Shown here: positions 1-64,000 of the stretch, in pieces
Position numbering within the stretch: the first letter of the stretch is position 1
Layout: every line of letters starts with the position of its first letter
Notes under the pieces: generated by a model
Told to the model about the DNA's origin: nothing
Databases searched by the model: none
The model's input: only the letters and a program-made list of their open reading frames with translations
Position numbers and translations under genes: made by a program
DNA from: Arenibacter echinorum
GTDB taxonomy: Bacteria > Bacteroidota > Bacteroidia > Flavobacteriales > Flavobacteriaceae
Direction: 5' to 3'
NCBI RefSeq assembly: GCF_003259375.1
Contig: NZ_QLLN01000004.1
Span: 124,001-188,000, forward strand
DNA length: 64,000 nt

Positions 1-792
1 TTGGCACTGGAAATGAAGGCTGCAGCCCTGATTTTAGATCGGCAGGTAGCTCTGCTGGCATCGTTTGTAGAAAATACTCCGCAGTTGGAACGACCTAATA
101 CATATAGGGCCATTTACGACCTCATGCACAACGAAGATGTTTTTATTATATCAAAAAATGAAGTCGAAAAAGAGTTTCAGGAAGCCTCTGTGGTAAGTCT
201 TCGTGCTTGGGACCTATATTACGAGGTTTATAGTGGCAATCATGAAATTGCCCTCGATATACTTGATGATCGAATCAAAGAGCGTTCTGGACAATTGTTC
301 AATTTTAGAAACGATCCATTTTTAGAACCATTGCGTACCTATAGGAAATATAAGGAAATTGAAGACTCGGTATTTCTAACCCTCGATTTTCCAGAAGATA
401 TTTTGGAACCCAAAAGTCCCGTAGCTTCATCCCCTTTGGACAATAGTCAAATTGAACATTACTCCGAAGCCATAGAACTATTAATGAATGAAAAAAAGCT
501 ATACATTGACCCTGAACTTAGCTTAAAACAACTAGCCACCCATGTAGGTCTGCACGCCAACAAACTTTCATGGCTGTTGAACAATCATTTCGGTAAAAAT
601 TTTAATGACTTCATTAATGGATTCCGGATATTGAAATTTCAAAAAATGGCCATAGATCCTGCCAATAAAAACCTGACACTACTTGGCCTGGCCTACGACA
701 GTGGTTTCAACTCCAAGACTGTCTTCAACACTTTTTTTAAGAAAGAAACGGGGATGACACCCAAGCAGTGGGTGAAACAAAATACAACCTAA
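1..792 (+). CDS. AraC-family transcriptional regulator, 5'-truncated
   Basis: The C-terminal half (about residues 153-260) is an AraC/XylS double helix-turn-helix: a first helix pair around LSLKQLATHVGLHANKLS and the second around LLGLAYDSGFNSKTVFNTFF, ending in the usual GMTPKQW. The N-terminal part is helical and contains a segment (DPFLEPLR) of the type found at the end of TPR-like sensor regions that precede AraC domains in Flavobacteria. The reading frame is open from base 1 and has only a TTG there, so the true start is probably upstream of the window. Target genes are unknown; the following barrel gene is in the same direction but 188 bp away. Regulator class is secure, ligand is not. 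Confidence 0.85.
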   Translation: MALEMKAAALILDRQVALLASFVENTPQLERPNTYRAIYDLMHNEDVFIISKNEVEKEFQEASVVSLRAWDLYYEVYSGNHEIALDILDDRIKERSGQLFNFRNDPFLEPLRTYRKYKEIEDSVFLTLDFPEDILEPKSPVASSPLDNSQIEHYSEAIELLMNEKKLYIDPELSLKQLATHVGLHANKLSWLLNNHFGKNFNDFINGFRILKFQKMAIDPANKNLTLLGLAYDSGFNSKTVFNTFFKKETGMTPKQWVKQNTT

Positions 793-980
793 CACAAAAA
801 CGGTATTTTATAGGTTGCCCAAAAAAGGTTGATATAGCCAATAAGGGGATCCCTATTTATCTTGGCCCATCAATAAGTTCCAAATCCCACCCAAATAGTT
901 CGGAAACATAAGTACGGGCGTTTGGCACCCACTACGTTTTCATCTTTGCCCCACAATTAATCCTAAAACCTATCACAAAG

Positions 981-1700
981 ATGAAAAAGCAATTATTATT
1001 ATTTATTACAATGGCCACCTTTACCGGAAAGACCATGGCCCAAGAGACTTTTATGGATGTAGTGATCAACTACACCCCAACAAGTCTTAATTATGGGGAC
1101 AACAACAAAGCCCTTAAAGATTTTAAAAAGGGGTATTGGGGACTTCAGGCTGGAGCCTCCTTCCAAGCCGGAATCAATGAGTACCTATCCTTGGTCCCCG
1201 AACTATATTTTGTTATGAAAGGAGGACGTTTGGAAAATAACAACCCCCTTACCGGCCAGGAAACCAAGATCAGGTTCAACACCCTGGACCTACCTGTAAT
1301 GGCGCGACTGCATTTTTGCAACCTATATGTAAATGCCGGACCAGTAGTAAGCTATAACCTGGGAGGTCGGTTAAAAACCGAGAGCGATGGCAACTTGCCA
1401 GGAGAAAAGTCCAAAATGGCATTCGGTTCGGAACAAGGCACCTATAGTCGCTGGGATGCCGGCCTACAATTTGGAATGGGCTATGAGTTCAAATTTAAAA
1501 AATCGAGACTCTTACTAGACCTGCGCTATCATTATGGCATGGTGGACATTGGCAACGGGGCCGACATGTATAACCGCTATTTTAATATGAATATCCTGCT
1601 TTCCAAAAAATGGAAAACAAATCCGTTGGGAAAGAAAAAGAGACAGGATCTTGCGTTTTGGGATGCATATGACGAGGAATTGGATAATCCGTTGAATTAA
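981..1700 (+). CDS. Outer-membrane beta-barrel protein, PorT-like
   Basis: A 239-residue secreted protein. The first 20 residues form a signal peptide (basic MKK, hydrophobic core, cleavage after ...TMAQ). The rest alternates polar and hydrophobic residues in strands separated by Gly/Asn-rich turns (GLQAGASFQAG, LSLVPELYFVMKGG, LDLPVMARLHF, YVNAGPVVSYNLGG, WDAGLQFGMGYEF), the pattern of the eight-stranded PorT/OmpA-like barrels of Bacteroidota. It probably sits in the outer membrane; the cargo or ligand is unknown. The last 20 residues are charged and outside the barrel. A CATCTTTG sequence about 25 bp upstream resembles the Bacteroidota -7 element and suggests its own promoter. Confidence 0.75.
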   Translation: MKKQLLLFITMATFTGKTMAQETFMDVVINYTPTSLNYGDNNKALKDFKKGYWGLQAGASFQAGINEYLSLVPELYFVMKGGRLENNNPLTGQETKIRFNTLDLPVMARLHFCNLYVNAGPVVSYNLGGRLKTESDGNLPGEKSKMAFGSEQGTYSRWDAGLQFGMGYEFKFKKSRLLLDLRYHYGMVDIGNGADMYNRYFNMNILLSKKWKTNPLGKKKRQDLAFWDAYDEELDNPLN

Positions 1701-1757
1701 AATGTACCCTATTTATTGGTTACCAACCCGTAACAAAAACTTTTAATTCTTCCCACT

Positions 1758-2462
1758 ATGCTAAACAATAAAAGGATTGCCTTAATTGCGGGGGCACTTT
1801 ACCTTACAGTTATCGTCTGCGGCATTTTCGCCGAAAAATATGTTCGCTTCACATTGGTAAATTTAACCGATGGCGCCGAAACCGTAAGAAATATCAAGGA
1901 CAATGTAATGCTCTTCCGAATGGGTTTTGTTGCAGATCTAATAATGCAATTAGCGTATTTTCTGCTGCCCATAGTATTGTACCAATTATTCAAAAAAACA
2001 AGTCGTGCCATGGCCGGTCTTATGGTCTTGAGCGTAACGGTGGCCGTAGCCATTATGTGCACCAACATGCTTAACCATTATGCCCCCTTGCTATTATTGA
2101 ATCCAAATGGGTATAGTGCATCATACGATCCGGAACACATTAATAGTTGGGTCCTGTTCTATTTGGAGATGCACAATAAAGGATACCATATTGCCCAGCT
2201 GTTTTTTGGACTTTGGCTGCTACCCCTAGGCTATATGGTAATTAAATCGGATAGCTTTCCTAAAATCATAGGATTATTCTTGATCCTAGGCTGTTTTGGC
2301 TATCTATTGGATTTCATGGTCTATTTTCTGCTTCCCGAAAAAAGCAATGCTTTATCCGAATATATAACCGCTCCGGCCGACCTTGGAGAGTTTTCCCTGT
2401 GCATTTATCTCTTGATCCAAGGCATAATGGGAACCAAATTAAATAGTAAAAATAAGTCCTGA
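1758..2462 (+). CDS. DUF4386-family integral membrane protein
   Basis: A 234-residue protein with about six hydrophobic helices. The N-terminus (NNKRIALIAGALYLTVIVCGIFAE), followed by a polar loop containing FRMGFVADLIMQLAYFLLPIVLYQLF, is the characteristic start of the DUF4386 family. No enzymatic motif is visible and the family has no assigned function; members are often next to regulators or hydrolases. It stands alone, 57 bp after the barrel gene and 84 bp before the serine hydrolase, and may be cotranscribed with either. Confidence 0.7.
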   Translation: MLNNKRIALIAGALYLTVIVCGIFAEKYVRFTLVNLTDGAETVRNIKDNVMLFRMGFVADLIMQLAYFLLPIVLYQLFKKTSRAMAGLMVLSVTVAVAIMCTNMLNHYAPLLLLNPNGYSASYDPEHINSWVLFYLEMHNKGYHIAQLFFGLWLLPLGYMVIKSDSFPKIIGLFLILGCFGYLLDFMVYFLLPEKSNALSEYITAPADLGEFSLCIYLLIQGIMGTKLNSKNKS

Positions 2463-2546
2463 ATAATAATCCGGAACGAACGGCAAAACCCAGTATCGCA
2501 ACTTTGCGGAGTAAACAAAATATCAATCCAAAAAAATCATATTAAA

Positions 2547-3806
2547 ATGACAACTTTATCCAGAATCCTAGTCCTATCAATTTTGAGTTTAATCCTTTCT
2601 TTAACATCCTGCTCCACTAATGATGAGGAAGCAACCATTCCTGAACCTTCCACAATTAAAAACGCGGCCGATTTAAATGCTTATCTGCAGGAACTAGTAC
2701 AGACTTCCACTATGCCCGGAATGGCCATTAGCATAGTAAAGGACGATAATATTGTTTACCAGGAGTCCTTTGGTTATGCAAATATTCAGAATCAGGTGGC
2801 CTACACCAATGAAACCATCAATTCTATTGCTTCCATAAGCAAAACCTTCGTTGGCGCTGCGGTGGCCAAAGCCATCGAACAAGGGTATTTCACCATGGAA
2901 ACCGATATAAACGATATCTTGCCCATCCATGTTATTAATCCTAAACAACCGGAAGGGGTCATCAAGATAAAACACTTGGTTACCCATACCTCTGGCCTTT
3001 TGGACAACCCTGAGGTCTATTTGGCACACAACTACCATATATTACCTGGGGAGGATATTACCACTGCCGGTGCTGGTCTCCTAATGAACGAGCTTGGAAT
3101 AGAACAAAGGCAAAGCTATTCCTTGGAAGAATTTCTGGCTAACTATTTTTTGGAAGATGGTGATCTTTACAGTTTGGATAATTTTGCCGATACTCCTCCA
3201 GGAAGTACCTGGAACTACTCCAATTTGGCTACTGGCCTAAGCGGCTATATCGTTGAAACGGCAACGGAACAATCGTTTGATGATTACGTTAGGCAAAATA
3301 TTTTGCAACCCCTGCAAATGAATGCTTCAACTTATGATATTTCTGAAATTAATACTGACGAAATGGCTACGCGATATATTAATGAAGACACCCCGCTACC
3401 AGTTTACGCCAATGATTCCTATCCAGAGGGAAGCATGTATACCACCAATGAAGACATGGGCAAGTATCTATTGGACATGGTTAAGGGCACAAAGGGAGAA
3501 TCCACGACCTTATTTTCCAAAGACACCTACGAACTCCTCTTTGACCCGCAATTGGCAGCTGGTACAGTACCTCAGGATTTTGCAGAAAACCACGGGTTAT
3601 TCTGGTATTTCCAGGATGGAAAGGTGTTACATGGAGGCAACAGTTTTGGGATTTCCACACATTTGGAAATAGGTCAAAATGGTAATTACGGGTTTATCCT
3701 GATGACCAATATGGACGCTTCTTTAAGTAGTAACACCAAAAATTACAGTGCCGTTAAAGAAAAAGTGACCAAGGCGATCAGCGAGTTGTTGGAAACCACT
3801 GATTAG
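2547..3806 (+). CDS. Beta-lactamase-family serine hydrolase, lipoprotein
   Basis: A 419-residue lipoprotein: signal peptide with lipobox ending at Cys22 (LTSC), so it is probably anchored in the outer membrane or periplasm. The penicillin-binding-protein fold is shown by the nucleophile motif S96-I-S-K99, the second motif Y224-S-N226 and the third motif H362-G-G in place of KTG. This combination is typical of class C-like serine hydrolases, D-aminopeptidases and esterases rather than of true beta-lactamases. Substrate unknown: peptidoglycan fragments, D-amino-acid peptides or esters are all possible. A CAACTTTG sequence about 40 bp upstream is promoter-like. Confidence 0.85.
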   Translation: MTTLSRILVLSILSLILSLTSCSTNDEEATIPEPSTIKNAADLNAYLQELVQTSTMPGMAISIVKDDNIVYQESFGYANIQNQVAYTNETINSIASISKTFVGAAVAKAIEQGYFTMETDINDILPIHVINPKQPEGVIKIKHLVTHTSGLLDNPEVYLAHNYHILPGEDITTAGAGLLMNELGIEQRQSYSLEEFLANYFLEDGDLYSLDNFADTPPGSTWNYSNLATGLSGYIVETATEQSFDDYVRQNILQPLQMNASTYDISEINTDEMATRYINEDTPLPVYANDSYPEGSMYTTNEDMGKYLLDMVKGTKGESTTLFSKDTYELLFDPQLAAGTVPQDFAENHGLFWYFQDGKVLHGGNSFGISTHLEIGQNGNYGFILMTNMDASLSSNTKNYSAVKEKVTKAISELLETTD

Positions 3807-3864
3807 GTCTGTTTTTACATTGCATCAAGTCTGTAGGTTAGTAATTAATTTAAACAATAATATA

Positions 3865-5292
3865 ATGAACATTAACAAATTGATAAAAGCAGGTGGTTAC
3901 GGTCTGGTTGGTTTATTACTGATTATTTCCATTGCCATTATCCTCATCCTATGTTGGGATAGCAAGCAAACCTCTTATTTAAGAGTGCAGGGAAGGGTGG
4001 ACACCTATATTATAAAAAACGTAAACATTGTACCCATGACCAGCGACACCATCTTAAGCAATCACGATATACTAATTAAGCAGGGGATTATTTCCAAAAT
4101 AGCTCCTGATATTTTTGCAAAGAACATTAAACAAATAGATGGTACAGATAAATTTATGGTACCGGGACTTGCAGACATGCATGTTCATGTATGGGACGAC
4201 TATGAATTAGGACTATACCTCTCAAAAGGAGTAACTACCCTTAGAAATATGTGGGGCATGCCCTTCCATTTGAGAATGAAAAAGCGAATTCAAGAAAACG
4301 CAATTCATGCCCCTATTTTTCTTACTGCCAGTCCAAAACTTACGGGACCTAAAGATGAAGGCATTGACAAAAAACAGGTAAAGGATGCCCGGGAAGGCAA
4401 GTATTTGATTGGCAAATACCAAAAACAGGGATATGATTACATAAAAACCTACTCAGGCTTACCTAGCGATATTTTTGATACCATAAAGGATGAGGCTTTG
4501 CTGCAAAACATTTCCCTTGTATCCCATCCAAGTTTTGAAGTCCCGTATGAATATCACTTTTCCAAACCTATAAAGACCATAGAACATACGGAGGACATAG
4601 TTCAACAAGTCCTAAAGTTCACAGATGACAGTCTAATGCTACAAAAAACCATTGTAAAATACGTGCAAACTAAAATAGGCCACACCCCAACCTTAACGGT
4701 CTTCCACAAAATTTCCGAGATTATTGAAAAAGATTCCGATTTATTGTCCGAAAATAAAACAGGCTACATAAACCCCGCATTTCTTGCCATTGGTTCCCAA
4801 GAAGATTTCAACCGATGGACAAGCACTAAAGTATATGACTCTTTGGTTGGGGAGCGCATCTTGAAGCAGCATCAACAACATTTGAAAATCGTAAAAAAAA
4901 TGAACGATGCAGGGGTTTTATTGTTGGCAGGCACCGATTCTGGCATATCATATGCCGTTCCGGGATTTGGTATTCACGAAGAACTAAAATTTTATACTGA
5001 AGCCGGTCTAAGCCATTTTGAAGCTCTTAAAACCGCAACTGTGAACCCTTCACTGGTACACCAAAAACTTTTCCGAACAGGAACAGTGGAGGCCGGTAAA
5101 TTAGCAAATTTGGTTATGGCCAAGGAAAACCCACTAACAAATATAAGAACACTTGAAAACCCTGAAATGGTTATTATAAAAGGACAATTATTGGATAAAA
5201 ATCAACTAGAGGAATTCTCTGAAAAAGCCTACCATCGAAGCAATTATTGGGCAACGATTATTAGATTGGCAGAAGGGATTATATTCAAGTAG
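3865..5292 (+). CDS. Membrane-anchored amidohydrolase-family protein
   Basis: A 475-residue protein when started at the ATG at 3865. I prefer this to an in-frame ATG at 3820 because the later start gives a clean MNINKLIKAGG signal-anchor followed by a hydrophobic helix, and the upstream codons look non-coding. The body has the imidazolonepropionase/prolidase-type amidohydrolase layout: short beta-sandwich (IIKNVNIVPM, VPGLADMH), metal ligands H-V-H at about 106-108, a later SHPSF histidine and the GTDSG aspartate near the end of the barrel, then the C-terminal return (TVEAGKLANLVMAKENP). It probably hydrolyses a cyclic amide or peptide outside the cytoplasm. Substrate unknown. Confidence 0.8.
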   Translation: MNINKLIKAGGYGLVGLLLIISIAIILILCWDSKQTSYLRVQGRVDTYIIKNVNIVPMTSDTILSNHDILIKQGIISKIAPDIFAKNIKQIDGTDKFMVPGLADMHVHVWDDYELGLYLSKGVTTLRNMWGMPFHLRMKKRIQENAIHAPIFLTASPKLTGPKDEGIDKKQVKDAREGKYLIGKYQKQGYDYIKTYSGLPSDIFDTIKDEALLQNISLVSHPSFEVPYEYHFSKPIKTIEHTEDIVQQVLKFTDDSLMLQKTIVKYVQTKIGHTPTLTVFHKISEIIEKDSDLLSENKTGYINPAFLAIGSQEDFNRWTSTKVYDSLVGERILKQHQQHLKIVKKMNDAGVLLLAGTDSGISYAVPGFGIHEELKFYTEAGLSHFEALKTATVNPSLVHQKLFRTGTVEAGKLANLVMAKENPLTNIRTLENPEMVIIKGQLLDKNQLEEFSEKAYHRSNYWATIIRLAEGIIFK

Positions 5293-5414
5293 CATTTTGT
5301 AAATAATTCCAAATCATTAATCCGAACCACCTATTGGAGTTACCCATCTAATTTTAGTCAATAAAATCTAGCGAAGCTAATAGTCTTGGACCATCAACAT
5401 TAACATCTAAAAAA

Positions 5415-6299
5415 ATGCAACATAACGAAATAAAAAAAACAATCCTGGTGGCAGGTGCCACTGGATATTTGGGAAATTATATTGCCAAAGAATTGATTTC
5501 CCGAAATATGGACACAAAAATTATAGTAAGAAAACCGGGGAAGATAATTGACATAGCTTCCAAATTAACAGGGATTATCCAAGCGGAAGTTACACGCCCT
5601 GAAACCATAAGGGGGCATTTCCACGGGGTGGATACGGTGATTTCCACAGTAGGAATTACTCGACAAAAAGACGGACTCACCTATATGGACGTTGATTATG
5701 GAGCCAATATGAACCTGTTGGATGAAGCCAAAAGGGCAGGCGTAAAAAAATTTATTTACGTCTCCGTTATTAATGGACAATTACACAGAAACCTAAAACT
5801 GGTGGAAGCCAAGGAAGCCTTTGTAGATCAGCTTAAGGTATCTGGGCTGGACTATACCATTATACGCCCCAATGGTTTTTTTTCCGATATGCGCGATTTT
5901 CTTAAGATGGCAGAAAAAGGAAGCGTCTATATTTTTGGTAAAGGAAAAAAGAAAATCAATCCTATCCATGGTGCCGATTTGGCCCAGGTTTGTGTTGATG
6001 CAATTAATTCCAACAAAAAGGAGATCGCGGTGGGCGGCCCCGATATCCTTACCCATTACGAAGTAGCAGAAATGGCTCTTTTAGCCTCTGGAAAACCCAT
6101 CAACATTATACATTTGCCCCATTGGTTGCGAAAATCCATAATATGGATTATGAGGACTTTTACCTCCTCCAAGACCTATGGCCCGATCGAATTTTTCCTT
6201 ACCCTTATGGCAGAAGATGCGATTGCTCCTAGGTATGGCAGCCACCGATTATCCCACTTCTTCCAGAACGAAATGGATACCTTAAAAAAAAGAACATAA
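5415..6299 (+). CDS. NmrA/atypical SDR NAD(P)-binding protein
   Basis: A 294-residue Rossmann-fold protein. The N-terminal G14-A-T-G-Y-L-G20 is the TGxxGxxG-type nucleotide-binding loop of atypical short-chain dehydrogenases, followed by DTVISTVGITRQ and KKFIYVSVINGQ strands. The usual YxxxK pair is replaced by a VEAKEAF segment, as in NmrA-like and complex-I-assembly-type atypical SDRs, so it may be a redox sensor or reductase rather than a classical dehydrogenase. A decayed copy of its 3' end lies at 16402-16513. The gene is followed by about 360 bp of apparently degenerate sequence and then by the acetyltransferase. Confidence 0.8.
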   Translation: MQHNEIKKTILVAGATGYLGNYIAKELISRNMDTKIIVRKPGKIIDIASKLTGIIQAEVTRPETIRGHFHGVDTVISTVGITRQKDGLTYMDVDYGANMNLLDEAKRAGVKKFIYVSVINGQLHRNLKLVEAKEAFVDQLKVSGLDYTIIRPNGFFSDMRDFLKMAEKGSVYIFGKGKKKINPIHGADLAQVCVDAINSNKKEIAVGGPDILTHYEVAEMALLASGKPINIIHLPHWLRKSIIWIMRTFTSSKTYGPIEFFLTLMAEDAIAPRYGSHRLSHFFQNEMDTLKKRT

Positions 6300-6659
6300 G
6301 TGTGATTATAATTTTTTTGATGGGCTCCAAGCCATTGTTACGAACATTCTAGACCTATTATTTTAGTTAGATACTAGACAAAAACTATTGGGTATCACTT
6401 CCATTCTTGGGAATTTAATTCTATGTCAAGGTTAATTACCATTTCGATTTATGCCCTTAGGCTTAGTATAGGAATCCTCCTCAACATCGGAGAGCCCAAG
6501 ACCAATCCCTCCCACATTTATAATTTATGGCGCTGGCTTCTATCAGCCTAATCTGAGTTAAATTATTTTAAAAATATGAAAAACTATCAACCCTTTGCGC
6601 TACATTTAGCGCTGCTTTAGGCATATTTTTTTTTAGTTATTTACCAAATATATCGTCCT
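6300..6659. other. Degenerate intergenic stretch between SDR and CatB genes
   Basis: This stretch has no intact gene. Short open pieces that begin like proteins are visible: from 6424, a 42-codon frame starting MSRLITISIYALRLSIG, and from 6576, a 14-codon frame starting MKNYQPFALHLALL. Both look like broken membrane-protein N-termini, perhaps of the DoxX kind, but they are too short to assign. The first about 70 bases resemble the sequence downstream of the SDR relic at 16514, so this spacer was part of the duplicated block. Confidence 0.35.
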
Positions 6660-7280
6660 ATGAACGCACCTGATAAAAACAATCCTTTCCCCTTAGAAAA
6701 TTACGATCGACTTTGTTTTTTAAAGAACATTGTAAAGAACCCCAATATACTTGTAGGTGACTACACCTATTACGATGATTTTGAAGATGTAGCGAATTTT
6801 GAAAAAAATGTGAAATATCATTTCGACTTTGTGGGAGACAAGCTCATTATTGGAAAATTCTGTATGATCGCCTCCAATGTGACATTTATTATGAATGGGG
6901 CCAATCATTTAAGCAGTTCCGTTTCCTCCTATCCCTTCGCGATTTTTGGCAAAGATTGGAGCCACGCCATGGACGGCAAAAGCTATCCTACCAAAGGCAA
7001 TACGGTAATAGGAAATGATGTTTGGATCGGCTATAATGCCACCTTAATGCCAGGAATAACCATTGGCGATGGTGCTATAATTGCCAGCAATTCAACAGTT
7101 ACAAAAGATGTAACGCCATATAGTATTGTTGGGGGCAATCCAGCCGAATTGATCCGCAAGCGCTTTTCTGAAGCAGATATTGCCAAATTACTGGAGCTGA
7201 AATGGTGGGATTGGCCCATTGAAAAGATTACGGCCAATGTCCAAAATCTGACTGGCGATAAATTAAACGAATTGCTTTAA
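6660..7280 (+). CDS. CatB/Vat-type xenobiotic acetyltransferase (hexapeptide repeat)
   Basis: A 206-residue left-handed beta-helix acetyltransferase. It shows the XAT subfamily features in order: GDYTYYDD near the N-terminus, KLIIGKFCMIASNVTFIMNGANH (a hexapeptide coil containing the loop His of this family), KGNTVIGNDVWIGYNATLMPGITIGDGAIIASNSTVTKDV and YSIVGGNPAELIRKRF. These proteins use acetyl-CoA to acetylate hydroxyl groups; chloramphenicol and streptogramin A are the classical substrates, but many chromosomal members probably act on other molecules. A decayed paralogue lies at 21970-22327. Family secure, drug resistance not implied. Confidence 0.9.
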   Translation: MNAPDKNNPFPLENYDRLCFLKNIVKNPNILVGDYTYYDDFEDVANFEKNVKYHFDFVGDKLIIGKFCMIASNVTFIMNGANHLSSSVSSYPFAIFGKDWSHAMDGKSYPTKGNTVIGNDVWIGYNATLMPGITIGDGAIIASNSTVTKDVTPYSIVGGNPAELIRKRFSEADIAKLLELKWWDWPIEKITANVQNLTGDKLNELL

Positions 7281-7456
7281 AATTGCCATATCCAAGGATT
7301 TACCTATTTTTTGTTTATGATTCACTACCTTTTAGACACCCGATTCAAACATGTTTGATATTATATTTTCAATTAATGTAAACAAAGTAAATATATGAAC
7401 TGCAAAAACCGTGAATCTAGAGCTGATGCAAATTAAAATAGTAAAAACACAATTCC

Positions 7457-9508
7457 ATGAATAGGCAATCCATCTTAATACTACTTTCTGTATTTTGCTC
7501 CATGTTGACATTCCCTCAATCTTTTGAGCATAAAGTGGAGGCTGAGTTTGACCAACCAAATAACATCCGTCAATATCTGTGCAAGGTGGCCAGCGATATT
7601 ACCCATAATTCCTTAAATGATATTAAAAATTTGGAGGACTGGGAAGCAGTTCGGGAGGAACGGCATCAACAATTTTTGGAGATGTTGGGGCTACAAGGAA
7701 AGCCTTTTGAAGGAAAGAGGCCTCCTCTAAATGTGACCAAAACAGGAAGTATTCAAAAAAAGGGATACCGGATCGAAAAGCTGTACTACGAATCTTTGCC
7801 CGGTCTATATGTGCCCGCCAACCTCTACATTCCGAATGGAATCAAAAAACCGCTGCCCGCCATATTGTATGTTAGTGGCCATGCTCATTCCCAAAAATAC
7901 AACTATCAGGCACATGCCAAGAATTTCGCCGAAAACGGTTTTGTATGCCTAATTATCGAAACCATTCAACGAGGAGAGGTAGAAGGCGAACACTTAGGCC
8001 AGGAATCGAACGGATGGTTCCATTGGTATAGCCGCGGCTACAATCCTGCTGGCGTGGAAGTATGGAACGGCATTAGGGGCTTGGATCTATTGTCCGAAAT
8101 GCCAGAAGTAGATAAAAATAATCTAGGTGTAACCGGCATTTCGGGAGGAGGTTCCCAAAGCTGGTATCTGCCAGCTGCCGATTCAAGAATCAAGGCGGCG
8201 GCGGCCGTAGCCGGCGCAAGTTCGTTGGAAGGCCAAATAGCCCAAAAAACTATCGATGACCATTGCGACTGTATGATGCCGATCAACACCTATGGCATCG
8301 ACTTCTCCGACATAGGCGCATTGATCGCGCCACGACCATTTATGATTGCACAACCAAATCGTGACCTGTACTATTCCATCGTGGCTGTCCATACATTGTT
8401 CGACAAAACAAAACCCATTTACTCTTATTACGGAAAGCCAGAGAATTTGATTATGAAAGATGCTTCCGGAGGACATAGTTATGGATCGAAGGAAGAATTG
8501 CGCCCTGAAATTCTAGCGTTCTTTTTAAAGGAATTAAAGAGTAAAAATATCTCACCGGATAAATTGGGAGAAATCGACACTTCGTTGGAACTCTCAGAAG
8601 AAGCATTGAAAGCCTATGTAAATGGAGTACCAAAAGACGATAGAACAAAAACCATCCAGGATTCGTTCGTGGAGCTGGCCTCACCGCTAGAAATTAATAC
8701 GGTAGAACAACTGGATTCCTATAAAAACGAGGTAAAGGCTTTTTTGAGGGAAAAAACGTTTGGTGCCTTTCCTGAAAAACCAGCATCCTTGGACATGCGA
8801 TTGGATTTTATATCATCGAGCACATCAGGCAACGAAAGAAAAGATTACAATTTTGTTTCCGAGGAAGGATGGCGGTTGAAGCTCTCCCTACAAACGGGGC
8901 AACCGACGGATAATAACCAACCCCTTCTTTTGGTCTTAAAGAACCCTAATGAAGAACGTTATGAATCGGCCGCTTTAGCTAGTGGTCTGAAGGGGAAAGT
9001 GATCGTTGCCTATTTTGAGGCACGGGGAATTGGTGATACCGGTTGGTCTCCATCAGAACAGTGGCATATTCGCCGAGCTTCAGCTTGGACAGGAAGAACC
9101 ATTGCCTCCATGCGTGTTTATGACGTGTTACGCTGTTTGCAAGCCTTGCGCAGCATCCCAGGCGTAGATACCGACAACATTAGTATTCTCGCCCAGGGCG
9201 AAATGGCAGCCATTGCCTCATATACGGCCCTATTGGACGGTAATGTAAAATCTCTTCTGATTAAAGATCCCCCAGCAACCCAGAACGTTCCTAGCGACCC
9301 AACCGGCAAGGGCGAAGCCATAGAAATGCTCAATTGTTTGAGGGTGACCGATCTACCGCAAGTGGCTGGTTTGCAATTTCCCAATGAATTGGTTGTTATC
9401 GGCAATCAGCCCACAACTTACGATTGGACTAAAGAGCTTTACAATAATTTGGATAGGCCTGGTGCCTACAAATCCATTCAAAAAGTATCCCAATGGCTTG
9501 ATGATTAA
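7457..9508 (+). CDS. Secreted two-domain alpha/beta hydrolase (acetyl xylan esterase-like)
   Basis: A 683-residue protein with a signal peptide (MNRQSILILLSVFCSMLTFPQ). The first hydrolase domain (about 105-362) carries the nucleophile elbow G227-I-S229-G-G, the strand LPAILYVSGHAH, and a histidine in GGHSYG (H340); this is the layout of the acetyl xylan esterase/dienelactone hydrolase group. The second domain (about 465-683) has the same strand order, but its elbow reads A-Q-G581-E-M, so the serine is missing and the domain is probably non-catalytic. It is convergent with the dehydrogenase-aldolase operon and may supply that pathway by de-esterifying a carbohydrate outside the cell; this link is inference from position only. 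Confidence 0.8.
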   Translation: MNRQSILILLSVFCSMLTFPQSFEHKVEAEFDQPNNIRQYLCKVASDITHNSLNDIKNLEDWEAVREERHQQFLEMLGLQGKPFEGKRPPLNVTKTGSIQKKGYRIEKLYYESLPGLYVPANLYIPNGIKKPLPAILYVSGHAHSQKYNYQAHAKNFAENGFVCLIIETIQRGEVEGEHLGQESNGWFHWYSRGYNPAGVEVWNGIRGLDLLSEMPEVDKNNLGVTGISGGGSQSWYLPAADSRIKAAAAVAGASSLEGQIAQKTIDDHCDCMMPINTYGIDFSDIGALIAPRPFMIAQPNRDLYYSIVAVHTLFDKTKPIYSYYGKPENLIMKDASGGHSYGSKEELRPEILAFFLKELKSKNISPDKLGEIDTSLELSEEALKAYVNGVPKDDRTKTIQDSFVELASPLEINTVEQLDSYKNEVKAFLREKTFGAFPEKPASLDMRLDFISSSTSGNERKDYNFVSEEGWRLKLSLQTGQPTDNNQPLLLVLKNPNEERYESAALASGLKGKVIVAYFEARGIGDTGWSPSEQWHIRRASAWTGRTIASMRVYDVLRCLQALRSIPGVDTDNISILAQGEMAAIASYTALLDGNVKSLLIKDPPATQNVPSDPTGKGEAIEMLNCLRVTDLPQVAGLQFPNELVVIGNQPTTYDWTKELYNNLDRPGAYKSIQKVSQWLDD

Positions 9509-9561
9509 TTTTAATGAGTTCTTTACCCTGGCAATTCAAAAAAATGAATCCGAAATAAAAC

Positions 9562-9592
9562 TAACCCCCTAATGATCCTACTATTGGGGTTA
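9562..9592. terminator. Possible hairpin between convergent genes
   Basis: TAACCCC at 9562-9568 pairs with GGGGTTA at 9586-9592 across a 17-base loop, between the hydrolase stop and the dehydrogenase stop. There is no clear T-run, so a terminator role is weakly supported. Confidence 0.3.
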
Positions 9593-9678
9593 AGCCATAT
9601 GCCACTTTGGCCTTACGTATTTCTAATTGGTACCTAAAAACGGTTTTTGAAAAACTGGTCTGTAATTCTTGATTGCTC

Positions 9679-10986
9679 CTACAATACCCTGATGCCCGGT
9701 TTTGGTATGGAATAATTACCATCTTCCAAGGGTGCATTGGGCATCCTCATATCCCATGACATTGGATCAGGGACGATACTCAGGTCGGAGGCCTTGGCCT
9801 TATCCAATTCGATGATCTGGCCGGACTCTATTGCCATACGACCCATTATGGTGGTCATGCTGCTTTCAGCACCGAACTCAACGTTGTTCACATAGGGTTT
9901 GGAACCCAATATTGCCCCGATAAAAACATCCTGTTCGATTTGTGAAGATGAAGGGTCGTCCCTATCACGGTACCGCCAAAGCGCATTTCCCTGATTGTCG
10001 AGAAGCTGATAACGCTCATCGGCCCTTGCTTTGGCACCTTGAACATTGAACCCCATTCGGTTGGCGCAGTTGTCCATTTGTCGGCATTGTACGTGTAATT
10101 TCGAGCCATCGGCATATTCGTACTCCACATAATGATGATCGAATATTTCCCCATGATCTGGGCCTTTCAGCATTGCCCTTCCGCCCATTCCACTTGCTTT
10201 TATGGGGTAAGCCTGTTTTATCCAGTTGATGACATCGATCTGGTGTATGGCCTGCCCTGCCAATTGACCTCCCCAAAGCCAATTGAAATAATGCCAGTTA
10301 CTGATCTGGTATTCCAGTTCTGTCTGACCTTCTTTTCGTGGGTGTACGGTGGCTTTGCCCACATTATAATACACATCGGCAGACAGTACGTCGCCGATTT
10401 CCCCCGAATGTATTTTTGTTACCAATTCGTTCATGGCTATTTCGTACCGGAATTGCAGGCCTACAACAACGTTCAGCTTTTTCTCGGTCGCTTTTTCTCC
10501 GGTTTCGATTATATTGCGATAGCCAGGGCCATCTACGGCCAAAGGCTTTTCCAAAAACACATGCTTTCCGGCGTCGATGGCATGTTCAAAATGTTGGGGA
10601 CGAAATCCTGGAGGGGTGGCCAAGATGACCGCATCGCACTCCGCTATTACCTTTTCAAAAGCATCCAACCCTAAAAATTGGCGTTCTTTAGGTACAGCCA
10701 CCTGATCCGAAAATTTGATGGATACCTGTTGTAGGCTATTATCTAGTTCGTGTTGAAAAACATCGCCCATAGCAACCAACTGTACGGATTTCGAAGCGGT
10801 CAAGGCTTGAAAAATAGCTCCGGTTCCGCGACCGCCACAACCTACCAATCCTAGTTTAATTTTCTCCTGCCCCAGTACATTGGCACTTGAAAATATCGGT
10901 AAATGACTAAAGACCATGCCGGCTGCTAGGGTCTTGGCCGAGGTCTTTACAAAGCTTCTTCTATCGGTTTTATTTTGTTTTTTCAT
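9679..10986 (-). CDS. Gfo/Idh/MocA-family oxidoreductase with Tat signal
   Basis: A 435-residue NAD(P)-dependent dehydrogenase. The N-terminus has a twin-arginine signal (D-R9-R10-S-F-V-K) and hydrophobic stretch, so it is probably exported folded with its cofactor, as many Bacteroidota members of the family are. The Rossmann loop is G49-C-G-G-R-G54 and the family motif E146-K-P148 is intact. The C-terminal half has the open beta-sheet domain (GQAIHQIDVINWI, DHHYVEYEYADG). It is the last gene of a four-gene minus-strand run with an aldolase, an epimerase and a transporter, pointing to oxidation of a sugar, inositol-like or sugar-acid substrate that I cannot name. Confidence 0.88.
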   Translation of the reverse strand: MKKQNKTDRRSFVKTSAKTLAAGMVFSHLPIFSSANVLGQEKIKLGLVGCGGRGTGAIFQALTASKSVQLVAMGDVFQHELDNSLQQVSIKFSDQVAVPKERQFLGLDAFEKVIAECDAVILATPPGFRPQHFEHAIDAGKHVFLEKPLAVDGPGYRNIIETGEKATEKKLNVVVGLQFRYEIAMNELVTKIHSGEIGDVLSADVYYNVGKATVHPRKEGQTELEYQISNWHYFNWLWGGQLAGQAIHQIDVINWIKQAYPIKASGMGGRAMLKGPDHGEIFDHHYVEYEYADGSKLHVQCRQMDNCANRMGFNVQGAKARADERYQLLDNQGNALWRYRDRDDPSSSQIEQDVFIGAILGSKPYVNNVEFGAESSMTTIMGRMAIESGQIIELDKAKASDLSIVPDPMSWDMRMPNAPLEDGNYSIPKPGIRVL

Positions 10987-11046
10987 AATCGTTATTTTTA
11001 TTTTGTTCCTAGCATTATTATAATGGAAAAATTAAAATTGGAACAA

Positions 11047-12111
11047 CTAATCCACCATCCAATTCTCAATATTACTCCTTATAAAATCATCATCGTTCAG
11101 TTCGGGGTAATCTCGGTAAACCCGGTCGATTTCCTCTTTTTGTCCTTTGGAAAGTCCTTCATTTTCATCCAGGCACCATATTCCCTTTAAAATTCCTTGT
11201 CGGTATAATACCTCGTGAATGCCAGCTATACATCCATGAAAATTGTTGGCAGCATCAAAGAAAGCAGCATTCGAATCGGTTACAGCAAGGTTCAAGGTCA
11301 ATAGTTCCTTAGGCAGGGTACTTCCGCTCTTTTTTGCCTTTTTTATCTTGTCGAGCAGTTCCACGGCCTTGTTCGTCCAAACTGCCCAATGGCCCAGTAA
11401 TCCACCGACTATATCCTTGGTTACTGGTTTGTTATTGACGCTGAACTTATAGGTGCTCAATAGGTCATTGACAATATTATCATCGTTGCCCGTATAAAGT
11501 GCGATTTCATCGCATCGGGACGATTCACATACCGCCCTGACCACTTCCAAGGTCTGATAGCGGTTGAATGGGGCCATTTTTATGGCGTGAACATTCTTTA
11601 TTTCAGCAAAGGCCTTCCAAAAATCAAAACTCAATACCTTCCCTCCTACCGCTGGTTGCAGGTAAAAGCCGAATACGGGAATAACCTCGGCAATCTTCCG
11701 GGTACGCTCCAATAAAGCCTCTTCGGGCCAATCGCCCAATCCGTTTGTACTGACCAGCACAATGTCATACCCCAATTTAGCACATAATTTGGCTTCATTG
11801 ATAGCTTGTTCCGTATTGCCGCTAACCCCGGCCACTTTTATGAAGGGTCGAGTTAGATTCGCCATGTCTATTTCTTCGATTGCCAGTTCTAGCACTGTTC
11901 GGTACAATCCGATTTCAGGATCTCGTATTTGAAATTGGGTGGTATGTACGCCAATAGCAATGCCACCGGCACCGGAGGCCATATAATATCGGGTCAACAG
12001 CCTTTGTCTGGCTTCATCCAACTTACGGTCTGCGGTTAGGGCCAACGGGTGTGCCGGAATCACTGTGCCTTCATCTAATAATTCTTTTATTTTTGGATCT
12101 AAATCTTTCAT
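11047..12111 (-). CDS. Dihydrodipicolinate synthase-family aldolase/lyase
   Basis: A 354-residue TIM-barrel protein of the DHDPS/N-acetylneuraminate lyase superfamily. The Schiff-base lysine is probably K178 in AIKMAPFNR and the assisting tyrosine Y150 in FGFYLQPA. IPAHPLALTADRKLD at the N-terminus and VAGVSGNTEQAI are the usual early strands. It is longer than the roughly 290-residue dapA type, with a C-terminal extension (about 290-354). Members in catabolic clusters act on 2-keto-3-deoxy sugar acids or related hydroxy-keto acids. The gap to the upstream epimerase is 30 bp, indicating cotranscription. A role in lysine synthesis is unlikely in this setting. Confidence 0.82.
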   Translation of the reverse strand: MKDLDPKIKELLDEGTVIPAHPLALTADRKLDEARQRLLTRYYMASGAGGIAIGVHTTQFQIRDPEIGLYRTVLELAIEEIDMANLTRPFIKVAGVSGNTEQAINEAKLCAKLGYDIVLVSTNGLGDWPEEALLERTRKIAEVIPVFGFYLQPAVGGKVLSFDFWKAFAEIKNVHAIKMAPFNRYQTLEVVRAVCESSRCDEIALYTGNDDNIVNDLLSTYKFSVNNKPVTKDIVGGLLGHWAVWTNKAVELLDKIKKAKKSGSTLPKELLTLNLAVTDSNAAFFDAANNFHGCIAGIHEVLYRQGILKGIWCLDENEGLSKGQKEEIDRVYRDYPELNDDDFIRSNIENWMVD

Positions 12112-12141
12112 TTTTCTGAGTTCCTTTTAGGGTAATAAAAT

Positions 12142-13158
12142 TTAGAAATCCCCCCTTCGTTCTTGAAAATGGGTGGGCTTGCTGATTTCCTTTCCTCCGG
12201 ATTTTACCCATTCTACTGTCATCATGATCATCTCGTTCAGGGAAACAAATGGCTTCCCGAAAAGATCGAATGATCGCGAAGCATTGTTCAACAAGGCCGT
12301 TTCGGCAGGCTTGTTCTCAAAAATCGGCTTTTTTTCGAAATGTTTGCCGAATTGTTCGGCAAGCCATTGCACCGATATCGTTTCAGGACCTGTAATATTT
12401 AATTTATTCGCTGGGGATTGGCAATGCAGCAGGCTTCTAATGGCATATTCGTTGGCATCGCCCTGCCAGATCACATTTACGTGGCCCATACTCAAATCGA
12501 TGGGCTTTTCGGATATCACTTTTTTGGCTACCTCCAAAAGCACGCCGTATCTTAGATCCAGCGCATAGTTCAAACGGTACAATAACATTTTCGTGCCGTT
12601 CTTTACCGAAAAGTGCTCGAACACCCGCTCCCTGCCCAAACAAGACTGTGCATACTCCCCTATGGGCGAAGGTCTTACATTTTCCTTTGCACCACCGCTT
12701 TCGATGGGCATAAAGGGATAAATATTTCCGGTTGAAAACACTACTATATTGGAGTGCTTGTATTTTTCGGCAACTCTTCCTGGAAGATAGGCGTTCATCG
12801 CCCAAGTAAAATGCTCGTTGCCCGCCGTTCCAAATTTATTGCCGGCCATATAGATGACATTTTCGGTATCGGGCAGGCCGTTTAACGCGGCATCGTTCAG
12901 CAAATCGACCTTATGACATTCAATTCCGAAATTGGAAAGTTCGTTGTACATGGTCTCGTTCGAAAACCGGGATGCCCCCATTATCCTTTTAGAAATTCCT
13001 GCCTTATCAATGGCCTTTTTGAGCAATTTGGACAGGCTAGGGCCCATTTTTCCACCAAGGCCCAAAATCATGATATCGCCATGGATCTTGGCAACATCTG
13101 CTATCAGTCTTTCGGAAGGTTTCGATAATTTAAGCTCAAGTTCTTCAACAGTTTGCAT
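12142..13158 (-). CDS. NAD-dependent epimerase/dehydratase-like protein
   Basis: A 338-residue extended-SDR fold. The nucleotide-binding loop is G33-L-G-G-K-M-G39 after the strand DIMILG, followed by VIYMAGNKFGT and VVFSTGNIYPF. In the catalytic segment the tyrosine is present (Y169), but the lysine four residues later is Cys173 (YAQSC), so ordinary epimerase or dehydratase chemistry may be altered. The C-terminal substrate domain is present (LNITGPETISVQWLAEQFGKHF). It sits 3 bp after the transporter gene and 30 bp before the aldolase gene, within one operon. Fold secure, reaction open. Confidence 0.8.
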   Translation of the reverse strand: MQTVEELELKLSKPSERLIADVAKIHGDIMILGLGGKMGPSLSKLLKKAIDKAGISKRIMGASRFSNETMYNELSNFGIECHKVDLLNDAALNGLPDTENVIYMAGNKFGTAGNEHFTWAMNAYLPGRVAEKYKHSNIVVFSTGNIYPFMPIESGGAKENVRPSPIGEYAQSCLGRERVFEHFSVKNGTKMLLYRLNYALDLRYGVLLEVAKKVISEKPIDLSMGHVNVIWQGDANEYAIRSLLHCQSPANKLNITGPETISVQWLAEQFGKHFEKKPIFENKPAETALLNNASRSFDLFGKPFVSLNEMIMMTVEWVKSGGKEISKPTHFQERRGDF

Positions 13159-13161
13159 ATG

Positions 13162-14355
13162 CTATTTAATAAAAATGTTATATCCATTGGCCATGGCCAA
13201 AAATAATAATATCAACCAACCTAAGATCATCAGGACCTTTAAACCAATGCCCAATTCCATTTCTTTTCTTGCCGATTTTCCAAAGGCGATCAAAAGCAAC
13301 AACAGTCCGATCAAGGGTGATACGATAACCGTAAGGCCCTGTGCCACAACAATCAGTTCTACCGGCAAATTGCCAAAAACTATCGCTACCATCGCTCCGA
13401 TTACTATGACCAACATGACCATCACACGTACTTTTATAGATTCGAGTTTCATCCCGAACCCCAGCGCATCGGATATCAAAACACCGCCTAAGGTGGCATT
13501 TCCCAACAGGGAAGAAAAAGAGGCCGCAAAAAGCCCCAACATAAAGACCTTGGTGGCATAGGGCCCGAAAATCGGCTCCAATGCCATGCCCATTTCAGTG
13601 GCGCTATTGACCGCTATCCCCTTGGGAAATAAAACGGATGCACCGACCAAGAGTACGGTCGAGGTAATCACTCCCAAGATAACGATCCCAGTAATTCCTT
13701 CGCGTTCGTGCGATCTTGATTTGGCCTTCGTCCATCCTTTTTCCTGCACCAGATAGGATTGGTAAAAGGCACCGGCAATAGAAAAACTTGATGCTACCAA
13801 TGCTAAAGTCAGCATTTCGGAACCGTTCGGAATTCCAAAAGTGAATTGTTCCGCCAATCTTGAAAGATCCGGATTCGAAATGACCAGGGTAAGCATAAAG
13901 GATACTAGCATTAAGATGACCATACCGATCATTACTTTTTCGAGAATCTTAAAGAACGTCTTAAAAAATAGCAAGAAAATGGCGATGGCCGATATTCCTA
14001 TTATCCATGGGGTTGATGACATGGCCAAGGTCTCACTAAAGACCATTCCCGCACCTATGGAGTTTCCGGCTTGAAACGATGCCGCTACCAAAAAGAGTCC
14101 GACTCCGATCACAATGGCAACCCATCTTCCGTATGTGATGTGAATCTGTCGCAGTAACGAGATTTCGGATGCAAGGCCTATTCGTGTAGAAACAACAGTA
14201 AATGCACCCATGAACAAAACGCACAACGGCATTATCCACAGCAGTTGATATTCATAGTTCGCCCCGATTTTCGATGCCACTGCCAAACTACCTGGACCCA
14301 ATACCAAGGCCGCAGTAATAAAACCAGGACCAATAAGCGCGAAGATTTTTTTCAT
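13162..14355 (-). CDS. Nramp-fold transporter lacking the canonical metal-site motifs
   Basis: A 397-residue protein with about eleven membrane helices. The start (ALIGPGFITAALVLGPGSLAVASKIGA, residues 6-32) lines up with TM1 of Nramp/MntH proteins, but the metal-binding DPGN motif reads G20-P-G-S23. The TM6 region (about 183-204, SIAGAFYQSYLVQ) has no MPH motif. Both metal-coordinating helices therefore lack their ligands, and classical Mn/Fe uptake is unlikely. As first gene of the minus-strand operon, divergent from the enolase-superfamily gene, it is the obvious candidate importer for the pathway substrate; this is inference. It is usually named 'Nramp family divalent metal transporter' by homology alone. 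Confidence 0.8.
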   Translation of the reverse strand: MKKIFALIGPGFITAALVLGPGSLAVASKIGANYEYQLLWIMPLCVLFMGAFTVVSTRIGLASEISLLRQIHITYGRWVAIVIGVGLFLVAASFQAGNSIGAGMVFSETLAMSSTPWIIGISAIAIFLLFFKTFFKILEKVMIGMVILMLVSFMLTLVISNPDLSRLAEQFTFGIPNGSEMLTLALVASSFSIAGAFYQSYLVQEKGWTKAKSRSHEREGITGIVILGVITSTVLLVGASVLFPKGIAVNSATEMGMALEPIFGPYATKVFMLGLFAASFSSLLGNATLGGVLISDALGFGMKLESIKVRVMVMLVIVIGAMVAIVFGNLPVELIVVAQGLTVIVSPLIGLLLLLIAFGKSARKEMELGIGLKVLMILGWLILLFLAMANGYNIFIK

Positions 14356-14930
14356 TTTTTAAGTTGGTATGGATTGATATTGCAGTAATGTACTAAAAAT
14401 ATGACTTTGATTTCCAGTAAACAACCAGTCAGAGCACGACAGATTTCATTTTTTTTGTGGTATCTGTCTCCATCCATGGGAGGAAGGGCTTTGAGTGACT
14501 CGTTGATGAGAGTTACTAGGAAAAATATTTTTATGTTGCAAAAAGACTTCTCACTTACTCGTACCAAAAGAGAGGGTAAGGTTTATAGTCAGACTACAAT
14601 TCGGCAATGACTGAAAAGGTATTGTATGATCAAGAAAATTTGTCCTACACCTCATCCTGTTACTCCGCTATATCCGACTTAAAAAAAAACATATGTATAT
14701 TTAAGGATTCCCAACTATCTTCAAAGTGCAAACGGTATACCCCGTGAAATTCGGAAGCCTGGAACACCTTGAAGGATATAACCAAATAATGAACGGAAGT
14801 ACAATCCATGACCAAAAACCAACTATAGACTTATAAAACCTAGGGCGTTTGTAAACAAGACCACTGCGGCTAACGCTTTAGGTGACCTAGGACTATTTTT
14901 GAACCTTCAACATTTGGAAAAGAGAGAGAA
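14356..14930. other. Divergent control region of the catabolic cluster
   Basis: This 575-bp region between the divergent transporter and enolase-superfamily genes holds no convincing gene. An imperfect dyad, AGTGACTC (14494-14501) with GAGTTACT (14510-14517), has the size of a GntR- or LacI-type operator but no regulator gene is nearby. Short open frames here have no recognisable similarity. Confidence 0.35.
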
Positions 14931-16220
14931 ATGCAGACAAAAATCAAGATTAAGGACACAAGCTTAAATTTTGAAAGGGAATTACTCTACCCCTATCGCT
15001 TTGGGGGGAGCGCCGTCACCCAACTTTGGCAGACGGCCGCATGGCTACAAAGTGAATCGGGGGTTTCGAGAATAGGTCTTGGCACCCAGAGTCCCCTTTG
15101 GTCAGATCGAAGTGTGGCCGGCGCCCATTCCGAAAACGGGGCTAATGCGCTGATGTTCGCCATGAGCGAAAAGGCCTTGCAACTTATGAAAGGCATATCG
15201 TTTACGGATCCCATGGAATTGCTCGATACCCTTTTGACGGAAGTCCACGCTTACGGTAAAAAAATAACTGGCAAATCCGACCTCAGAAAAACCTTTACAT
15301 TAAACTCCCTAGTCTGCGTGGACAACGCAGCCTGGCTGCTATATGCCCATGAGAACAATTTTAAGACATTCGACGACATGATTCCTACGGAATACCGGCC
15401 CGGACTATCGTATAGAAATGAAAAGGTGGCGAGCATCCCTGCCTTTCCTGTGGGTACGGCGATCGAAAAAATAAAGGCAGCAGCCGATGAAGGCTATTTT
15501 ATCCTAAAGTTGAAAACGGGTTCCAAGGGCACCCAAAAAGAGATGTTGGCCCAAGATTTGGAATTCTTATCCAACGTACACAAAGCTATAGGGCATTATG
15601 AAACGCCCCATACCAAAGACGGTAAAATCCTCTATTACATCGACGCCAACGGACGGTATGGGTCCAAGGAAACCCTTTTACGCTTTTTAGACCATTCAAA
15701 AAAAATTGGGGCCTTCGACCAGATTGCCCTTATAGAGGAACCGCTGGGGGAAAAAGATGAATCGTATGTTGGTGATGTAGGGGTAACGATAGCAGCCGAT
15801 GAAAGTGCGCATACCGTTCAGGATGCTATTGATCGCGTGGAGCAGGGGTATGGCGCCATTGTTGTAAAGGCCATAGCCAAGACCTTAAGTATGACCTTGA
15901 AAATCGTACAGGCCTGCCATGAAAGAAAAGTTCCTTGTATTAGTGCTGACCTTACGGTGAATCCCATCTTGGTGGATTGGAACAAATCGATTGCTGCCCG
16001 TTTGGCACCACTACCTATGATGAATTTCGGGCTATTGGAAACCAACGGCCATCAGTTCTATAAAAACTGGAGTATACTCGAAACCTATCACCCGCGGGCA
16101 GGTGCGGAATGGACTCAGACCAAAAATGGGGTCTACACAACTGGTAAGTCATTTTACGAAGAAAGTGCTGGTATATTTCTTACTTCAGACCATTACGAAT
16201 CTTTATTTATTAAAGGATAA
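14931..16220 (+). CDS. Enolase-superfamily enzyme (mandelate racemase/muconate lactonizing type)
   Basis: A 429-residue protein with the enolase-superfamily barrel. Visible active-site elements are K193-L-K195 (KxK at the end of the second barrel strand), metal ligands D238 (YIDANG), E269/E270 (LIEEP) and D290-E291 (IAADES), and K313/K317 further on. The KxK motif and acidic triad fit acid-sugar dehydratases, racemases or cycloisomerases. It lacks a signal peptide, so it acts in the cytoplasm. Divergent from the transporter-epimerase-aldolase-dehydrogenase operon across a shared 575-bp control region, it probably performs the dehydration or racemisation step that feeds the aldolase. Exact substrate cannot be read from sequence. 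Confidence 0.85.
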   Translation: MQTKIKIKDTSLNFERELLYPYRFGGSAVTQLWQTAAWLQSESGVSRIGLGTQSPLWSDRSVAGAHSENGANALMFAMSEKALQLMKGISFTDPMELLDTLLTEVHAYGKKITGKSDLRKTFTLNSLVCVDNAAWLLYAHENNFKTFDDMIPTEYRPGLSYRNEKVASIPAFPVGTAIEKIKAAADEGYFILKLKTGSKGTQKEMLAQDLEFLSNVHKAIGHYETPHTKDGKILYYIDANGRYGSKETLLRFLDHSKKIGAFDQIALIEEPLGEKDESYVGDVGVTIAADESAHTVQDAIDRVEQGYGAIVVKAIAKTLSMTLKIVQACHERKVPCISADLTVNPILVDWNKSIAARLAPLPMMNFGLLETNGHQFYKNWSILETYHPRAGAEWTQTKNGVYTTGKSFYEESAGIFLTSDHYESLFIKG

Positions 16221-16401
16221 GCAAACTAGTTGCCTGGCCATTAAATTAATATCTTCTTAAAACCAAAAAACAACCAGAAGGACACCAATAAAAAAGAATT
16301 GATCTATTTCCAATTTCTATGTTCCCCACTTGCAAATACGCAGGCAATACTAACCCTAGAGAAACTTTCTACAAAACAATAGCCGGCACCAGCGACGGAC
16401 A

Positions 16402-16513
16402 ATCGAATTTTTCCTGACCCTTATCGCAGATAATGCCATTGCCCCTAGGTATGGCAGTCGTAGGTAGTCCCTCTTCTTTCAACACAAAATAGAAACCATA
16501 AAAAAAGAACAAT
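16402..16513 (+). pseudogene. Relic of the 3' end of an NmrA-like SDR gene
   Basis: In frame, this stretch reads IEFFLTLIADNAIAPRYGS, a TAG stop, then SLFFQHKIETIKKRT. It matches the last 37 codons of the SDR gene at 5415-6299 at most positions and nothing else of that gene is recognisable upstream. Similarity continues past the position of the SDR stop codon into the following spacer. The region from 16221 to 16400 and from about 16580 to 16722 holds nothing else I can identify. Confidence 0.85.
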
Positions 16514-16722
16514 GGGTAATTATCAATTTTTTGCGGGAACGCTTTTCAGGAAATGACCTTTATTTTTATGGTAGGCCTATCAACGCTTTTCCAGGAATAG
16601 CAAGCTCCTATACTTCCCGATTTTTGGATTTAATCCGCAGCTATTGGGTGAATTTCGGTAGTAGAATAATTCTGCATTTAAAGTTCTAAGAACCCTATTT
16701 TTGGTCCCTTCACAAAATACCC

Positions 16723-18129
16723 CTACATTTTTTCTGGATTAACGGCCAAACTATTGAACAACTTGGCTTTTGCCGAATAATACTTATTCCTAACCTCATT
16801 CTGTTTGAGCTCGGCATCTATGAGTTTGCTTTCCCTAGTATTTATTAAAAACAAGGAACTTTCACCAAAACTAAATTTACGTTCCTCAGCAGTGAGCAGT
16901 ATATTATAATTTCCCACGATGTCATTTATAAGCACATTTTGCTTTTCAAAAGACTCCAGTTCCCTAAAAATGGCAACAATTTTGTTTCTAATCTGTATTT
17001 GTGCATTGTCCAATTCAAACTTGGCATCCTCCAACTTGATCTTCGCCAGTTTTAAATCCCCACGTTCCTTCCTTAAAAATAAAGGCAAATTTATAGACAA
17101 ACCGCCTTTATAGTCCTGAGGTTCAAAGGCATTCAAAGTAACAGGTTCAGTTGTTAAAAAGTTGTATTCCAGATCTATTTTGGGCAATAACTTATTTGCT
17201 TTAAGTCGCTTTTCTACGGTGAGCCCGTCAATTTTGTAACCCAGAGATTTTAACTTGGGATGATTTTCCAAATTAAAACTGTCCAAAGGTTTCCCTAGTA
17301 TTTCCAAGGTGGCATCTATATCTTCCCCTAAATTGACATCTGGTATTACATTTGGCTTTAATTCCACCGGAAGGTTGTCTCCCAACCAAAGAAAATTGGA
17401 CAATTCCAAGGAGCTTTTTACGAAACGTATTTTGGCCTGTTCCAGATTCAAGGCACGGTCCTGAACCGCAATTTTTGCCTCTACGGTATCAATGGCGGCT
17501 ATTTCACCTGCCAATGCGGTGGTTAGGACACCCTCAAAACGCATTTGTGCGCTTGAAAAGAAGTTGTTCAAAATTTGACTGTCCTGATAGGCCTGCAACC
17601 ATTGGAAGTAGGCAAGTGATGCTTCGAACAGTATTTGGTTGACCTGCAGATCCCTATCGGCCTTGGTCTGTTCCCTTAACAACTTGGCCTGTTTCAAGGT
17701 GGCCATGCGTTCATTGATCCAAAAACCTTGGCCAACGGACATGGACACGCCGGCACTATATAAACCATCATCCGGGACATTTTGCGATGGATTTAAATAA
17801 TCCCCATCATTCTGTTCAAAATTACCCTTCAATTCCAGGCCATACCAAGTAGGTATCTTAAAGGCAGCATTAAGTTGATCATAATACTCCGTTCCCTTGA
17901 ATTCCTTTCGATCGTAATCCACCTCTATTTTAGGGTCGAAACCCCCTCGTGAGCGCATTAGGTTAGCCTGCCCAATATCAATCTTCAGCTCGGCCTGTTT
18001 GGCAATAGGATGGTATTTTTTAACATAGCCCAGATATTCCTTAAAATTTAGGATAAGCTTATCCTGTTCTTGGGCACTTACCCCCAAGAAAAGTATTAAA
18101 AATAGACAGCACAAATACTTTTGCATCAT
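16723..18129 (-). CDS. TolC-family outer-membrane efflux protein
   Basis: A 468-residue protein with a signal peptide (MMQKYLCCLFLILFLGVSAQ) and two long helical halves with strand-forming segments typical of TolC (LKQAKLLREQTKADRDLQVNQILFEASLAYFQWLQAYQD; QIRNKIVAIFRELESFEKQN). TolC proteins form a trimeric channel-tunnel across the outer membrane. The start codon overlaps the end of the HlyD gene by 4 bp, so the two are translationally coupled, and this is the last gene of the export operon. Confidence 0.88.
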   Translation of the reverse strand: MMQKYLCCLFLILFLGVSAQEQDKLILNFKEYLGYVKKYHPIAKQAELKIDIGQANLMRSRGGFDPKIEVDYDRKEFKGTEYYDQLNAAFKIPTWYGLELKGNFEQNDGDYLNPSQNVPDDGLYSAGVSMSVGQGFWINERMATLKQAKLLREQTKADRDLQVNQILFEASLAYFQWLQAYQDSQILNNFFSSAQMRFEGVLTTALAGEIAAIDTVEAKIAVQDRALNLEQAKIRFVKSSLELSNFLWLGDNLPVELKPNVIPDVNLGEDIDATLEILGKPLDSFNLENHPKLKSLGYKIDGLTVEKRLKANKLLPKIDLEYNFLTTEPVTLNAFEPQDYKGGLSINLPLFLRKERGDLKLAKIKLEDAKFELDNAQIQIRNKIVAIFRELESFEKQNVLINDIVGNYNILLTAEERKFSFGESSLFLINTRESKLIDAELKQNEVRNKYYSAKAKLFNSLAVNPEKM

Positions 18130-19475
18130 TTTTCGACTTTAGCGGTAGATTTTGTGGGTTGGTAATAATTGGGCGGAAAGCCATTGACCTGTCTCCAAAG
18201 TTCAAACCAAATGGGTACATCTTCCAGTAAGGCAAAAGTATTTGCGCCCGAACCTACCCTAATTTGGTTTGGCCAGGGTTCTTCCTCCGGATCCGGGGCC
18301 AACAAAACCCGATATTTTCCATTTTCACTTATAAAGGTTTCAACAGCTATTACCTTTCCCCCGTAGGTGCCATAAGAAATATTGGGCCAACCACTGAAAA
18401 CTATGGCAGGCCAACCATCGAATTGAATTCTTACCTTCTCCCCAATATGTATTAAAGGCAAATCCAATGGTTCCAAAAATGTTTCTACAGCCATATCATA
18501 ATCCGCCGGCATAATTCCAACAAGACGGTCTCCCTCCTTAAAAGTTTCCCCTATCCCACCTTGCAAGGCCTTATTGATAAACCCGCTTTGAGGCGCTCGT
18601 ATGTAGTACATTTCGTTGCGCATCTCGTAATTGGTAAATTCATTTTCAAGTTTGGTCACTTGCGCCTCGGAATCGTATTGACTTGATTGGGCGGTAAACA
18701 TATCGCTCTGCGCCTTAGAGATCTTATCCATATACTCCGCCTGTATACGATTAATCTCCATTTCGGCATTCAATACATCATTTTTAGCAACCAATAATTT
18801 GTTTTGCTGCGATATTAATTTGGCCTGGGTTTCTTGTAATTTTAAGCGTTTTTCCTCTACATCTGTAACGGCCTTTAAACCTTCTTTCTGTAATTGCTCT
18901 GTGCGGCCATATTGCCTTTCGGCTATACTGATATTGGTTTTCGCAGCTTCTAGATCTATACTATCGCTTTGTACTTTTAAATGGGATTGCATCAATTTAT
19001 TCTTGGCCTGTTCCAATTTCAGTTTCCTTTCATTGCCCAAGGCGGAAATTTGATTGTTCAACGCATTGACCTTGCCTTCGTAAGACCCTACGGCCATAGA
19101 TTTGGCATTTATTTGCTGCCTTGTTCGCTCTACCAATTGAGGGTCGAAATATTCATTCTTGATTTCGGAAATGAACATAATTGTATCCCCTTTTTCAACA
19201 AAATCGCCCTCCTGTACATACCACTTTTCTATTCTTCCTGGAATTGGGGATTGTATTGTCTGTGGTCTTTGATCCGGTTTCAAAGTGGTGAGAAAACCCA
19301 TCCCACGAATATTTTGCGTCCAAGGCAGAAAGAGAACGATAATTCCAAAAATAGCAGAGCCCAATAGAAACCGGTTAAAATGTTTATAATGCCTTTCGTG
19401 AAAGACCCTTTCGGTTGACTTATAACCCGTTAGGTGTACTGTTTTGTTCAGCGGATTGTTAGAAATATTCAGCAT
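18126..19475 (-). CDS. HlyD-family membrane-fusion protein
   Basis: A 449-residue periplasmic adaptor. A single membrane anchor lies at about 33-50. A lipoyl half-motif follows (GRIEKWYVQEGDFVEKGDTIMFI), then a long coiled coil (about 105-275, rich in Q/K/E heptads), the second lipoyl half (YYIRAPQSGFINKALQGGIGETFKEGDRLVGI) and a beta-barrel domain. It joins the inner-membrane ABC protein to the TolC channel. It lies 6 bp after the ABC gene and overlaps the TolC gene by 4 bp. Confidence 0.9.
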   Translation of the reverse strand: MLNISNNPLNKTVHLTGYKSTERVFHERHYKHFNRFLLGSAIFGIIVLFLPWTQNIRGMGFLTTLKPDQRPQTIQSPIPGRIEKWYVQEGDFVEKGDTIMFISEIKNEYFDPQLVERTRQQINAKSMAVGSYEGKVNALNNQISALGNERKLKLEQAKNKLMQSHLKVQSDSIDLEAAKTNISIAERQYGRTEQLQKEGLKAVTDVEEKRLKLQETQAKLISQQNKLLVAKNDVLNAEMEINRIQAEYMDKISKAQSDMFTAQSSQYDSEAQVTKLENEFTNYEMRNEMYYIRAPQSGFINKALQGGIGETFKEGDRLVGIMPADYDMAVETFLEPLDLPLIHIGEKVRIQFDGWPAIVFSGWPNISYGTYGGKVIAVETFISENGKYRVLLAPDPEEEPWPNQIRVGSGANTFALLEDVPIWFELWRQVNGFPPNYYQPTKSTAKVEK

Positions 19476-19481
19476 AGTTTC

Positions 19482-21149
19482 TTAAATTTTGGAAACGATC
19501 TTGCCGTCTTCCAAGGTTATTATGTTTTGGAAACGGTTCAACCATTTAGGATCCTGACTTACTACTATTAGCGACCAGGGATTTTTATCGTCCGTTAAGA
19601 ATTTTATAATCTTAACAGCCTCAACTTCATCAAATTGAATTAAGGGATCTTTCAATAATAACAGTTTTGGCTTCCTCACTATACTGCGTGCCAGGACTAT
19701 TTTTTTGGATACCGTAAATGGCATTTGTTGCCCCTCAGGATACACCATAGTGTTGATACCCTTTGGCTGCTCTTTTACATACTGCAGCAATCCAGTATTT
19801 TCCATGGCCCATTGCACGTCCTTTTCGCTAATACTCTTATCTCCAAAAGTTATATTATCCATAATAGTACCCTCAAATGGTTTTTCCTCAGTTAGGGATT
19901 GCCCTAAAAAGGAACGATAATGATTGGGGTTTATACCCTTCAGAGATACATTGTTGACATAAATATTCCCATCATCTGGCTGTATCAGGCCTGCAATAAG
20001 GCGCAATAGGGTCGACTTACCAGAACCGTTGGCCCCAAGAACCAATAAACGGGTTTTGGGATCTATTTTTAAGGATATGTCGTCCAATATATTCTTGCCT
20101 ATTTTTGATGCACCAAAGGACACCCTGTCCAGCTCCACATAAAATTCGTCCTCTTCATTTAATGGTTTTTCTCCTTGCTGCTCTTCTAAATCCTTATCCA
20201 CTACCTGTCCCAATTTTTCCAGAGATGTAAAAAGGTCGTAGAAGGTTTCCAAACTGCGGGTCAATTTCTCTACCGAACTGATAACCAAAAGGATGATGAT
20301 CTCCGCAGCTACGAACTGCCCAATGTTCATTTCCTGGTTTAGCACCAAAAGGCCCCCGATGAGCAATAGGCCAGCTGTTACCAATACCTTGAACCCGATC
20401 ATTTGTATAAACTGTATGACCAGAATTCGAAAATGACTCTCACGTGCCTCCAGGTAATCCAGCACCAGGGCATCGTTCTTGTCCAATGCGAGACTGGTCC
20501 TGCCGGAAAGTTTAAAACTAACCAAAGAGCGGGCAACTTCCTGTATCCAGTGTGCTACCTTGTACTTTCGCTTCGATTCCTCAAGGCTGGTATCCATCCC
20601 TTTTTGGGCGGTAAATTTGAAGACAACATATATAAGCAACAATAACAAAATTCCATAGACGATAAAAAACGGATGATAAAAAGACAAGAGGATCAACCCA
20701 AAGACAATCTGCAGTACAGCTGCGGGAAAATCCAATAAAATCTTTGCCAATCCCTTTTGAACATTGAGCGTATCAAAAAATCTATTGGCCAGTTCCGGCG
20801 GATAGTAATTTTGTAGTTCGCTCATCTTAATTTTAGGAAAACGGTACGTAAATTCGAACGACGCCCTTGTAAATATCTTCTGTTGAACATTCTCAATGAT
20901 ACGGATCTGCATTAATTGCAATAGGCCGCCAAAGGCCACCCCACCCGTTACCAGCACCACCAAAACCACCCATGAGGTACTTATCTCGGCACTTTGAATG
21001 AGATTGATAATAGCCTGAATACCCAAAGGCAAGGAAAGGTTGACGAGTCCTGCAAAAATGGCATAATAAAAGGTCTGCAAAACATCCCTTTTATCGAGTT
21101 TTAGCAGACCCAATAGCCGCTGCCAAGCGGTCAATACATTTTTAGCCAT
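19482..21149 (-). CDS. ABC exporter half-transporter with degenerate nucleotide-binding domain
   Basis: A 555-residue type I exporter half: about five to six membrane helices (25-310) and a C-terminal NBD (about 335-555), with no peptidase domain. Walker A is intact (GANGSGKST, 372-380) and the Q-loop glutamine is present (Q417). The other motifs are not: the signature LSGGQ is replaced by PFTVSKK (477-483), the Walker B Asp and catalytic Glu read K500-D501 (LLLLKD), and the H-switch histidine is Q532. No second ABC gene is in the operon, so a homodimer would have two degraded sites. It may bind ATP without normal turnover or hydrolyse slowly. The start overlaps the TetR gene end by 8 bp. Confidence 0.88.
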   Translation of the reverse strand: MAKNVLTAWQRLLGLLKLDKRDVLQTFYYAIFAGLVNLSLPLGIQAIINLIQSAEISTSWVVLVVLVTGGVAFGGLLQLMQIRIIENVQQKIFTRASFEFTYRFPKIKMSELQNYYPPELANRFFDTLNVQKGLAKILLDFPAAVLQIVFGLILLSFYHPFFIVYGILLLLLIYVVFKFTAQKGMDTSLEESKRKYKVAHWIQEVARSLVSFKLSGRTSLALDKNDALVLDYLEARESHFRILVIQFIQMIGFKVLVTAGLLLIGGLLVLNQEMNIGQFVAAEIIILLVISSVEKLTRSLETFYDLFTSLEKLGQVVDKDLEEQQGEKPLNEEDEFYVELDRVSFGASKIGKNILDDISLKIDPKTRLLVLGANGSGKSTLLRLIAGLIQPDDGNIYVNNVSLKGINPNHYRSFLGQSLTEEKPFEGTIMDNITFGDKSISEKDVQWAMENTGLLQYVKEQPKGINTMVYPEGQQMPFTVSKKIVLARSIVRKPKLLLLKDPLIQFDEVEAVKIIKFLTDDKNPWSLIVVSQDPKWLNRFQNIITLEDGKIVSKI

Positions 21150-21828
21150 TTTGTTTTGCCTTTAAAGTGTGAAATACTAAATCAGTGAAATATTTGGTAG
21201 TATCCCCTTTCTCATGACAGTCGGTGAGTGATGGAAAATGATCCTTTAAAAAATACTGGTGCAGTGAACCTTCCAAAATAGTACTTGCTAAACTAGAAGG
21301 ATACTTGTATTCAGAATCTACCGCATGTATCATTTCATTAAAGCGCTCTATCATTCTCTTGTAGATAACAAAATAGCCCTCCTTATTTTCTGTATCTATT
21401 TCTTTGGTCAAATACGATTTTGAATATTCGTTGATTACTATATTGCTCAACAAGACTTCATTAATGTGGGAGAAAGCGGAATCCTTTACCGTGGGACGGG
21501 TAACAATTTCTATCGCCTTTTTTAATTTTTCAGAAGTGTCGCCAATACTATTGGTCGCAAAGACCAACTGATACTCCAACCAACCCCAATACCAAGAGGT
21601 AAGGTACAAGAGCAACTTGTGCTTGTTCTCAAAGTAACGGTATATTGAACTTTCATTGGAACCAATTTGGAGACCCAACTTTTTAAAGGTAAACCCCTCA
21701 AATCCAATATCGTTTATCATTAAGATACTTTGTTCAATAATCCGCTTCCCCAAATCCGAAGACGCTGGATCCTTAACAAAGATCTTATCATTTATTTTAA
21801 TTGTGACTGACCCAAATAGACGTTCCAT
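21142..21828 (-). CDS. TetR-family transcriptional regulator
   Basis: A 228-residue regulator with a TetR-like N-terminal HTH at about residues 25-75 (GKRIIEQSILMINDIGFEGFTFKKLGLQIGSNESSIYRYFENKHKLL) and a helical ligand-binding part. It is the first gene of the operon with the ABC, HlyD and TolC genes, and its own promoter carries strong palindromes, so it most likely represses the whole operon in response to an exported compound. Ligand unknown. Confidence 0.88.
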   Translation of the reverse strand: MERLFGSVTIKINDKIFVKDPASSDLGKRIIEQSILMINDIGFEGFTFKKLGLQIGSNESSIYRYFENKHKLLLYLTSWYWGWLEYQLVFATNSIGDTSEKLKKAIEIVTRPTVKDSAFSHINEVLLSNIVINEYSKSYLTKEIDTENKEGYFVIYKRMIERFNEMIHAVDSEYKYPSSLASTILEGSLHQYFLKDHFPSLTDCHEKGDTTKYFTDLVFHTLKAKQNG

Positions 21829-21847
21829 ACTTAAATTTTTACACTCG

Positions 21848-21882
21848 CAAATATAATAGTATTACTATCAATATATGATAGT
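21848..21882 (-). promoter_or_regulatory. Promoter -7 element with TetR-type operator palindromes
   Basis: On the minus strand, TATATTTG (21848-21855) is a perfect match to the Bacteroidota -7 consensus. Directly upstream of it lie two overlapping perfect palindromes: ATAGTATTACTAT (21856-21868) and ACTATCAATATATGATAGT (21864-21882). They occupy the space between the -33 and -7 positions, the expected place for a TetR-family repressor. Confidence 0.7.
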
Positions 21883-21969
21883 TTAACAGCTATTTAACAT
21901 CAGTAAAACTGTTTTATTGGCCCGAAGAATACTTTGGACGGATCAGTAATATTAACAAAACCAACCCTT

Positions 21970-22327
21970 TAAGTCATTATGTTCCCTATATATTCTGTGT
22001 AAGTATTGGTGCCAAGCCATGGACGTTAAAAGTTATTCTTCAAAAGGCAATACGGTAAGAGACAATGATGTTTGGAACGGCTAAAATGCCCCCATAATGC
22101 AAAAAAAATACAATTGGGGATGGTGCCCAATTGCAGGTAATTCAAAGTTTACCAAAGAGGCTAACGCTTATAGCGTAGTGGGCGGCAATCCAGCCCAGTT
22201 GATACACAAGCGCTTTTCCGAAGCGAATATTGCCCAATTATTCAAACTGCAAGGTGGGATTGGCCCATTGAAAAAATTAAGCCTAATCTCCAAAATTGCA
22301 AATTCTGTAAGGCTAAATAGTTTTTAG
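21970..22327 (+). pseudogene. Relic of a CatB-type acetyltransferase gene
   Basis: The DNA follows the intact acetyltransferase gene from about its codon 80 to the stop, with small deletions and frameshifts. Recognisable pieces are GGCAATACGGTA...GATGTTTGGA near 22045-22078, an in-frame TAA directly after, and the protein segment SVVGGNPAQLIHKRFSEA near 22160-22220. The 5' third is absent; the TetR gene and its promoter occupy the place where it would lie. Together with the SDR relic at 16402 it marks an old second copy of the SDR-CatB pair. Confidence 0.85.
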
Positions 22328-22362
22328 CTGTTGGTATAATGTTAGGGAACTAATAATAGATA

Positions 22363-23952
22363 CTACTTCATTATCCTCGTCAACTGAAAATATCTTTTAT
22401 AGGTATCTGGGATATCCGCAATATCCAATAGACAACCTTCCTCCATATAAGGATAAATTTCATCATAGGTCTTTACAATGTACATGCCCACCCTCTTACT
22501 AATATGTTCGCGTCTCAAATCTTTAGGGCCGTCAAGGCCTGCTGCTGCAATCAATTCCAAAAAACTATGAATAGTGGCTTCGTGATAATTTTTTGCCCTT
22601 GGCGCCTTGTCATCCACCACCAGCCCCCTAACAAGCGATCTATTCTGAGTGGCAACCCCAGTAGGGCAAGTATTCATATTACATTGCAGGGCTTGAATGC
22701 AACCTATGGACAACATCATTGCACGGGCACTGTTGCAACCATCGGCTCCCAGTGCTAGAGCCCTTGCCATATGAAATCCGGTTATTATCTTTCCTGCAAC
22801 AATTACCTTTATATCATTTTTCAATCCGAAACCCACCAAGGTATCATATACAAAAATCAGTCCTTCCCTTAGGGGCATGCCCATGGTATTCGAAAATTCG
22901 ACAGGAGCGGCACCAGTACCACCTTCCCCTCCATCCACGGTAATAAAATCTGGCGTTATACCAGTATAGATCATGGCCTCACAAAAATCCATAAATTCCT
23001 GTTTCCTACCAATGCACAATTTAAACCCAATGGGTTTTCCATCGGACAGGTCGCGCAATTTCTTAATGAAATACATGAATTGTATGGGGTCTGCAAAAGC
23101 GGAATGCGAGGGAGGGGAATGAACGGCAATACCCGGTTTTATATGTCTTATTTTTGCAATTTCCTCTGTATTCTTTATGGCCGGCAAAATTCCACCATGA
23201 CCGGGCTTCGCCCCTTGTGATAGTTTTATTTCGATCATTTTAACCGATGGCCGTAGGGCATTTTCACGAAACGTTTTTTCATTAAAAGTACCATCATCGT
23301 TTCTACAGCCGAAATACCCGGTACCAATCTGCCAGATCAGGTCGCCCCCATATTTCAGATGATGATCACTGATACCACCCTCGCCCGTATTATGGGCAAA
23401 ATTCCCCATTTTAGCACCCTTGTTCAAGGCCATAATGGCATTGTCGCTCAAAGAACCGAAACTCATGGCCGAAATATTCAAAAGACTAGAAGAATAGGGT
23501 TGTTTACAATCCTTGCCACCGATCAACAACCTAGGGAACTCCCCAATATCCTTTGGATTATTCTTTGCATACATGGAATGTTCCATCCATTCATATCCAG
23601 AGTGGTACAGATCCATCTGCGTACCAAAAGGCTCGGTATCTGTCTCCCCTTTTGCCCTTCTGTAGATTACCGACCTTAAAATACGGTTCAAGGGCCTTCC
23701 CTCGGTATCGGTCTCCACAAAATATTGCATGATCTCTGGGCGTATGGATTCCAATACATACCTAAACCGACCGATCAACGGAAAGTTGCGCCTTATGGTA
23801 TGGCGTTTTTGAAAGATGTCAAAGATGCCCATCAAAATTAATGGTCCAACCAATATGAAACTCCATAAAATAGGAGTCCAGAAAAAAGCGATGCAAATAA
23901 TAGCAATGACAACTATGGTTGAGATAAGAATAAAACGTTCACGGACTTTCAT
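22363..23952 (-). CDS. FMN-binding glutamate synthase-family protein
   Basis: A 529-residue protein with one or two N-terminal membrane helices (about 8-40) and a glutamate synthase-type TIM barrel. The barrel shows MSFGSLSDNAIMALNKGA, GEGGISDHH, QGAKPGHGGILPA, VDGGEGGTGAAP and the cysteine cluster CNMNTCPTGVATQ that binds the 3Fe-4S centre in GltS. The amidotransferase and GXGXG domains of full glutamate synthase are absent. These stand-alone proteins are common in Bacteroidota; ferredoxin-linked glutamate formation is not proven for them. Monocistronic, convergent with nothing and upstream of tRNA-Leu. Confidence 0.9.
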   Translation of the reverse strand: MKVRERFILISTIVVIAIICIAFFWTPILWSFILVGPLILMGIFDIFQKRHTIRRNFPLIGRFRYVLESIRPEIMQYFVETDTEGRPLNRILRSVIYRRAKGETDTEPFGTQMDLYHSGYEWMEHSMYAKNNPKDIGEFPRLLIGGKDCKQPYSSSLLNISAMSFGSLSDNAIMALNKGAKMGNFAHNTGEGGISDHHLKYGGDLIWQIGTGYFGCRNDDGTFNEKTFRENALRPSVKMIEIKLSQGAKPGHGGILPAIKNTEEIAKIRHIKPGIAVHSPPSHSAFADPIQFMYFIKKLRDLSDGKPIGFKLCIGRKQEFMDFCEAMIYTGITPDFITVDGGEGGTGAAPVEFSNTMGMPLREGLIFVYDTLVGFGLKNDIKVIVAGKIITGFHMARALALGADGCNSARAMMLSIGCIQALQCNMNTCPTGVATQNRSLVRGLVVDDKAPRAKNYHEATIHSFLELIAAAGLDGPKDLRREHISKRVGMYIVKTYDEIYPYMEEGCLLDIADIPDTYKRYFQLTRIMK

Positions 23953-24190
23953 AGGAAGGCATATTAGGTTAACAACAAAAATAAGAAACAGATTTGTATT
24001 GTTGAAGTCTAATATACAGGGTTAATTAATAAGAAAATTAAAATCAGTCCAGTGTTTTTTTTCCGATGTAAAAATGAACAGAACACGAACTTTGGGATGG
24101 TTTAATAGAACTATTTCAAATGCAAACACAACTTTTGGGATTGATCCATCCTTCTCGCCTCTTCAGCGATAAAATTTGGGCATAAAAAAA

Positions 24191-24213
24191 CCTCCGTAAA
24201 CGGAGGTTTTTTT
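24191..24213 (-). terminator. Rho-independent terminator after tRNA-Leu
   Basis: CCTCCG and CGGAGG form a perfect 6-bp stem with a TAAA loop. A-rich sequence on one side and seven T on the other make it usable in both directions; on the minus strand it follows the tRNA end by about 8 bases. Confidence 0.85.
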
Positions 24214-24220
24214 CTTGTTG

Positions 24221-24302
24221 TACAGGCGGAGAGACTCGAACTCTCACACCTCACGGCACTAGATCCTAAGTCTAGCGTGTCTACCAATTCCACCACGCCT
24301 GC
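24221..24302 (-). tRNA. tRNA-Leu (anticodon TAG)
   Basis: The minus strand folds as a class II tRNA of 82 nt. The acceptor stem GCAGGCG pairs with CGCCTGT (one G-U), the D-arm contains GGTAGACAC, the anticodon stem CTAGA/TCTAG encloses the loop CTTAGGA with anticodon TAG, a variable arm follows, and GTTCGAGTC is the T-loop. The discriminator is A and CCA is not encoded. It reads the CUA codon. Confidence 0.95.
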
Positions 24303-24413
24303 ATTGACTCCGATTATTATCGGGATGCAAATATAAAGTAATTTTTCAATTTTAAAATACTTAGGCATTAAAAAGTTCTTTTTTGTAAATTTAGCCTTCA
24401 ATTAAATCAATTT

Positions 24414-25802
24414 ATGCACGACATTACGGAGTACCTAGCTAAAAACAAAGAACGTTTTATTAACGAATTGATACAACTCTTAAAGATACCCTCGGTAAGT
24501 GCCGACCCTGCTTATTCACAGGACGTTATCAATGCTTCTGAAGCCGTAAAGGCTTCACTTTTGGAAGCTGGCTGCGACACGGTAGAGATCTGTGAAACCA
24601 ATGGATACCCCATAGTTTACGGGGAAAAAATAATAAATCCAGAATTGCCTACCATATTGGTTTATGGTCATTATGACGTTCAACCAGCAGATCCCATAGA
24701 CCTTTGGAACTCCCCTCCATTTGAACCGGTTATAAAATCCACCGACGTTCACCCCGAAGGGGCCATTTTTGCAAGAGGCGCCTGCGATGACAAGGGACAA
24801 ATGTATATGCACGTAAAGGCCTTGGAATTTATGGTAAAAACCTACCAATTGCCCTGCAACGTAAAATTTATGATTGAAGGGGAAGAGGAAGTCGGAAGCG
24901 AGAATTTGGGCACTTTTGTAGCCGAAAACAAAGAAAAACTTACAAACGACATCATCTTAATTTCAGATACCGGCATGATTGCCAATAATGTGCCTTCCAT
25001 AACCACAGGTTTACGGGGACTTAGCTATGTGGAAGTAGAGGTTACAGGGCCTAACAGGGATTTGCACTCAGGCCTATACGGCGGAGCTGTGGCCAATCCC
25101 ATCAATGTATTGACCAAAATGATTGCTGCACTTCACGATGAAAACAACCATATCACCATCCCTGGATTCTATGACAAGGTGGAAGAGCTTTCCAAGGAAG
25201 AACGTGCAGAAATGGCCAAGGCACCTTTTAGCTTGGAGAACTACAAAAAAGCCTTGGATATAAACGCGGTTTACGGTGAAAAGGGTTATACCACCAACGA
25301 ACGCAATTCCATTAGACCTACCTTGGACGTTAACGGAATTTGGGGCGGATATATAGGTGCGGGAGCAAAAACCGTAATTGCCAGTAAAGCCTATGCTAAA
25401 ATTTCCATGCGCTTGGTGCCACATCAGGATTGGAAAGAGATAACCGAGTTGTTCAAAACCCATTTCGAAAGTCTGGCCCCAGACGGTGTAACCGTTAAGG
25501 TTACCCCCCATCACGGTGGACAAGGCTATGTAACGCCCATAGACAATAATGGCTATAAAGCCGCATCCAAAGCCTACGAAACTACCTTTGGCAAGACCCC
25601 AATACCTCAGCGTAGCGGAGGCAGTATCCCCATTGTTTCCCTTTTCGAGAAAGAGTTGAAAAGTAAGACCATACTTATGGGATTCGGCTTGGATAGTGAT
25701 GCCATACATTCGCCCAACGAGCATTTTGGCGTTTGGAATTATCTAAAGGGCATAGAGACCATTCCGTATTTTTATTACTATTTCACGGAACTCTCCAAAT
25801 AA
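24414..25802 (+). CDS. M20-family dipeptidase
   Basis: A 462-residue zinc aminoacyl dipeptidase of the carnosinase/CNDP type. Metal and catalytic residues are visible: H86-Y-D88 (VYGHYDVQP), D125-D126 (GACDDKGQ) and the E157-E-E-V-G segment (EGEEEVGS), plus the GDLHSG-like motif NRDLHSGLYGG in the dimerisation domain and the late SGGSIPIV and HSPNE histidine. No signal peptide, so cytosolic hydrolysis of dipeptides. The length fits the family (about 450-475). Confidence 0.92.
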   Translation: MHDITEYLAKNKERFINELIQLLKIPSVSADPAYSQDVINASEAVKASLLEAGCDTVEICETNGYPIVYGEKIINPELPTILVYGHYDVQPADPIDLWNSPPFEPVIKSTDVHPEGAIFARGACDDKGQMYMHVKALEFMVKTYQLPCNVKFMIEGEEEVGSENLGTFVAENKEKLTNDIILISDTGMIANNVPSITTGLRGLSYVEVEVTGPNRDLHSGLYGGAVANPINVLTKMIAALHDENNHITIPGFYDKVEELSKEERAEMAKAPFSLENYKKALDINAVYGEKGYTTNERNSIRPTLDVNGIWGGYIGAGAKTVIASKAYAKISMRLVPHQDWKEITELFKTHFESLAPDGVTVKVTPHHGGQGYVTPIDNNGYKAASKAYETTFGKTPIPQRSGGSIPIVSLFEKELKSKTILMGFGLDSDAIHSPNEHFGVWNYLKGIETIPYFYYYFTELSK

Positions 25803-25965
25803 ATAACAACCTTCCATTAAAGCAGGGTCGGGTCCCTAATTCTCCCGACACTGCCCTGGGAGAAGGTTTTCCATTTATTCCCACATACACTATTCTTTTT
25901 CTTTTGGGCGTTCCCCTAGAGGGTCGCTCTTTCCGCTATATCTTTTTTGGCTCATATCAAGCAGT

Positions 25966-26045
25966 CCTGCAAGGTTTTGGAAACCTTGTAGGACTTGAGC
26001 CCCTAACTAACCGTGATACCTACAAGGTTTTAGAAACCTTGCAGG
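25966..26045. repeat. Pair of CCTGCAAGG palindromic repeats
   Basis: Two hairpins, 25966-25992 (CCTGCAAGG-loop-CCTTGTAGG) and 26019-26045 (CCTACAAGG-loop-CCTTGCAGG). Each stem has one G-U or A-C position, and the two copies are inverted relative to each other. The same family recurs between 28.8 and 30.8 kb. Confidence 0.9.
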
Positions 26046-26089
26046 AGTCAGGCCAAAAAAGGATGCCGCTGCAATAGCTAACGCTAAAT

Positions 26090-26127
26090 CAATTAACAAT
26101 AAACAATTGGCAATAAACAATCTTTAA
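26090..26127. repeat. AACAAT-type short tandem motif
   Basis: Tandem degenerate units of the type AACAATTAACAAT/GGCAATAAACAAT. The same motif brackets the four-helix-bundle gene at 43569-43934. Confidence 0.6.
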
Positions 26128-26171
26128 CCCTCAACGCTTTAACACTTCACTAGACCCCAAATATTAACACC

Positions 26172-26213
26172 TCTACACTTGTAGAATCAAAAAATTTGTT
26201 CTATGTTTGTAGA
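26172..26213 (+). promoter_or_regulatory. BlaI-regulated promoter with two operators
   Basis: TTG (26179-26181) and TATGTTTG (26202-26209) are 20 bp apart and match the Bacteroidota -33/-7 promoter. TCTACACTTGTAGA (26172-26185) covers the -33 element and contains TACA-N2-TGTA, the core known for BlaI/MecI/CopY operators. A related but less perfect TCTATGTTTGTAGA (26200-26213) covers the -7 element. Centre spacing is 28 bp. This predicts autoregulation of the downstream blaI-blaR1 pair. Confidence 0.8.
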
Positions 26214-26232
26214 GCAAATAATATTTTTACAA

Positions 26233-26598
26233 ATGAAATTATCTAAAACAGAAGAAGAATTAATGAACCACCTCTGGAAGCTGAACAAAGCTTTCATGAA
26301 GGATCTGTTGGAAGTGTACCCTGAACCCAAACCCGCCACCACTACCGTGGCTACCTTGTTAAAGCGAATGACGGACAAAGGCTTTGTTGGGTATAACTTG
26401 TTTGGAAACGCTAGACAATACTACCCTTTGGTAAAGAAAAAAGACTATTTCTCCAAACATTTGAACGGACTCATTAAAACCTTTTTTAACGATAGTACCT
26501 CACAATTTGCCTCTTTTTTTGCCCAAGAAACCGATCTTAGCAAGGAAGAATTGGAAGAATTAAGAAATTTGATCGATACAGAAATTAAAAACAAATAG
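26233..26598 (+). CDS. BlaI/MecI/CopY-family repressor (pair 1)
   Basis: A 121-residue winged-helix repressor if started at the ATG at 26233. This start is chosen because an in-frame ATG at 26203 lies inside the promoter -7 element. The HTH (EEELMNHLWKLNKAFMKDLLEVYPEPKPATTTVATLLKRMTDKGFVGY) is typical; the C-terminal dimerisation part contains the segment cleaved in homologues. It precedes the M56 gene by 2 bp. Inducer unknown: in Bacteroidota such pairs are often not linked to beta-lactam resistance. Confidence 0.9.
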   Translation: MKLSKTEEELMNHLWKLNKAFMKDLLEVYPEPKPATTTVATLLKRMTDKGFVGYNLFGNARQYYPLVKKKDYFSKHLNGLIKTFFNDSTSQFASFFAQETDLSKEELEELRNLIDTEIKNK

Positions 26599-26600
26599 CC

Positions 26601-28802
26601 ATGTTGATCTATCTTTTAAAATTTAGTGCGTGTTTGGCCATACTCCTGCTATTTTACAAGTTAGCGCTGGAGAAGGTCCATATTCATAATTTTAAAAGAT
26701 ATTATCTGCTTTCTGCATTTCTCATTTCCCTAAGTATTCCCTTAATCACCTTTACCCAATATGTTACCGTAACCATAGAGCCGTCCCTGATTGAAACGTA
26801 CATTGACCAAACCAGTAGTAATCCCATAGAAAACAAAACCAACAACGAGCCATTATTACCCATTATTCTATGGTGCATTTACGTTTTAGGGGTGTTCATT
26901 TTCGCACTAAAGTTTTTTGGGAACCTCAGGGCGTTGATCAAAAATATTAAGCATAATCCCAAACTGAAATCGGGACGTATCCATCACGTGTTGCTTCAAG
27001 AACTTATTGCTCCGCATACCTTTTTTAGCTATATTTTTTTCAACAGAACCAATTACGAATCCCAGAAAATTCCGCAAGAAGTTTTTTGGCATGAGGAAAC
27101 CCATGCCAACCAAAAACACAGCTTGGATATCTTACTGTTGGAGCTGCTTCAAATTGTCTTCTGGTTTCACCCATTGATTTACTGGGCAAAGCATTTGGCA
27201 AAACTGAACCACGAATTTTTAGCGGACCAGGCCGTTTTAAACAGGGGGGCTAGTGTTCCCAACTATCAAAACTTGGTATTGGCATTCTCATCAAATGCCG
27301 TAACATCCCCTTTGGCAAACGCCATTCATTATTCATCAATCAAAAAACGAATCGTCATCATGAAAACACAAACATCAAAAAGAGTCATTTGGCTTAAAAG
27401 TTTATTGCTAATTCCATTAATGGCACTCCTACTCTACAGTTTTAGCACCAAAGAAGTGCTTGAAGTTCAAAAAATCGAAACCATTACTATTGAGCAGGAC
27501 TACCATCAAGAAACAATAATAGAGGATATTGAACAGGAAAAAATTAATGATTCAAGAAATCAAAATATTCCAACACAAGAAATTTCTATAGCCATTAATA
27601 AAAAAGGACAGTTGTTGGTCAATGTTGATTTGGTTAATATCGAAGACCTAAAATCGCACCTACTTAAATACAACCAAGGCCTAACAAAAGAACAAAGGGA
27701 GAAAAGCGTTAGGGCCGTTATTAGTGTAGAGAAAGAAACCCCGGCCAACATCATTAAACAAGTAGATGCCATTTTAATGGACTATGGTGTAGCCACCATT
27801 GACATTAAAGGACCAACAAAATCCCCAACCCAAGTCGGGGCCACCAAAACCGAAATAAAGGAATTCAACACCCTCGCCAAAAAATACAATGCACAACCCC
27901 AAGAAACAAGGGTTATTCCGTTAAAAGACCTAAAGAAATTAGAAACTTTTTACGGTCGTATGAGCAATGAGCAGAAACAGCAGGCACAGCCCTTTCCAGA
28001 ATGCCCACCAGTTCCACCAGCCCCTGATCCTGCTCCAGCTCCAAAGTTGGTTCCAACCATAAAAAAAGGTGAGCCAAGTCCTATTCCACCAGTTCCAACT
28101 CCGCCAAAGACAGAAACAAAAGTTGACCATACAGAAGCGTTAGGAAACAATAATCATATCTCAAGAAAAGTGCTGTCGAAAGCGAAAATGGTACCTGTTG
28201 TTAGCTCCGATTTTCCACCACCTCCTCCAACTATTGCAACCCACGTCAATACAGAAAACTATTCGAAGGAAGTGAAATATGCGATTAACACCTATTTAAA
28301 AAAAGCGAAAAGCTATAGGGCTGCAGTCTCCCGTTACCACAACGCGCACATGGGAAGTATTAATGAACTAAAAAAAAACTATGTTGAAGTAATGCAATTA
28401 TACGATACATATAAAAAATTGGCATATAAGGAAAATCATTATGTGCACCCGGTCCCTTTATATTCTGATCCTAAAGGAGAGTTTGGAAATCCAGATTCCA
28501 CACCAAATAAGGAAGAAGATAATATTCCAGCACCAACTTTAAAAAGTAGCACCGATCAAAAATTAAAAGCTATAAAAGAGCCTTCTGTATATTATGGACA
28601 TTTGTACACTGCACCTCAACCACCAGCTCAAAAAAATCCAGATCCAGTGGAATATATAAAGGAATTGGCCGAAAAAGGTGCGACCTTTTATATTGGCCCC
28701 CATCAATATAAGACGGATGAAGCAATCGAATTGGTTCGAAAGAGCAAAAATGCAAGCATTGATGTGAGCGATTACCCAGTCGTGAGACTGGGTGGTTGTT
28801 GA
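26601..28802 (+). CDS. M56-family BlaR1-type membrane metallopeptidase (pair 1)
   Basis: A 733-residue membrane protein: helices at about 1-20, 35-55 and 87-107, then a cytoplasmic zinc-protease domain with H164-E-E-T-H168 and the third ligand E181 region (LLELLQIVFWFHPL), and a helix at about 268-285 leading outside. The external part (about 290-733) has no penicillin-binding domain; it has a TonB-like or anti-repressor linker and proline-rich stretches (about 478-520 and 545-555). On sensing a signal it should cleave the BlaI partner. The signal is unknown. Confidence 0.88.
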   Translation: MLIYLLKFSACLAILLLFYKLALEKVHIHNFKRYYLLSAFLISLSIPLITFTQYVTVTIEPSLIETYIDQTSSNPIENKTNNEPLLPIILWCIYVLGVFIFALKFFGNLRALIKNIKHNPKLKSGRIHHVLLQELIAPHTFFSYIFFNRTNYESQKIPQEVFWHEETHANQKHSLDILLLELLQIVFWFHPLIYWAKHLAKLNHEFLADQAVLNRGASVPNYQNLVLAFSSNAVTSPLANAIHYSSIKKRIVIMKTQTSKRVIWLKSLLLIPLMALLLYSFSTKEVLEVQKIETITIEQDYHQETIIEDIEQEKINDSRNQNIPTQEISIAINKKGQLLVNVDLVNIEDLKSHLLKYNQGLTKEQREKSVRAVISVEKETPANIIKQVDAILMDYGVATIDIKGPTKSPTQVGATKTEIKEFNTLAKKYNAQPQETRVIPLKDLKKLETFYGRMSNEQKQQAQPFPECPPVPPAPDPAPAPKLVPTIKKGEPSPIPPVPTPPKTETKVDHTEALGNNNHISRKVLSKAKMVPVVSSDFPPPPPTIATHVNTENYSKEVKYAINTYLKKAKSYRAAVSRYHNAHMGSINELKKNYVEVMQLYDTYKKLAYKENHYVHPVPLYSDPKGEFGNPDSTPNKEEDNIPAPTLKSSTDQKLKAIKEPSVYYGHLYTAPQPPAQKNPDPVEYIKELAEKGATFYIGPHQYKTDEAIELVRKSKNASIDVSDYPVVRLGGC

Positions 28803-28861
28803 TCCATCACATTCCTAACATGAAAGAAATTTCCGAAATGGTAAGTAAAAATTTAAGCAGT

Positions 28862-28974
28862 CCTGCAAGGTTTTAAAAACCTTGTAGGACTAAAACCTCA
28901 ACCTAGCCGGGAATTCCAAACAAAAAATCATGCACTCACATTATACCTACAAGGTTAAAAAAAGACCTTGCAGG
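28862..28974. repeat. Pair of CCTGCAAGG palindromic repeats
   Basis: Hairpins at 28862-28888 and 28946-28974, again in opposite orientation, with a spacer of about 57 bp. Much of the spacer (GGGAATTCCAAACAAAAAAT and following) recurs between the repeats at 29351-29377 and 29434-29460. Confidence 0.88.
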
Positions 28975-28977
28975 ATT

Positions 28978-29265
28978 TGGGACAGGCTGATAAAAAGCAA
29001 AAATAATGCCCTGGAAAAGCCAACGCAAAACCGATTAACGATGATATCGGGTTTTTGCAATACAATGGCTCCCCACCCTGGATAGGGAGGGGTGTATTCT
29101 TTGCTGACAGCGAGTCGGGGAAGAAGACGGGGTGGGTGGAAAGCCTATACCAATTGGGATTGCACTAATAGCCGCATCACAATAGCCCAGGGATGCACGC
29201 TACCCCTTGCGCCATCTCGACGAAAAAGCCGGGATGCCACCTTCCCCTACATATCATAAGTTAGT
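28978..29265. repeat. Compound intergenic repeat, copy A
   Basis: A stretch of about 290 bp that recurs, diverged, at 30314-30694. It contains GGCTCCCCACCCTGGATAGG near 29068, the GACAGCGAGTCGGGGAAGA segment, and GCCCAGGGATGCACGCTACC near 29187. No gene is visible in it. Confidence 0.85.
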
Positions 29266-29460
29266 ACTGCAAGGTTTTCAAAACCTTGTAGGACTTATGC
29301 CCGAACCTAACCAAGACAACCAGATAAATCATCATGTGCTTTCTCAATACCCTACAAGGTTAAAAAAACCTTGCAGGATTAGAAGCAAACCTAACTGGGA
29401 ATTCCAAACAAAAAATCATGCACTCACACTATACCTACAAGGTTTTCAAAACCTTGAAGG
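29266..29460. repeat. Three CCTGCAAGG palindromic repeats
   Basis: Hairpins at 29266-29292, 29351-29377 and 29434-29460. The first has the G-U form on the plus strand and the next has the opposite polarity; the third is CCTACAAGG with a CCTTGAAGG arm. Confidence 0.88.
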
Positions 29461-29544
29461 ATTAGGAACTGAACACAAAAAAGCCAAGAGGCCCAAAAAT
29501 CCAAAAAAAAGAATTCAGGCCTCTCGGCTACCAACTATATTCTA

Positions 29545-29964
29545 TTAATATTGTTCCAATAGGTAATTCAACAGATCCGTGGTAGTAACAATCCCTACCA
29601 AGTCTCCATTTTCAACTACTGGTAAAGCGTGGAATTCCTTTTTAGCTAATATTTCCGTTACCTCCTTTATACTCAAGGATGGAGAAATATGTACGGGGTT
29701 CTTTACCATCACCTGTTCTATGCTCAACATATTGTAAACTGCGGTGTCCACTTGGGAATCATCCTCGCCATAATTATCAACAAAACTGATCCTCAATAAA
29801 TCCGTTAAACTCAGAATTCCAATAATCTTTTTATTGTTCACTACTGGAATATGGCGAATCTTATGCTTTTCAAACAATTTTTCGGCATCCAATAAACTGT
29901 TGGTGTGATTTATTGTAACTAAATCCGTTGTCATAATTTTTGATACTGGCTCTCTTCTTTTCAT
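29545..29964 (-). CDS. Two-CBS-domain protein
   Basis: A 139-residue protein made of two CBS domains (about 8-66 and 80-138). Each has the strand-turn pattern (IRHIPVVNNKKIIGILSLTDLL; FHALPVVENGDLVGIVTTTDLL). Stand-alone CBS pairs bind adenine nucleotides and regulate partner proteins; no partner gene is adjacent. It is a single gene within about 2 kb of repeat-rich sequence, with compound repeats on both sides. Confidence 0.9.
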   Translation of the reverse strand: MKRREPVSKIMTTDLVTINHTNSLLDAEKLFEKHKIRHIPVVNNKKIIGILSLTDLLRISFVDNYGEDDSQVDTAVYNMLSIEQVMVKNPVHISPSLSIKEVTEILAKKEFHALPVVENGDLVGIVTTTDLLNYLLEQY

Positions 29965-30203
29965 ATTTTAATAAATTTTGAAATTGTTTAATGTTTGGTC
30001 CATTTAAAAGGGAGTACCTCTGCCTTTATGATAAGTACTCGCTATAAAACTAATAGGCTAGTTTTACCCTTTTAAACCAACACACTAAAGGTCGCCAACA
30101 TTCCTAACTAAAAACATGATATAAGTCAGCCTAAAAAAGATTCCGAAATTTTCAGCATTTAAAAAGCTGGCAGGATTAGATGCAATCATGACCTTACCCT
30201 ATA

Positions 30204-30313
30204 CCTACAAGGTTAAAAAAACCTTGCAGGATTAGAACCAAACTTAACCTGAAAAAACCAGAGAAACATTCATGCCCTATCACCATACCTACAAGGTTTT
30301 CAAACCTTGCAGG
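30204..30313. repeat. Pair of CCTACAAGG palindromic repeats
   Basis: Hairpins at 30204-30230 and 30288-30313, plus a damaged half-copy (AAAAAGCTGGCAGGATTAGA) at 30161-30180. Confidence 0.85.
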
Positions 30314-30694
30314 ATCAGGGACAAGCGGATAAAAAGTCAAAAAAGGACGCCGCTGCCATAAATAACGCAAAATCGATTAGCAATCACGCCCTGTTTTTGC
30401 ACTACTTAAATGGGGTAGATTCTTTCTCCAACATCAGGACTTCTATTCTAACCGATTTACCGCCAAAAGTGGCTCCCCACCCTGGATAGGGAGGGGAGGA
30501 TTCTTTACCGACAGCGAGTCGGGGAAGAAGACGAGGCGGGTGGAAAGCCCCACCAATAGGGATTGCCCTAACAGCTGTATCATAATAGCCCAGGGATGCA
30601 CGCTACCCCGTCCGCCATCACGACAAAAAGGTCGGGATGCCACCTTCCCCTACATGGGGAAGGAGCTTCCATGTCCTATCCATCAAATGGCAGT
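30314..30694. repeat. Compound intergenic repeat, copy B
   Basis: Second, longer copy of the compound repeat at 28978-29265, with about 90 bp extra near 30405-30470. The best-conserved part is 30468-30652, which follows 29064-29252 nearly base for base. Confidence 0.85.
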
Positions 30695-30774
30695 CCTGCA
30701 AGGTTTCCAAAACCTTGTAGGACTAAAACCGTAACCCAACTGAGATACCTACAAGGTTTTGGAAACCTTGAAGG
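30695..30774. repeat. Pair of CCTGCAAGG palindromic repeats
   Basis: Hairpins at 30695-30721 and 30748-30774 in opposite orientation, directly after compound copy B and next to the stop of the unknown gene. Confidence 0.88.
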
Positions 30775-30806
30775 AACCAGCCCAAAAAAGATGCCACTCC
30801 TGCCCC

Positions 30807-31781
30807 CTATTCATTAATAATGGATTTCGCCTTGGATTTCATTCTTGCCATAAGTGATTTTTTGGGTTCACTCGCCGGTGCGGTGGTATTTTGTTCCAAG
30901 GCATCATTGCCATCTTCCACAACCAAGGATGTACCAGCTTTAACCGAAGTACTATTGCCCTTATTGGCATCTACCGAAGACACGGGCATTTTAGTTTTTG
31001 TGGACGAAATAATCTCGCCCTGAAGCCAAGTTTTCACAAAAGCCGTAACTGCCGTATTTACCTCTTTACCTGCCCTATAACAAGCTTTCCATTGTGGCGA
31101 TTTACTCTCGTAATCCGGATTTACAAACTTTTTAATTTTATAATTATCGGGAGCACTAAGTTTTGCGTTAAAATCCACTTTTGAAACTAAGCTAAGGTAT
31201 TCCTCTAATTTTCTTTTTACCAGAACAGCGGGATCTGCCGGATAACTTTTTTCCCACTTCGTTTTATTAGGGGTTGGATCCTCATACAAGGCCACGGTGG
31301 CTTTTTGCTCCTCCAACATAGGTTCGAACATAGCAATAGACTGGGCATTTTCTTTTGGTGCCCTCCTGAGGTCGGTTAAGGCCGCCTCCAAATCCTTAAT
31401 CCCATCCCTCATTCCTTGCAGTATAGCATCATCCATTCTAGGAGGCTCTGAACTAGGTTTACTGTCGGTCCTTTTCTTCTGGTACGCAGCCATAAACTCT
31501 TCACTATTGCAGTACATCTTAATATATTCACATAGTTCTTTGGCAGCCCCCACCTTGTCCCCTTCCACAATAGTAGCGAGTAACTTTAATCTGGGAAGAC
31601 TCATAAAGTTTGGCTCAACCTCATAATTTGCGCCAAAACCTCCTGTAAAATTGGCCATTATATAGTTTTGGGCGTTGGCGTGGTCCATGCCCAATTTGGC
31701 AATTATATCCTCTCCTATTTTATAGGCCGATATTCCAAGCAGCCCTAGCATGGCCACTAGCATTACATGTTTTGTTTTCAT
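30807..31781 (-). CDS. Uncharacterised membrane-anchored or exported protein
   Basis: A 324-residue protein I do not recognise. The N-terminus (MKTKHVMLVAMLGLLGISAYKIG) is a signal peptide or membrane anchor. The rest is helical and polar, with a proline pair segment (SKPSSEPPRMDD, about 106-118), a possible coiled region (120-165) and a Lys/Ala-rich C-terminus (SLMARMKSKAKSII). There are few cysteines and no enzymatic motif. Codon use resembles neighbours and the frame is uninterrupted, so it is a real gene. It stands alone between repeats and the kinase gene. Confidence 0.6.
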   Translation of the reverse strand: MKTKHVMLVAMLGLLGISAYKIGEDIIAKLGMDHANAQNYIMANFTGGFGANYEVEPNFMSLPRLKLLATIVEGDKVGAAKELCEYIKMYCNSEEFMAAYQKKRTDSKPSSEPPRMDDAILQGMRDGIKDLEAALTDLRRAPKENAQSIAMFEPMLEEQKATVALYEDPTPNKTKWEKSYPADPAVLVKRKLEEYLSLVSKVDFNAKLSAPDNYKIKKFVNPDYESKSPQWKACYRAGKEVNTAVTAFVKTWLQGEIISSTKTKMPVSSVDANKGNSTSVKAGTSLVVEDGNDALEQNTTAPASEPKKSLMARMKSKAKSIINE

Positions 31782-32031
31782 TCCAATAATATTTATAGTT
31801 CAACTTCCTTAAATACGCGTTATTGCTTTGAAAGGAACGGACAATCATCATCATAGCCTCCATACCTCTATCATTTTGCGGCCATTTCCATATAAATACT
31901 GTAAAATTCCATTTAAAAGACCACTCCTACAATCCCCTAAAAACAGGATTTTCATAGTTTTAAAAATCATGGAAAAAAGGGATATATTGTATCAGCGCTA
32001 TGCTTACCTTTAAAGGAGCAAATTGTACGCT

Positions 32032-34005
32032 ATGTATGCATTCAACTCTCCGCATAAATCAGTTGTTTGGTCGTTGCCGTATTTGGCCCTAATGCAATTT
32101 GCCTTTGCTCAAAATTCCAAACTGGACAGTATAGGCCGACAAATAAAAACAACTCCCATTGACACGGTCCTTGTAAATCTATATTACCAATATGGAGAGG
32201 AGCTGGCAAACAAATACCCTGACTCTGCCCTCTGGTATTACAACCAGGCCAAAAAGCTTTCTATGGACCTTAAATATGACAGAGGCAGGGCGGCCTATGC
32301 CAGTCAGGCCATAGAAATTCTAAATGCCCAAGGCAAATTCAAGGAAGCATTGGCCTTAAGTAAAGAAGCTCTTGCCATATACGAAACAATCGGAGGCAAG
32401 AGAGATATTGCTGTAGCTTTGATCAATGTAGGTAGTGAATGGCACTATCTATCAGATTTTCAATTGGCAACGGACAATTACCTTATGGCCCTAAAGATTG
32501 CCGAGGAATTGGAAGACATAAGATTGCAGCGGATTATCAACAACAATCTGGCCTCCATTTTTATCAATCTTAAAGAATTTGAGAAAGGCAAGTCCTATGC
32601 CTCTAAATCACTGGAAATAGCTTATGAACTCAAAAATGACTATGCCATTTCATCTTCCATGTTCAACATCGCCACGGCGGAACTGTATTTGAAGGATTAC
32701 GGAAATGCCCTGAAGCACTATTCACAAATAGTCCAAATTGGGGAAAAAACCGATGATTACATTCTAATTTTGGATGGCTTGTTAGGTACCGCAGACGTAT
32801 ACAATGCAGAGCACAACTATGGTAAAGCTCTAAGTTATTATAACAAAGTAATATACTTAGCCAAAGAAAAAGATGCTCCTGAATATGAAATGTACGCCCA
32901 TATGGGCCTCTCGGACCTATACAAAAACACGGGACAGGATGATGAATCGGTGGCTTCCATTCTCTTGGGCATAAGTTTGGCAGAAAAGCTGGGTACAAAA
33001 TACGAACTAAAGGATCTTTACCTTAAAGCCTCGGACATGGCCGAAAAGGCCAGGGCATATAAGGATGCACTGGAATATCGTAAAAAGTATGAGATTCTTA
33101 ACGATTCTGTGGTCGGGGAAAAAAGTAAACTGAACATAAGTCTGTTGGAAGCCAAATTCGAATCCGAAAAGAAGGAGGCCATGATATCCAATTTGGAAAA
33201 TAATAAAAAGATCCAAGAAATGTCCATTACCCAGAAAAACAGCTTGAACTATCTTCTGTTCGGGGTAATCATGGTGATTCTGCTCACAAGCTATATTTCC
33301 TATAGAAATTATCGTCATAAACAGAAACTACAGACCAATAGGATCAACGAACTTGAAACAGAAAAACAACTTGCGGCAACCGCGGCGGTATTAAAAGGAG
33401 AGGAACAGGAAAGAACAAGGTTGGCCAAGGACCTACATGACGGCCTGGGGGGAATGCTTTCCGGAATCAAATACTCCTTCGAATCTATTAAAGGCAATAT
33501 GATCATGACGGCTGATAATCAACAAGTATTTGAACGCAGTATGGATATGCTGGACAGTTCCATAAAAGAGATGCGAAGGGTGGCCCATAATATGATGCCG
33601 GAATCCCTATTAAAGTTTGGCCTGGACACCGCCCTTAAAGATTTTTGCAACCACATAAATAAGACAGGGGCAGTAGAGATCAATTATCTGTCCTTTGGAT
33701 TGGCAAATTCGTCCATTAACCAGACTGTGGCCATAACCATCTATAGAATTGTTCAGGAACTCATCAATAACACCTTAAAACACTCACGGGCCGAAACCGT
33801 TATTGTACAAATTACCAAAACGGAGCACCAACTTACCATTACCGTAGAAGATGATGGGGAAGGATTCGATACCCTAATATTAAAAAAATCTCAAGGCATG
33901 GGCTGGACCAACATTCAGCATAGGGTTGAATTTCTAAAAGGAAATTTAAACGTGGACTCGGAATATAGCAAAGGCACATCGGTACATATAGAATTTAATG
34001 TTTAA
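32032..34005 (+). CDS. TPR-containing sensor histidine kinase (HisKA_3 type)
   Basis: A 657-residue kinase from the ATG at 32032; a TTG at 32023 is the alternative. After a signal peptide, about residues 30-390 are TPR repeats (SALWYYNQAKKLS, DNYLMALKIAEEL, GKALSYYNKVIYLA and others), probably periplasmic. One membrane helix lies at about 404-425, then a coiled linker, the HisKA_3 box with phospho-acceptor H469 (RLAKDLHDGLGGML) and an HATPase domain (ELINNTLKHS, VEDDGEGFD). It abuts the response regulator with no gap. The TPR sensor suggests a protein or peptide signal. Confidence 0.92.
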   Translation: MYAFNSPHKSVVWSLPYLALMQFAFAQNSKLDSIGRQIKTTPIDTVLVNLYYQYGEELANKYPDSALWYYNQAKKLSMDLKYDRGRAAYASQAIEILNAQGKFKEALALSKEALAIYETIGGKRDIAVALINVGSEWHYLSDFQLATDNYLMALKIAEELEDIRLQRIINNNLASIFINLKEFEKGKSYASKSLEIAYELKNDYAISSSMFNIATAELYLKDYGNALKHYSQIVQIGEKTDDYILILDGLLGTADVYNAEHNYGKALSYYNKVIYLAKEKDAPEYEMYAHMGLSDLYKNTGQDDESVASILLGISLAEKLGTKYELKDLYLKASDMAEKARAYKDALEYRKKYEILNDSVVGEKSKLNISLLEAKFESEKKEAMISNLENNKKIQEMSITQKNSLNYLLFGVIMVILLTSYISYRNYRHKQKLQTNRINELETEKQLAATAAVLKGEEQERTRLAKDLHDGLGGMLSGIKYSFESIKGNMIMTADNQQVFERSMDMLDSSIKEMRRVAHNMMPESLLKFGLDTALKDFCNHINKTGAVEINYLSFGLANSSINQTVAITIYRIVQELINNTLKHSRAETVIVQITKTEHQLTITVEDDGEGFDTLILKKSQGMGWTNIQHRVEFLKGNLNVDSEYSKGTSVHIEFNV

Positions 34006-34623
34006 ATGGCAACAAGAATATTTATAGTTGATGATCATTATATGATCATCGAGGGCATAAGGTCACTACTCCAAAATGGCAAGGGATTGGAGTGGATAGG
34101 ACATGCCATGAGCGCAACGTCCTGTATGGCATTCCTTCAAACACACCAACCACATATTATTTTATTGGATATAAACCTCCCGGACATAAGTGGAATAGAG
34201 CTGTGCAAGGAAATAAAAACCAAATATCCCAAAATTGGGATTATAGGCTTAAGCTCCTATAACCAACAGAGCTATATCAACAAAATTATGGATAACGGAG
34301 CTTCCGGATATGTGCTAAAAAATGCCACCAAAGAAGAATTATTGGATGCCATTGAAACCGTTATGGACGGCGAAAAATATTTAAGTGAGGAAGCGGCATT
34401 GATCGTGAAAAAAAATGTGGGCTCAAAAATACCCATCATCACAAGACGGGAAAAAGAGGTGTTATCACTTATTTCAGAAGGACTTACCAATAACCAGATC
34501 GCTACCAAACTTTTTATAAGTATCACCACCGTGGACACCCACCGGAAAAACCTATTGGCTAAATTCGAAGCCAAAAATACCGCCACCTTGATACGTATGG
34601 CTACACATCTGGAATTTATCTGA
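34006..34623 (+). CDS. NarL/LuxR-type response regulator
   Basis: A 205-residue regulator. The receiver has the acidic pair in IVDDHY, phospho-acceptor D55 (ILLDINLPD), the Ser in GLSSYN and lysine in VLKNAT. The C-terminal LuxR HTH (TRREKEVLSLISEGLTNNQIATKLFISITTVDTHRKNLLAKF) occupies about 143-200. The start codon directly follows the kinase stop, so it is the cognate partner. Confidence 0.94.
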   Translation: MATRIFIVDDHYMIIEGIRSLLQNGKGLEWIGHAMSATSCMAFLQTHQPHIILLDINLPDISGIELCKEIKTKYPKIGIIGLSSYNQQSYINKIMDNGASGYVLKNATKEELLDAIETVMDGEKYLSEEAALIVKKNVGSKIPIITRREKEVLSLISEGLTNNQIATKLFISITTVDTHRKNLLAKFEAKNTATLIRMATHLEFI

Positions 34624-34757
34624 GCAGGCACATCCACTATGCATCAATATTGAAAAGCTTTGAGATTATTCCCCATATTTATGATAATTTTCTGTAACAA
34701 ATCATAGGTTTCAACGTTCTAACAGTCTATAGGAACATCAATCATAATCAGAACACT

Positions 34758-35858
34758 ATGTTACAGCAATTCTTTATGCTCTGCTCCGGGGCTGATACCG
34801 ATATTCTGAAAACTTGCTCCAAGGGAGAACAAAACAAATACGCCGGAATAGGCGCCACAGTTTTCTTTACCGCCGTCATGGCATTTATAGCCAGTGCATA
34901 TGCCTTATTTACAGTCTTCGACAATATCTATACTTCCATTTTCTTCGGCCTTATTTGGGGGCTACTCATATTTAATCTGGATCGATTTATAGTCTCCACC
35001 ATAAAAAAGAGCGATAGCTTTATGAGCGAATTATTACAGGCAACACCACGAATAATATTGGCCATAATTATCGCCATTGTTATTTCCAAACCTTTGGAAA
35101 TGAAAATTTTTGAAAAAGAGATCAACCAAGTGCTTTTGGAGGAGAAAAACAGCATGACCCTTGCCAATAAGGAGCAAATTGCCACACTATACAACCCCAA
35201 AACGGAACAACTGAAGGCGGATATATTGGGCCTTAAAAATGAAATTATTGCCAAAGAGACCGAAACCAATGCGCTTTACGACACCTACATCTCCGAGGCA
35301 GAAGGCACTGCAGGCACAAAATTATTGGGCAAAGGACCAGTATACAAAGAAAAAAGGGACAAACACGATGCCGCCCTGGCCGAACTACAGTACCTAAAAC
35401 AAAAAAACGTTGAAAAAATTTCAGCCTTGGAAGCCCAGATTGCGGCCTTGGATCTGGAATATGCAGATCAAGTTACCAATACACAACCCATTATTGATGG
35501 TTTCGACGGACTCATGGCTCGAATAAATGCCTTGGATAAATTGCCATGGTTGCCCTCATTTTTTATCTTTCTTTTGTTCCTGGCAATAGAAACATCGCCT
35601 ATAATAGCAAAGCTACTATCTCCAAAAGGTGCCTACGATTACAAGCTGGAAGACCAGGAAAGTGCCGTTAGGACGTGGGTGACACAAAAGGTTGGGCAAC
35701 GTGAAAAAGTGCTGGAAACAGACTCCCTTCTAAACCATAAAATCTACAGTGAAATTGCCGAGGAAGAGGAAATATACAAATACAAAAAACAAAAGGCCGA
35801 GGAATTATTAAGACTACAGGCCAATGCGTTTCATGAAGGCCAAGTGAAAAGTCTATAG
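34758..35858 (+). CDS. DUF4407-family membrane protein
   Basis: A 366-residue protein with three membrane helices near the N-terminus (about 32-55, 60-75, 96-113), a long central coiled coil (about 120-245, rich in E/K/Q), one more helix at about 262-280 (PSFFIFLLFLAIETSPIIAK) and a cytoplasmic charged tail. This is the DUF4407 layout. Function unknown. It follows the two-component pair after 134 bp and may be a target or a partner. Confidence 0.75.
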   Translation: MLQQFFMLCSGADTDILKTCSKGEQNKYAGIGATVFFTAVMAFIASAYALFTVFDNIYTSIFFGLIWGLLIFNLDRFIVSTIKKSDSFMSELLQATPRIILAIIIAIVISKPLEMKIFEKEINQVLLEEKNSMTLANKEQIATLYNPKTEQLKADILGLKNEIIAKETETNALYDTYISEAEGTAGTKLLGKGPVYKEKRDKHDAALAELQYLKQKNVEKISALEAQIAALDLEYADQVTNTQPIIDGFDGLMARINALDKLPWLPSFFIFLLFLAIETSPIIAKLLSPKGAYDYKLEDQESAVRTWVTQKVGQREKVLETDSLLNHKIYSEIAEEEEIYKYKKQKAEELLRLQANAFHEGQVKSL

Positions 35859-35880
35859 TTTAAATAAGAACATTTTGATA

Positions 35881-35903
35881 GGTTTTTAGTTAATTAAAAA
35901 ACC
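35881..35903. terminator. AT-rich hairpin between convergent genes
   Basis: GGTTTTTA and TAAAAAACC flank a short loop between the DUF4407 stop and the convergent membrane hydrolase. The stem is weak and AT-rich, so its role as a bidirectional terminator is only possible. Confidence 0.35.
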
Positions 35904-35979
35904 AATTATCCCGGCTGTCCAATTGAGCGCTGTCGAAACCCCATTACCAGTAATATCTGAGGCCTAGGGCAATCCCTAG

Positions 35980-36980
35980 CTAATTCCCCCACATCCGAAC
36001 CCAAAGGGCCAAAAGGAGTTTTTTGGCATCCCTTTTTAATTTTGGGCTTTCTTCAACCAACAGCTCTCCATCCTTGGGAATCAACTTATAGTTAAAAGCG
36101 AATTGCGATTCATCCGGGTCCAAACTCATCAACCCGAATCGAAGGTCATTAAAAAATAACTGTCCGTTTACCTCATTTATGGTATACCACCCTTCAGCAA
36201 TTTTTTTCAGACGTTGAACCTTATCGTTTTGGACCAAATCACCCAGTAATTCGTGGTTTTTTGGATAGCGACTAAACTGAATGGGCTTATTATCGAAAAA
36301 AGAGTAGTTCCCAATCAGGTAGGCGTCCCCGGCATCCACATTGGCAGACCAAAGAACAGTATTAAACGGAGAAGGCCTAGTGTCTATTTCTGTATAAGTT
36401 ATTCCCTGTGCCTCCAAACTATGGGTGATCTTTTTATAGGCCACTCCTTTGAGCACTAAGCTAAGTCCCAAATACAAACTACTGATGCTCAACCCATACA
36501 TATTAAAGCGCCACCGCAGCGCTAAATCGCGCTTTTGGCGCATAGCCAGAATAAGAAACAGCAAAAATGGCAGGGTGTATAGAGGATCAATAACGAAGAT
36601 ATTCTGAAAAGCTACTCTAAGATCAAAAGGCCAAAAAAGTTGGGTCCCCCATGTGGTAAAGGCATCCAAAATGGGATGGGTAAAAAGACCCCAGAACATT
36701 AATAACGACCATTCCTTCCATGTGGCAGGCCCCTTGCTTTCCAATTTAAAAATCAACCAACCGAAGATAGGGGCAAAAATTATGGAAAAGAAAATGGAGT
36801 GGTAAACCCTCTGTGCCATTCTATAGCGGTGACCGTATCCGTAACATAATTGGCCATTACATCCAAGTCGGGTATGGTTCCCGCAATAGCCCCATACATC
36901 ATGGCCTTGTTGCCAACTTTCTTGCCCAAAACCGCTTCTCCCACTGCGGCACCCAATACTATCTGCGTTAACGAATCCAT
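35980..36980 (-). pseudogene. YdjM-like membrane-bound metal-dependent hydrolase, frameshifted
   Basis: The N-terminal 60 or so codons (36980 down to about 36800: MDSLTQIVLGAAVGEAVLGKK, GAIAGTIPDLDV, AIEWHRGFT) and the rest (SIFFSIIFAPIFGWL..., to 35980) are in different frames. Restoring one missing base at about 36798-36803 gives the family motif HRGFTHS and a continuous protein of about 333 residues with an aspartate motif (PDLD), the HRGxTHS histidines and several helices. Either the gene is inactivated by a one-base deletion or the assembly has an indel here. Related proteins are membrane hydrolases regulated by LexA in Escherichia coli. Confidence 0.82.
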
Positions 36981-37066
36981 CCTTATTATTTATTCAGAAA
37001 AAGGCCAAGCCCTTATTACTCTGGAGGGGACTAAGAATTTATTATTCCCTACCCAGACCATAGTGA

Positions 37067-38839
37067 TTATTCCACTATTTCCATCTTTTTCAACAAGAAG
37101 GAGGCATTCATATTTTTACAAACCCCGGTTTTAAAGGTGTAATCAAAATTAAGTTCATTATTAATGATTTCGGCATCAAAATAATAGTTCTTCACCTGGG
37201 GCAATTCCTCTGAAACTTCACATAAACTTAAATCATGGGTCGCAATAATCCCAGTAGATTTTGAGGCCACCAACTTTTCAACAAACTTCCGTGAGCCAAT
37301 GGCCTTATCCATGCTGTTGGTCCCCTTGAGGATTTCATCCAAAACAATAAAATATTTGTCGTTCTGTATTTCATCCACGATAAACTTCAACCGCTTCAAT
37401 TCGGAAAAGAAATAAGATTCATCATCCGTAAGGGAATCAGTAGTCCGCATGCTGGTTATTAATTTAATAGGGGAATATTCCGAAGATTGGGCGCATATAG
37501 GAAGTCCTACGTTGGCCATGACAATTTGCAGGGAAACCGTTCGTAAAAAGGTGCTTTTCCCGGCCATATTGGCTCCGGTGACAATAAAAAACTGCTCCAT
37601 AAGAATCGTTATATCATTGGGAACCGCCTTTTGGGGATCCAATAAAGGATGTGATGCCTTCACCGATTTCAGGACAATCTCGTTTTCCACCAACGTCGGA
37701 TAGCTATAGCTGGGGTGATTATAGGCAAAATTCCCCAGACTATTAAAGGCATCAAAAAAGGCTATAGCATTAAACCACTTCTCCACCTTTGGCCCGTGGT
37801 TACCTATCCACCGTTCTATCCTGTAAGCCTGTAACAAATCCCAAAGAAAAAATCCGTTTCCTAACAAGGCGAAAAACATATTGTTCCTTTGGTCCAGGGC
37901 ACTGAGAATTTCGGAGAATTCCTTTAAAACTTTTGAGGCCAACTCTTTCTGGGAGACCACAGAATTCCTCTTTTCCTTTAAAAGATCGGAGCTAAATTCC
38001 TGTTCCTCAATTTTTAAGATCAATTTTTGATATTGCTGAAAGGTGCTTTGCACCCTATTGGCATCCGAAGCCAGTTTAGATGTGCTTTTTAGGTAAAAAC
38101 CACTCAATAACAAACCAGCCAATAGTATAATAAAAATAGGGAAACCAGGTAATACCCCCAACAAGTATCCTCCAATTAAAACAAGGGAAACCAAAGAAAA
38201 AGTATAGGATACATAACGCATGGCCTTGGGAACGTATGCTTTGTACCCAGCAAGCCAGGAAACTATGGTTTTGGTTGTGGTATCCGTTTTTACCAGGATA
38301 GCTATTGCAGAAAATTCCTGTCTCCAATCGGGTAATTTCGATAATTCTTCCACAGCCTTCTGCTTGCCCGCAATATTCTCCAAATCGTTTGCCAAGAGCA
38401 TTTCCACCAACATATCACTGCCTTGGACCAAGGCAGTACGATTGCTATACTGATAAAAGGAACCTTTTCCGAACAGGTCAATATCCTGGGCAAAATAATG
38501 AGTGGGATCCTTATATTCCGAACCATCGGGAAGGTGGTGGAAATTGCGTTCCAACACCTTCATTTCCGTTTCGTTAATTTTAATTAGGGCCAAAAGTTTG
38601 TCCCTCTTGTACTGTAAGTCGGTATGTTTGGAAACCAGATATAAAAAAAGGCCTATTGCAACTATAAGCGTTCCTAGGACCAATTTGGTATCCCCAAAAA
38701 AAAGATAGGTCAAACTGGCCGCGAGAACAAAAACGATCAATCTGATAGTACTGGATACAGCCAATTGTCTTTTTACCTTCCCCAGCTCTCCGGTGTGGAG
38801 TTCAACTCTGTTTTTATAAAATGTTTTTAGGTTATCCAT
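37067..38839 (-). CDS. Membrane-associated MutS-family ATPase
   Basis: A 590-residue protein with a MutS-type core and ATPase domain (about 400-590): Walker A TGANMAGKST near residue 420, then SYFFSELKRLKFIVD, Walker B YFIVLDEILKGTN and the ATHDLSLCE histidine segment. The mismatch-recognition domains of MutS are absent. Instead the N-terminus has two helices (about 32-70) and a further hydrophobic pair lies at about 210-250, so it is probably membrane-bound. This short membrane form is common in Bacteroidota; its role in DNA repair is not established. Confidence 0.85.
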   Translation of the reverse strand: MDNLKTFYKNRVELHTGELGKVKRQLAVSSTIRLIVFVLAASLTYLFFGDTKLVLGTLIVAIGLFLYLVSKHTDLQYKRDKLLALIKINETEMKVLERNFHHLPDGSEYKDPTHYFAQDIDLFGKGSFYQYSNRTALVQGSDMLVEMLLANDLENIAGKQKAVEELSKLPDWRQEFSAIAILVKTDTTTKTIVSWLAGYKAYVPKAMRYVSYTFSLVSLVLIGGYLLGVLPGFPIFIILLAGLLLSGFYLKSTSKLASDANRVQSTFQQYQKLILKIEEQEFSSDLLKEKRNSVVSQKELASKVLKEFSEILSALDQRNNMFFALLGNGFFLWDLLQAYRIERWIGNHGPKVEKWFNAIAFFDAFNSLGNFAYNHPSYSYPTLVENEIVLKSVKASHPLLDPQKAVPNDITILMEQFFIVTGANMAGKSTFLRTVSLQIVMANVGLPICAQSSEYSPIKLITSMRTTDSLTDDESYFFSELKRLKFIVDEIQNDKYFIVLDEILKGTNSMDKAIGSRKFVEKLVASKSTGIIATHDLSLCEVSEELPQVKNYYFDAEIINNELNFDYTFKTGVCKNMNASFLLKKMEIVE

Positions 38840-38873
38840 TTAGGAATTTGAAATGTAATTTATGCAAATGTAG

Positions 38874-39233
38874 TTAATCCAAAGCCTTAAGTTGGGCCTG
38901 TATCTTTTTTGTTAGACCGGCAACTACCAGTTCATAGGAATGGTCTATCAATTCCCGGACCAAAGAGGGTGACAATCCCTCCAAATAGAGGGTATTCCAA
39001 TGTACTTTGCTCATATGGTACCCAGCAGTGATTTTTCCATCGTATGTTTCCCGCAATTCAATGGCCCGTTCCGGATCGCATTTTAAATTGGCCTGGGACG
39101 GAATCCGCTCCAGAGGCACCAGGGCAAACATTTTCCCCATTACCTTGAACACCAAGGTGGCGGCATCAAAGGGAAATTCTTCCGTAACCCCTTTTTTAAG
39201 GATACAGTGCTCCCTAAATTCCTCTATATTCAT
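38874..39233 (-). CDS. MmcQ/YjbR-family protein
   Basis: A 119-residue protein with the family pattern: MNIEEFREHCILKKGVTEEFPFD at the start, VFKVMGKMFALVPL, NLKCDPERAIELRE and the MSKVHWNTLYLEG segment, ending in ELIDHSYELVVAGLTKK. Members have a double-wing DNA-binding-like fold but no proven target. The MutS-like gene is 35 bp away and the GNAT gene 18 bp upstream. Confidence 0.9.
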   Translation of the reverse strand: MNIEEFREHCILKKGVTEEFPFDAATLVFKVMGKMFALVPLERIPSQANLKCDPERAIELRETYDGKITAGYHMSKVHWNTLYLEGLSPSLVRELIDHSYELVVAGLTKKIQAQLKALD

Positions 39234-39251
39234 AGTATCGGTTCTATGGAA

Positions 39252-39779
39252 TCACCAACGGGCCAGCTCTTTTAAACTATCCCATGTTACCCTACATTTA
39301 AGCACCTCCTGATCACCGATGTCATTTCCTGCCACGGTTTCAAAATTAACTCCTCCCAAACGCTCATAAAAGGCCATAGCGCTGGTATTGTTCTTTAGCA
39401 CCCATAAATACAATTTCCCTTTGGGTTTCTTCTTCAGTGCTTCCTGGGCCACCATGCCCATCAAATGTCTGCCAATTCCCTTTCCCTTGACCGTCGCCAA
39501 CACATGCAAGTTGTCCAATAAGGTACCGTGTTCGGCATCATCCTCAAGAAAGGCACAAGCAAATCCGCAGATTTCCCCATCCTTTTCAGCTACCAAAACG
39601 ACTTGATTAGGAGAGGGATTGCTTAGTCTATCTTTCCAAACCTCTTCTCTCTCCAGTTCAGCTTCCACATCCAAAAAATGATCACTAAAATCACCTCTGT
39701 AATGCTGTTGCCAGTTTTTTACGTGCAATTTGGCAATTTCTAAATAATCACTGGCCTTGGCCTGCCTATACGTCAACAT
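39252..39779 (-). CDS. GNAT-family N-acetyltransferase
   Basis: A 175-residue acetyltransferase. The acetyl-CoA loop is in VKGKGIGRHLMGMVAQEA (R/Q-x-x-G-x-G/A), followed by KLYLWVLKNNTSAMAFYERLGG, the usual last motif. Substrate unknown. It is 18 bp upstream of the MmcQ-like gene and 9 bp after the Dabb gene end, in a minus-strand run. Confidence 0.9.
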   Translation of the reverse strand: MLTYRQAKASDYLEIAKLHVKNWQQHYRGDFSDHFLDVEAELEREEVWKDRLSNPSPNQVVLVAEKDGEICGFACAFLEDDAEHGTLLDNLHVLATVKGKGIGRHLMGMVAQEALKKKPKGKLYLWVLKNNTSAMAFYERLGGVNFETVAGNDIGDQEVLKCRVTWDSLKELARW

Positions 39780-39788
39780 AACAAAGGA

Positions 39789-40184
39789 TTAAATTCCTAG
39801 GGAATCGTACACTATTACCTTGGTCCATAAACTACTGGATTCCGCTACAAATAGGTTATGGGCTTCTTCGGTCTGATATTTTACCTGTGCCTCGGCAGAT
39901 TCAAAAGAAACTACCAAAGAATAGGTAAAGGAACCATCCACAACATCACGAGTGGCCTTTGGTGGCACGCCCACAAAGTTGGTCTTGGCGTATTTGGAAT
40001 CCCTCATAAATTTCAAGATGGATGTCTCAAAAGCCTTCCTATCCTCAACATTATCAGGATTCTTCAACCAGAAAAAAACGGTGTGTACAAAATTGGAATC
40101 AAAGTTCTTCATATCTTCTTTGTTTTGACCATAACTTGCTACGGTCATTGTTAAAAATAATACAGTATAAAATAAAGTTTTCAT
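39789..40184 (-). CDS. Exported Dabb-domain (stress-responsive A/B barrel) protein
   Basis: A 131-residue protein when started at the ATG at 40184, which gives a signal peptide (MKTLFYTVLFLTMTVASYGQ). An in-frame ATG at 40280 would place non-coding sequence before it. The mature part has the Dabb pattern (FVHTVFFWLKNPDN, FETSILKFMRDSKYAK, FTYSLVVSFESAEAQVKYQ). These dimeric ferredoxin-like barrels are often of unknown role. Confidence 0.8.
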   Translation of the reverse strand: MKTLFYTVLFLTMTVASYGQNKEDMKNFDSNFVHTVFFWLKNPDNVEDRKAFETSILKFMRDSKYAKTNFVGVPPKATRDVVDGSFTYSLVVSFESAEAQVKYQTEEAHNLFVAESSSLWTKVIVYDSLGI

Positions 40185-40252
40185 TATATATTTTGTTTTG
40201 GAAATTCCACAAAAGTATGCTTTATCGAGATTACCCATCATCCCGCTAAAAT

Positions 40253-40280
40253 AAAAAAAATGATTCCAATTTGGGATCAT
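40253..40280 (-). terminator. Rho-independent terminator after the DUF4230 gene
   Basis: On the minus strand ATGATCCC and GGAATCAT (40280-40273 and 40267-40260) form a stem with loop AAATT, one mismatch, directly followed by a run of seven to eight T. It lies 17 bp beyond the DUF4230 stop. Confidence 0.65.
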
Positions 40281-40296
40281 GGAAAAAAGGATATTA

Positions 40297-40917
40297 CTAC
40301 TCTAAGATCTGCTTTTTTCGATTGTTCATTTCCAACGAGGAATAATCCAGTTTCCACCCTATGGTCTCTACAATCTTTTCTATTAAAAGTACAGCCTCTA
40401 GAGCCTCCTTATTTGCGGTATCCATTAAACCACTTTGAGGAATTTTATCCTTAATATGCTGCTTTGCCTCCATATTCAAAGAAGTAAGGTCCGTTGGAGT
40501 AAAGGAATTGAAAAGTCCGTTTTGAATATCGTAAAACTGTAGTTCCGGAGAAATCGATAAAATTTCAGGCTGTGGAAAATTGGTAAGGATAATTCTTTTC
40601 TTATCGTTATCGGCATACATCTGCAACTTCTTTAGATCAAAACCAATATGCGCCTTGGCGTTAATGATGATCAAGGCCTTCTTTTTGCTACTAACCAAGC
40701 TTAGAAAACGCTCCTTGGTGTTTTCGTACCGATAAATTTCGGCAAAATCGCCTTCCACCGTTATTAATTTACATACGCTTTTTATCTTATCCAACAGTAT
40801 GGCCGACTGATGTTCCGTCAGCTCTTTGCTCCTCTTTTTTCGGAAAAAAGAAAACACCCAGTACATTGCAATGGCCCCCAGAATAAGGCCCAAAAAAAGT
40901 TCGAATATATCACTCAT
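40297..40917 (-). CDS. DUF4230-family membrane-anchored protein
   Basis: A 206-residue protein with an N-terminal anchor (IFELFLGLILGAIAMYWVFSFF) and a soluble domain with KSVCKLITVEGDFAEIYRYE, KKALIIINAKAHIGFDLKKL and a C-terminal helix EAVLLIEKIVETIGWKL, which is the DUF4230 pattern. Function unknown. Its start overlaps the DUF4260 gene end by 8 bp. Confidence 0.8.
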   Translation of the reverse strand: MSDIFELFLGLILGAIAMYWVFSFFRKKRSKELTEHQSAILLDKIKSVCKLITVEGDFAEIYRYENTKERFLSLVSSKKKALIIINAKAHIGFDLKKLQMYADNDKKRIILTNFPQPEILSISPELQFYDIQNGLFNSFTPTDLTSLNMEAKQHIKDKIPQSGLMDTANKEALEAVLLIEKIVETIGWKLDYSSLEMNNRKKQILE

Positions 40918-41269
40918 CTTTGTTTCCTATTTCTCCTAAATGGGTGTATTTAAATCCACTGTTATATTTAAGTCCATATCCAAATATCCTATCCATGGAA
41001 GCATGTGAAAATAGGATAATCCCTATTAACTGACACAAAGGTAAGGAAAGATAAATCCCGAGAAAATAAATTACAATAGCCAAGCCTTTATGATGGAATA
41101 AATTATACGACATGGCACCTACCCTATTTCCCAATAGATAGCCTAGCATCCCAATATCTGGGGCCAAAATTAGCCCAACAAACCACCACCAGCTATAATC
41201 CAACAAACTAAAGAGATATAATCCCAGACAGAACATTAGTAATTCCTCAACTTTTAAAAGTAACCGCAT
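40910..41269 (-). CDS. DUF4260-family membrane protein
   Basis: A 119-residue protein with four hydrophobic helices. Family-typical segments are KVEELLMFCLGLYLF, APDIGMLGYLLGNRVGAMSYNLFHHKG and SHASMDRIFGYGLKY. No function is assigned to the family. It overlaps the DUF4230 gene and follows the cyclase gene by 8 bp. Confidence 0.85.
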   Translation of the reverse strand: MRLLLKVEELLMFCLGLYLFSLLDYSWWWFVGLILAPDIGMLGYLLGNRVGAMSYNLFHHKGLAIVIYFLGIYLSLPLCQLIGIILFSHASMDRIFGYGLKYNSGFKYTHLGEIGNKDE

Positions 41270-41277
41270 AGCACTAT

Positions 41278-42030
41278 TTATGATTCCTCTATTAAATATA
41301 GCACGGGCCTACTGGGACTGGCATCATTTTCGAAGGCAGCCAGTTGAAGGTTTAAAAAATACTTCCCATCCTTTATGGTATTCGCTACAAAAACAAACTC
41401 GGTTATAGTGGCCTCTAGTCGACGTTTTCCATCGAAATTCCAAAAGGTCTTATGGGCCAATAGTGCGCCATCATCCTTTTCCTTATCCACAGAAGGAAGA
41501 TCTATCAGCAAATGCTCCACGCCCTTATCCACCAACAATTGTGCTGCCGATTCCAATAAATATGGGGGATTTGTATTGGCATATTGCCTGGTCATTTTGT
41601 CCCTTAGGTTTGGGATGGTCCTAATGACCACTGCTTCCCTATTTTTATTCCCCAAGGCATACTGCAATTGTTTTTTTGAGATTACAAAATCTCCTTTTAT
41701 TTTTTCCGGAGCTATGGTAATGACCTCAGCCATAAAAAAGAATTTGGAAAGACTTTTATTTACGGAGTAGAACTCTTCCGTTATATGACCAACACACTCG
41801 GTATGGGTGCCATGGGCATGCGGATTAAAACTAATATCGTTAAAATTGGTCGAAGCCCCTTCTGTGACCTTGCCAATAAATTCCCCTTCGGTATGGGGCC
41901 CAATTTTTGGTGGGTCAACATACCATGCATTTACATTGGTACTCTTTCCGGTAATGGGAATGGAAATATCCAGGGGTTGGGATAGATCTATGGTGTAGTT
42001 TTTGGTATTGTGTTTTATAATGGTTTTCAT
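41278..42030 (-). CDS. Cyclase-family metal-dependent hydrolase
   Basis: A 250-residue protein of the kynurenine formamidase/cyclase fold. The metal-binding motif HxGTHxD appears here as HAHGTHTECVGH, with Glu in place of Asp, and a late DLPSVDKEKDDG plus HKTFWNFDG supply the rest. N-formylkynurenine hydrolysis is possible but no tryptophan-degradation genes are nearby. Cytoplasmic. Confidence 0.82.
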   Translation of the reverse strand: MKTIIKHNTKNYTIDLSQPLDISIPITGKSTNVNAWYVDPPKIGPHTEGEFIGKVTEGASTNFNDISFNPHAHGTHTECVGHITEEFYSVNKSLSKFFFMAEVITIAPEKIKGDFVISKKQLQYALGNKNREAVVIRTIPNLRDKMTRQYANTNPPYLLESAAQLLVDKGVEHLLIDLPSVDKEKDDGALLAHKTFWNFDGKRRLEATITEFVFVANTIKDGKYFLNLQLAAFENDASPSRPVLYLIEES

Positions 42031-42034
42031 GTAC

Positions 42035-42049
42035 GCTGAATATGTTCAG
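42035..42049. repeat. CTGAA/TTCAG hairpin, left of GIY-YIG gene
   Basis: CTGAA and TTCAG (42036-42040, 42045-42049) with a TATG loop, 4 bp beyond the end of the GIY-YIG gene. It shares its core with the hairpin on the other side of that gene. Confidence 0.5.
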
Positions 42050-42052
42050 TAT

Positions 42053-42358
42053 CTAATAATGCATCACTAGTTGTTCAAATCGATGCCTTAAGTCTAACAA
42101 TTCCGGATTCATTTCCTTGATCAAATTCCATTTCCAGTCTTTATGCCAATTTTTTATTTGCTTTTCTCTTTTAAAGGCATCTTCAATCTCCTTAAATTCT
42201 TCAAAATATATCAAATATTTAATATGATATTTCTTTGTAAAAACTGAAGCCATACCCAGTTCGTGAAGCCTTAATCGTTTAATAACATCTCTAGTCGCCC
42301 CGGCATACAATAAATTTCTTGTTGAATTACTAAGGATATAGAAATAACCTTTTGTCAC
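42053..42358 (-). CDS. Single-domain GIY-YIG nuclease-like protein (copy 1)
   Basis: A 101-residue UvrC-N-like GIY-YIG domain: GYFYILSNSTRNLLYAGAT supplies the GIY and (diverged) YIG motifs, then TRDVIKRLRLHE with the catalytic arginine and DAFKREKQIKNW with the metal-binding glutamate. No other domain is present. It lies between the cyclase and hemW genes and is bracketed on both sides by CTGAA...TTCAG hairpins. Such proteins are numerous in Flavobacteria and lack a known role. Confidence 0.9.
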   Translation of the reverse strand: MTKGYFYILSNSTRNLLYAGATRDVIKRLRLHELGMASVFTKKYHIKYLIYFEEFKEIEDAFKREKQIKNWHKDWKWNLIKEMNPELLDLRHRFEQLVMHY

Positions 42359-42371
42359 AAAAAGAGCTTTG

Positions 42372-42392
42372 GTCCTGAAACAAGTTCAGGAC
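42372..42392. repeat. GTCCTGAA/TTCAGGAC hairpin, right of GIY-YIG gene
   Basis: A perfect 8-bp stem with an ACAAG loop; the hemW stop codon (42386-42388) lies inside it. The unit resembles the TGAA-ACAAG-TTCA repeats that are scattered in many flavobacterial genomes. Confidence 0.7.
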
Positions 42393-43519
42393 AAGTTAAC
42401 CAAAAATAAATCGGCGGCAATCCCATCGCTCAAAAATTTGCCTTTTTTAGAGACCAATAAATGATCCTTCTCTATATAAAGTAATCCGTCCTCTATTTTT
42501 TTATGAGCCTGTTGCGCCAAATAGGCATAAAACTTCTGGCCAAACTCGGTTTTTATTCGCTCCAGAGATACACCCCAAATGGTTCGTAACCCGGTCATAA
42601 TATATTCGTTGTAGCGATCTGTTTTGGACAGCACCTCTACTTCTATAGGCAACTCATTTTGGGCAATGGCTTTAATATATTTGGCATTGTTGTTAATATT
42701 CCACCCCCTACGAATAACGTCATACGAATGGGCGGAGGGTCCGATTCCCAAGTATTTTTTTCCTTGCCAATAGGCCGTGTTGTTCCTGGAAAAATAACCA
42801 GGTTTTCCAAAATTGGAAATTTCGTAGTTAATAAAGCCTGCAGCTTCCAATTTTTCTACCAGAATATGAAAATGTACCTCTGCCAATTCATCATCAACCG
42901 TTGGAATAAGTCCTTTATCTATAAATGCTTTTAAGGCGGTTTTAGGTTCTACGGTAAGGGCATAACTGGAAATATGGGGTACTCCATAGTCCAAGGCCTT
43001 TTCTATGTTGGAAATCCACCTATCATTGTTCATTCCGGGAATGCCATAAATAAGATCGATGGAAATATTATCGAAATAATTCTTGGCCAGTACGATGCAG
43101 TCTTCCGCTTCCTTGGAATTATGCGCCCTGTTCATCATTTTTAAATCCTCTTCAAAAAAAGATTGGATTCCAATACTCAGCCTATTGATGGGCGATTTGG
43201 CCAATTCTTCTATCTTTTCTTTGGACAGATCATCCGGATTGGCCTCTAAAGTGATCTCGGGGGCACCTAACACAGTATAATTACTATAAACCGCCTCAAT
43301 TATCTGGTCGATTTCTGCCGTGTTCAAAACCGATGGAGTTCCACCCCCAAGGTAAATGGTTTGTACCACCTCCTCCTTAAACTCATCCTTCCTAAGTTCC
43401 AATTCCTTGATTAGGGCCAGCACCATAGCCTCCTTCTTCCCCATATTGGTAGAAAAATGAAAATCGCAGTAGTGACAAGCCTGCTTGCAGAAAGGAATAT
43501 GGATATAGATGCCGCTCAT
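42386..43519 (-). CDS. hemW: Radical SAM heme chaperone HemW-like
   Basis: A 377-residue protein from the ATG at 43519 (MSGIYIHIPF); an upstream ATG at 43534 is less likely because the family starts with this strand. The radical SAM cysteines are C11, C15 and C18 (CKQACHYC). TIYLGGGTPSVL, TLEANPDDL, RLSIGIQSF and the C-terminal HemW domain (GIGPSAHSYD, EYIMTGLRTIWGV) follow. HemW delivers heme to respiratory proteins and was long misnamed coproporphyrinogen oxidase. Confidence 0.9.
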   Translation of the reverse strand: MSGIYIHIPFCKQACHYCDFHFSTNMGKKEAMVLALIKELELRKDEFKEEVVQTIYLGGGTPSVLNTAEIDQIIEAVYSNYTVLGAPEITLEANPDDLSKEKIEELAKSPINRLSIGIQSFFEEDLKMMNRAHNSKEAEDCIVLAKNYFDNISIDLIYGIPGMNNDRWISNIEKALDYGVPHISSYALTVEPKTALKAFIDKGLIPTVDDELAEVHFHILVEKLEAAGFINYEISNFGKPGYFSRNNTAYWQGKKYLGIGPSAHSYDVIRRGWNINNNAKYIKAIAQNELPIEVEVLSKTDRYNEYIMTGLRTIWGVSLERIKTEFGQKFYAYLAQQAHKKIEDGLLYIEKDHLLVSKKGKFLSDGIAADLFLVNLS

Positions 43520-43530
43520 TTTTTCAGTGA

Positions 43531-43556
43531 ACAATTAACAATTAGCAATAAACAAT
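43531..43556. repeat. AACAAT-type motif, 3' side of four-helix-bundle gene
   Basis: ACAATTAACAATTAGCAATA and following AACAAT, about 12 bp beyond the four-helix-bundle stop. Matches the motif at 26090 and, inverted, that at 43951. Confidence 0.65.
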
Positions 43557-43568
43557 GTGAATTATGAA

Positions 43569-43934
43569 TCATTTTGGGTTGTTTATCCTTGTTGTCTTCA
43601 GAATGGAAAACATAATTTTAGATAGTTCATCTGCCTCCGCTATTAATTTATCCGCCTCGATGGACGAAATATAATCTGAATCTTTTAAAAGGTGCAACCA
43701 ATATTTAGTTTCTAGGCTCTCCTTATATGCAACAGAAATTTTAGCGGAAAAATCCGCCTTTGAAATTGCACCATTTGCTTCGGAAACATTAGCCCCAATT
43801 GATGTTCCAGCCCTTAACAATTGCTTGGATATTACAAACTCCTTTTCCTTTCTGATGATTTCCTTATATAACTTTACTACTTTTAATGCAAAAGCATAGG
43901 ACTTCTCTGCTAAAGGATTACTATCAGAACCCAT
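43569..43934 (-). CDS. Four-helix-bundle protein (S23/Avd-like)
   Basis: A 121-residue protein from the ATG at 43934 (MGSDSNPLAEKSYAFALKVV). It shows the family segments AEKSYAFALKVVKLYKEI, QLLRAGTSIGANVSEANGAISKADFSAKISVAYKESLETKYWLHLL and LSKIMFSILKTT. An upstream in-frame ATG at 43985 would run through the AACAAT repeat, so it is not preferred. The fold is shared with proteins encoded in 23S rRNA intervening sequences and the Avd subunit of diversity-generating retroelements. It is wedged between ruvC and hemW with AACAAT motifs on both sides. Confidence 0.85.
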   Translation of the reverse strand: MGSDSNPLAEKSYAFALKVVKLYKEIIRKEKEFVISKQLLRAGTSIGANVSEANGAISKADFSAKISVAYKESLETKYWLHLLKDSDYISSIEADKLIAEADELSKIMFSILKTTRINNPK

Positions 43935-43950
43935 AAATAAAATATTGGTA

Positions 43951-43980
43951 ATTGCTAATTGATTATTGTTTATTGATTTT
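43951..43980. repeat. AACAAT-type motif, 5' side of four-helix-bundle gene
   Basis: ATTGCTAATTGATTATTGTT, which is the inverted form of the motif at 43531. It overlaps the last codons of ruvC. Confidence 0.6.
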
Positions 43981-44520
43981 GTCACCGTTTTGTTTCACAA
44001 AAGCATCCCAACCACTATAGCTTTTGCCTACTTCTATTCGGCCTTCGTTATAAAAATGACAGACTGCAGCGGCCAGGCCATCGGTACTGTCCAGATTTTT
44101 GGGGAGCGACTTTAACCCCAGTACACTTTGTAGCATTTTGGCCACCTGTTCCTTACTGGCGTTACCGTTTCCCGTAATGGCCATTTTAATCTTTTTTGGG
44201 AGGTATTCCGTGATGGGAATTTGGCGCGACAATCCTGCGGCCATGGCTACCCCTTGAGCCCTGCCTAACTTGAGCATGGATTGGACGTTTTTGCCAAAAA
44301 AGGGTGCTTCAATGGCAATTTCGTCCGGGTGGTAGGTATCTATAAGCTCTATGGTGCGCTCAAAAATAAGTTTTAGCTTGGTATAAGGATCATCGTATTT
44401 TTGAAGCAGGAGTTCGTTCATCTGAAGAAACTCCATTTTTTTATTCACCACCTTTATTAGGCCAAAACCCATAATGGTAGTTCCAGGATCTATACCCAAT
44501 ATTATTTTTTCATTTGCCAA
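43963..44520 (-). CDS. ruvC: Crossover junction endodeoxyribonuclease RuvC
   Basis: A 185-residue Holliday-junction resolvase. All four catalytic carboxylates are visible: D11 (LGIDPGTT), E71 (AIEAPFFGKN), D144 and D147 (LDSTDGLAAAVCH). Together with RuvAB it resolves recombination intermediates. The last codons run into the AACAAT repeat; the final residues (KINKQ) may derive from it. Confidence 0.95.
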   Translation of the reverse strand: MANEKIILGIDPGTTIMGFGLIKVVNKKMEFLQMNELLLQKYDDPYTKLKLIFERTIELIDTYHPDEIAIEAPFFGKNVQSMLKLGRAQGVAMAAGLSRQIPITEYLPKKIKMAITGNGNASKEQVAKMLQSVLGLKSLPKNLDSTDGLAAAVCHFYNEGRIEVGKSYSGWDAFVKQNGDKINKQ

Positions 44521-44552
44521 GGAAGGAATTGTTTAGATGCTAGATTTATATT

Positions 44553-45029
44553 TCAGTTGGAATTCACAATAATAGGAATCCTAAATTTTGAGGATACCGG
44601 CACCCCGCGTTTTAATGCAGGCGATAATGGGGGCAAGCCTTTTAGACTTTGGGTGATAATACTTTGAAATTCTGGAATCTGATTTTCAATATCCTGGTTG
44701 CGCTGCACTTCCAAGACGGATATTTCCCCTTTGTAGTCCACCAGAAAATCCACGTATATAGAGGTATTGATATCGGATACAAATTGAAATTCAAAGTCCT
44801 CCAAAGTCTCAGTATAATGTTCCAATAGTGTATTTTGAAAACAGTCCAATTGCCCCGATTTATCCATCATTTCATCACAATCCTCAAATAAGGGATAACG
44901 ATCAACCTCATTGAAATTTATATTGCGCATTTCCTCATTTACCAATTCTTGGGTTTTTTCTTCGTTGGAAGTAAACCAGTCGCAAGAGGTAAAAAGACAA
45001 AAACAAGCCAAAACCGCAACTTTCCTCAT
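44553..45029 (-). CDS. Lipoprotein with diverged TonB-C-like domain
   Basis: A 158-residue lipoprotein: lipobox LFTSC at residues 12-16. The mature part resembles a domain of the upstream M56 protein: a short acidic sequence with paired cysteines (YPLFEDCDEM...LDCFQNTLLEHY) then FVSDINTSIYVDFLVDYKGEISVLEV and PVSSKFRIPIIV. The cysteine pattern and final strands are like those of the M56 protein's repeats. Probably periplasmic, perhaps a partner of it; function unknown. Confidence 0.7.
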   Translation of the reverse strand: MRKVAVLACFCLFTSCDWFTSNEEKTQELVNEEMRNINFNEVDRYPLFEDCDEMMDKSGQLDCFQNTLLEHYTETLEDFEFQFVSDINTSIYVDFLVDYKGEISVLEVQRNQDIENQIPEFQSIITQSLKGLPPLSPALKRGVPVSSKFRIPIIVNSN

Positions 45030-45187
45030 GTATGCCAGATTCTGGGCGGAAATTACAATTTTTTGATCAATTTAAGGGGTGCCGACGTCAATTTCCTCCT
45101 GAATAATCTTATCCTATGGGCTACAATTTTCATTAAATATCCTTTGCTGTAGTACAGTGGTCACCTCTTAGAAAGAAATAGTAATGT

Positions 45188-47734
45188 TTACTTATTGGTA
45201 ATATGGTATTTCTGTTGATCCGTAACGGTAAGCATTGTAGTAGGCAGTCCTTTGTATTGAAAAATTAAAACATCTCCTTTTTGGACTTCAATCTCAATTA
45301 TCCCATCAAAGTCTGTAACCATAGTCTCATTTTTTCCTTGAATGGATACATTTACCCCTGGCAACCCTTTGGTTCCATCGGTAACCATACATCGAAGATA
45401 CTCCTTACCACCAACCTTTTTAACATTTGCCATTACGGACATCGTATTCGAAACATACGTTAATTCTGGGGATTGTGGCGACTCATTTTCTTCAGGCCCT
45501 TGAAGCTTAAACGTAATCGGAATAGAAAAAGGTACCCGTACTTTTTCACCACGGTGTTCCCCAGGGGTCATTTGCGGCAATAAAGAGATTATGCGTGCCG
45601 CCTCATCCTCCAATAATATATCTGGACCGCGTAACCTAACATTACCAATGCTTCCATCTTCTTGAATAATGAACAGCACATTTACCCGTCCCTGAATGCC
45701 AATTTCCTGGGCTTGTTCAGGATATCTAAAATTCTTTCCAATATGCCTCTGTAACATTTGATTAAAACAGGCTCTCATATCCTCTGCATCCTCACAACCT
45801 GGAAATACTGGAACTTTGTCTATTACTGCAAAAGGCACATCCAACGAGCCATCATTATTCCTACTTGTCCCAAATTCCTCTTTCCCTTCCAACTTAAATG
45901 TGATCGGGACGGAATAAGCCACTCGCACTTTTTCTCCATTGTGCTCCCCTGGGACCATTTTCGGGAGTAAGGAAATAATACGGGCCGCCTCGGCTTCCAA
46001 AATTTTATCAGGTGAGCGCATGCGAACATTCCCTATACTTCCGTCTTTCTGAATAACGAACATAATATTTACCCGTCCCTGAATACCTTTTTCCATGGCC
46101 TCTTCAGGATAATTAAAATTCTTACCAATATGTTTCTGCATTTGTTTTTGAAAACAATCCCTCATATTTTCCGTGTCTTCGCAACCAGGAAAAATCGGAA
46201 CCCTTTCAACTTCTGCAAAGGGAACGTCAACATCATCCTGATTGGGGGGTGGAATGTTTAATCCGTTAGTTTGAATATTTATTGAAGGATCTATATAATT
46301 TTCATGTTTTTCATTATTTAATACTAGAAAATCATATAAACCATCTGTTATAATTAGATTGTCCATGGTGCTATTGCCACTTTCAGAAATCTCTTCCAAC
46401 TTACCGTTTAAAGCCCTAAGTTCATTTCCAGTTAAAACATTTGTGTTTTTAACTTCAAATAAATAGTAATCCTCGGAGAAGCTATCCCGATTATCCAACA
46501 ACATTACATAAAGTTTATAGGCTGCTATAGAGGCATTCAAATTTTCATCCAATAACTGAAAGGCCTTCTTGCTCCTTATGTAATTATCATAAGTAGCCGA
46601 GGTAGGATCGGCCATTTTGTAGGTCCAATCCGGCATTGTTCCTTTAGAATCTTCGGCCATTTTCTTATAATACAGTTTGGATAAAATTCTACTTTCAAAA
46701 TAATCATTCTTGCTTAGAATGATATGGTCAGAATACACGTTTTTAGATTGGGTAAATGCGAAATGCACTGCTCTAATAGAACCTTTCTCTTGGACCTGAC
46801 TTTTAATTTTTTCGTTGATTTCTTTTATTAACGACGCATCGTCCAATGTTTGTTCATGTTCAACACTAATTGTTTCCTTGGCTTCCAAGGAAGTATAGAG
46901 CAGCATTCCTACTACCAAAGGCAACAACAATAAATACTTGAGTTGCCAAACTCTTTTTGATTTTGATTTTTGTAACATGACGATTCGTTTTTTGATTAAT
47001 GATGATTTAAAAAATTGATTGATGAAAGAAATATGTTGGGTCTGGAAGACCTGCGACAACAATAATTGATACTGCTCCGCCTTATGGGTCTTGGCCACTT
47101 TTGCATCGGCGATGAACTCGTGCAATTCGGAAACCCTATTTTGATATACGTAGACCAAGGGATTAAACCAGCCTATAATGCGCATCAGCTCAAAAAACAA
47201 CAGATCCCAGGTATGCCTTTGTTCTATATGTACCAGTTCGTGCTGAATAATGCTTTCATGTTCCTTTTCCAACACTTGGTCGCCCAAAAAAATCGACCTA
47301 AAAAAGGAAAAGGCAATATTACTATTGCGCACTACCACCCTGGTGAAGTCTTTGAAGTAACGGATCTCGCCATGACGTTTTAGTTGGTGTATCTGGTACA
47401 GTTTATAGACAAACAATACGGCCGCAATGAACATTCCGGTGTAAAAAATTATTTTGGTCACAGAAAGATCAAAAGATGGAGAATTTTCAGTAGCCACAAC
47501 CATCCCTTCGGACATATCCATGCCCCATAAATACTCGGGATATATAAAATATTCAGAAGACACCGTAGTCTTAAAAGCCTCAATCTTTATCCAGGGTAGC
47601 AAAAGGGAAAGCACAAATGTTCCGATCAGGTACACCCGGTTCCATTGAAAAAAGGTCTCCCGTTTTAGGAACAGATCGTAAATGATCAAAAACAATAGCT
47701 GAAAAGCCATGCATTCTAATATATACTGTATCAT
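45188..47734 (-). CDS. M56-family metallopeptidase with duplicated TonB-C-like domain (pair 2)
   Basis: An 848-residue membrane protein. N-terminal helices (about 3-20, 33-50, 95-112) surround a zinc-protease domain with H165-E-L-V-H169 and FFELMRIIGWFNPLVYVY. After a helix at about 265-285 the external region contains two near-identical domains (about 500-618 and 630-747), each with VPFA..., PGCED, a conserved Cys pair, RVNIMFVIQKDGSIGN and PITFKL, of the TonB C-terminal type. A carboxypeptidase-D-like regulatory domain (about 765-848) ends it. It overlaps the BlaI gene by 4 bp, so it is the protease of this pair. Confidence 0.9.
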   Translation of the reverse strand: MIQYILECMAFQLLFLIIYDLFLKRETFFQWNRVYLIGTFVLSLLLPWIKIEAFKTTVSSEYFIYPEYLWGMDMSEGMVVATENSPSFDLSVTKIIFYTGMFIAAVLFVYKLYQIHQLKRHGEIRYFKDFTRVVVRNSNIAFSFFRSIFLGDQVLEKEHESIIQHELVHIEQRHTWDLLFFELMRIIGWFNPLVYVYQNRVSELHEFIADAKVAKTHKAEQYQLLLSQVFQTQHISFINQFFKSSLIKKRIVMLQKSKSKRVWQLKYLLLLPLVVGMLLYTSLEAKETISVEHEQTLDDASLIKEINEKIKSQVQEKGSIRAVHFAFTQSKNVYSDHIILSKNDYFESRILSKLYYKKMAEDSKGTMPDWTYKMADPTSATYDNYIRSKKAFQLLDENLNASIAAYKLYVMLLDNRDSFSEDYYLFEVKNTNVLTGNELRALNGKLEEISESGNSTMDNLIITDGLYDFLVLNNEKHENYIDPSINIQTNGLNIPPPNQDDVDVPFAEVERVPIFPGCEDTENMRDCFQKQMQKHIGKNFNYPEEAMEKGIQGRVNIMFVIQKDGSIGNVRMRSPDKILEAEAARIISLLPKMVPGEHNGEKVRVAYSVPITFKLEGKEEFGTSRNNDGSLDVPFAVIDKVPVFPGCEDAEDMRACFNQMLQRHIGKNFRYPEQAQEIGIQGRVNVLFIIQEDGSIGNVRLRGPDILLEDEAARIISLLPQMTPGEHRGEKVRVPFSIPITFKLQGPEENESPQSPELTYVSNTMSVMANVKKVGGKEYLRCMVTDGTKGLPGVNVSIQGKNETMVTDFDGIIEIEVQKGDVLIFQYKGLPTTMLTVTDQQKYHITNK

Positions 47735-48093
47735 TCCTTCTCTTTTTTAATGTCTTTGAGTATGGATTCCAATTCTGATAGGCTCATATCATTCTTTTTC
47801 ATAAAAAACGAGACCATACTTTTAAAAGAGCCTTGGAAATACCCGTCTACCAATTTGTTGATGGACTGATTGCCGTAATCAGATTTCTTGATCAATGGAA
47901 AATAAAGATAACCCCTGCCCTCCTGCTCGTGGTCCACAAAACCCTTACTTTCCAGAATACGGACAATGGTAGAAACCGTATTATATGCCGGTTTGGGTTC
48001 CGGCAATTCGTCAATAATTGCGGCTACATTACATTTTTGTAATTGCCATAATACCTGCATTACCTCCTCCTCCGCTTTGGTCAATTGTTTCAT
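47731..48093 (-). CDS. BlaI/MecI/CopY-family repressor (pair 2)
   Basis: A 120-residue winged-helix repressor (TKAEEEVMQVLWQLQKCNVAAIIDELPEPKPAYNTVSTIVRILESKGFVDH) with a C-terminal dimerisation segment ending in SELESILKDI. Its gene overlaps the M56 gene by 4 bp and is preceded by three AACTAA/TTAGTT operators. The operator sequence differs from that of pair 1, so the two systems probably do not cross-regulate. Confidence 0.93.
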   Translation of the reverse strand: MKQLTKAEEEVMQVLWQLQKCNVAAIIDELPEPKPAYNTVSTIVRILESKGFVDHEQEGRGYLYFPLIKKSDYGNQSINKLVDGYFQGSFKSMVSFFMKKNDMSLSELESILKDIKKEKE

Positions 48094-48095
48094 TT

Positions 48096-48163
48096 AACTA
48101 ACTTTTTAGTTGAACACTAGAACAAATATAACTAAATATTTAGTTTAAACTAATTTTTTAGTT
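48096..48163 (-). promoter_or_regulatory. BlaI pair 2 promoter with three operators
   Basis: Three copies of AACTAA-N4-TTAGTT: AACTAACTTTTTAGTT (48096-48111), AACTAAATATTTAGTT (48130-48145, a perfect 16-bp palindrome) and AACTAATTTTTTAGTT (48148-48163). On the minus strand TATATTTG (48130-48123) matches the -7 consensus. The first operator lies between the promoter and the ATG, the other two overlap or precede the -7 element. Confidence 0.85.
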
Positions 48164-48297
48164 AAAAACTTGATTTGAAGCTCTTACGAGCGCCCAGCTC
48201 GTACTGAAATTTATTTAATCTGAATTCTAGGTAAACACGAGCAAAACGCCTGTCTGCCGACTGAAGTAGGTTCACACCAGCAATAGGCGACTAAATC

Positions 48298-48645
48298 AGT
48301 CATTTCGAACGACCACTAGGGAGGAGAAATCGCATTTGTGGCGCAACCTAAACCTCAATTTTGAACTTAACTTCTCAATTACAAGCAAAATTCGAAATGT
48401 ACCTCACTAAAACCCGGCTTGTGCGACTTCTCGTCGTCCCCAAAATGGGACTCTGTCGAAGTGACTGGACCAGTCATTTCGACTGCTAAGGAGAAATCAC
48501 ACAAGTAGCTAAACGAAGTTTTGAAAGTTATCCGCGATGTAACTACCACTATGAACATGAAAGATAGGATACCAAAATTAAAACCAAAACCTGTACAACT
48601 TCTCAATCGTTGCGAAAAAGCAACTCATGTCGAAGTGACTTAACG
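48298..48645. repeat. TTTCGA-type interspersed repeats, cluster 1
   Basis: Units of two kinds: GTCATTTCGAACGA...GGAGGAGAAATC (48298-48333 and 48471-48498) and its partner GACTTCTCGTCGTCC...CTGTCGAAGTGACT (48424-48466; degraded copy 48598-48643). The second is partly the reverse complement of the first. No gene in 48164-48665. Confidence 0.8.
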
Positions 48646-48665
48646 TGTAACGCGACCTATAATCC

Positions 48666-48992
48666 CTAAACAATCTGATTATTTAAGGATTCCCACTTAG
48701 GATTAAAAGAAGAAACAAGACTATTTTTCTTTTCCCTTCGCCACTTTTTAATTTCCTTTTCCCTGGCAATGGCGTCTTTTGGGTTTTCAAAACCTTCGTA
48801 ATACACCAAATAAATATAGTTATATTTGCCTGCAAAAGATTTCTTGGAATTTTGACTATCGAAATAGTGCTGGGATAACCTACGCTGTATATGATTGGTT
48901 ACTCCTACATAAAGGGTTGTACGATGTTCGTTTGTGGTTATATATACAAAATGATTGTAGAACAATTGAAAGCTCGTATTGGTGTTACCCAA
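48666..48992 (-). CDS. Single-domain GIY-YIG nuclease-like protein (copy 2)
   Basis: A 108-residue GIY-YIG domain: FVYITTNEHRTTLYVGVT, then HIQRRLSQH with the arginine and AIAREKEIKKWRR with the glutamate. It is distinct in sequence from copy 1 at 42053 but of the same length and type. It is bracketed on both sides by TTTCGA-type repeats (48298-48645 and 49048-49460). Confidence 0.9.
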   Translation of the reverse strand: MGNTNTSFQLFYNHFVYITTNEHRTTLYVGVTNHIQRRLSQHYFDSQNSKKSFAGKYNYIYLVYYEGFENPKDAIAREKEIKKWRREKKNSLVSSFNPKWESLNNQIV

Positions 48993-49047
48993 ATTTAGTT
49001 CATTATTTATAAGTTTCGAAAAGCAACTAATAACATAATGACCACCC

Positions 49048-49460
49048 CTGTCATTTCGAACGACCGCTAGGGAGGAGAAACCGAAGGTTCACGAATACCC
49101 CTGAAATAAAATGTCATGAGCTAAATCGCACTAATAGCTCGACTTGAACTTTAATTGTGCACTACAATTCACTCCTAACGGCTATAACGAAAATGCATCC
49201 CACCAAAAACCAATATGTGCGACTTCTCGTCGTCCCGAAAAGGGACTCTGTCGAAGTGACTATCCCCTGTCATTTCGACCGACCGACAGGGAGGAGAAAC
49301 CGAAGGTTCACGAATACCCCTGAAATAAAATGTCATGAGCTAAATCACACTAGATGCTCAACCAAAATTTGAAATATAAACTGGCCAAAACCAAGCATGT
49401 GCAACTTTCAATCATTGAGAAAAAGCAACCCATGTCCAAGGGACTGCCCCAGTCCTTTCC
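49048..49460. repeat. TTTCGA-type interspersed repeats, cluster 2
   Basis: A direct repeat of about 90 bp: 49050-49140 and 49268-49356 share GTCATTTCGA, GGGAGGAGAAACCGAAGGTT and CACGAATACCCCTGAAATAA almost exactly. Between them is a GCGACTTCTCGTCGTCC...GTCGAAGTGAC unit (49218-49261). A degraded unit follows at 49398-49460. Confidence 0.88.
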
Positions 49461-49516
49461 AATCCATGTAACAAATCCTTCCTATGTTCGTCAAACTAAG
49501 CAATCAAAAGATTCCT

Positions 49517-50032
49517 ATGGATATTGCCTTATTAATTTTTGGGTTCATTTTAATGTTCGTTGGAGTATTGGGTAGTTTTCTCCCAGTCCTGCCAGGAACG
49601 CCTATAAGTTGGGTAGGCTTACTCCTACTCTATCTTACAAAGGCGATTCCCGATGATTGGATTTTTTTAGGAATTACCTTGGCCATAGCCATATTGGTTT
49701 TTGCCCTCGATTATATTATTCCCGTTTGGGGAACCAAAAAATTCGGGGGAAGTAAGTGGGGAATGATTGGGACCACCGTTGGACTTTTAGTAGCCCTGAT
49801 TTTTCCGGTTCTTGGATTTTTTGGGATCATAATCTGGCCCTTTTTAGGCGCTTTGATAGGGGAATTGATCAACAAGGCCGATCAAAAAACGGCCCTAAAG
49901 GCCGCCTTTGGCTCTTTTTTAGGCTTTTTAACCGGAACCTTCCTGAAATTTATGGTTACTATAATTTACTTAGGCCTATTTATATATAAAGCCTGGGAAT
50001 ATAAATCGGACTTATTTCCCTTTTTTAATTAA
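49517..50032 (+). CDS. DUF456-family membrane protein
   Basis: A 171-residue protein from the ATG at 49517 (MDIALLIFGFILMFVGVLGSFLPVLPGTPISW), which starts directly with the first helix; an earlier in-frame ATG at 49484 adds a polar tail. Family segments include PVWGTKKFGGSKWGMIGTTVGLL and GPFLGALIGELI-like sequence with a glycine zipper. About four or five helices. Function unknown. Confidence 0.85.
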   Translation: MDIALLIFGFILMFVGVLGSFLPVLPGTPISWVGLLLLYLTKAIPDDWIFLGITLAIAILVFALDYIIPVWGTKKFGGSKWGMIGTTVGLLVALIFPVLGFFGIIIWPFLGALIGELINKADQKTALKAAFGSFLGFLTGTFLKFMVTIIYLGLFIYKAWEYKSDLFPFFN

Positions 50033-50041
50033 CCGGCATTG

Positions 50042-50593
50042 CTACATCCAAGTTACTTTTTCTTGCCAAGGTCTTTTAATGACCTCCGGAATTTCTTCGT
50101 CATAATAGCCCATATAGAAAAAGCCTAGGCACACCTCTCCTGAGTTCAGCTCAAAAAAATCGTCCATATATTTAATAAGGCCAGGAGAACTCCAATAACT
50201 ACCTATGCCCATCTCAGTACAGCAGAGCCACATATTTTGCACTGCCATAGCCGTTGCAGCCACCTCTTCCCATTCGGGCAAACTTTCCAGGGGATCACGT
50301 TGCATACAAATGGCTATGACAGCCGCAGCCTTTTTAGGATTCTGTATTAACTTTTCTACCTTGAACTGCTTAGGTTTGGGATCGGTTTCCATATACTTCA
50401 ACGACAGAAACAAACCCAGTTTTTCCTTGGTCTCCCCTTGTAGCACCCTAAAACGCCAAGGTTCGGTTTTCTTATGGGTAGGCGCAAAATTGGCGGCCTC
50501 CAAGACCTTTTCAATGTTCTCCCTACTTATAGGTTTATCATTATATTGGGCAGGAAAAACAGACCGACGCTTCTTAATTATATCAAAAATCAT
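50042..50593 (-). CDS. Nitroreductase-family protein
   Basis: A 183-residue FMN-dependent nitroreductase-like protein: IIKKRRSVFPAQYNDKPISRENIEKVLEAANFAPTHKKTEPWRF at the start, VAATAMAVQNMWLCCTEMGIGSYWSSPG in the middle and GFFYMGYYDEE near the end. It probably uses NAD(P)H to reduce nitro compounds, quinones or an unknown substrate. Next to the LysR gene, 41 bp away and same strand. Confidence 0.9.
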   Translation of the reverse strand: MIFDIIKKRRSVFPAQYNDKPISRENIEKVLEAANFAPTHKKTEPWRFRVLQGETKEKLGLFLSLKYMETDPKPKQFKVEKLIQNPKKAAAVIAICMQRDPLESLPEWEEVAATAMAVQNMWLCCTEMGIGSYWSSPGLIKYMDDFFELNSGEVCLGFFYMGYYDEEIPEVIKRPWQEKVTWM

Positions 50594-50634
50594 ACTTTAT
50601 CAATTTAAATATTACAAACTAAGGTTTTTAAAGC

Positions 50635-51528
50635 CTATTTTGTTTCGTTTAACAATAAATTAATACAATGTCGCAGGGCAGGGTTTCTATTGTCCTCCTT
50701 CCAACAAACGGACAACACCGCCCTTTGCGGAATGTTCTTGAGTTCAATAAATTTTACTTTCATCTGAAAACCATATTGCAAAGAAGTGGGTATTATAGCT
50801 ATCCCCAAATTATTCTCCACCAGCTTAAAAATTGTCTGGGCATGTACAGATTTATGCGAAACCTTGGGGGTAAAACCAGCATCCTCACAAATGCTCATGA
50901 CCGTATCAAAGTACAAGGGACTATAGTCTTGGGCGAACAAAATAAAATTCTCTGCCGCCAATTGCCCTACATCCGTAAATTCCCTGGTCAATAAAGGATA
51001 CAATTCCGGTAAAACCACGGAAAAAGTATCGGTATAGACCGGTTGAATATTTAATCCATCCGGAACTCTGGCCGTACGTACAAAGCCCATATCCAATTTG
51101 TCCTTTAAAATGGCATTGACTTGGGCATTGTTGGACAATTCCTCCAAATTAGTCTGGATTCCAGGGAATTTATCCTTTAACTTAATCAGAAGATTGGGTA
51201 TCACTTCCTGCATGGCTGAACCCAAAAACCCTATCCGGACCTCCCCAAAATTGCCATCCCTAATATGCCTCAACTGCTTTTTGGTGACTTCCAAATGGTT
51301 TAAGATAAACTCTATTTCACTTTTGAGATATTCCCCTGCAGCAGTAAGGCTTACCTTCTTCTTAGTCCTGACAAAAAGCTTTACCTCCAGTATCTCCTCC
51401 ATTTGTTTAATTTGTCGACTTAAACCTGGTTGGGAGATACAAAGCTTTTCCGCTGCTTTTCTATAGTGCAATTCTTCGGCCACGGCCAAGAAATAATTGA
51501 AATGTCTGAGCTCTATTTGATAACCCAT
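50635..51528 (-). CDS. LysR-family transcriptional regulator
   Basis: A 297-residue LysR regulator: N-terminal HTH (about 1-65, ELRHFNYFLAVAEELHYRKAAEKLCISQPGLSRQIKQMEE) and periplasmic-binding-protein-like effector domain. It is divergent from hutH, 78 bp apart, with a perfect T-N11-A-type dyad between them, and is most likely the hut activator responding to histidine or urocanate (inference). Confidence 0.92.
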   Translation of the reverse strand: MGYQIELRHFNYFLAVAEELHYRKAAEKLCISQPGLSRQIKQMEEILEVKLFVRTKKKVSLTAAGEYLKSEIEFILNHLEVTKKQLRHIRDGNFGEVRIGFLGSAMQEVIPNLLIKLKDKFPGIQTNLEELSNNAQVNAILKDKLDMGFVRTARVPDGLNIQPVYTDTFSVVLPELYPLLTREFTDVGQLAAENFILFAQDYSPLYFDTVMSICEDAGFTPKVSHKSVHAQTIFKLVENNLGIAIIPTSLQYGFQMKVKFIELKNIPQRAVLSVCWKEDNRNPALRHCINLLLNETK

Positions 51529-51559
51529 GGTTATTAAGTGTGTATATTAATAGTATTGG

Positions 51560-51578
51560 TGATTATCAAACTTAATCA
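51560..51578. promoter_or_regulatory. LysR-type operator between lysR and hutH
   Basis: TGATTATCAAACTTAATCA: arms TGATTA and TAATCA are a perfect inverted repeat with a 7-bp spacer, fitting the T-N11-A consensus. It lies 28 bp upstream of the hutH ATG in the 78-bp divergent gap. Confidence 0.65.
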
Positions 51579-51606
51579 ATAATTTTATATTGATAAAAAT
51601 AATCCC

Positions 51607-53187
51607 ATGACTACTTCAAAAAAAACCTTTTTTTTCGGGGAAGATCATCTAACGGCAGGCCTAGCTCTGGGCATGACTCGGGGAACGATCCAAGGACAAA
51701 TCTCAGAAAAAGCAAGAAAAAAAATTCGCGCCAGTTATGAAGTCGTGGCGCGTATTGTGGACATGGGAAAACCTGTTTACGGAATCAATACCGGTTTTGG
51801 TCCTTTGTGTACCACCAAGATCTCCAAATCCGAAACCAAAATATTACAAAACAATATACTTCAAAGTCATAGCGTAGGGGTTGGACAACCAATTGAAACC
51901 GAAATGGCCAAATTGATGCTCGTTTTAAAGGCCCATTCCCTTGCCAAAGGTTTTTCCGGCATTGCAGAAGCTACCCTGGACCGAATAATTTGGCATATTG
52001 ATAACGATGCTATTCCAATAGTACCCTCTCAAGGCTCTGTAGGGGCATCCGGTGACCTTGCCCCCTTATCCCATTTATTTTTACCTCTAATAGGATTGGG
52101 AAAGGTTAGGTATATAAAAAAGGTGATCACCACAGCGCAACTCTATAAAATTTATGGCTTTGGACCTTTGGAATTAGGGCCTAAAGAGGGCCTGGCCCTA
52201 ATAAACGGCACCCAATTTATTGCTGCCCATGCCGTAACGGCCATAGACAAAATGCACGCTTGCCTAACACATGCGGACATCATTGGAGCCATGATGATCG
52301 AAGGATTACAGGGTAGCGTTAAACCCTTTTATAAAGAGTTGCATGAGCTTCGCCCCTTTAAAGGCAATAGCCATGTAGCTTCAAGAATCCGTTTCCTATT
52401 GGAAGATTCCGAAATTATGCAGGACCACATAGATTGTGAACGGGTTCAGGATCCCTATTCCCTAAGATGTATTCCCCAAGTACATGGAGCATCCAGAAAC
52501 GCTTGGCTGCATTTGAAGGAATTGTTGGAGATAGAATTAAACTCCGTTACGGATAACCCTATCATTATTAATGATGACTTAACCATTAGCGGGGGCAATT
52601 TTCATGGACAACCATTGGCCATGGCCCTGGACTATGCGTGCTTAGCCGCTTCCGAGATTGGAAACATCTCGGACCGCCGTATTTATTTGGCCTTGGAAGG
52701 CAATAGCCCAGGGGTACCCAAATTGTTGATGAAAGATACCGGAATCAATTCCGGCTATATGATCCTACAATACACTACTGCCGCTTTGGCAAGTGAAAAT
52801 AAAGGCCTTTGCTTCCCGGCAAGCGCCGATAGCATCCCTACATCCTTAGGGCAGGAAGACCATGTAAGTATGGGATCCATCAGCGGTAGAAAAGCCCTTC
52901 AAGTATTGGAAAACGTAGAGAAAATATTGGCCATTGAACTCCTGACCGCAGCCCAGGCCTTTGAATTTAGAAAACCCATGAAATCTGGAGTCTTGCTGGA
53001 TGAAGTCCATAAAACTATTCGCAAAAAAGTAGCCTTTGCCAATAAAGACAGAGTGTTTTCGGACGATATTGAAAAAGGAATTGAAATGATCAAAGGTCGC
53101 ACTATAATACTTTCGGTACAACAAACAATGAAGCGCAAAAATCTTAAAATGGAAAGTCCATTTGAAGCGGAATTTGAAAAATATTAG
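51607..53187 (+). CDS. hutH: Histidine ammonia-lyase
   Basis: A 526-residue lyase. The MIO cofactor triad A147-S-G149 is in GSVGASGDLAPLSH, and YGINTGFG, ALINGTQF, GNFHGQP and VQDPYSLRC follow in order. It deaminates histidine to urocanate, the first step of the hut pathway. The length is typical. First gene of the hutH-hutI-hutU run, with LysR divergent. Confidence 0.96.
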   Translation: MTTSKKTFFFGEDHLTAGLALGMTRGTIQGQISEKARKKIRASYEVVARIVDMGKPVYGINTGFGPLCTTKISKSETKILQNNILQSHSVGVGQPIETEMAKLMLVLKAHSLAKGFSGIAEATLDRIIWHIDNDAIPIVPSQGSVGASGDLAPLSHLFLPLIGLGKVRYIKKVITTAQLYKIYGFGPLELGPKEGLALINGTQFIAAHAVTAIDKMHACLTHADIIGAMMIEGLQGSVKPFYKELHELRPFKGNSHVASRIRFLLEDSEIMQDHIDCERVQDPYSLRCIPQVHGASRNAWLHLKELLEIELNSVTDNPIIINDDLTISGGNFHGQPLAMALDYACLAASEIGNISDRRIYLALEGNSPGVPKLLMKDTGINSGYMILQYTTAALASENKGLCFPASADSIPTSLGQEDHVSMGSISGRKALQVLENVEKILAIELLTAAQAFEFRKPMKSGVLLDEVHKTIRKKVAFANKDRVFSDDIEKGIEMIKGRTIILSVQQTMKRKNLKMESPFEAEFEKY

Positions 53188-53238
53188 ACCATTGCAAAAC
53201 ATTAAGTACCTCCTGTACAATTCAGACATTCGATAAGC

Positions 53239-54489
53239 ATGAAAAACTATACTCTTATAGGCCCCTTTACGCAAATCTTGACCATGGCAGGCCTACCGCT
53301 AAAAGGACCCCTATCCGACGAGCAATTACCGATATTGGAAAATGGGGGTATTATTATGATGGATGAAAAAATTCACGCCATAGGACCTTATCCTGAAATA
53401 CAAGCGGAAGCAAACCTCCTAAATGCCGAAAATATACATATCCAATCCAACATGGTATGCCTTCCTGGCTTAATAGATGCCCATACCCATATTTGCTTTG
53501 GCGGAAGCAGGGCCAAGGACTATGCCCTACGCAATTCCGGCAAAACCTATCTCGAAATTGCCAAATCCGGTGGTGGAATCTGGGATACCGTTACCGAAAC
53601 TAGAAAGGCCACTAAAATCTCCCTAATAGAGGGTGTCAAAAAAAGAGCGGACAGACATTTGACCCATGGAGTGACCACTATAGAAGTAAAAAGTGGCTAC
53701 GGACTTTCGCTACAGGAGGAACTAAAAATGCTGAGGGCTATTGCACAAGCCAATGAAGAATGCCAGCCCGACCTGATTCCTACCTGCTTGGCGGCACATA
53801 TGGTCCCCAAAGATTACCAGGGAAGTCCAGCAGATTATCTATCGGAAATCAGCACTTTACTGTTTCCAATTTTAAAAAAGGAAAAGTTAGCCAATAGAAT
53901 CGATGCCTTTTTGGAGGAAGGGGCCTTTTCCCTTTCTTTGATAGCTCCCTATTTTGAAAAGGCAAGGGAAATGGGATTTGATATTACCGTACATGCCGAC
54001 CAATTTTCGACAGGTGGTAGTGATGTTGCAGTTAAATATAAGGCAGTAAGTGCAGACCATTTGGAAGCCAGTACAGAAATAGAAATTCAGCTACTGGCCA
54101 AAAGCAATACCGTGGCCACTGCCTTGCCCGGTGCCTCTATAGGATTGGGTTGCAACTATGCCCCTTCCCGCCGATTGTTGGATGCTGGAGCAGCCTTGGC
54201 TATTGCAAGTGATTGGAATCCAGGTTCCGCCCCAATGGGCAATTTATTGCTTCAGGCCGCTGTTCTGGGCGCCTCTGAAAAACTCTCCAATACCGAGGTG
54301 TTGGCCGGGATTACTTTTAGGGCAGCTGCGGCTTTGAACTTAAAGGATCGCGGTATACTACAAACTGGATTATTAGCAGATCTTATTGCATTTCCAACCA
54401 AGGATTACAAAGAAATTCTTTACCAGCAAGGAATGATGCCACCTTCCCTTGTCTGCAAAAAGGGAAAATTAGCAGTCGGCAATAACTAA
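53239..54489 (+). CDS. hutI: Imidazolonepropionase
   Basis: A 416-residue amidohydrolase. Metal ligands H82 and H84 (DAHTHICFGGSR), VTTIEVKSGYGL, AAHMVPKDY, VHADQFS, ADHLE and ASDWNPGS are all in place. It hydrolyses imidazolone propionate to formiminoglutamate. 51 bp after hutH and 15 bp before hutU. Confidence 0.96.
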   Translation: MKNYTLIGPFTQILTMAGLPLKGPLSDEQLPILENGGIIMMDEKIHAIGPYPEIQAEANLLNAENIHIQSNMVCLPGLIDAHTHICFGGSRAKDYALRNSGKTYLEIAKSGGGIWDTVTETRKATKISLIEGVKKRADRHLTHGVTTIEVKSGYGLSLQEELKMLRAIAQANEECQPDLIPTCLAAHMVPKDYQGSPADYLSEISTLLFPILKKEKLANRIDAFLEEGAFSLSLIAPYFEKAREMGFDITVHADQFSTGGSDVAVKYKAVSADHLEASTEIEIQLLAKSNTVATALPGASIGLGCNYAPSRRLLDAGAALAIASDWNPGSAPMGNLLLQAAVLGASEKLSNTEVLAGITFRAAAALNLKDRGILQTGLLADLIAFPTKDYKEILYQQGMMPPSLVCKKGKLAVGNN

Positions 54490-54504
54490 AAAAGGACCCG
54501 AACG

Positions 54505-56520
54505 ATGACGAAAGAAAATTTAAAAACTCAAATACTTCAGGGTATTCCACAAGAATTGCCTGCCAAAAAAGTCTATCCCAAGCATGCCAATAGAGCTCCC
54601 AAACGTAAGGATATCCTCTCCTTAGAGGAGAAAAAATTGGCCATACGCAATGCCTTGCGCTATTTTCCTCCGGATTGGCATGAAATACTCGCTAAGGAAT
54701 TTGCAGTGGAATTGAATACTCTGGGGAGGATATACATGTATCGCTTTAAACCAGATTATCCCATTTATGCCAGACCAATTGATCATTATCCCGCCAAAAG
54801 TACACAGGCAGCCAGTATAATGCTGATGGTACAAAACAATTTAGACCCCCAAGTAGCACAACATCCCGAAGAACTTATAACCTATGGGGGCAATGGTGCC
54901 GTTTTTCAGAATTGGGCGCAGTATCTTTTGACCATGCAGTATCTGGCCAATATGACCAACGAACAAACCCTGCACATTTATTCCGGGCATCCCATGGGGC
55001 TATTTCCTTCCTCCAAAGAGGCCCCTAGAGTGGTGGTCACCAACGGAATGATGATCCCCAACTACTCCAAGCAGGATGACTGGGAAAAGTATAATGCCCT
55101 AGGGGTTACCCAATACGGACAAATGACGGCAGGGTCCTATATGTATATCGGGCCGCAAGGAATAGTTCATGGCACTACCATTACCGTCCTGAATGCCTTT
55201 AGAAAAGTCTTACAAAAAGAGGAATCCTCCAAAGGGAAAATATTCCTCACTTCAGGATTGGGGGGTATGAGCGGAGCCCAGCCCAAGGCGGGAAATATTG
55301 CCGGCTGTATAACCATTTGTGCGGAGGTAAACAGAGCTGCTGCACAAAAAAGACACCAGCAAGGCTGGGTAGATGAGCTTTTGGAAGACCTGGACCAATT
55401 GGTAAATCGAACCAGACAGGCCATTCAAAAAGAGGAAGTTGTTTCCTTGGCCTACATTGGCAACATTGTTGATGTCTGGGAACGATTTGACCAGGAAAAC
55501 ATATTCATTCATTTGGGTTCCGATCAGACCTCCCTTCATAACCCATGGTCAGGGGGATATTATCCCGCTGGCCTAACGTTTGAAGAATCTAATCAGCTTA
55601 TGAGGATCAATCCTGAATCTTTTAAGCAAAAAGTACAGGCTTCACTAAGAAGACAGGTTGCCGCCATTAACAAACATACCTCCAAAGGGACTTACTTTTT
55701 TGATTATGGCAATGCCTTTCTATTGGAGGCTTCAAGAGCTGGAGCGGAAATAATGGCTGAAAATGGGCAGGAATTTAGATACCCCTCTTACGTGCAAGAT
55801 ATTTTAGGTCCTATGTGTTTCGATTACGGATTTGGACCCTTTAGATGGGTATGCACCTCGGGAGACCCCATGGATTTGCAAAAGACCGATGATATTGCAC
55901 TGCAAACTTTGGAAGAAATCAAGATTAACGCACCCGCTGAGATTCGACAGCAAATAAAGGACAATATAAAATGGATCCGGGAAGCCTCATCCAATAAATT
56001 GGTCGTAGGATCACAGGCCCGAATTTTATATGCAGATGCAGAGGGTAGGGCCGAAATAGCATTAGCCTTCAACGCTGCTATAAACTCCCGAGTAATCAGT
56101 GCGCCTATTGTTTTGGGACGGGACCACCATGATGTTGGTGGTACAGATTCTCCCTTTAGGGAAACGAGCAATATTTATGACGGCAGTAAGTTTACTGCAG
56201 ATATGGCTATTCACAATGTCATAGGCGATAGTTTTAGGGGCGCCACATGGGTATCCATTCACAATGGTGGTGGTGTAGGTTGGGGAGAAGTCATCAACGG
56301 TGGTTTCGGTTTAGTCCTGGATGGTTCCGATGACGCCGCGAGGCGCTTAAAAAACATGCTTTTCTACGATGTAAATAATGGGATATCCCGAAGAAGTTGG
56401 GCCAGAAATAAAGAAGCATTATTTGCAATAAAACGGGAAATGGCCCGCACACCGGAATTAAAGGTTATTTTACCAAATTTGGTGGAAGATGACTTAATCA
56501 ATGATTTGTTCAATTACTGA
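54505..56520 (+). CDS. hutU: Urocanate hydratase, long form
   Basis: A 671-residue urocanase, longer than the roughly 555-residue Pseudomonas/Bacillus form and close to animal-type length, with an extended N-terminus and internal insertions. Motifs: TYGGNGAVFQNWAQY, YSGHPMGLFPSS, SYMYIGPQGIVHGT, GLGGMSGAQPKA, GDPMDL and FNAAINSRVISAPIVLGRDHHD. It binds NAD+ and converts urocanate to imidazolone propionate. Last gene of the contiguous hut run. Confidence 0.95.
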   Translation: MTKENLKTQILQGIPQELPAKKVYPKHANRAPKRKDILSLEEKKLAIRNALRYFPPDWHEILAKEFAVELNTLGRIYMYRFKPDYPIYARPIDHYPAKSTQAASIMLMVQNNLDPQVAQHPEELITYGGNGAVFQNWAQYLLTMQYLANMTNEQTLHIYSGHPMGLFPSSKEAPRVVVTNGMMIPNYSKQDDWEKYNALGVTQYGQMTAGSYMYIGPQGIVHGTTITVLNAFRKVLQKEESSKGKIFLTSGLGGMSGAQPKAGNIAGCITICAEVNRAAAQKRHQQGWVDELLEDLDQLVNRTRQAIQKEEVVSLAYIGNIVDVWERFDQENIFIHLGSDQTSLHNPWSGGYYPAGLTFEESNQLMRINPESFKQKVQASLRRQVAAINKHTSKGTYFFDYGNAFLLEASRAGAEIMAENGQEFRYPSYVQDILGPMCFDYGFGPFRWVCTSGDPMDLQKTDDIALQTLEEIKINAPAEIRQQIKDNIKWIREASSNKLVVGSQARILYADAEGRAEIALAFNAAINSRVISAPIVLGRDHHDVGGTDSPFRETSNIYDGSKFTADMAIHNVIGDSFRGATWVSIHNGGGVGWGEVINGGFGLVLDGSDDAARRLKNMLFYDVNNGISRRSWARNKEALFAIKREMARTPELKVILPNLVEDDLINDLFNY

Positions 56521-56672
56521 TATCATTATCAACAAAAATTTATTATCAATTCCTTCGGAGTAGAAATAGCCTCTTTTGTTGAATTCAGTCCCCAATTATC
56601 TTTCTTGACAGTTTTCAAATGCCATATTAATAGCGGCGGGCCAAGGGTGAAACTTTTCTTATAAACTAAACG

Positions 56673-58727
56673 CTAAGGAGTTTCTAAGGGAAGGTTTTCC
56701 TTAACCCATACAAGATTATTTTTGGCTCGTTCAAATGTTGGGTCAATTTGCAATGCTTTGGTTAGAGCCGCTATGGCCTCTTTACGGTTCTTCAAAGCCA
56801 TATAGGCACTTCCTATATTATTATAGGCAAATTTATTTTCTGAGTCCAATTCCAATGCTTTCTCCGCTGCAAGAATACATTTTTCATATAGCTGAAGATT
56901 ATAATATTCCAAACTTAAATCAATATAATTTCCCACAGAAGGATTTTTTTCTACCAACTCTTCAGCCGATTTTAACGAATCCTTCTCTGTGTTTTTATTA
57001 GTCAGGTAAAAGTTGGCGAATGAATCTCCGGGCGTTATTTTTAAAGTTTCATCAACTAATGCTTCTAAATTTTCATATTCATGCAAACTGTCATATATTT
57101 TCATTAATAGATGCCTCGTTTTCAAATCGAGCTTACTTAATGAAAAAGCCATTTTCGCATTGGACAAGGCCTCCTGAAGGCGACCTTTCTTAAAAAGGAA
57201 TTCAGCATAAAAATGATAACTTCGAGGATACTTGGACCCATATTCAATTGCTTTTTTATAATAGTTTTCAGCTACCTCTGGTTTATTCAGTTCATTGTTA
57301 ACTATGGCCAGATTTATATATAAAGTTGAATAATACGGGGTATAGATAAGGGCTCTTGTAAAATAATCCAATGCTATATCGTATTTACCTATGGCCATTT
57401 GAGTTAAACCATAATTCATTAGTCCCCGTCCGTTTTGTGGGCTCTTTATAGTTACATCTTTCCATAAGCTTTCTTCTGAATGCCAGACTTCGTTACGTTG
57501 TCTTGTTCCTGTTATAAAAGCTGAGAGAACAATAACACCTAATAGTAGTACGCCGTATTTATAAATAGGTTTTGTATTTATGGTTGATTGACGGTTGATT
57601 ATTAAAACTCCGATTGACCAAGCAACACTTAGCGATAATCCTACAAATGGAAAAAACATACGATGATCATTGGTAACCTCAGCAAGCGGTAGAAAACTCG
57701 AGGTAGGTATCAGAGAAATAAAAAACCAAATAATTCCAAAAGCTATGGGCTTGGTTTCTGCTTTTTTTGAGGTCTTGAATGCTATTACCATCATGGCAAC
57801 AATAAAAGCAAGTCCCGCAAAAATTCGTTCATCAAACAAATTTGAAAAAGCTACCCAGTCAGTGTCGGCAGATAAATTAGTTGGAATGAAAAAGGTAAAG
57901 AAGTAACGGAATAAAACCCAAGGTTGAGTAATCAAATAATTCAATGTTGAAGTGCCACCTGGTTCAAATGCTGAATTTTGCATTTTTACAACAAAAAGAC
58001 CCAAAAGGCCACAAACGAGAAAAGCAGGCAATGTTTGAAGAAATGCTTTCTTGATAACAGCCATTCCTTTTTTGCTAAAAATTTCGAACAAAGAATTTTC
58101 AGATTCAAATAGCAGCACGTAGAAAAATAAAATCGGAGCAAACATAGTTGCAGGTTCTTTGATAAGAATTCCGATTATTAATGGAACTAAATACAAAAAA
58201 AACTTACGCTTTACAGGATAGGCAATGTATACGTAGAATGCTGCAACTACACATAGCGTGGACAAAGAATCGCCCCGTTGATAGATATAATTTATCGTTT
58301 CTGCATTTGCAGGATGAAGTCCGTAAATAGCTACGGCGAAAAGTGCAAAATAATCCAACCATTCGCTTTGAGTAATTTTAGATAGTATTTCTCTGAACAG
58401 TAAAAACATGATTATCAGTTGAACCAAAAACCAAATAAACGTACTCAAGTGGAAATAAAAAGGGTTGTAACCTTTTCCTATATAATAGTCAATTGCTAAA
58501 GATGTCATTGTCAGGGGTCTATATACCTGATGGGTAGCCAAAGTAGAAGAGGTAGTGGCATCTTTGAAAAAAGATGGAATGTTTTTTATGTCTTGAACAT
58601 ATGGATTATCTACTATTTGATTAAAGTCATCAAATACAAAACCATTGTCAAAGTGGTTTGTGTAGGTGAGGGTAACAGCTATTAATATAAGCAACAATAG
58701 CAGTAGATTTTGTATTCTTTTATTCAT
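56673..58727 (-). CDS. Multi-TM protein with C-terminal TPRs (TMTC-like)
   Basis: A 684-residue protein. The N-terminal two thirds have about eleven hydrophobic helices, with FDNGFVFDDFNQIVDNPYVQD and TTSSTLATHQVYRPLTMTSLAIDYYIG loops typical of the O-mannosyltransferase-like TMTC/DUF1736 group. The C-terminal part (about 450-680) has TPR repeats (YDIALDYFTRALIYTPYYSTLYINLA, KFAYNNIGSAYMALKNRKEAIAALTKALQIDP). It may transfer a sugar to secreted proteins. Together with the GT2 and methyltransferase genes it forms an AT-rich island. Confidence 0.8.
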   Translation of the reverse strand: MNKRIQNLLLLLLILIAVTLTYTNHFDNGFVFDDFNQIVDNPYVQDIKNIPSFFKDATTSSTLATHQVYRPLTMTSLAIDYYIGKGYNPFYFHLSTFIWFLVQLIIMFLLFREILSKITQSEWLDYFALFAVAIYGLHPANAETINYIYQRGDSLSTLCVVAAFYVYIAYPVKRKFFLYLVPLIIGILIKEPATMFAPILFFYVLLFESENSLFEIFSKKGMAVIKKAFLQTLPAFLVCGLLGLFVVKMQNSAFEPGGTSTLNYLITQPWVLFRYFFTFFIPTNLSADTDWVAFSNLFDERIFAGLAFIVAMMVIAFKTSKKAETKPIAFGIIWFFISLIPTSSFLPLAEVTNDHRMFFPFVGLSLSVAWSIGVLIINRQSTINTKPIYKYGVLLLGVIVLSAFITGTRQRNEVWHSEESLWKDVTIKSPQNGRGLMNYGLTQMAIGKYDIALDYFTRALIYTPYYSTLYINLAIVNNELNKPEVAENYYKKAIEYGSKYPRSYHFYAEFLFKKGRLQEALSNAKMAFSLSKLDLKTRHLLMKIYDSLHEYENLEALVDETLKITPGDSFANFYLTNKNTEKDSLKSAEELVEKNPSVGNYIDLSLEYYNLQLYEKCILAAEKALELDSENKFAYNNIGSAYMALKNRKEAIAALTKALQIDPTFERAKNNLVWVKENLPLETP

Positions 58728-58797
58728 AAGTTTTCATTAGAATTAAGTGGCTATCGATAAACTTCCTTATGGTTAAATACTATAAATGACTTAATTA

Positions 58798-59994
58798 TTA
58801 TACCCCATCCAAAAATTTAACGTTTTGGATAGTTCCGATAATACTTGAAAGGAAACTCAAAAAAATTGTCTGAATACCTATAATTATCATCACTATCGAT
58901 GGAATCAAAATTCTGAATGATGCGCTCAGGTCGGTTATCCGGCCATAATCGTCCTGTCTCCAGTTCAAAAATAAATCTAAACTTAAATAAAAACCAACAA
59001 CGAATATGAATAAGCCTGTAAGCACTCCTTTTTCAAGGTTAAAAAAGCTAAATATATTCAAGAAGCTTTTTTTAATTGGAATCAGACCTTGATTAATTGC
59101 ATAAATTGTACTGAGATATGAAAAACTTAGCATCTGATAACTTAATACCATTCCGGCCCCACAATAGGTTAGTGTATGTAAATCAAACGTCAATTTATTG
59201 GCATGGATAGGATTCATGCTTATTATTACAAATAGAATTGTTGAAATCAAAAACAAGATCAATCCCGGGTAAAAGAATAACCATTTGGGGCTGTACATTA
59301 ATAAAAATTTCAAATGTCTCCACCCGTCTCTCCATGTTCTTAAATGGGGAGGTCGGCTTCTACCATCTTTCGATAATATTGTTGGTACTTCTGTAATTTT
59401 TAATTTAAAAATGCTTGCTTTGACAATCATTTCGGAAGCGAATTCCATTCCTGTTGTCCTTAGTTCAAGTTTTTGAATACTTTCTTTTTTAAATCCTCTT
59501 AATCCGCAATGAAAATCCCTTATTTTAATTTTAAAAAAAAGTCGTCCAATGAATGAAAGAACCGGATTACCCAGGTATTTATGTAAAAAAGGCATCGCCC
59601 CTTTTTCAATACCCCCTTTGAACCTGTTGCCCATTACTAAATCATCCCCCTCTCTTAATTTTAACACAAATGGCATCAGGTTCGAAAAATCATAGCTGTC
59701 ATCGGCATCTCCCATAATTATAAATTTGCCTTTTGAAGCTTCGATAGCTCCCATTAACGCCGCCCCGTACCCTTTTTTATCAATATGTACAACCTGAGCC
59801 CCGTTTCTCTGGCATATTTCAATAGAGCCATCCGTACTTCCATTATCGCCGACTACAACCTCTCCAGATATATTATTTTCTATTAATGAATTTTTTGCTT
59901 TTTTTATACATATTTCTATCGTTTCCGCTTCATTTAAACATGGAATTACTATAGATAATTCAATATTTTTTTTCTGTTCAACCATAGGTTTCAT
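58798..59994 (-). CDS. GT2-family glycosyltransferase with membrane tail
   Basis: A 398-residue protein. The N-terminal GT-A domain has VIPCLNEAETI, VVGDNGSTDGS and the metal site D96-A-D98 (GDADDSYD), as in dolichol/undecaprenyl-phosphate sugar synthases. About four helices follow (about 235-390). It probably charges a polyprenyl carrier with a sugar. It is 53 bp after the methyltransferase gene in the same run. Confidence 0.9.
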   Translation of the reverse strand: MKPMVEQKKNIELSIVIPCLNEAETIEICIKKAKNSLIENNISGEVVVGDNGSTDGSIEICQRNGAQVVHIDKKGYGAALMGAIEASKGKFIIMGDADDSYDFSNLMPFVLKLREGDDLVMGNRFKGGIEKGAMPFLHKYLGNPVLSFIGRLFFKIKIRDFHCGLRGFKKESIQKLELRTTGMEFASEMIVKASIFKLKITEVPTILSKDGRSRPPHLRTWRDGWRHLKFLLMYSPKWLFFYPGLILFLISTILFVIISMNPIHANKLTFDLHTLTYCGAGMVLSYQMLSFSYLSTIYAINQGLIPIKKSFLNIFSFFNLEKGVLTGLFIFVVGFYLSLDLFLNWRQDDYGRITDLSASFRILIPSIVMIIIGIQTIFLSFLSSIIGTIQNVKFLDGV

Positions 59995-60047
59995 TTTTTG
60001 AAAGTTAAATGCAGTACATTTTTGCTACTAAATTTTTTTAGTTCCTT

Positions 60048-60623
60048 TTATTTGAAATTTTCCGGCTCAAGACGTTCAAATACAAACAAATTATTTAATC
60101 CAAATTGAAATTTTCGTTTCTTCACGAGCTTAAAAAACGGAGCCCTAAAAATCTGTTCTGTATGTTCGGGTATAAAGCCGTAATGCTCTTCCAAACTCAT
60201 GCCATCAATCAATTTCAATTTGAGTAAAATGTCAAGGATGTAATCTACTTGTGGTGAAGGAACCGTAATAATAAGTCGACCATTAGGTTTTAGAAACTTA
60301 TAGCAGCTTAATGCCATTGGGGTTTGCTGGGAAGATGGAATGTGCTCTAATACTGCCAACATCGTTATAATGTTGAATGTTTCCTCTTGAGGACAAGCTT
60401 GCGGAAAATAACCTGGGTATAAAGTATAAAGGTCCTTTTCAATTATTTCCTTTAAAGTTGGATCAACACCTACGCTTTTCCCTATTAATGTTCTAAGTTT
60501 TTCAAACATTATTCCATCCGCACTTCCAATATCCAAAATACTATCATTATTCCTAATATAGGCCTTAGCTTTCTTAATACGCATATTTCGTAAATAGCGG
60601 TCCAATAACTTCATAGTAAACAA
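60048..60623 (-). CDS. Class I SAM-dependent methyltransferase
   Basis: A 191-residue methyltransferase with motif I DIGSADG (residues 31-37), SVGVDPTLKEI, and the MLAVLEHIPSSQQTP post-I region. It most likely modifies a lipid or glycan precursor in this island. Adjacent to the GT2 gene. Confidence 0.85.
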   Translation of the reverse strand: MFTMKLLDRYLRNMRIKKAKAYIRNNDSILDIGSADGIMFEKLRTLIGKSVGVDPTLKEIIEKDLYTLYPGYFPQACPQEETFNIITMLAVLEHIPSSQQTPMALSCYKFLKPNGRLIITVPSPQVDYILDILLKLKLIDGMSLEEHYGFIPEHTEQIFRAPFFKLVKKRKFQFGLNNLFVFERLEPENFK

Positions 60624-60861
60624 ATTTTGTGGTGAATTATTCTATTCGATTGCAAAGCACGTAGTATGTTCAGCTGATTCATAAACTTTGCCCTGTAAAT
60701 CTGGCCAACGGCCTGTAAATTATCAAGTTTATACAAATAGATACCTATTTGAGCAAGTGGTTGTGACATATTTCCAATTAGCACTAAAATTCATTTAATA
60801 GTTGGACTGGTCCAATATTCAATCATCTACAGTCTCATTCAGAAAATGAAGATTCTTATTA

Positions 60862-61011
60862 TCAGTTTCTATATCCATACTTTTTCTCAAACCGAAATAT
60901 GGAGCCAAAGTTATGTGCGTAAATCCAGTCTTTAAACTTCTGGCCATTATTACCCCAGCTATAATCAAGTTTTGCGAAACTCCAAGACAAAGGATAAATA
61001 TAGACCTTATT
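60862..61011 (-). pseudogene. Coding-like fragment, unassigned
   Basis: On the minus strand a 49-codon frame ending in TGA-TAA reads like the end of a real protein: LSWSFAKLDYSWGNNGQKFK followed by DWIYAHNFGSIFRFEKKYGY. The frame is closed by a TGA just upstream and has no start codon. The family is not recognised. Confidence 0.35.
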
Positions 61012-61276
61012 TCAAGTGAAAACCGCATTAAAATTCATTTTCCTTTTGTCCTTATTGAATTGTTCGCCGTGTCCAAAATTCAAAATAACAAATAAATTAT
61101 CGACATACAAAGCGGGCACAAACAATCATTGATGACAGTGGCTTGCCTAAAAAACATATCGATTCAATTTATTGACCTATTGATATTAGACCAGAAAAGT
61201 ATATTCCGTTCTAAAAATCCAATTCTGAATTTAGGAGACTAATAGCAATCTAGAGAGTCTCAATTTCGTCTAATAA

Positions 61277-61543
61277 AAAACCATTGAATCCTTTAAACAC
61301 TCATATAACCTGGAATCCAGAAGTACATGTACCGATAATTTTTTATGGAGGTATTTGCGGGAGGAACTAAAAAATTTTGGAAAGCAAACGATTGCAGTAG
61401 ATATTCCATATTACATTACCTCCATAAACACCTTTGCCCCTACAGCTACCAATATGACCGTTACCCTATCCATTATCTTAGGCTTTCAGCTTATCCTTCA
61501 GGCCATACAATACGACATAATCAATACCCCGAAAACACATTAA
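61277..61543 (+). pseudogene. Coding-like fragment, possible membrane C-terminus
   Basis: An 88-codon open frame without a usable ATG reads like a C-terminal end: REELKNFGKQTIAVDIPYYI, a polar turn, then VTLSIILGFQLILQAIQYDI and INTPKTH. The final hydrophobic helix with the short tail resembles the C-termini of membrane glycosyltransferases, but this is not certain. Confidence 0.4.
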
Positions 61544-61725
61544 AAGACAAAGACTTTCTTACAAAAAATATTGCGGTTCAGTTGCTCCTGTCCAAGGGAA
61601 AAACACTAATATTGATAACGATATTTTCTAGGATAGCGAATAAGTTATTCAACCATACTGTTCAAAGTTCACGGAGTATCGATGAATTGGTCAACTAGGG
61701 CATCAACCTTTAAAATTCAGTAAAA

Positions 61726-62697
61726 ATGCATACCTATTCCAAAACGGACCCTTTACTTTGGACAGGACGCAAGTCTGGCCAACAGCTTTATCTTCATGAA
61801 AAGGTGATTTGCGTTGATCTTAATTCCGAGGAAATCCCGAGCATAAATGAAAAGTCTTGGGCAATACTGGGATATGCCTGCGATGAGGGCGTAAAAAGAA
61901 ATGAAGGGAGAATTGGTGCTGCTTTGGGCCCAGATGCCATCCGTAAACAGCTCGCCAAACTCCCAAACCACCTTACGGAAAACACTTTATTGATAGATAC
62001 GGGAACGGTAGATTGCAAGGATGGCGATTTAAAAAAAACACAGACCGTCTTGTCGCGTACCGTCTCGCAACTGCTTAAGAAAAACACTTTCCCCATTCTT
62101 TTGGGAGGAGGACATGACATTGCTTATGGCCATTATAACGGTTTAAAAAAGTATCTCGCCACGGAAGGCAATAGTAAATCCATTGGCATCATTAATTTTG
62201 ACGCCCATTTCGATTTACGAAGTAATCAAACCAATAATAATTCCGGCACACCCTTTTATCAAATTGCACAAGAATGCGAACTGGACCAGTCAAAATTCCG
62301 TTATATGTGTTTGGGAATCCGCGAAGATGCCAATAACAGGACCCTTTATGACACAGCAAAGGACCTAGGCGTCTCCTATTTTGAAAAAACAAACTTCAAC
62401 CTCCTACATTTTAATAAAATAAAGGATAAAATAGCGCAATTTACCAAGGAGGTGGATTATGTATACACCACAATAGATTTGGACGGATTTTCCTCAGCCT
62501 ACGCGCCTGGCGTAAGTGCCGCTTCCCCAATGGGTTTCTCCCCGGAAATTGTCCTGGAATGCCTGCAAGTTATAATTGCATCAAAAAAAATGATAAGCCT
62601 CGATATCGCTGAAATGAATCCCACTTACGATATTGACCATCAAACGGCAAAATTGGCCGCTTCCCTTGTTCATTTCGTGATCCACCAAAGCCAATAA
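61726..62697 (+). CDS. hutG: Formimidoylglutamase
   Basis: A 323-residue arginase-family hydrolase. Manganese ligands are H130 (GGGHD), D159, H161 and D163 (DAHFDLR), D251 and D253 (TIDLDGF). It converts formiminoglutamate to glutamate and formamide, the last step of this form of the hut pathway. Its place about 5.2 kb from hutU on the same strand is unusual and is explained by the inserted island. Confidence 0.93.
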   Translation: MHTYSKTDPLLWTGRKSGQQLYLHEKVICVDLNSEEIPSINEKSWAILGYACDEGVKRNEGRIGAALGPDAIRKQLAKLPNHLTENTLLIDTGTVDCKDGDLKKTQTVLSRTVSQLLKKNTFPILLGGGHDIAYGHYNGLKKYLATEGNSKSIGIINFDAHFDLRSNQTNNNSGTPFYQIAQECELDQSKFRYMCLGIREDANNRTLYDTAKDLGVSYFEKTNFNLLHFNKIKDKIAQFTKEVDYVYTTIDLDGFSSAYAPGVSAASPMGFSPEIVLECLQVIIASKKMISLDIAEMNPTYDIDHQTAKLAASLVHFVIHQSQ

Positions 62698-62745
62698 TAT
62701 TGTATGTTCTTTTAACCCATTATTAATCCCAACAAGGAACAAGCC

Positions 62746-63903
62746 TTATTCCAACCAAGATTGGAAATACTTGCCATCATCAATAGCCAAGGCCGCCTTT
62801 GTAAGTTGCAAGGGCCTAAAAGTATCTATCATTACCGCCAACTCTTCGGTTTTGGATTTTCCAATACTGGCTTCATAAGTACCGGGATGCGGGCCATGAG
62901 GAATCCCTGCAGGATGCAACGAAATATATCCTTGGTCTATATTCTTTCTGCTCATAAAATCACCATCCACATAATACAATACCTCGTCCGAATCTATGTT
63001 GGAGTGATTGTAAGGTGCCGGTATGGATTGGGGGTGATAATCATACAAACGCGGCACAAAGGAGCAGACAACAAAGGCAGAAGTCTCAAAAGTCTGATGC
63101 ACTGGAGGTGGTTGATGCACACGCCCGGTAATTGGCTCAAAATTATGAATGGAAAAACCATAAGGATAATTATAACCGTCCCAACCTACTACGTCAAAAG
63201 GGTGGGAAGCATAAACCAAATGATGTAACTGACCTTGTTTTTTAATTTTGATCACAAAATCGCCTATCTCATCATAGGTCTGTAAGTTCTGTGGCAATTT
63301 AAAGTCGCGCTCACAAAATGGAGAATGCTCCAAATGCTGTCCAAACCAGTTTCTATATCGCTTCGGCGTGTAAATGGGATGATAAGATTCCGCAATCAAC
63401 AATCTGTTTTCCTGAGTATCAAAAGTAATCTGGTAGATCATTCCTCTTGGAATTACAAGATAATCCCCGTACTCGAACTTAATTTCTCCCAACATCGTTT
63501 TTAAAACTCCCGTACCTTTGTGCACAAACAGCAATTCATCCGCATCGGCATTTTTATAAAAATAATCTGTTAGGGATTTTTTGGGTGCCGCAAGCGAGAT
63601 ATGTACATCGGAATTGAACAACATTACACTTCTACTTTCCAAATAATCGTTCATGGGAACTACTTCAAAACCTTTTAGCAATCTGGACTTAATATTATGG
63701 GAGACCATAGCTTTTGGGGAAACATCGAATGACTTACCCGCTTCCTTTACCATTGTTGGTCTATGCAAGTGGTACATGAGCGATGACATTCCATCAAAAC
63801 CAATGGTTCCGAACAATTGCTCATAATGCAGACTGCCGTCCTTTTTTTTGAAAATGGTATGTCTTTTGGGGGGAATTTTACCTAATTTGTGATACAAGGG
63901 CAT
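62746..63903 (-). CDS. hmgA: Homogentisate 1,2-dioxygenase
   Basis: A 385-residue cupin-fold oxygenase of the Bacteroidota type. Segments typical of the enzyme are YHKLGKIPPKRHT at the start, NSDVHISLAAP, DELLFVHKGTGVL, GDYLVIPRG and HPAGIPHGPHPGTYEAS near the end, which carries iron ligands in the family. It opens the ring of homogentisate in tyrosine and phenylalanine degradation. No hppD or fah gene is adjacent, so the other steps must be elsewhere. Convergent with hutG. Confidence 0.92.
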   Translation of the reverse strand: MPLYHKLGKIPPKRHTIFKKKDGSLHYEQLFGTIGFDGMSSLMYHLHRPTMVKEAGKSFDVSPKAMVSHNIKSRLLKGFEVVPMNDYLESRSVMLFNSDVHISLAAPKKSLTDYFYKNADADELLFVHKGTGVLKTMLGEIKFEYGDYLVIPRGMIYQITFDTQENRLLIAESYHPIYTPKRYRNWFGQHLEHSPFCERDFKLPQNLQTYDEIGDFVIKIKKQGQLHHLVYASHPFDVVGWDGYNYPYGFSIHNFEPITGRVHQPPPVHQTFETSAFVVCSFVPRLYDYHPQSIPAPYNHSNIDSDEVLYYVDGDFMSRKNIDQGYISLHPAGIPHGPHPGTYEASIGKSKTEELAVMIDTFRPLQLTKAALAIDDGKYFQSWLE

Positions 63904-64000
63904 AGTTATATCCTTATTAATGATTCCTTTCTAAAAATACGATAAATTAAGGAGTATCTGAAATATTAAATTTCAATTAATAATGATGCAATGATTGGAT

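Follow-up and report, generated by a model that had tools for sequence, protein, structure and literature searches.

The roles of the Nramp-related proteins (the "orphan outgroup") are debated: Mg2+ is assigned to NRMT (PMC4072509), and 5-oxoproline or Mn2+, with dispute, to PxpT/YcsG. Deletion of pxpT is reported to abolish growth on 5-oxoproline (PMC13274462), and YcsG of Bacillus subtilis, a relative of PxpT, to be a Mn2+ importer (PMC10448178). Another catabolic operon, independent of the first and built around a clade with glycine at the metal-ligand aspartate of TM1 (Gly type), is a direct test of organic-acid carriage by the Nramp fold, and also of whether one residue predicts such carriage. 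The operon described here, led by the Nramp-fold protein NRA, is of this kind. Its two enzymes, SDR and DHD, form a widespread couple (at least 570 stretches contain DHD relatives) for which no reaction was found. Among the literature matches listed (titles and abstract starts; in some searches the best 15 of 1,767 or the best 10 of 593), no description of the module was seen.

The locus is present in the window, i.e., the whole 64,000-nucleotide stretch of Arenibacter echinorum DNA that was analyzed. ORFs were called mechanically, and four lie on the minus strand with intergenic gaps of 60, 30, and 3 bp, namely, GFO (9679–10986), a Gfo/Idh/MocA oxidoreductase with a twin-arginine leader motif (Pfam GFO_IDH_MocA); DHD (11047–12111), a DHDPS/N-acetylneuraminate-lyase-like protein (Pfam DHDPS, 27 bits); SDR (12142–13158), assigned to the extended-SDR fold from its model; and NRA (13162–14355), a Nramp-fold transporter (Pfam Nramp, 191 bits) encoded by the first gene of the operon. 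Two plus-strand neighbors flank them. The convergent HYD (7457–9508) encodes an AXE1-like alpha/beta hydrolase (Pfam AXE1, 29 bits; PDB 6goc, 49 bits) in which the Pfam match (AXE1/S15 hydrolase) covers only the first part, residues 97–260, and the divergent ENO (14931–16220) encodes an enolase-superfamily protein with a lysine-type active site (Pfam MR_MLE_C, 44 bits). The ORF coordinates agree with the arrangement given in the original prediction, and Pfam agreed with the assigned families for five of the six ORFs, all but SDR. Promoter- and terminator-like sites showed no excess over shuffled sequences.

The extent of the module was evaluated by comparison of gene order. A scan for DHD relatives gave at least 570 stretches, the best 80 of which were analyzed as loci (32 from Bacteroidota/Balneolota and 48 from other groups, as judged by record title) and hence lean to close relatives. 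SDR was found directly before DHD in all 80, with gaps of −5 to 88 bp as estimated from tblastn ends; clustering of ORFs recovered SDR in 72 and DHD in 79 of the loci, and tblastn recovered both in all 80. Four neighboring control genes of the window (amidohydrolase, NmrA-like, Vat-like, and TolC-like) gave no match above 60 bits in any of the 80 loci, and the SDR–DHD arrangement is, by this comparison, far beyond chance. NRA was located upstream of the pair in 27 of the 32 Bacteroidota/Balneolota loci and in 2 of the 48 others, being missing from 46 of the latter among these best 80 of at least 570, and the NRA-to-SDR gap, estimated from tblastn ends, was ≤150 bp in 28 of 29. The pair was present without NRA in three Bacteroidota loci with open flanks (L059, L083, and L097). 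In the search starting from NRA, each of the 13 close copies had an SDR gene no more than 1.2 kb away, and 11 directly adjoined it. Nine of 299 Flavobacteriaceae genomes carried NRA at ≥218 bits (the next score was 138), and all nine were among the 10 genomes with DHD at E < 1e-40 (hypergeometric P 2e-16, not corrected for relatedness of the genomes). A gene 72–83% identical to GFO follows DHD in four loci (L024–L027), and GFO is an accessory member found mainly in Flavobacteriaceae.

ENO accompanied the module in 4 and HYD in 1 of the best 80 of at least 570 loci; therefore, the co-occurrence of all five genes, named earlier as a check, does not hold, and HYD, previously placed in the pathway as a hydrolase, is not a member. 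The conserved unit is NRA–SDR–DHD, with GFO in some Flavobacteriaceae. It is smaller than first proposed and excludes HYD and also, except in near relatives and at three other loci, ENO. ENO lies next to the module in the window and at L023 (one contig with G225 and L235), as well as in a genome of the same genus (L236); the three other loci in which the two are near each other are L066, L096, and L098.

This adjacency and proximity favor the pathway of the original prediction, in which ENO would dehydrate an acid sugar and DHD would cleave the 2-keto-3-deoxy product. The muconate-lactonizing/dipeptide-epimerase subgroup of the enolase superfamily is characterized by KxK, another lysine, and three acidic residues as metal ligands, and the MR-type acid-sugar dehydratases by a His-Asp dyad on the sixth and seventh strands. 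In ENO and its 120 best matches, K193, K195, D238, E269/E270, D290, and K313 were present in 121/121, giving the common pattern KxK...D...EE...D...K of the former subgroup. The His-Asp dyad was absent, Lys313 (121/121) and an Asp at 340 being found at the positions placed by sequence spacing, not by structure. A twin-arginine motif was observed in 104 of the 111 members of this set with ≥440 amino acids, and seven ENO relatives located elsewhere had no NRA, SDR, or DHD match within 1.5 kb. The dehydratase pathway through ENO was rejected on co-occurrence and the active-site residues, and its probability is very low. MenC and L-Ala-D/L-Glu epimerase were also rejected as functions, with scores far below the curated cut-offs. 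A search of the ENO leader region among plasmids gave no match.

The sequence analysis of NRA revealed the loss of the metal site. In the motif columns, NRA has GPGS in TM1 in place of the canonical Nramp motif DPGN. In the window protein and 29 ORFs, D was replaced by G in 30/30, N by S or K, M by S, and H by A or V, and both the DPGN (TM1) and MPH (TM6) motifs of canonical Nramp (SLC11) were absent in 30/30. All four residues were kept in the 18 canonical Nramps sampled (18/18) and the TM1 Asp in the 15 NRMT-like proteins sampled (15/15); the PxpT-like proteins sampled, named by a pxp neighbor, had Gly at this position in 16/16. NRA formed a separate clade among Nramp-related proteins in the tree. 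Its best PDB sequence match was 7qia (67 bits), which we take to be EleNRMT. No MgtE_N match was found among the window genes scanned, and no pxpABC genes lie beside NRA in the window; the A. echinorum genome has a PxpT-like gene of its own (L103_07).

It is unlikely that NRA supplies a divalent metal (Mn2+ or Mg2+) to enzymes of the cluster, e.g., M20 hydrolases, or to the cell, with gene order reflecting co-regulation only. The ligand Asp kept by canonical and NRMT-like proteins is Gly in every NRA sequence, MgtE_N and iron repressors were absent from the listed part (25 of 68) of the families of the module's Bacteroidota partners, and no Rfam match (riboswitch or M-box) was obtained up to E 1 in 7000–17000. 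DHDPS and SDR proteins are not known to be metal enzymes, which was also counted against this explanation. The family annotation of NRA speaks for it, as do the reports that YcsG raises cellular Mn2+ (PMC10448178) and that some Nramp-related proteins carry Mg2+ (PMC4072509); given the report on YcsG, a protein without DPGN may still transport metal. The missing metal-binding residues and the pairing with two enzymes suggest that NRA imports an organic nutrient and not a metal.

Partner genes were also compared by Nramp type in 60 regions picked by hand from the better-scoring matches listed (L151, L184, and L186 entered no count). Iron-dependent repressors made up 6 of 38 partners of canonical Nramp proteins (25 of 45 families listed), MgtE_N/CBS 4 of 25 partners of NRMT-like proteins (25 of 38 listed), and each pxpABC subunit 17 of 82 partners of Gly-type proteins (25 of 36 listed), in a Gly-type sample where 17 of 27 loci were PxpT-like. 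The split is not clean. Galactose and lysine-pathway genes share the strand of one NRMT-like protein (L168), some Gly-type proteins (e.g., L106, L177, L179, and L180) have no catabolic partner, and the non-pxp catabolic partners of Gly-type proteins, each numbering 1 or 2 of 82, stem from the A. echinorum genome itself. These partner scans covered proteins of up to 900 amino acids; a larger, oxoprolinase-like partner was observed by eye in L185.

The model of SDR showed an extended-SDR fold, as matched within a limited structure library; SDR had no Pfam match at E 0.001 and no NCBIfam match. In the window protein and 72 ORFs, G33 and G36 of the dinucleotide site GxxGxxG were present in 72 (one gap) and G39 and Tyr169 in 73/73. 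The lysine of YxxxK, expected at position 173, was found in 0/73 (Cys173 in the window protein). SDR thus has the Rossmann dinucleotide-binding fold of extended SDRs without the catalytic YxxxK, and it may not be a redox enzyme. DHD combines a TIM barrel with the Schiff-base lysine and active-site tyrosine of the DHDPS/NAL superfamily, both K178 and Y150 being kept in 80/80 (window and 79 ORFs), in agreement with the DHDPS-like aldolase predicted earlier. DapA was rejected as its identity (TIGR00674, 20.5 bits against a curated cut-off of 206.15), as was KdgD, with a score far under the curated cut-off.

Among 76 operon partners from Bacteroidota/Balneolota (25 of 68 families listed), there were 10 Gfo/Idh proteins, 9 glucose/sorbosone dehydrogenases, 10 cytochrome c domain proteins, and 5 hydrolases of the M20 family. 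From the other groups, 68 of 155 partners were scanned, seven already-named families and a few more having been left out by hand (25 of 71 families listed). Since the partner genes vary, no single substrate follows. An amide or N-acyl amino compound, from which M20 would free an amine and L-serine dehydratase remove it, with NRA carrying an amide-containing acid like PxpT, is a possible but rather doubtful substrate. M20 family f4 occurred in 22 of the best 80 of at least 570 loci, serine dehydratase subunits lay within 4 kb of the module in 13 of the 48 loci outside Bacteroidota/Balneolota (one member of each subunit scored above the curated cut-off), further M20-like genes were seen by eye in L237–L239, and PxpT provides a precedent (PMC13274462); however, the cluster of the window contains no M20 gene, and sugar-oxidation genes outnumber M20 among the Bacteroidota operon partners. 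The twin-arginine motif RRxF of GFO was found in 8/8 (window and 7 ORFs), consistent with the predicted export of this dehydrogenase.

It is therefore the original prediction of an uncharacterized catabolic operon with an aldolase-like protein, a twin-arginine dehydrogenase, and a transporter that is retained, as an NRA–SDR–DHD unit, and the roles of ENO as dehydratase and HYD as member that are given up. We consider it fairly likely that NRA–SDR–DHD, with GFO here, is a catabolic module for an imported organic acid. Exported Gfo/Idh or glucose/sorbosone-dehydrogenase–cytochrome enzymes would make an oxidized sugar or amino-sugar acid outside the cytoplasm, and such an acid is probably the solute of NRA. 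NRA, as a Nramp-fold carrier without a metal site, would import it; SDR, with its dinucleotide loop kept and the usual catalytic lysine lost, would modify it; and DHD would form a Schiff base via Lys178 and split off or release a pyruvate-type keto acid. The comparisons establish the conserved gene unit, which residues are kept or lost, and the model folds. From the operon context and the missing metal site, we infer import of an organic solute by NRA; the step order and the substrate class are proposals. The chances appear evenly balanced that, more generally, the clades with Gly in TM1 (NRA, PxpT-like, and GTGS type) are organic-solute carriers and the Asp-keeping clades carry metals, NRA representing a new substrate class of oxidized sugar-type acids. 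If so, many proteins named metal transporters would be nutrient carriers. The GTGS type occurs next to genes for NagA/NagB-like proteins, Gfo/Idh, or KDPG aldolase.

Compared with known enzymes, the window SDR differs from extended SDRs such as TerB (6nd7), GalE, and RmlB in lacking the YxxxK lysine and any Pfam or NCBIfam match. GTTGE is a motif of the DHDPS/N-acetylneuraminate lyase superfamily; DHD has HxTQ in its place and, with 354 amino acids, showed 16–20% identity to these lyases in the rows listed. Like canonical Nramp/MntH, NRA scores above the Pfam PF01566 cut-off, but the DPGN and MPH residues are absent. It resembles the NRMT Mg2+ transporters (PMC4072509) in being Nramp-related without the DPGN/MPH pair and in its best PDB match, and differs from the NRMT-like sample in having Gly for the TM1 Asp and no MgtE_N seen. 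NRA also resembles PxpT/YcsG, with pxpTABC being likewise a catabolic operon with a Nramp-fold protein (PMC13274462). The PxpT-like proteins sampled, named here by a pxp neighbor, share the Gly at the TM1 Asp position. NRA nevertheless forms a separate group with GPGS or GPSK for GPGT and a different TM6 motif, and it is accompanied by SDR–DHD instead of pxpABC.

Open reading frame analysis of the window placed all six genes of the cluster where the original prediction had them and reproduced the gaps of 60, 30 and 3 bp within the minus-strand run. This run consists of NRA (Nramp-fold transporter, 13162..14355), SDR (SDR-fold protein, 12142..13158), DHD (DHDPS-like, 11047..12111) and GFO (Gfo/Idh, 9679..10986), while ENO (enolase superfamily, 14931..16220) and HYD (AXE1-like hydrolase, 7457..9508) lie on the plus strand. 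Pfam assigned a family to five of the six genes; SDR had no match in Pfam or NCBIfam profiles. The genome containing the window is 5.19 Mb in size, and the closest organism-named protein to DHD (96%) was from a MAG called Arenibacter algicola. A Vat-like hexapeptide acetyltransferase (284 bits against a family cut-off of 300) is encoded at 6660-7280 (+) in this apparently marine bacterium and is perhaps an intrinsic relative of xenobiotic acetyltransferases.

A profile built from an alignment of 14 DHD proteins was scanned against one genome per species. At least 594 stretches matched, at least 570 of them encoding a DHD relative, and the best 80 loci were searched by tblastn with ten window proteins (match, >60 bits). 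Among these best 80 of at least 570 loci, SDR was present in 80, NRA in 29, GFO in 9, ENO in 4 and HYD in 1, and four other window neighbors in none. SDR preceded DHD in 80/80 of the loci, at a distance of −5 to 88 bp, and NRA was located ≤150 bp upstream of SDR in 28 of the 29 NRA-bearing loci. With the loci sorted by record title, NRA was found in 27 of the 32 from Bacteroidota or Balneolota compared to 2 of the 48 others, mostly Bacillota. Two of the five Bacteroidota/Balneolota loci lacking NRA stop at a contig edge (L028 and L069), and the other three (L059, L083 and L097) do not.

As DHD had been used to pick the 80 loci, NRA was searched separately. NRA-like proteins scoring ≥218 bits were detected in 9 of 299 Flavobacteriaceae genomes (10 copies), the next score being 138 bits for a PxpT-like Nramp-related protein of the window's own genome. 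DHD was detected at E <1e-40 in 10 Flavobacteriaceae genomes, one of them partial (G227), including 9/9 of the NRA genomes (hypergeometric P 2e-16, kinship ignored); both counts were taken as one Flavobacteriaceae sample, the genome handles being the same. In a phylum sample, NRA was found at E 1e-60 in 4/395 genomes, the window's own genome among them. The SDR gene was ≤1.2 kb from NRA in all 13 close copies and directly adjoining in 11; an M20-like gene sits between the two in genome G115, and DHD in G184. DHD was on the same stretch in 13/13 close copies, ≤~3.2 kb from NRA. NRA-SDR-DHD is a real, conserved catabolic module, on which no paper was found among the literature search results. 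In a same-genus genome (G212), locus L236 carries a partial DHD, NRA and GFO at a contig end (14384-15497), and the DHD piece has two in-frame stops; this additional copy of the module is decayed and lies near an open one.

Residues K193, K195, D238, E269, E270, D290 and K313 were present in 121/121 ENO sequences (the window protein and the 120 best of 4,971 matches), a pattern presumably that of the muconate-lactonizing and dipeptide-epimerase subgroup and not of acid-sugar dehydratases. The proposed role of ENO as an acid-sugar dehydratase was therefore not upheld, and the protein accompanies the module only in L023, L066, L096 and L098 among the 80 loci, plus L236. Seven ENO relatives in other genomes had no NRA, SDR or DHD match within 1.5 kb. 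HYD, also counted as part of the cluster earlier, falls outside the conserved module with its single occurrence in the 80 loci. The window ENO is a 429-aa protein without a leader, as are P0001-P0003, its nearest relatives, and P0008, and the RR motif is kept in 104/111 relatives of ≥440 aa among the matches listed; in this lineage, ENO may have become a cytoplasmic enzyme. By eye against the homologs P0004 and P0009, the region 14830-14931 (+), 5' of ENO, seems to be a remnant of their twin-arginine leader in another reading frame.

With DHD, SDR and NRA excluded, 76 same-strand partners were counted in the Bacteroidota/Balneolota loci, and these are rich in sugar oxidation, i.e., Gfo/Idh (10/76), cytochrome c domain (10/76), glucose/sorbosone dehydrogenase (9/76) and M20 hydrolase (5/76). 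The 48 other loci showed serine dehydratase subunits in 13, M20 nearby in 13 and a GGDEF-like protein nearby in 24, along with seven solute-binding proteins and three heparinase II/III among the 68 of 155 partners scanned. These partner genes favor an oxidized sugar or amino-sugar acid as the substrate. The main rival is an amide-type compound. In L229, an ENO relative (53%) directly follows pxpABC-looking genes by eye (3362-7454), and therefore the ENO family may have a role in the metabolism of amides or amino acids. The oxidized sugar or amino-sugar acid, as the favored substrate, would arise outside the cytoplasm and be imported by NRA, other carriers perhaps performing the import in loci without NRA.

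NRA belongs to the Nramp family by profile (Pfam, 191 bits), and its best PDB sequence matches were 7qia, which we take to be EleNRMT, and MntH chains, presumably DraNramp; in alignments with the latter, GPGS of NRA stands opposite DPGN. Alignment of 93 family members showed Asp at the TM1 ligand position in 18/18 canonical and 15/15 NRMT-like proteins, and Gly in 30/30 NRA, 16/16 PxpT-like and 4/4 GTGS-type proteins (together, Gly-type); the TM6 Met and His are likewise lost in NRA. The operon partners differed between the types and included an iron-dependent repressor with FeoA domain for canonical Nramps (6/38), MgtE_N/CBS for NRMT-like proteins (4/25) and pxpA, pxpB and pxpC for Gly-type proteins (17/82 each). 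Non-pxp catabolic partners of the Gly-type, all from the window's own genome, were Gfo/Idh (2 of 82) and KDPG aldolase, 3-keto-disaccharide hydrolase, NagA-like and NagB-like (1 each). Against a clean split, genes of galactose and lysine pathways share the strand of an NRMT-like protein in L168, and the Gly-type proteins of L106, L177, L179 and L180 lack a catabolic partner. The window's own genome encodes five Nramp-family members including NRA; the first of the four paralogs adjoins pxpABC, the second a KDPG-type aldolase and the third Gfo/Idh together with NagA- and NagB-like genes, and the fourth has no clear link. The GTGS-motif clade (L105, L027, L029 and L231), apart from NRA, neighbors NagA-like, NagB-like, Gfo/Idh, 3-keto-disaccharide hydrolase or ENO-related genes. 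A DUF2891 protein adjoins PxpT-like transporters (6/82 Gly-type partners; L103, L159, L160, L162, L167 and L176, read by similarity to the first row).

In published work, deletion of pxpT in C. glutamicum stopped growth on 5-oxoproline, which complementation restored, and PxpT was placed in the NRAMP family with a metal role left possible (PMC13274462). Other reports describe YcsG as raising Mn2+ in B. subtilis, with the 5-oxoproline role questioned (PMC10448178), Nramp-related or orphan outgroup proteins without metal motifs (PMC12873925, PMC10606218), and NrmT as transporting Mg2+ and having an MgtE-like partner (PMC4072509). It is more likely that NRA carries an organic solute rather than a metal. 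The transporter is the surprising part of the module, and its published precedent comes from another clade. In the unrooted maximum-likelihood tree, NRA formed its own group (support 93/95, just under the program's star; one identical row came from a second sample), separate from each of the canonical, NRMT-like, PxpT-like and GTGS-type groups.
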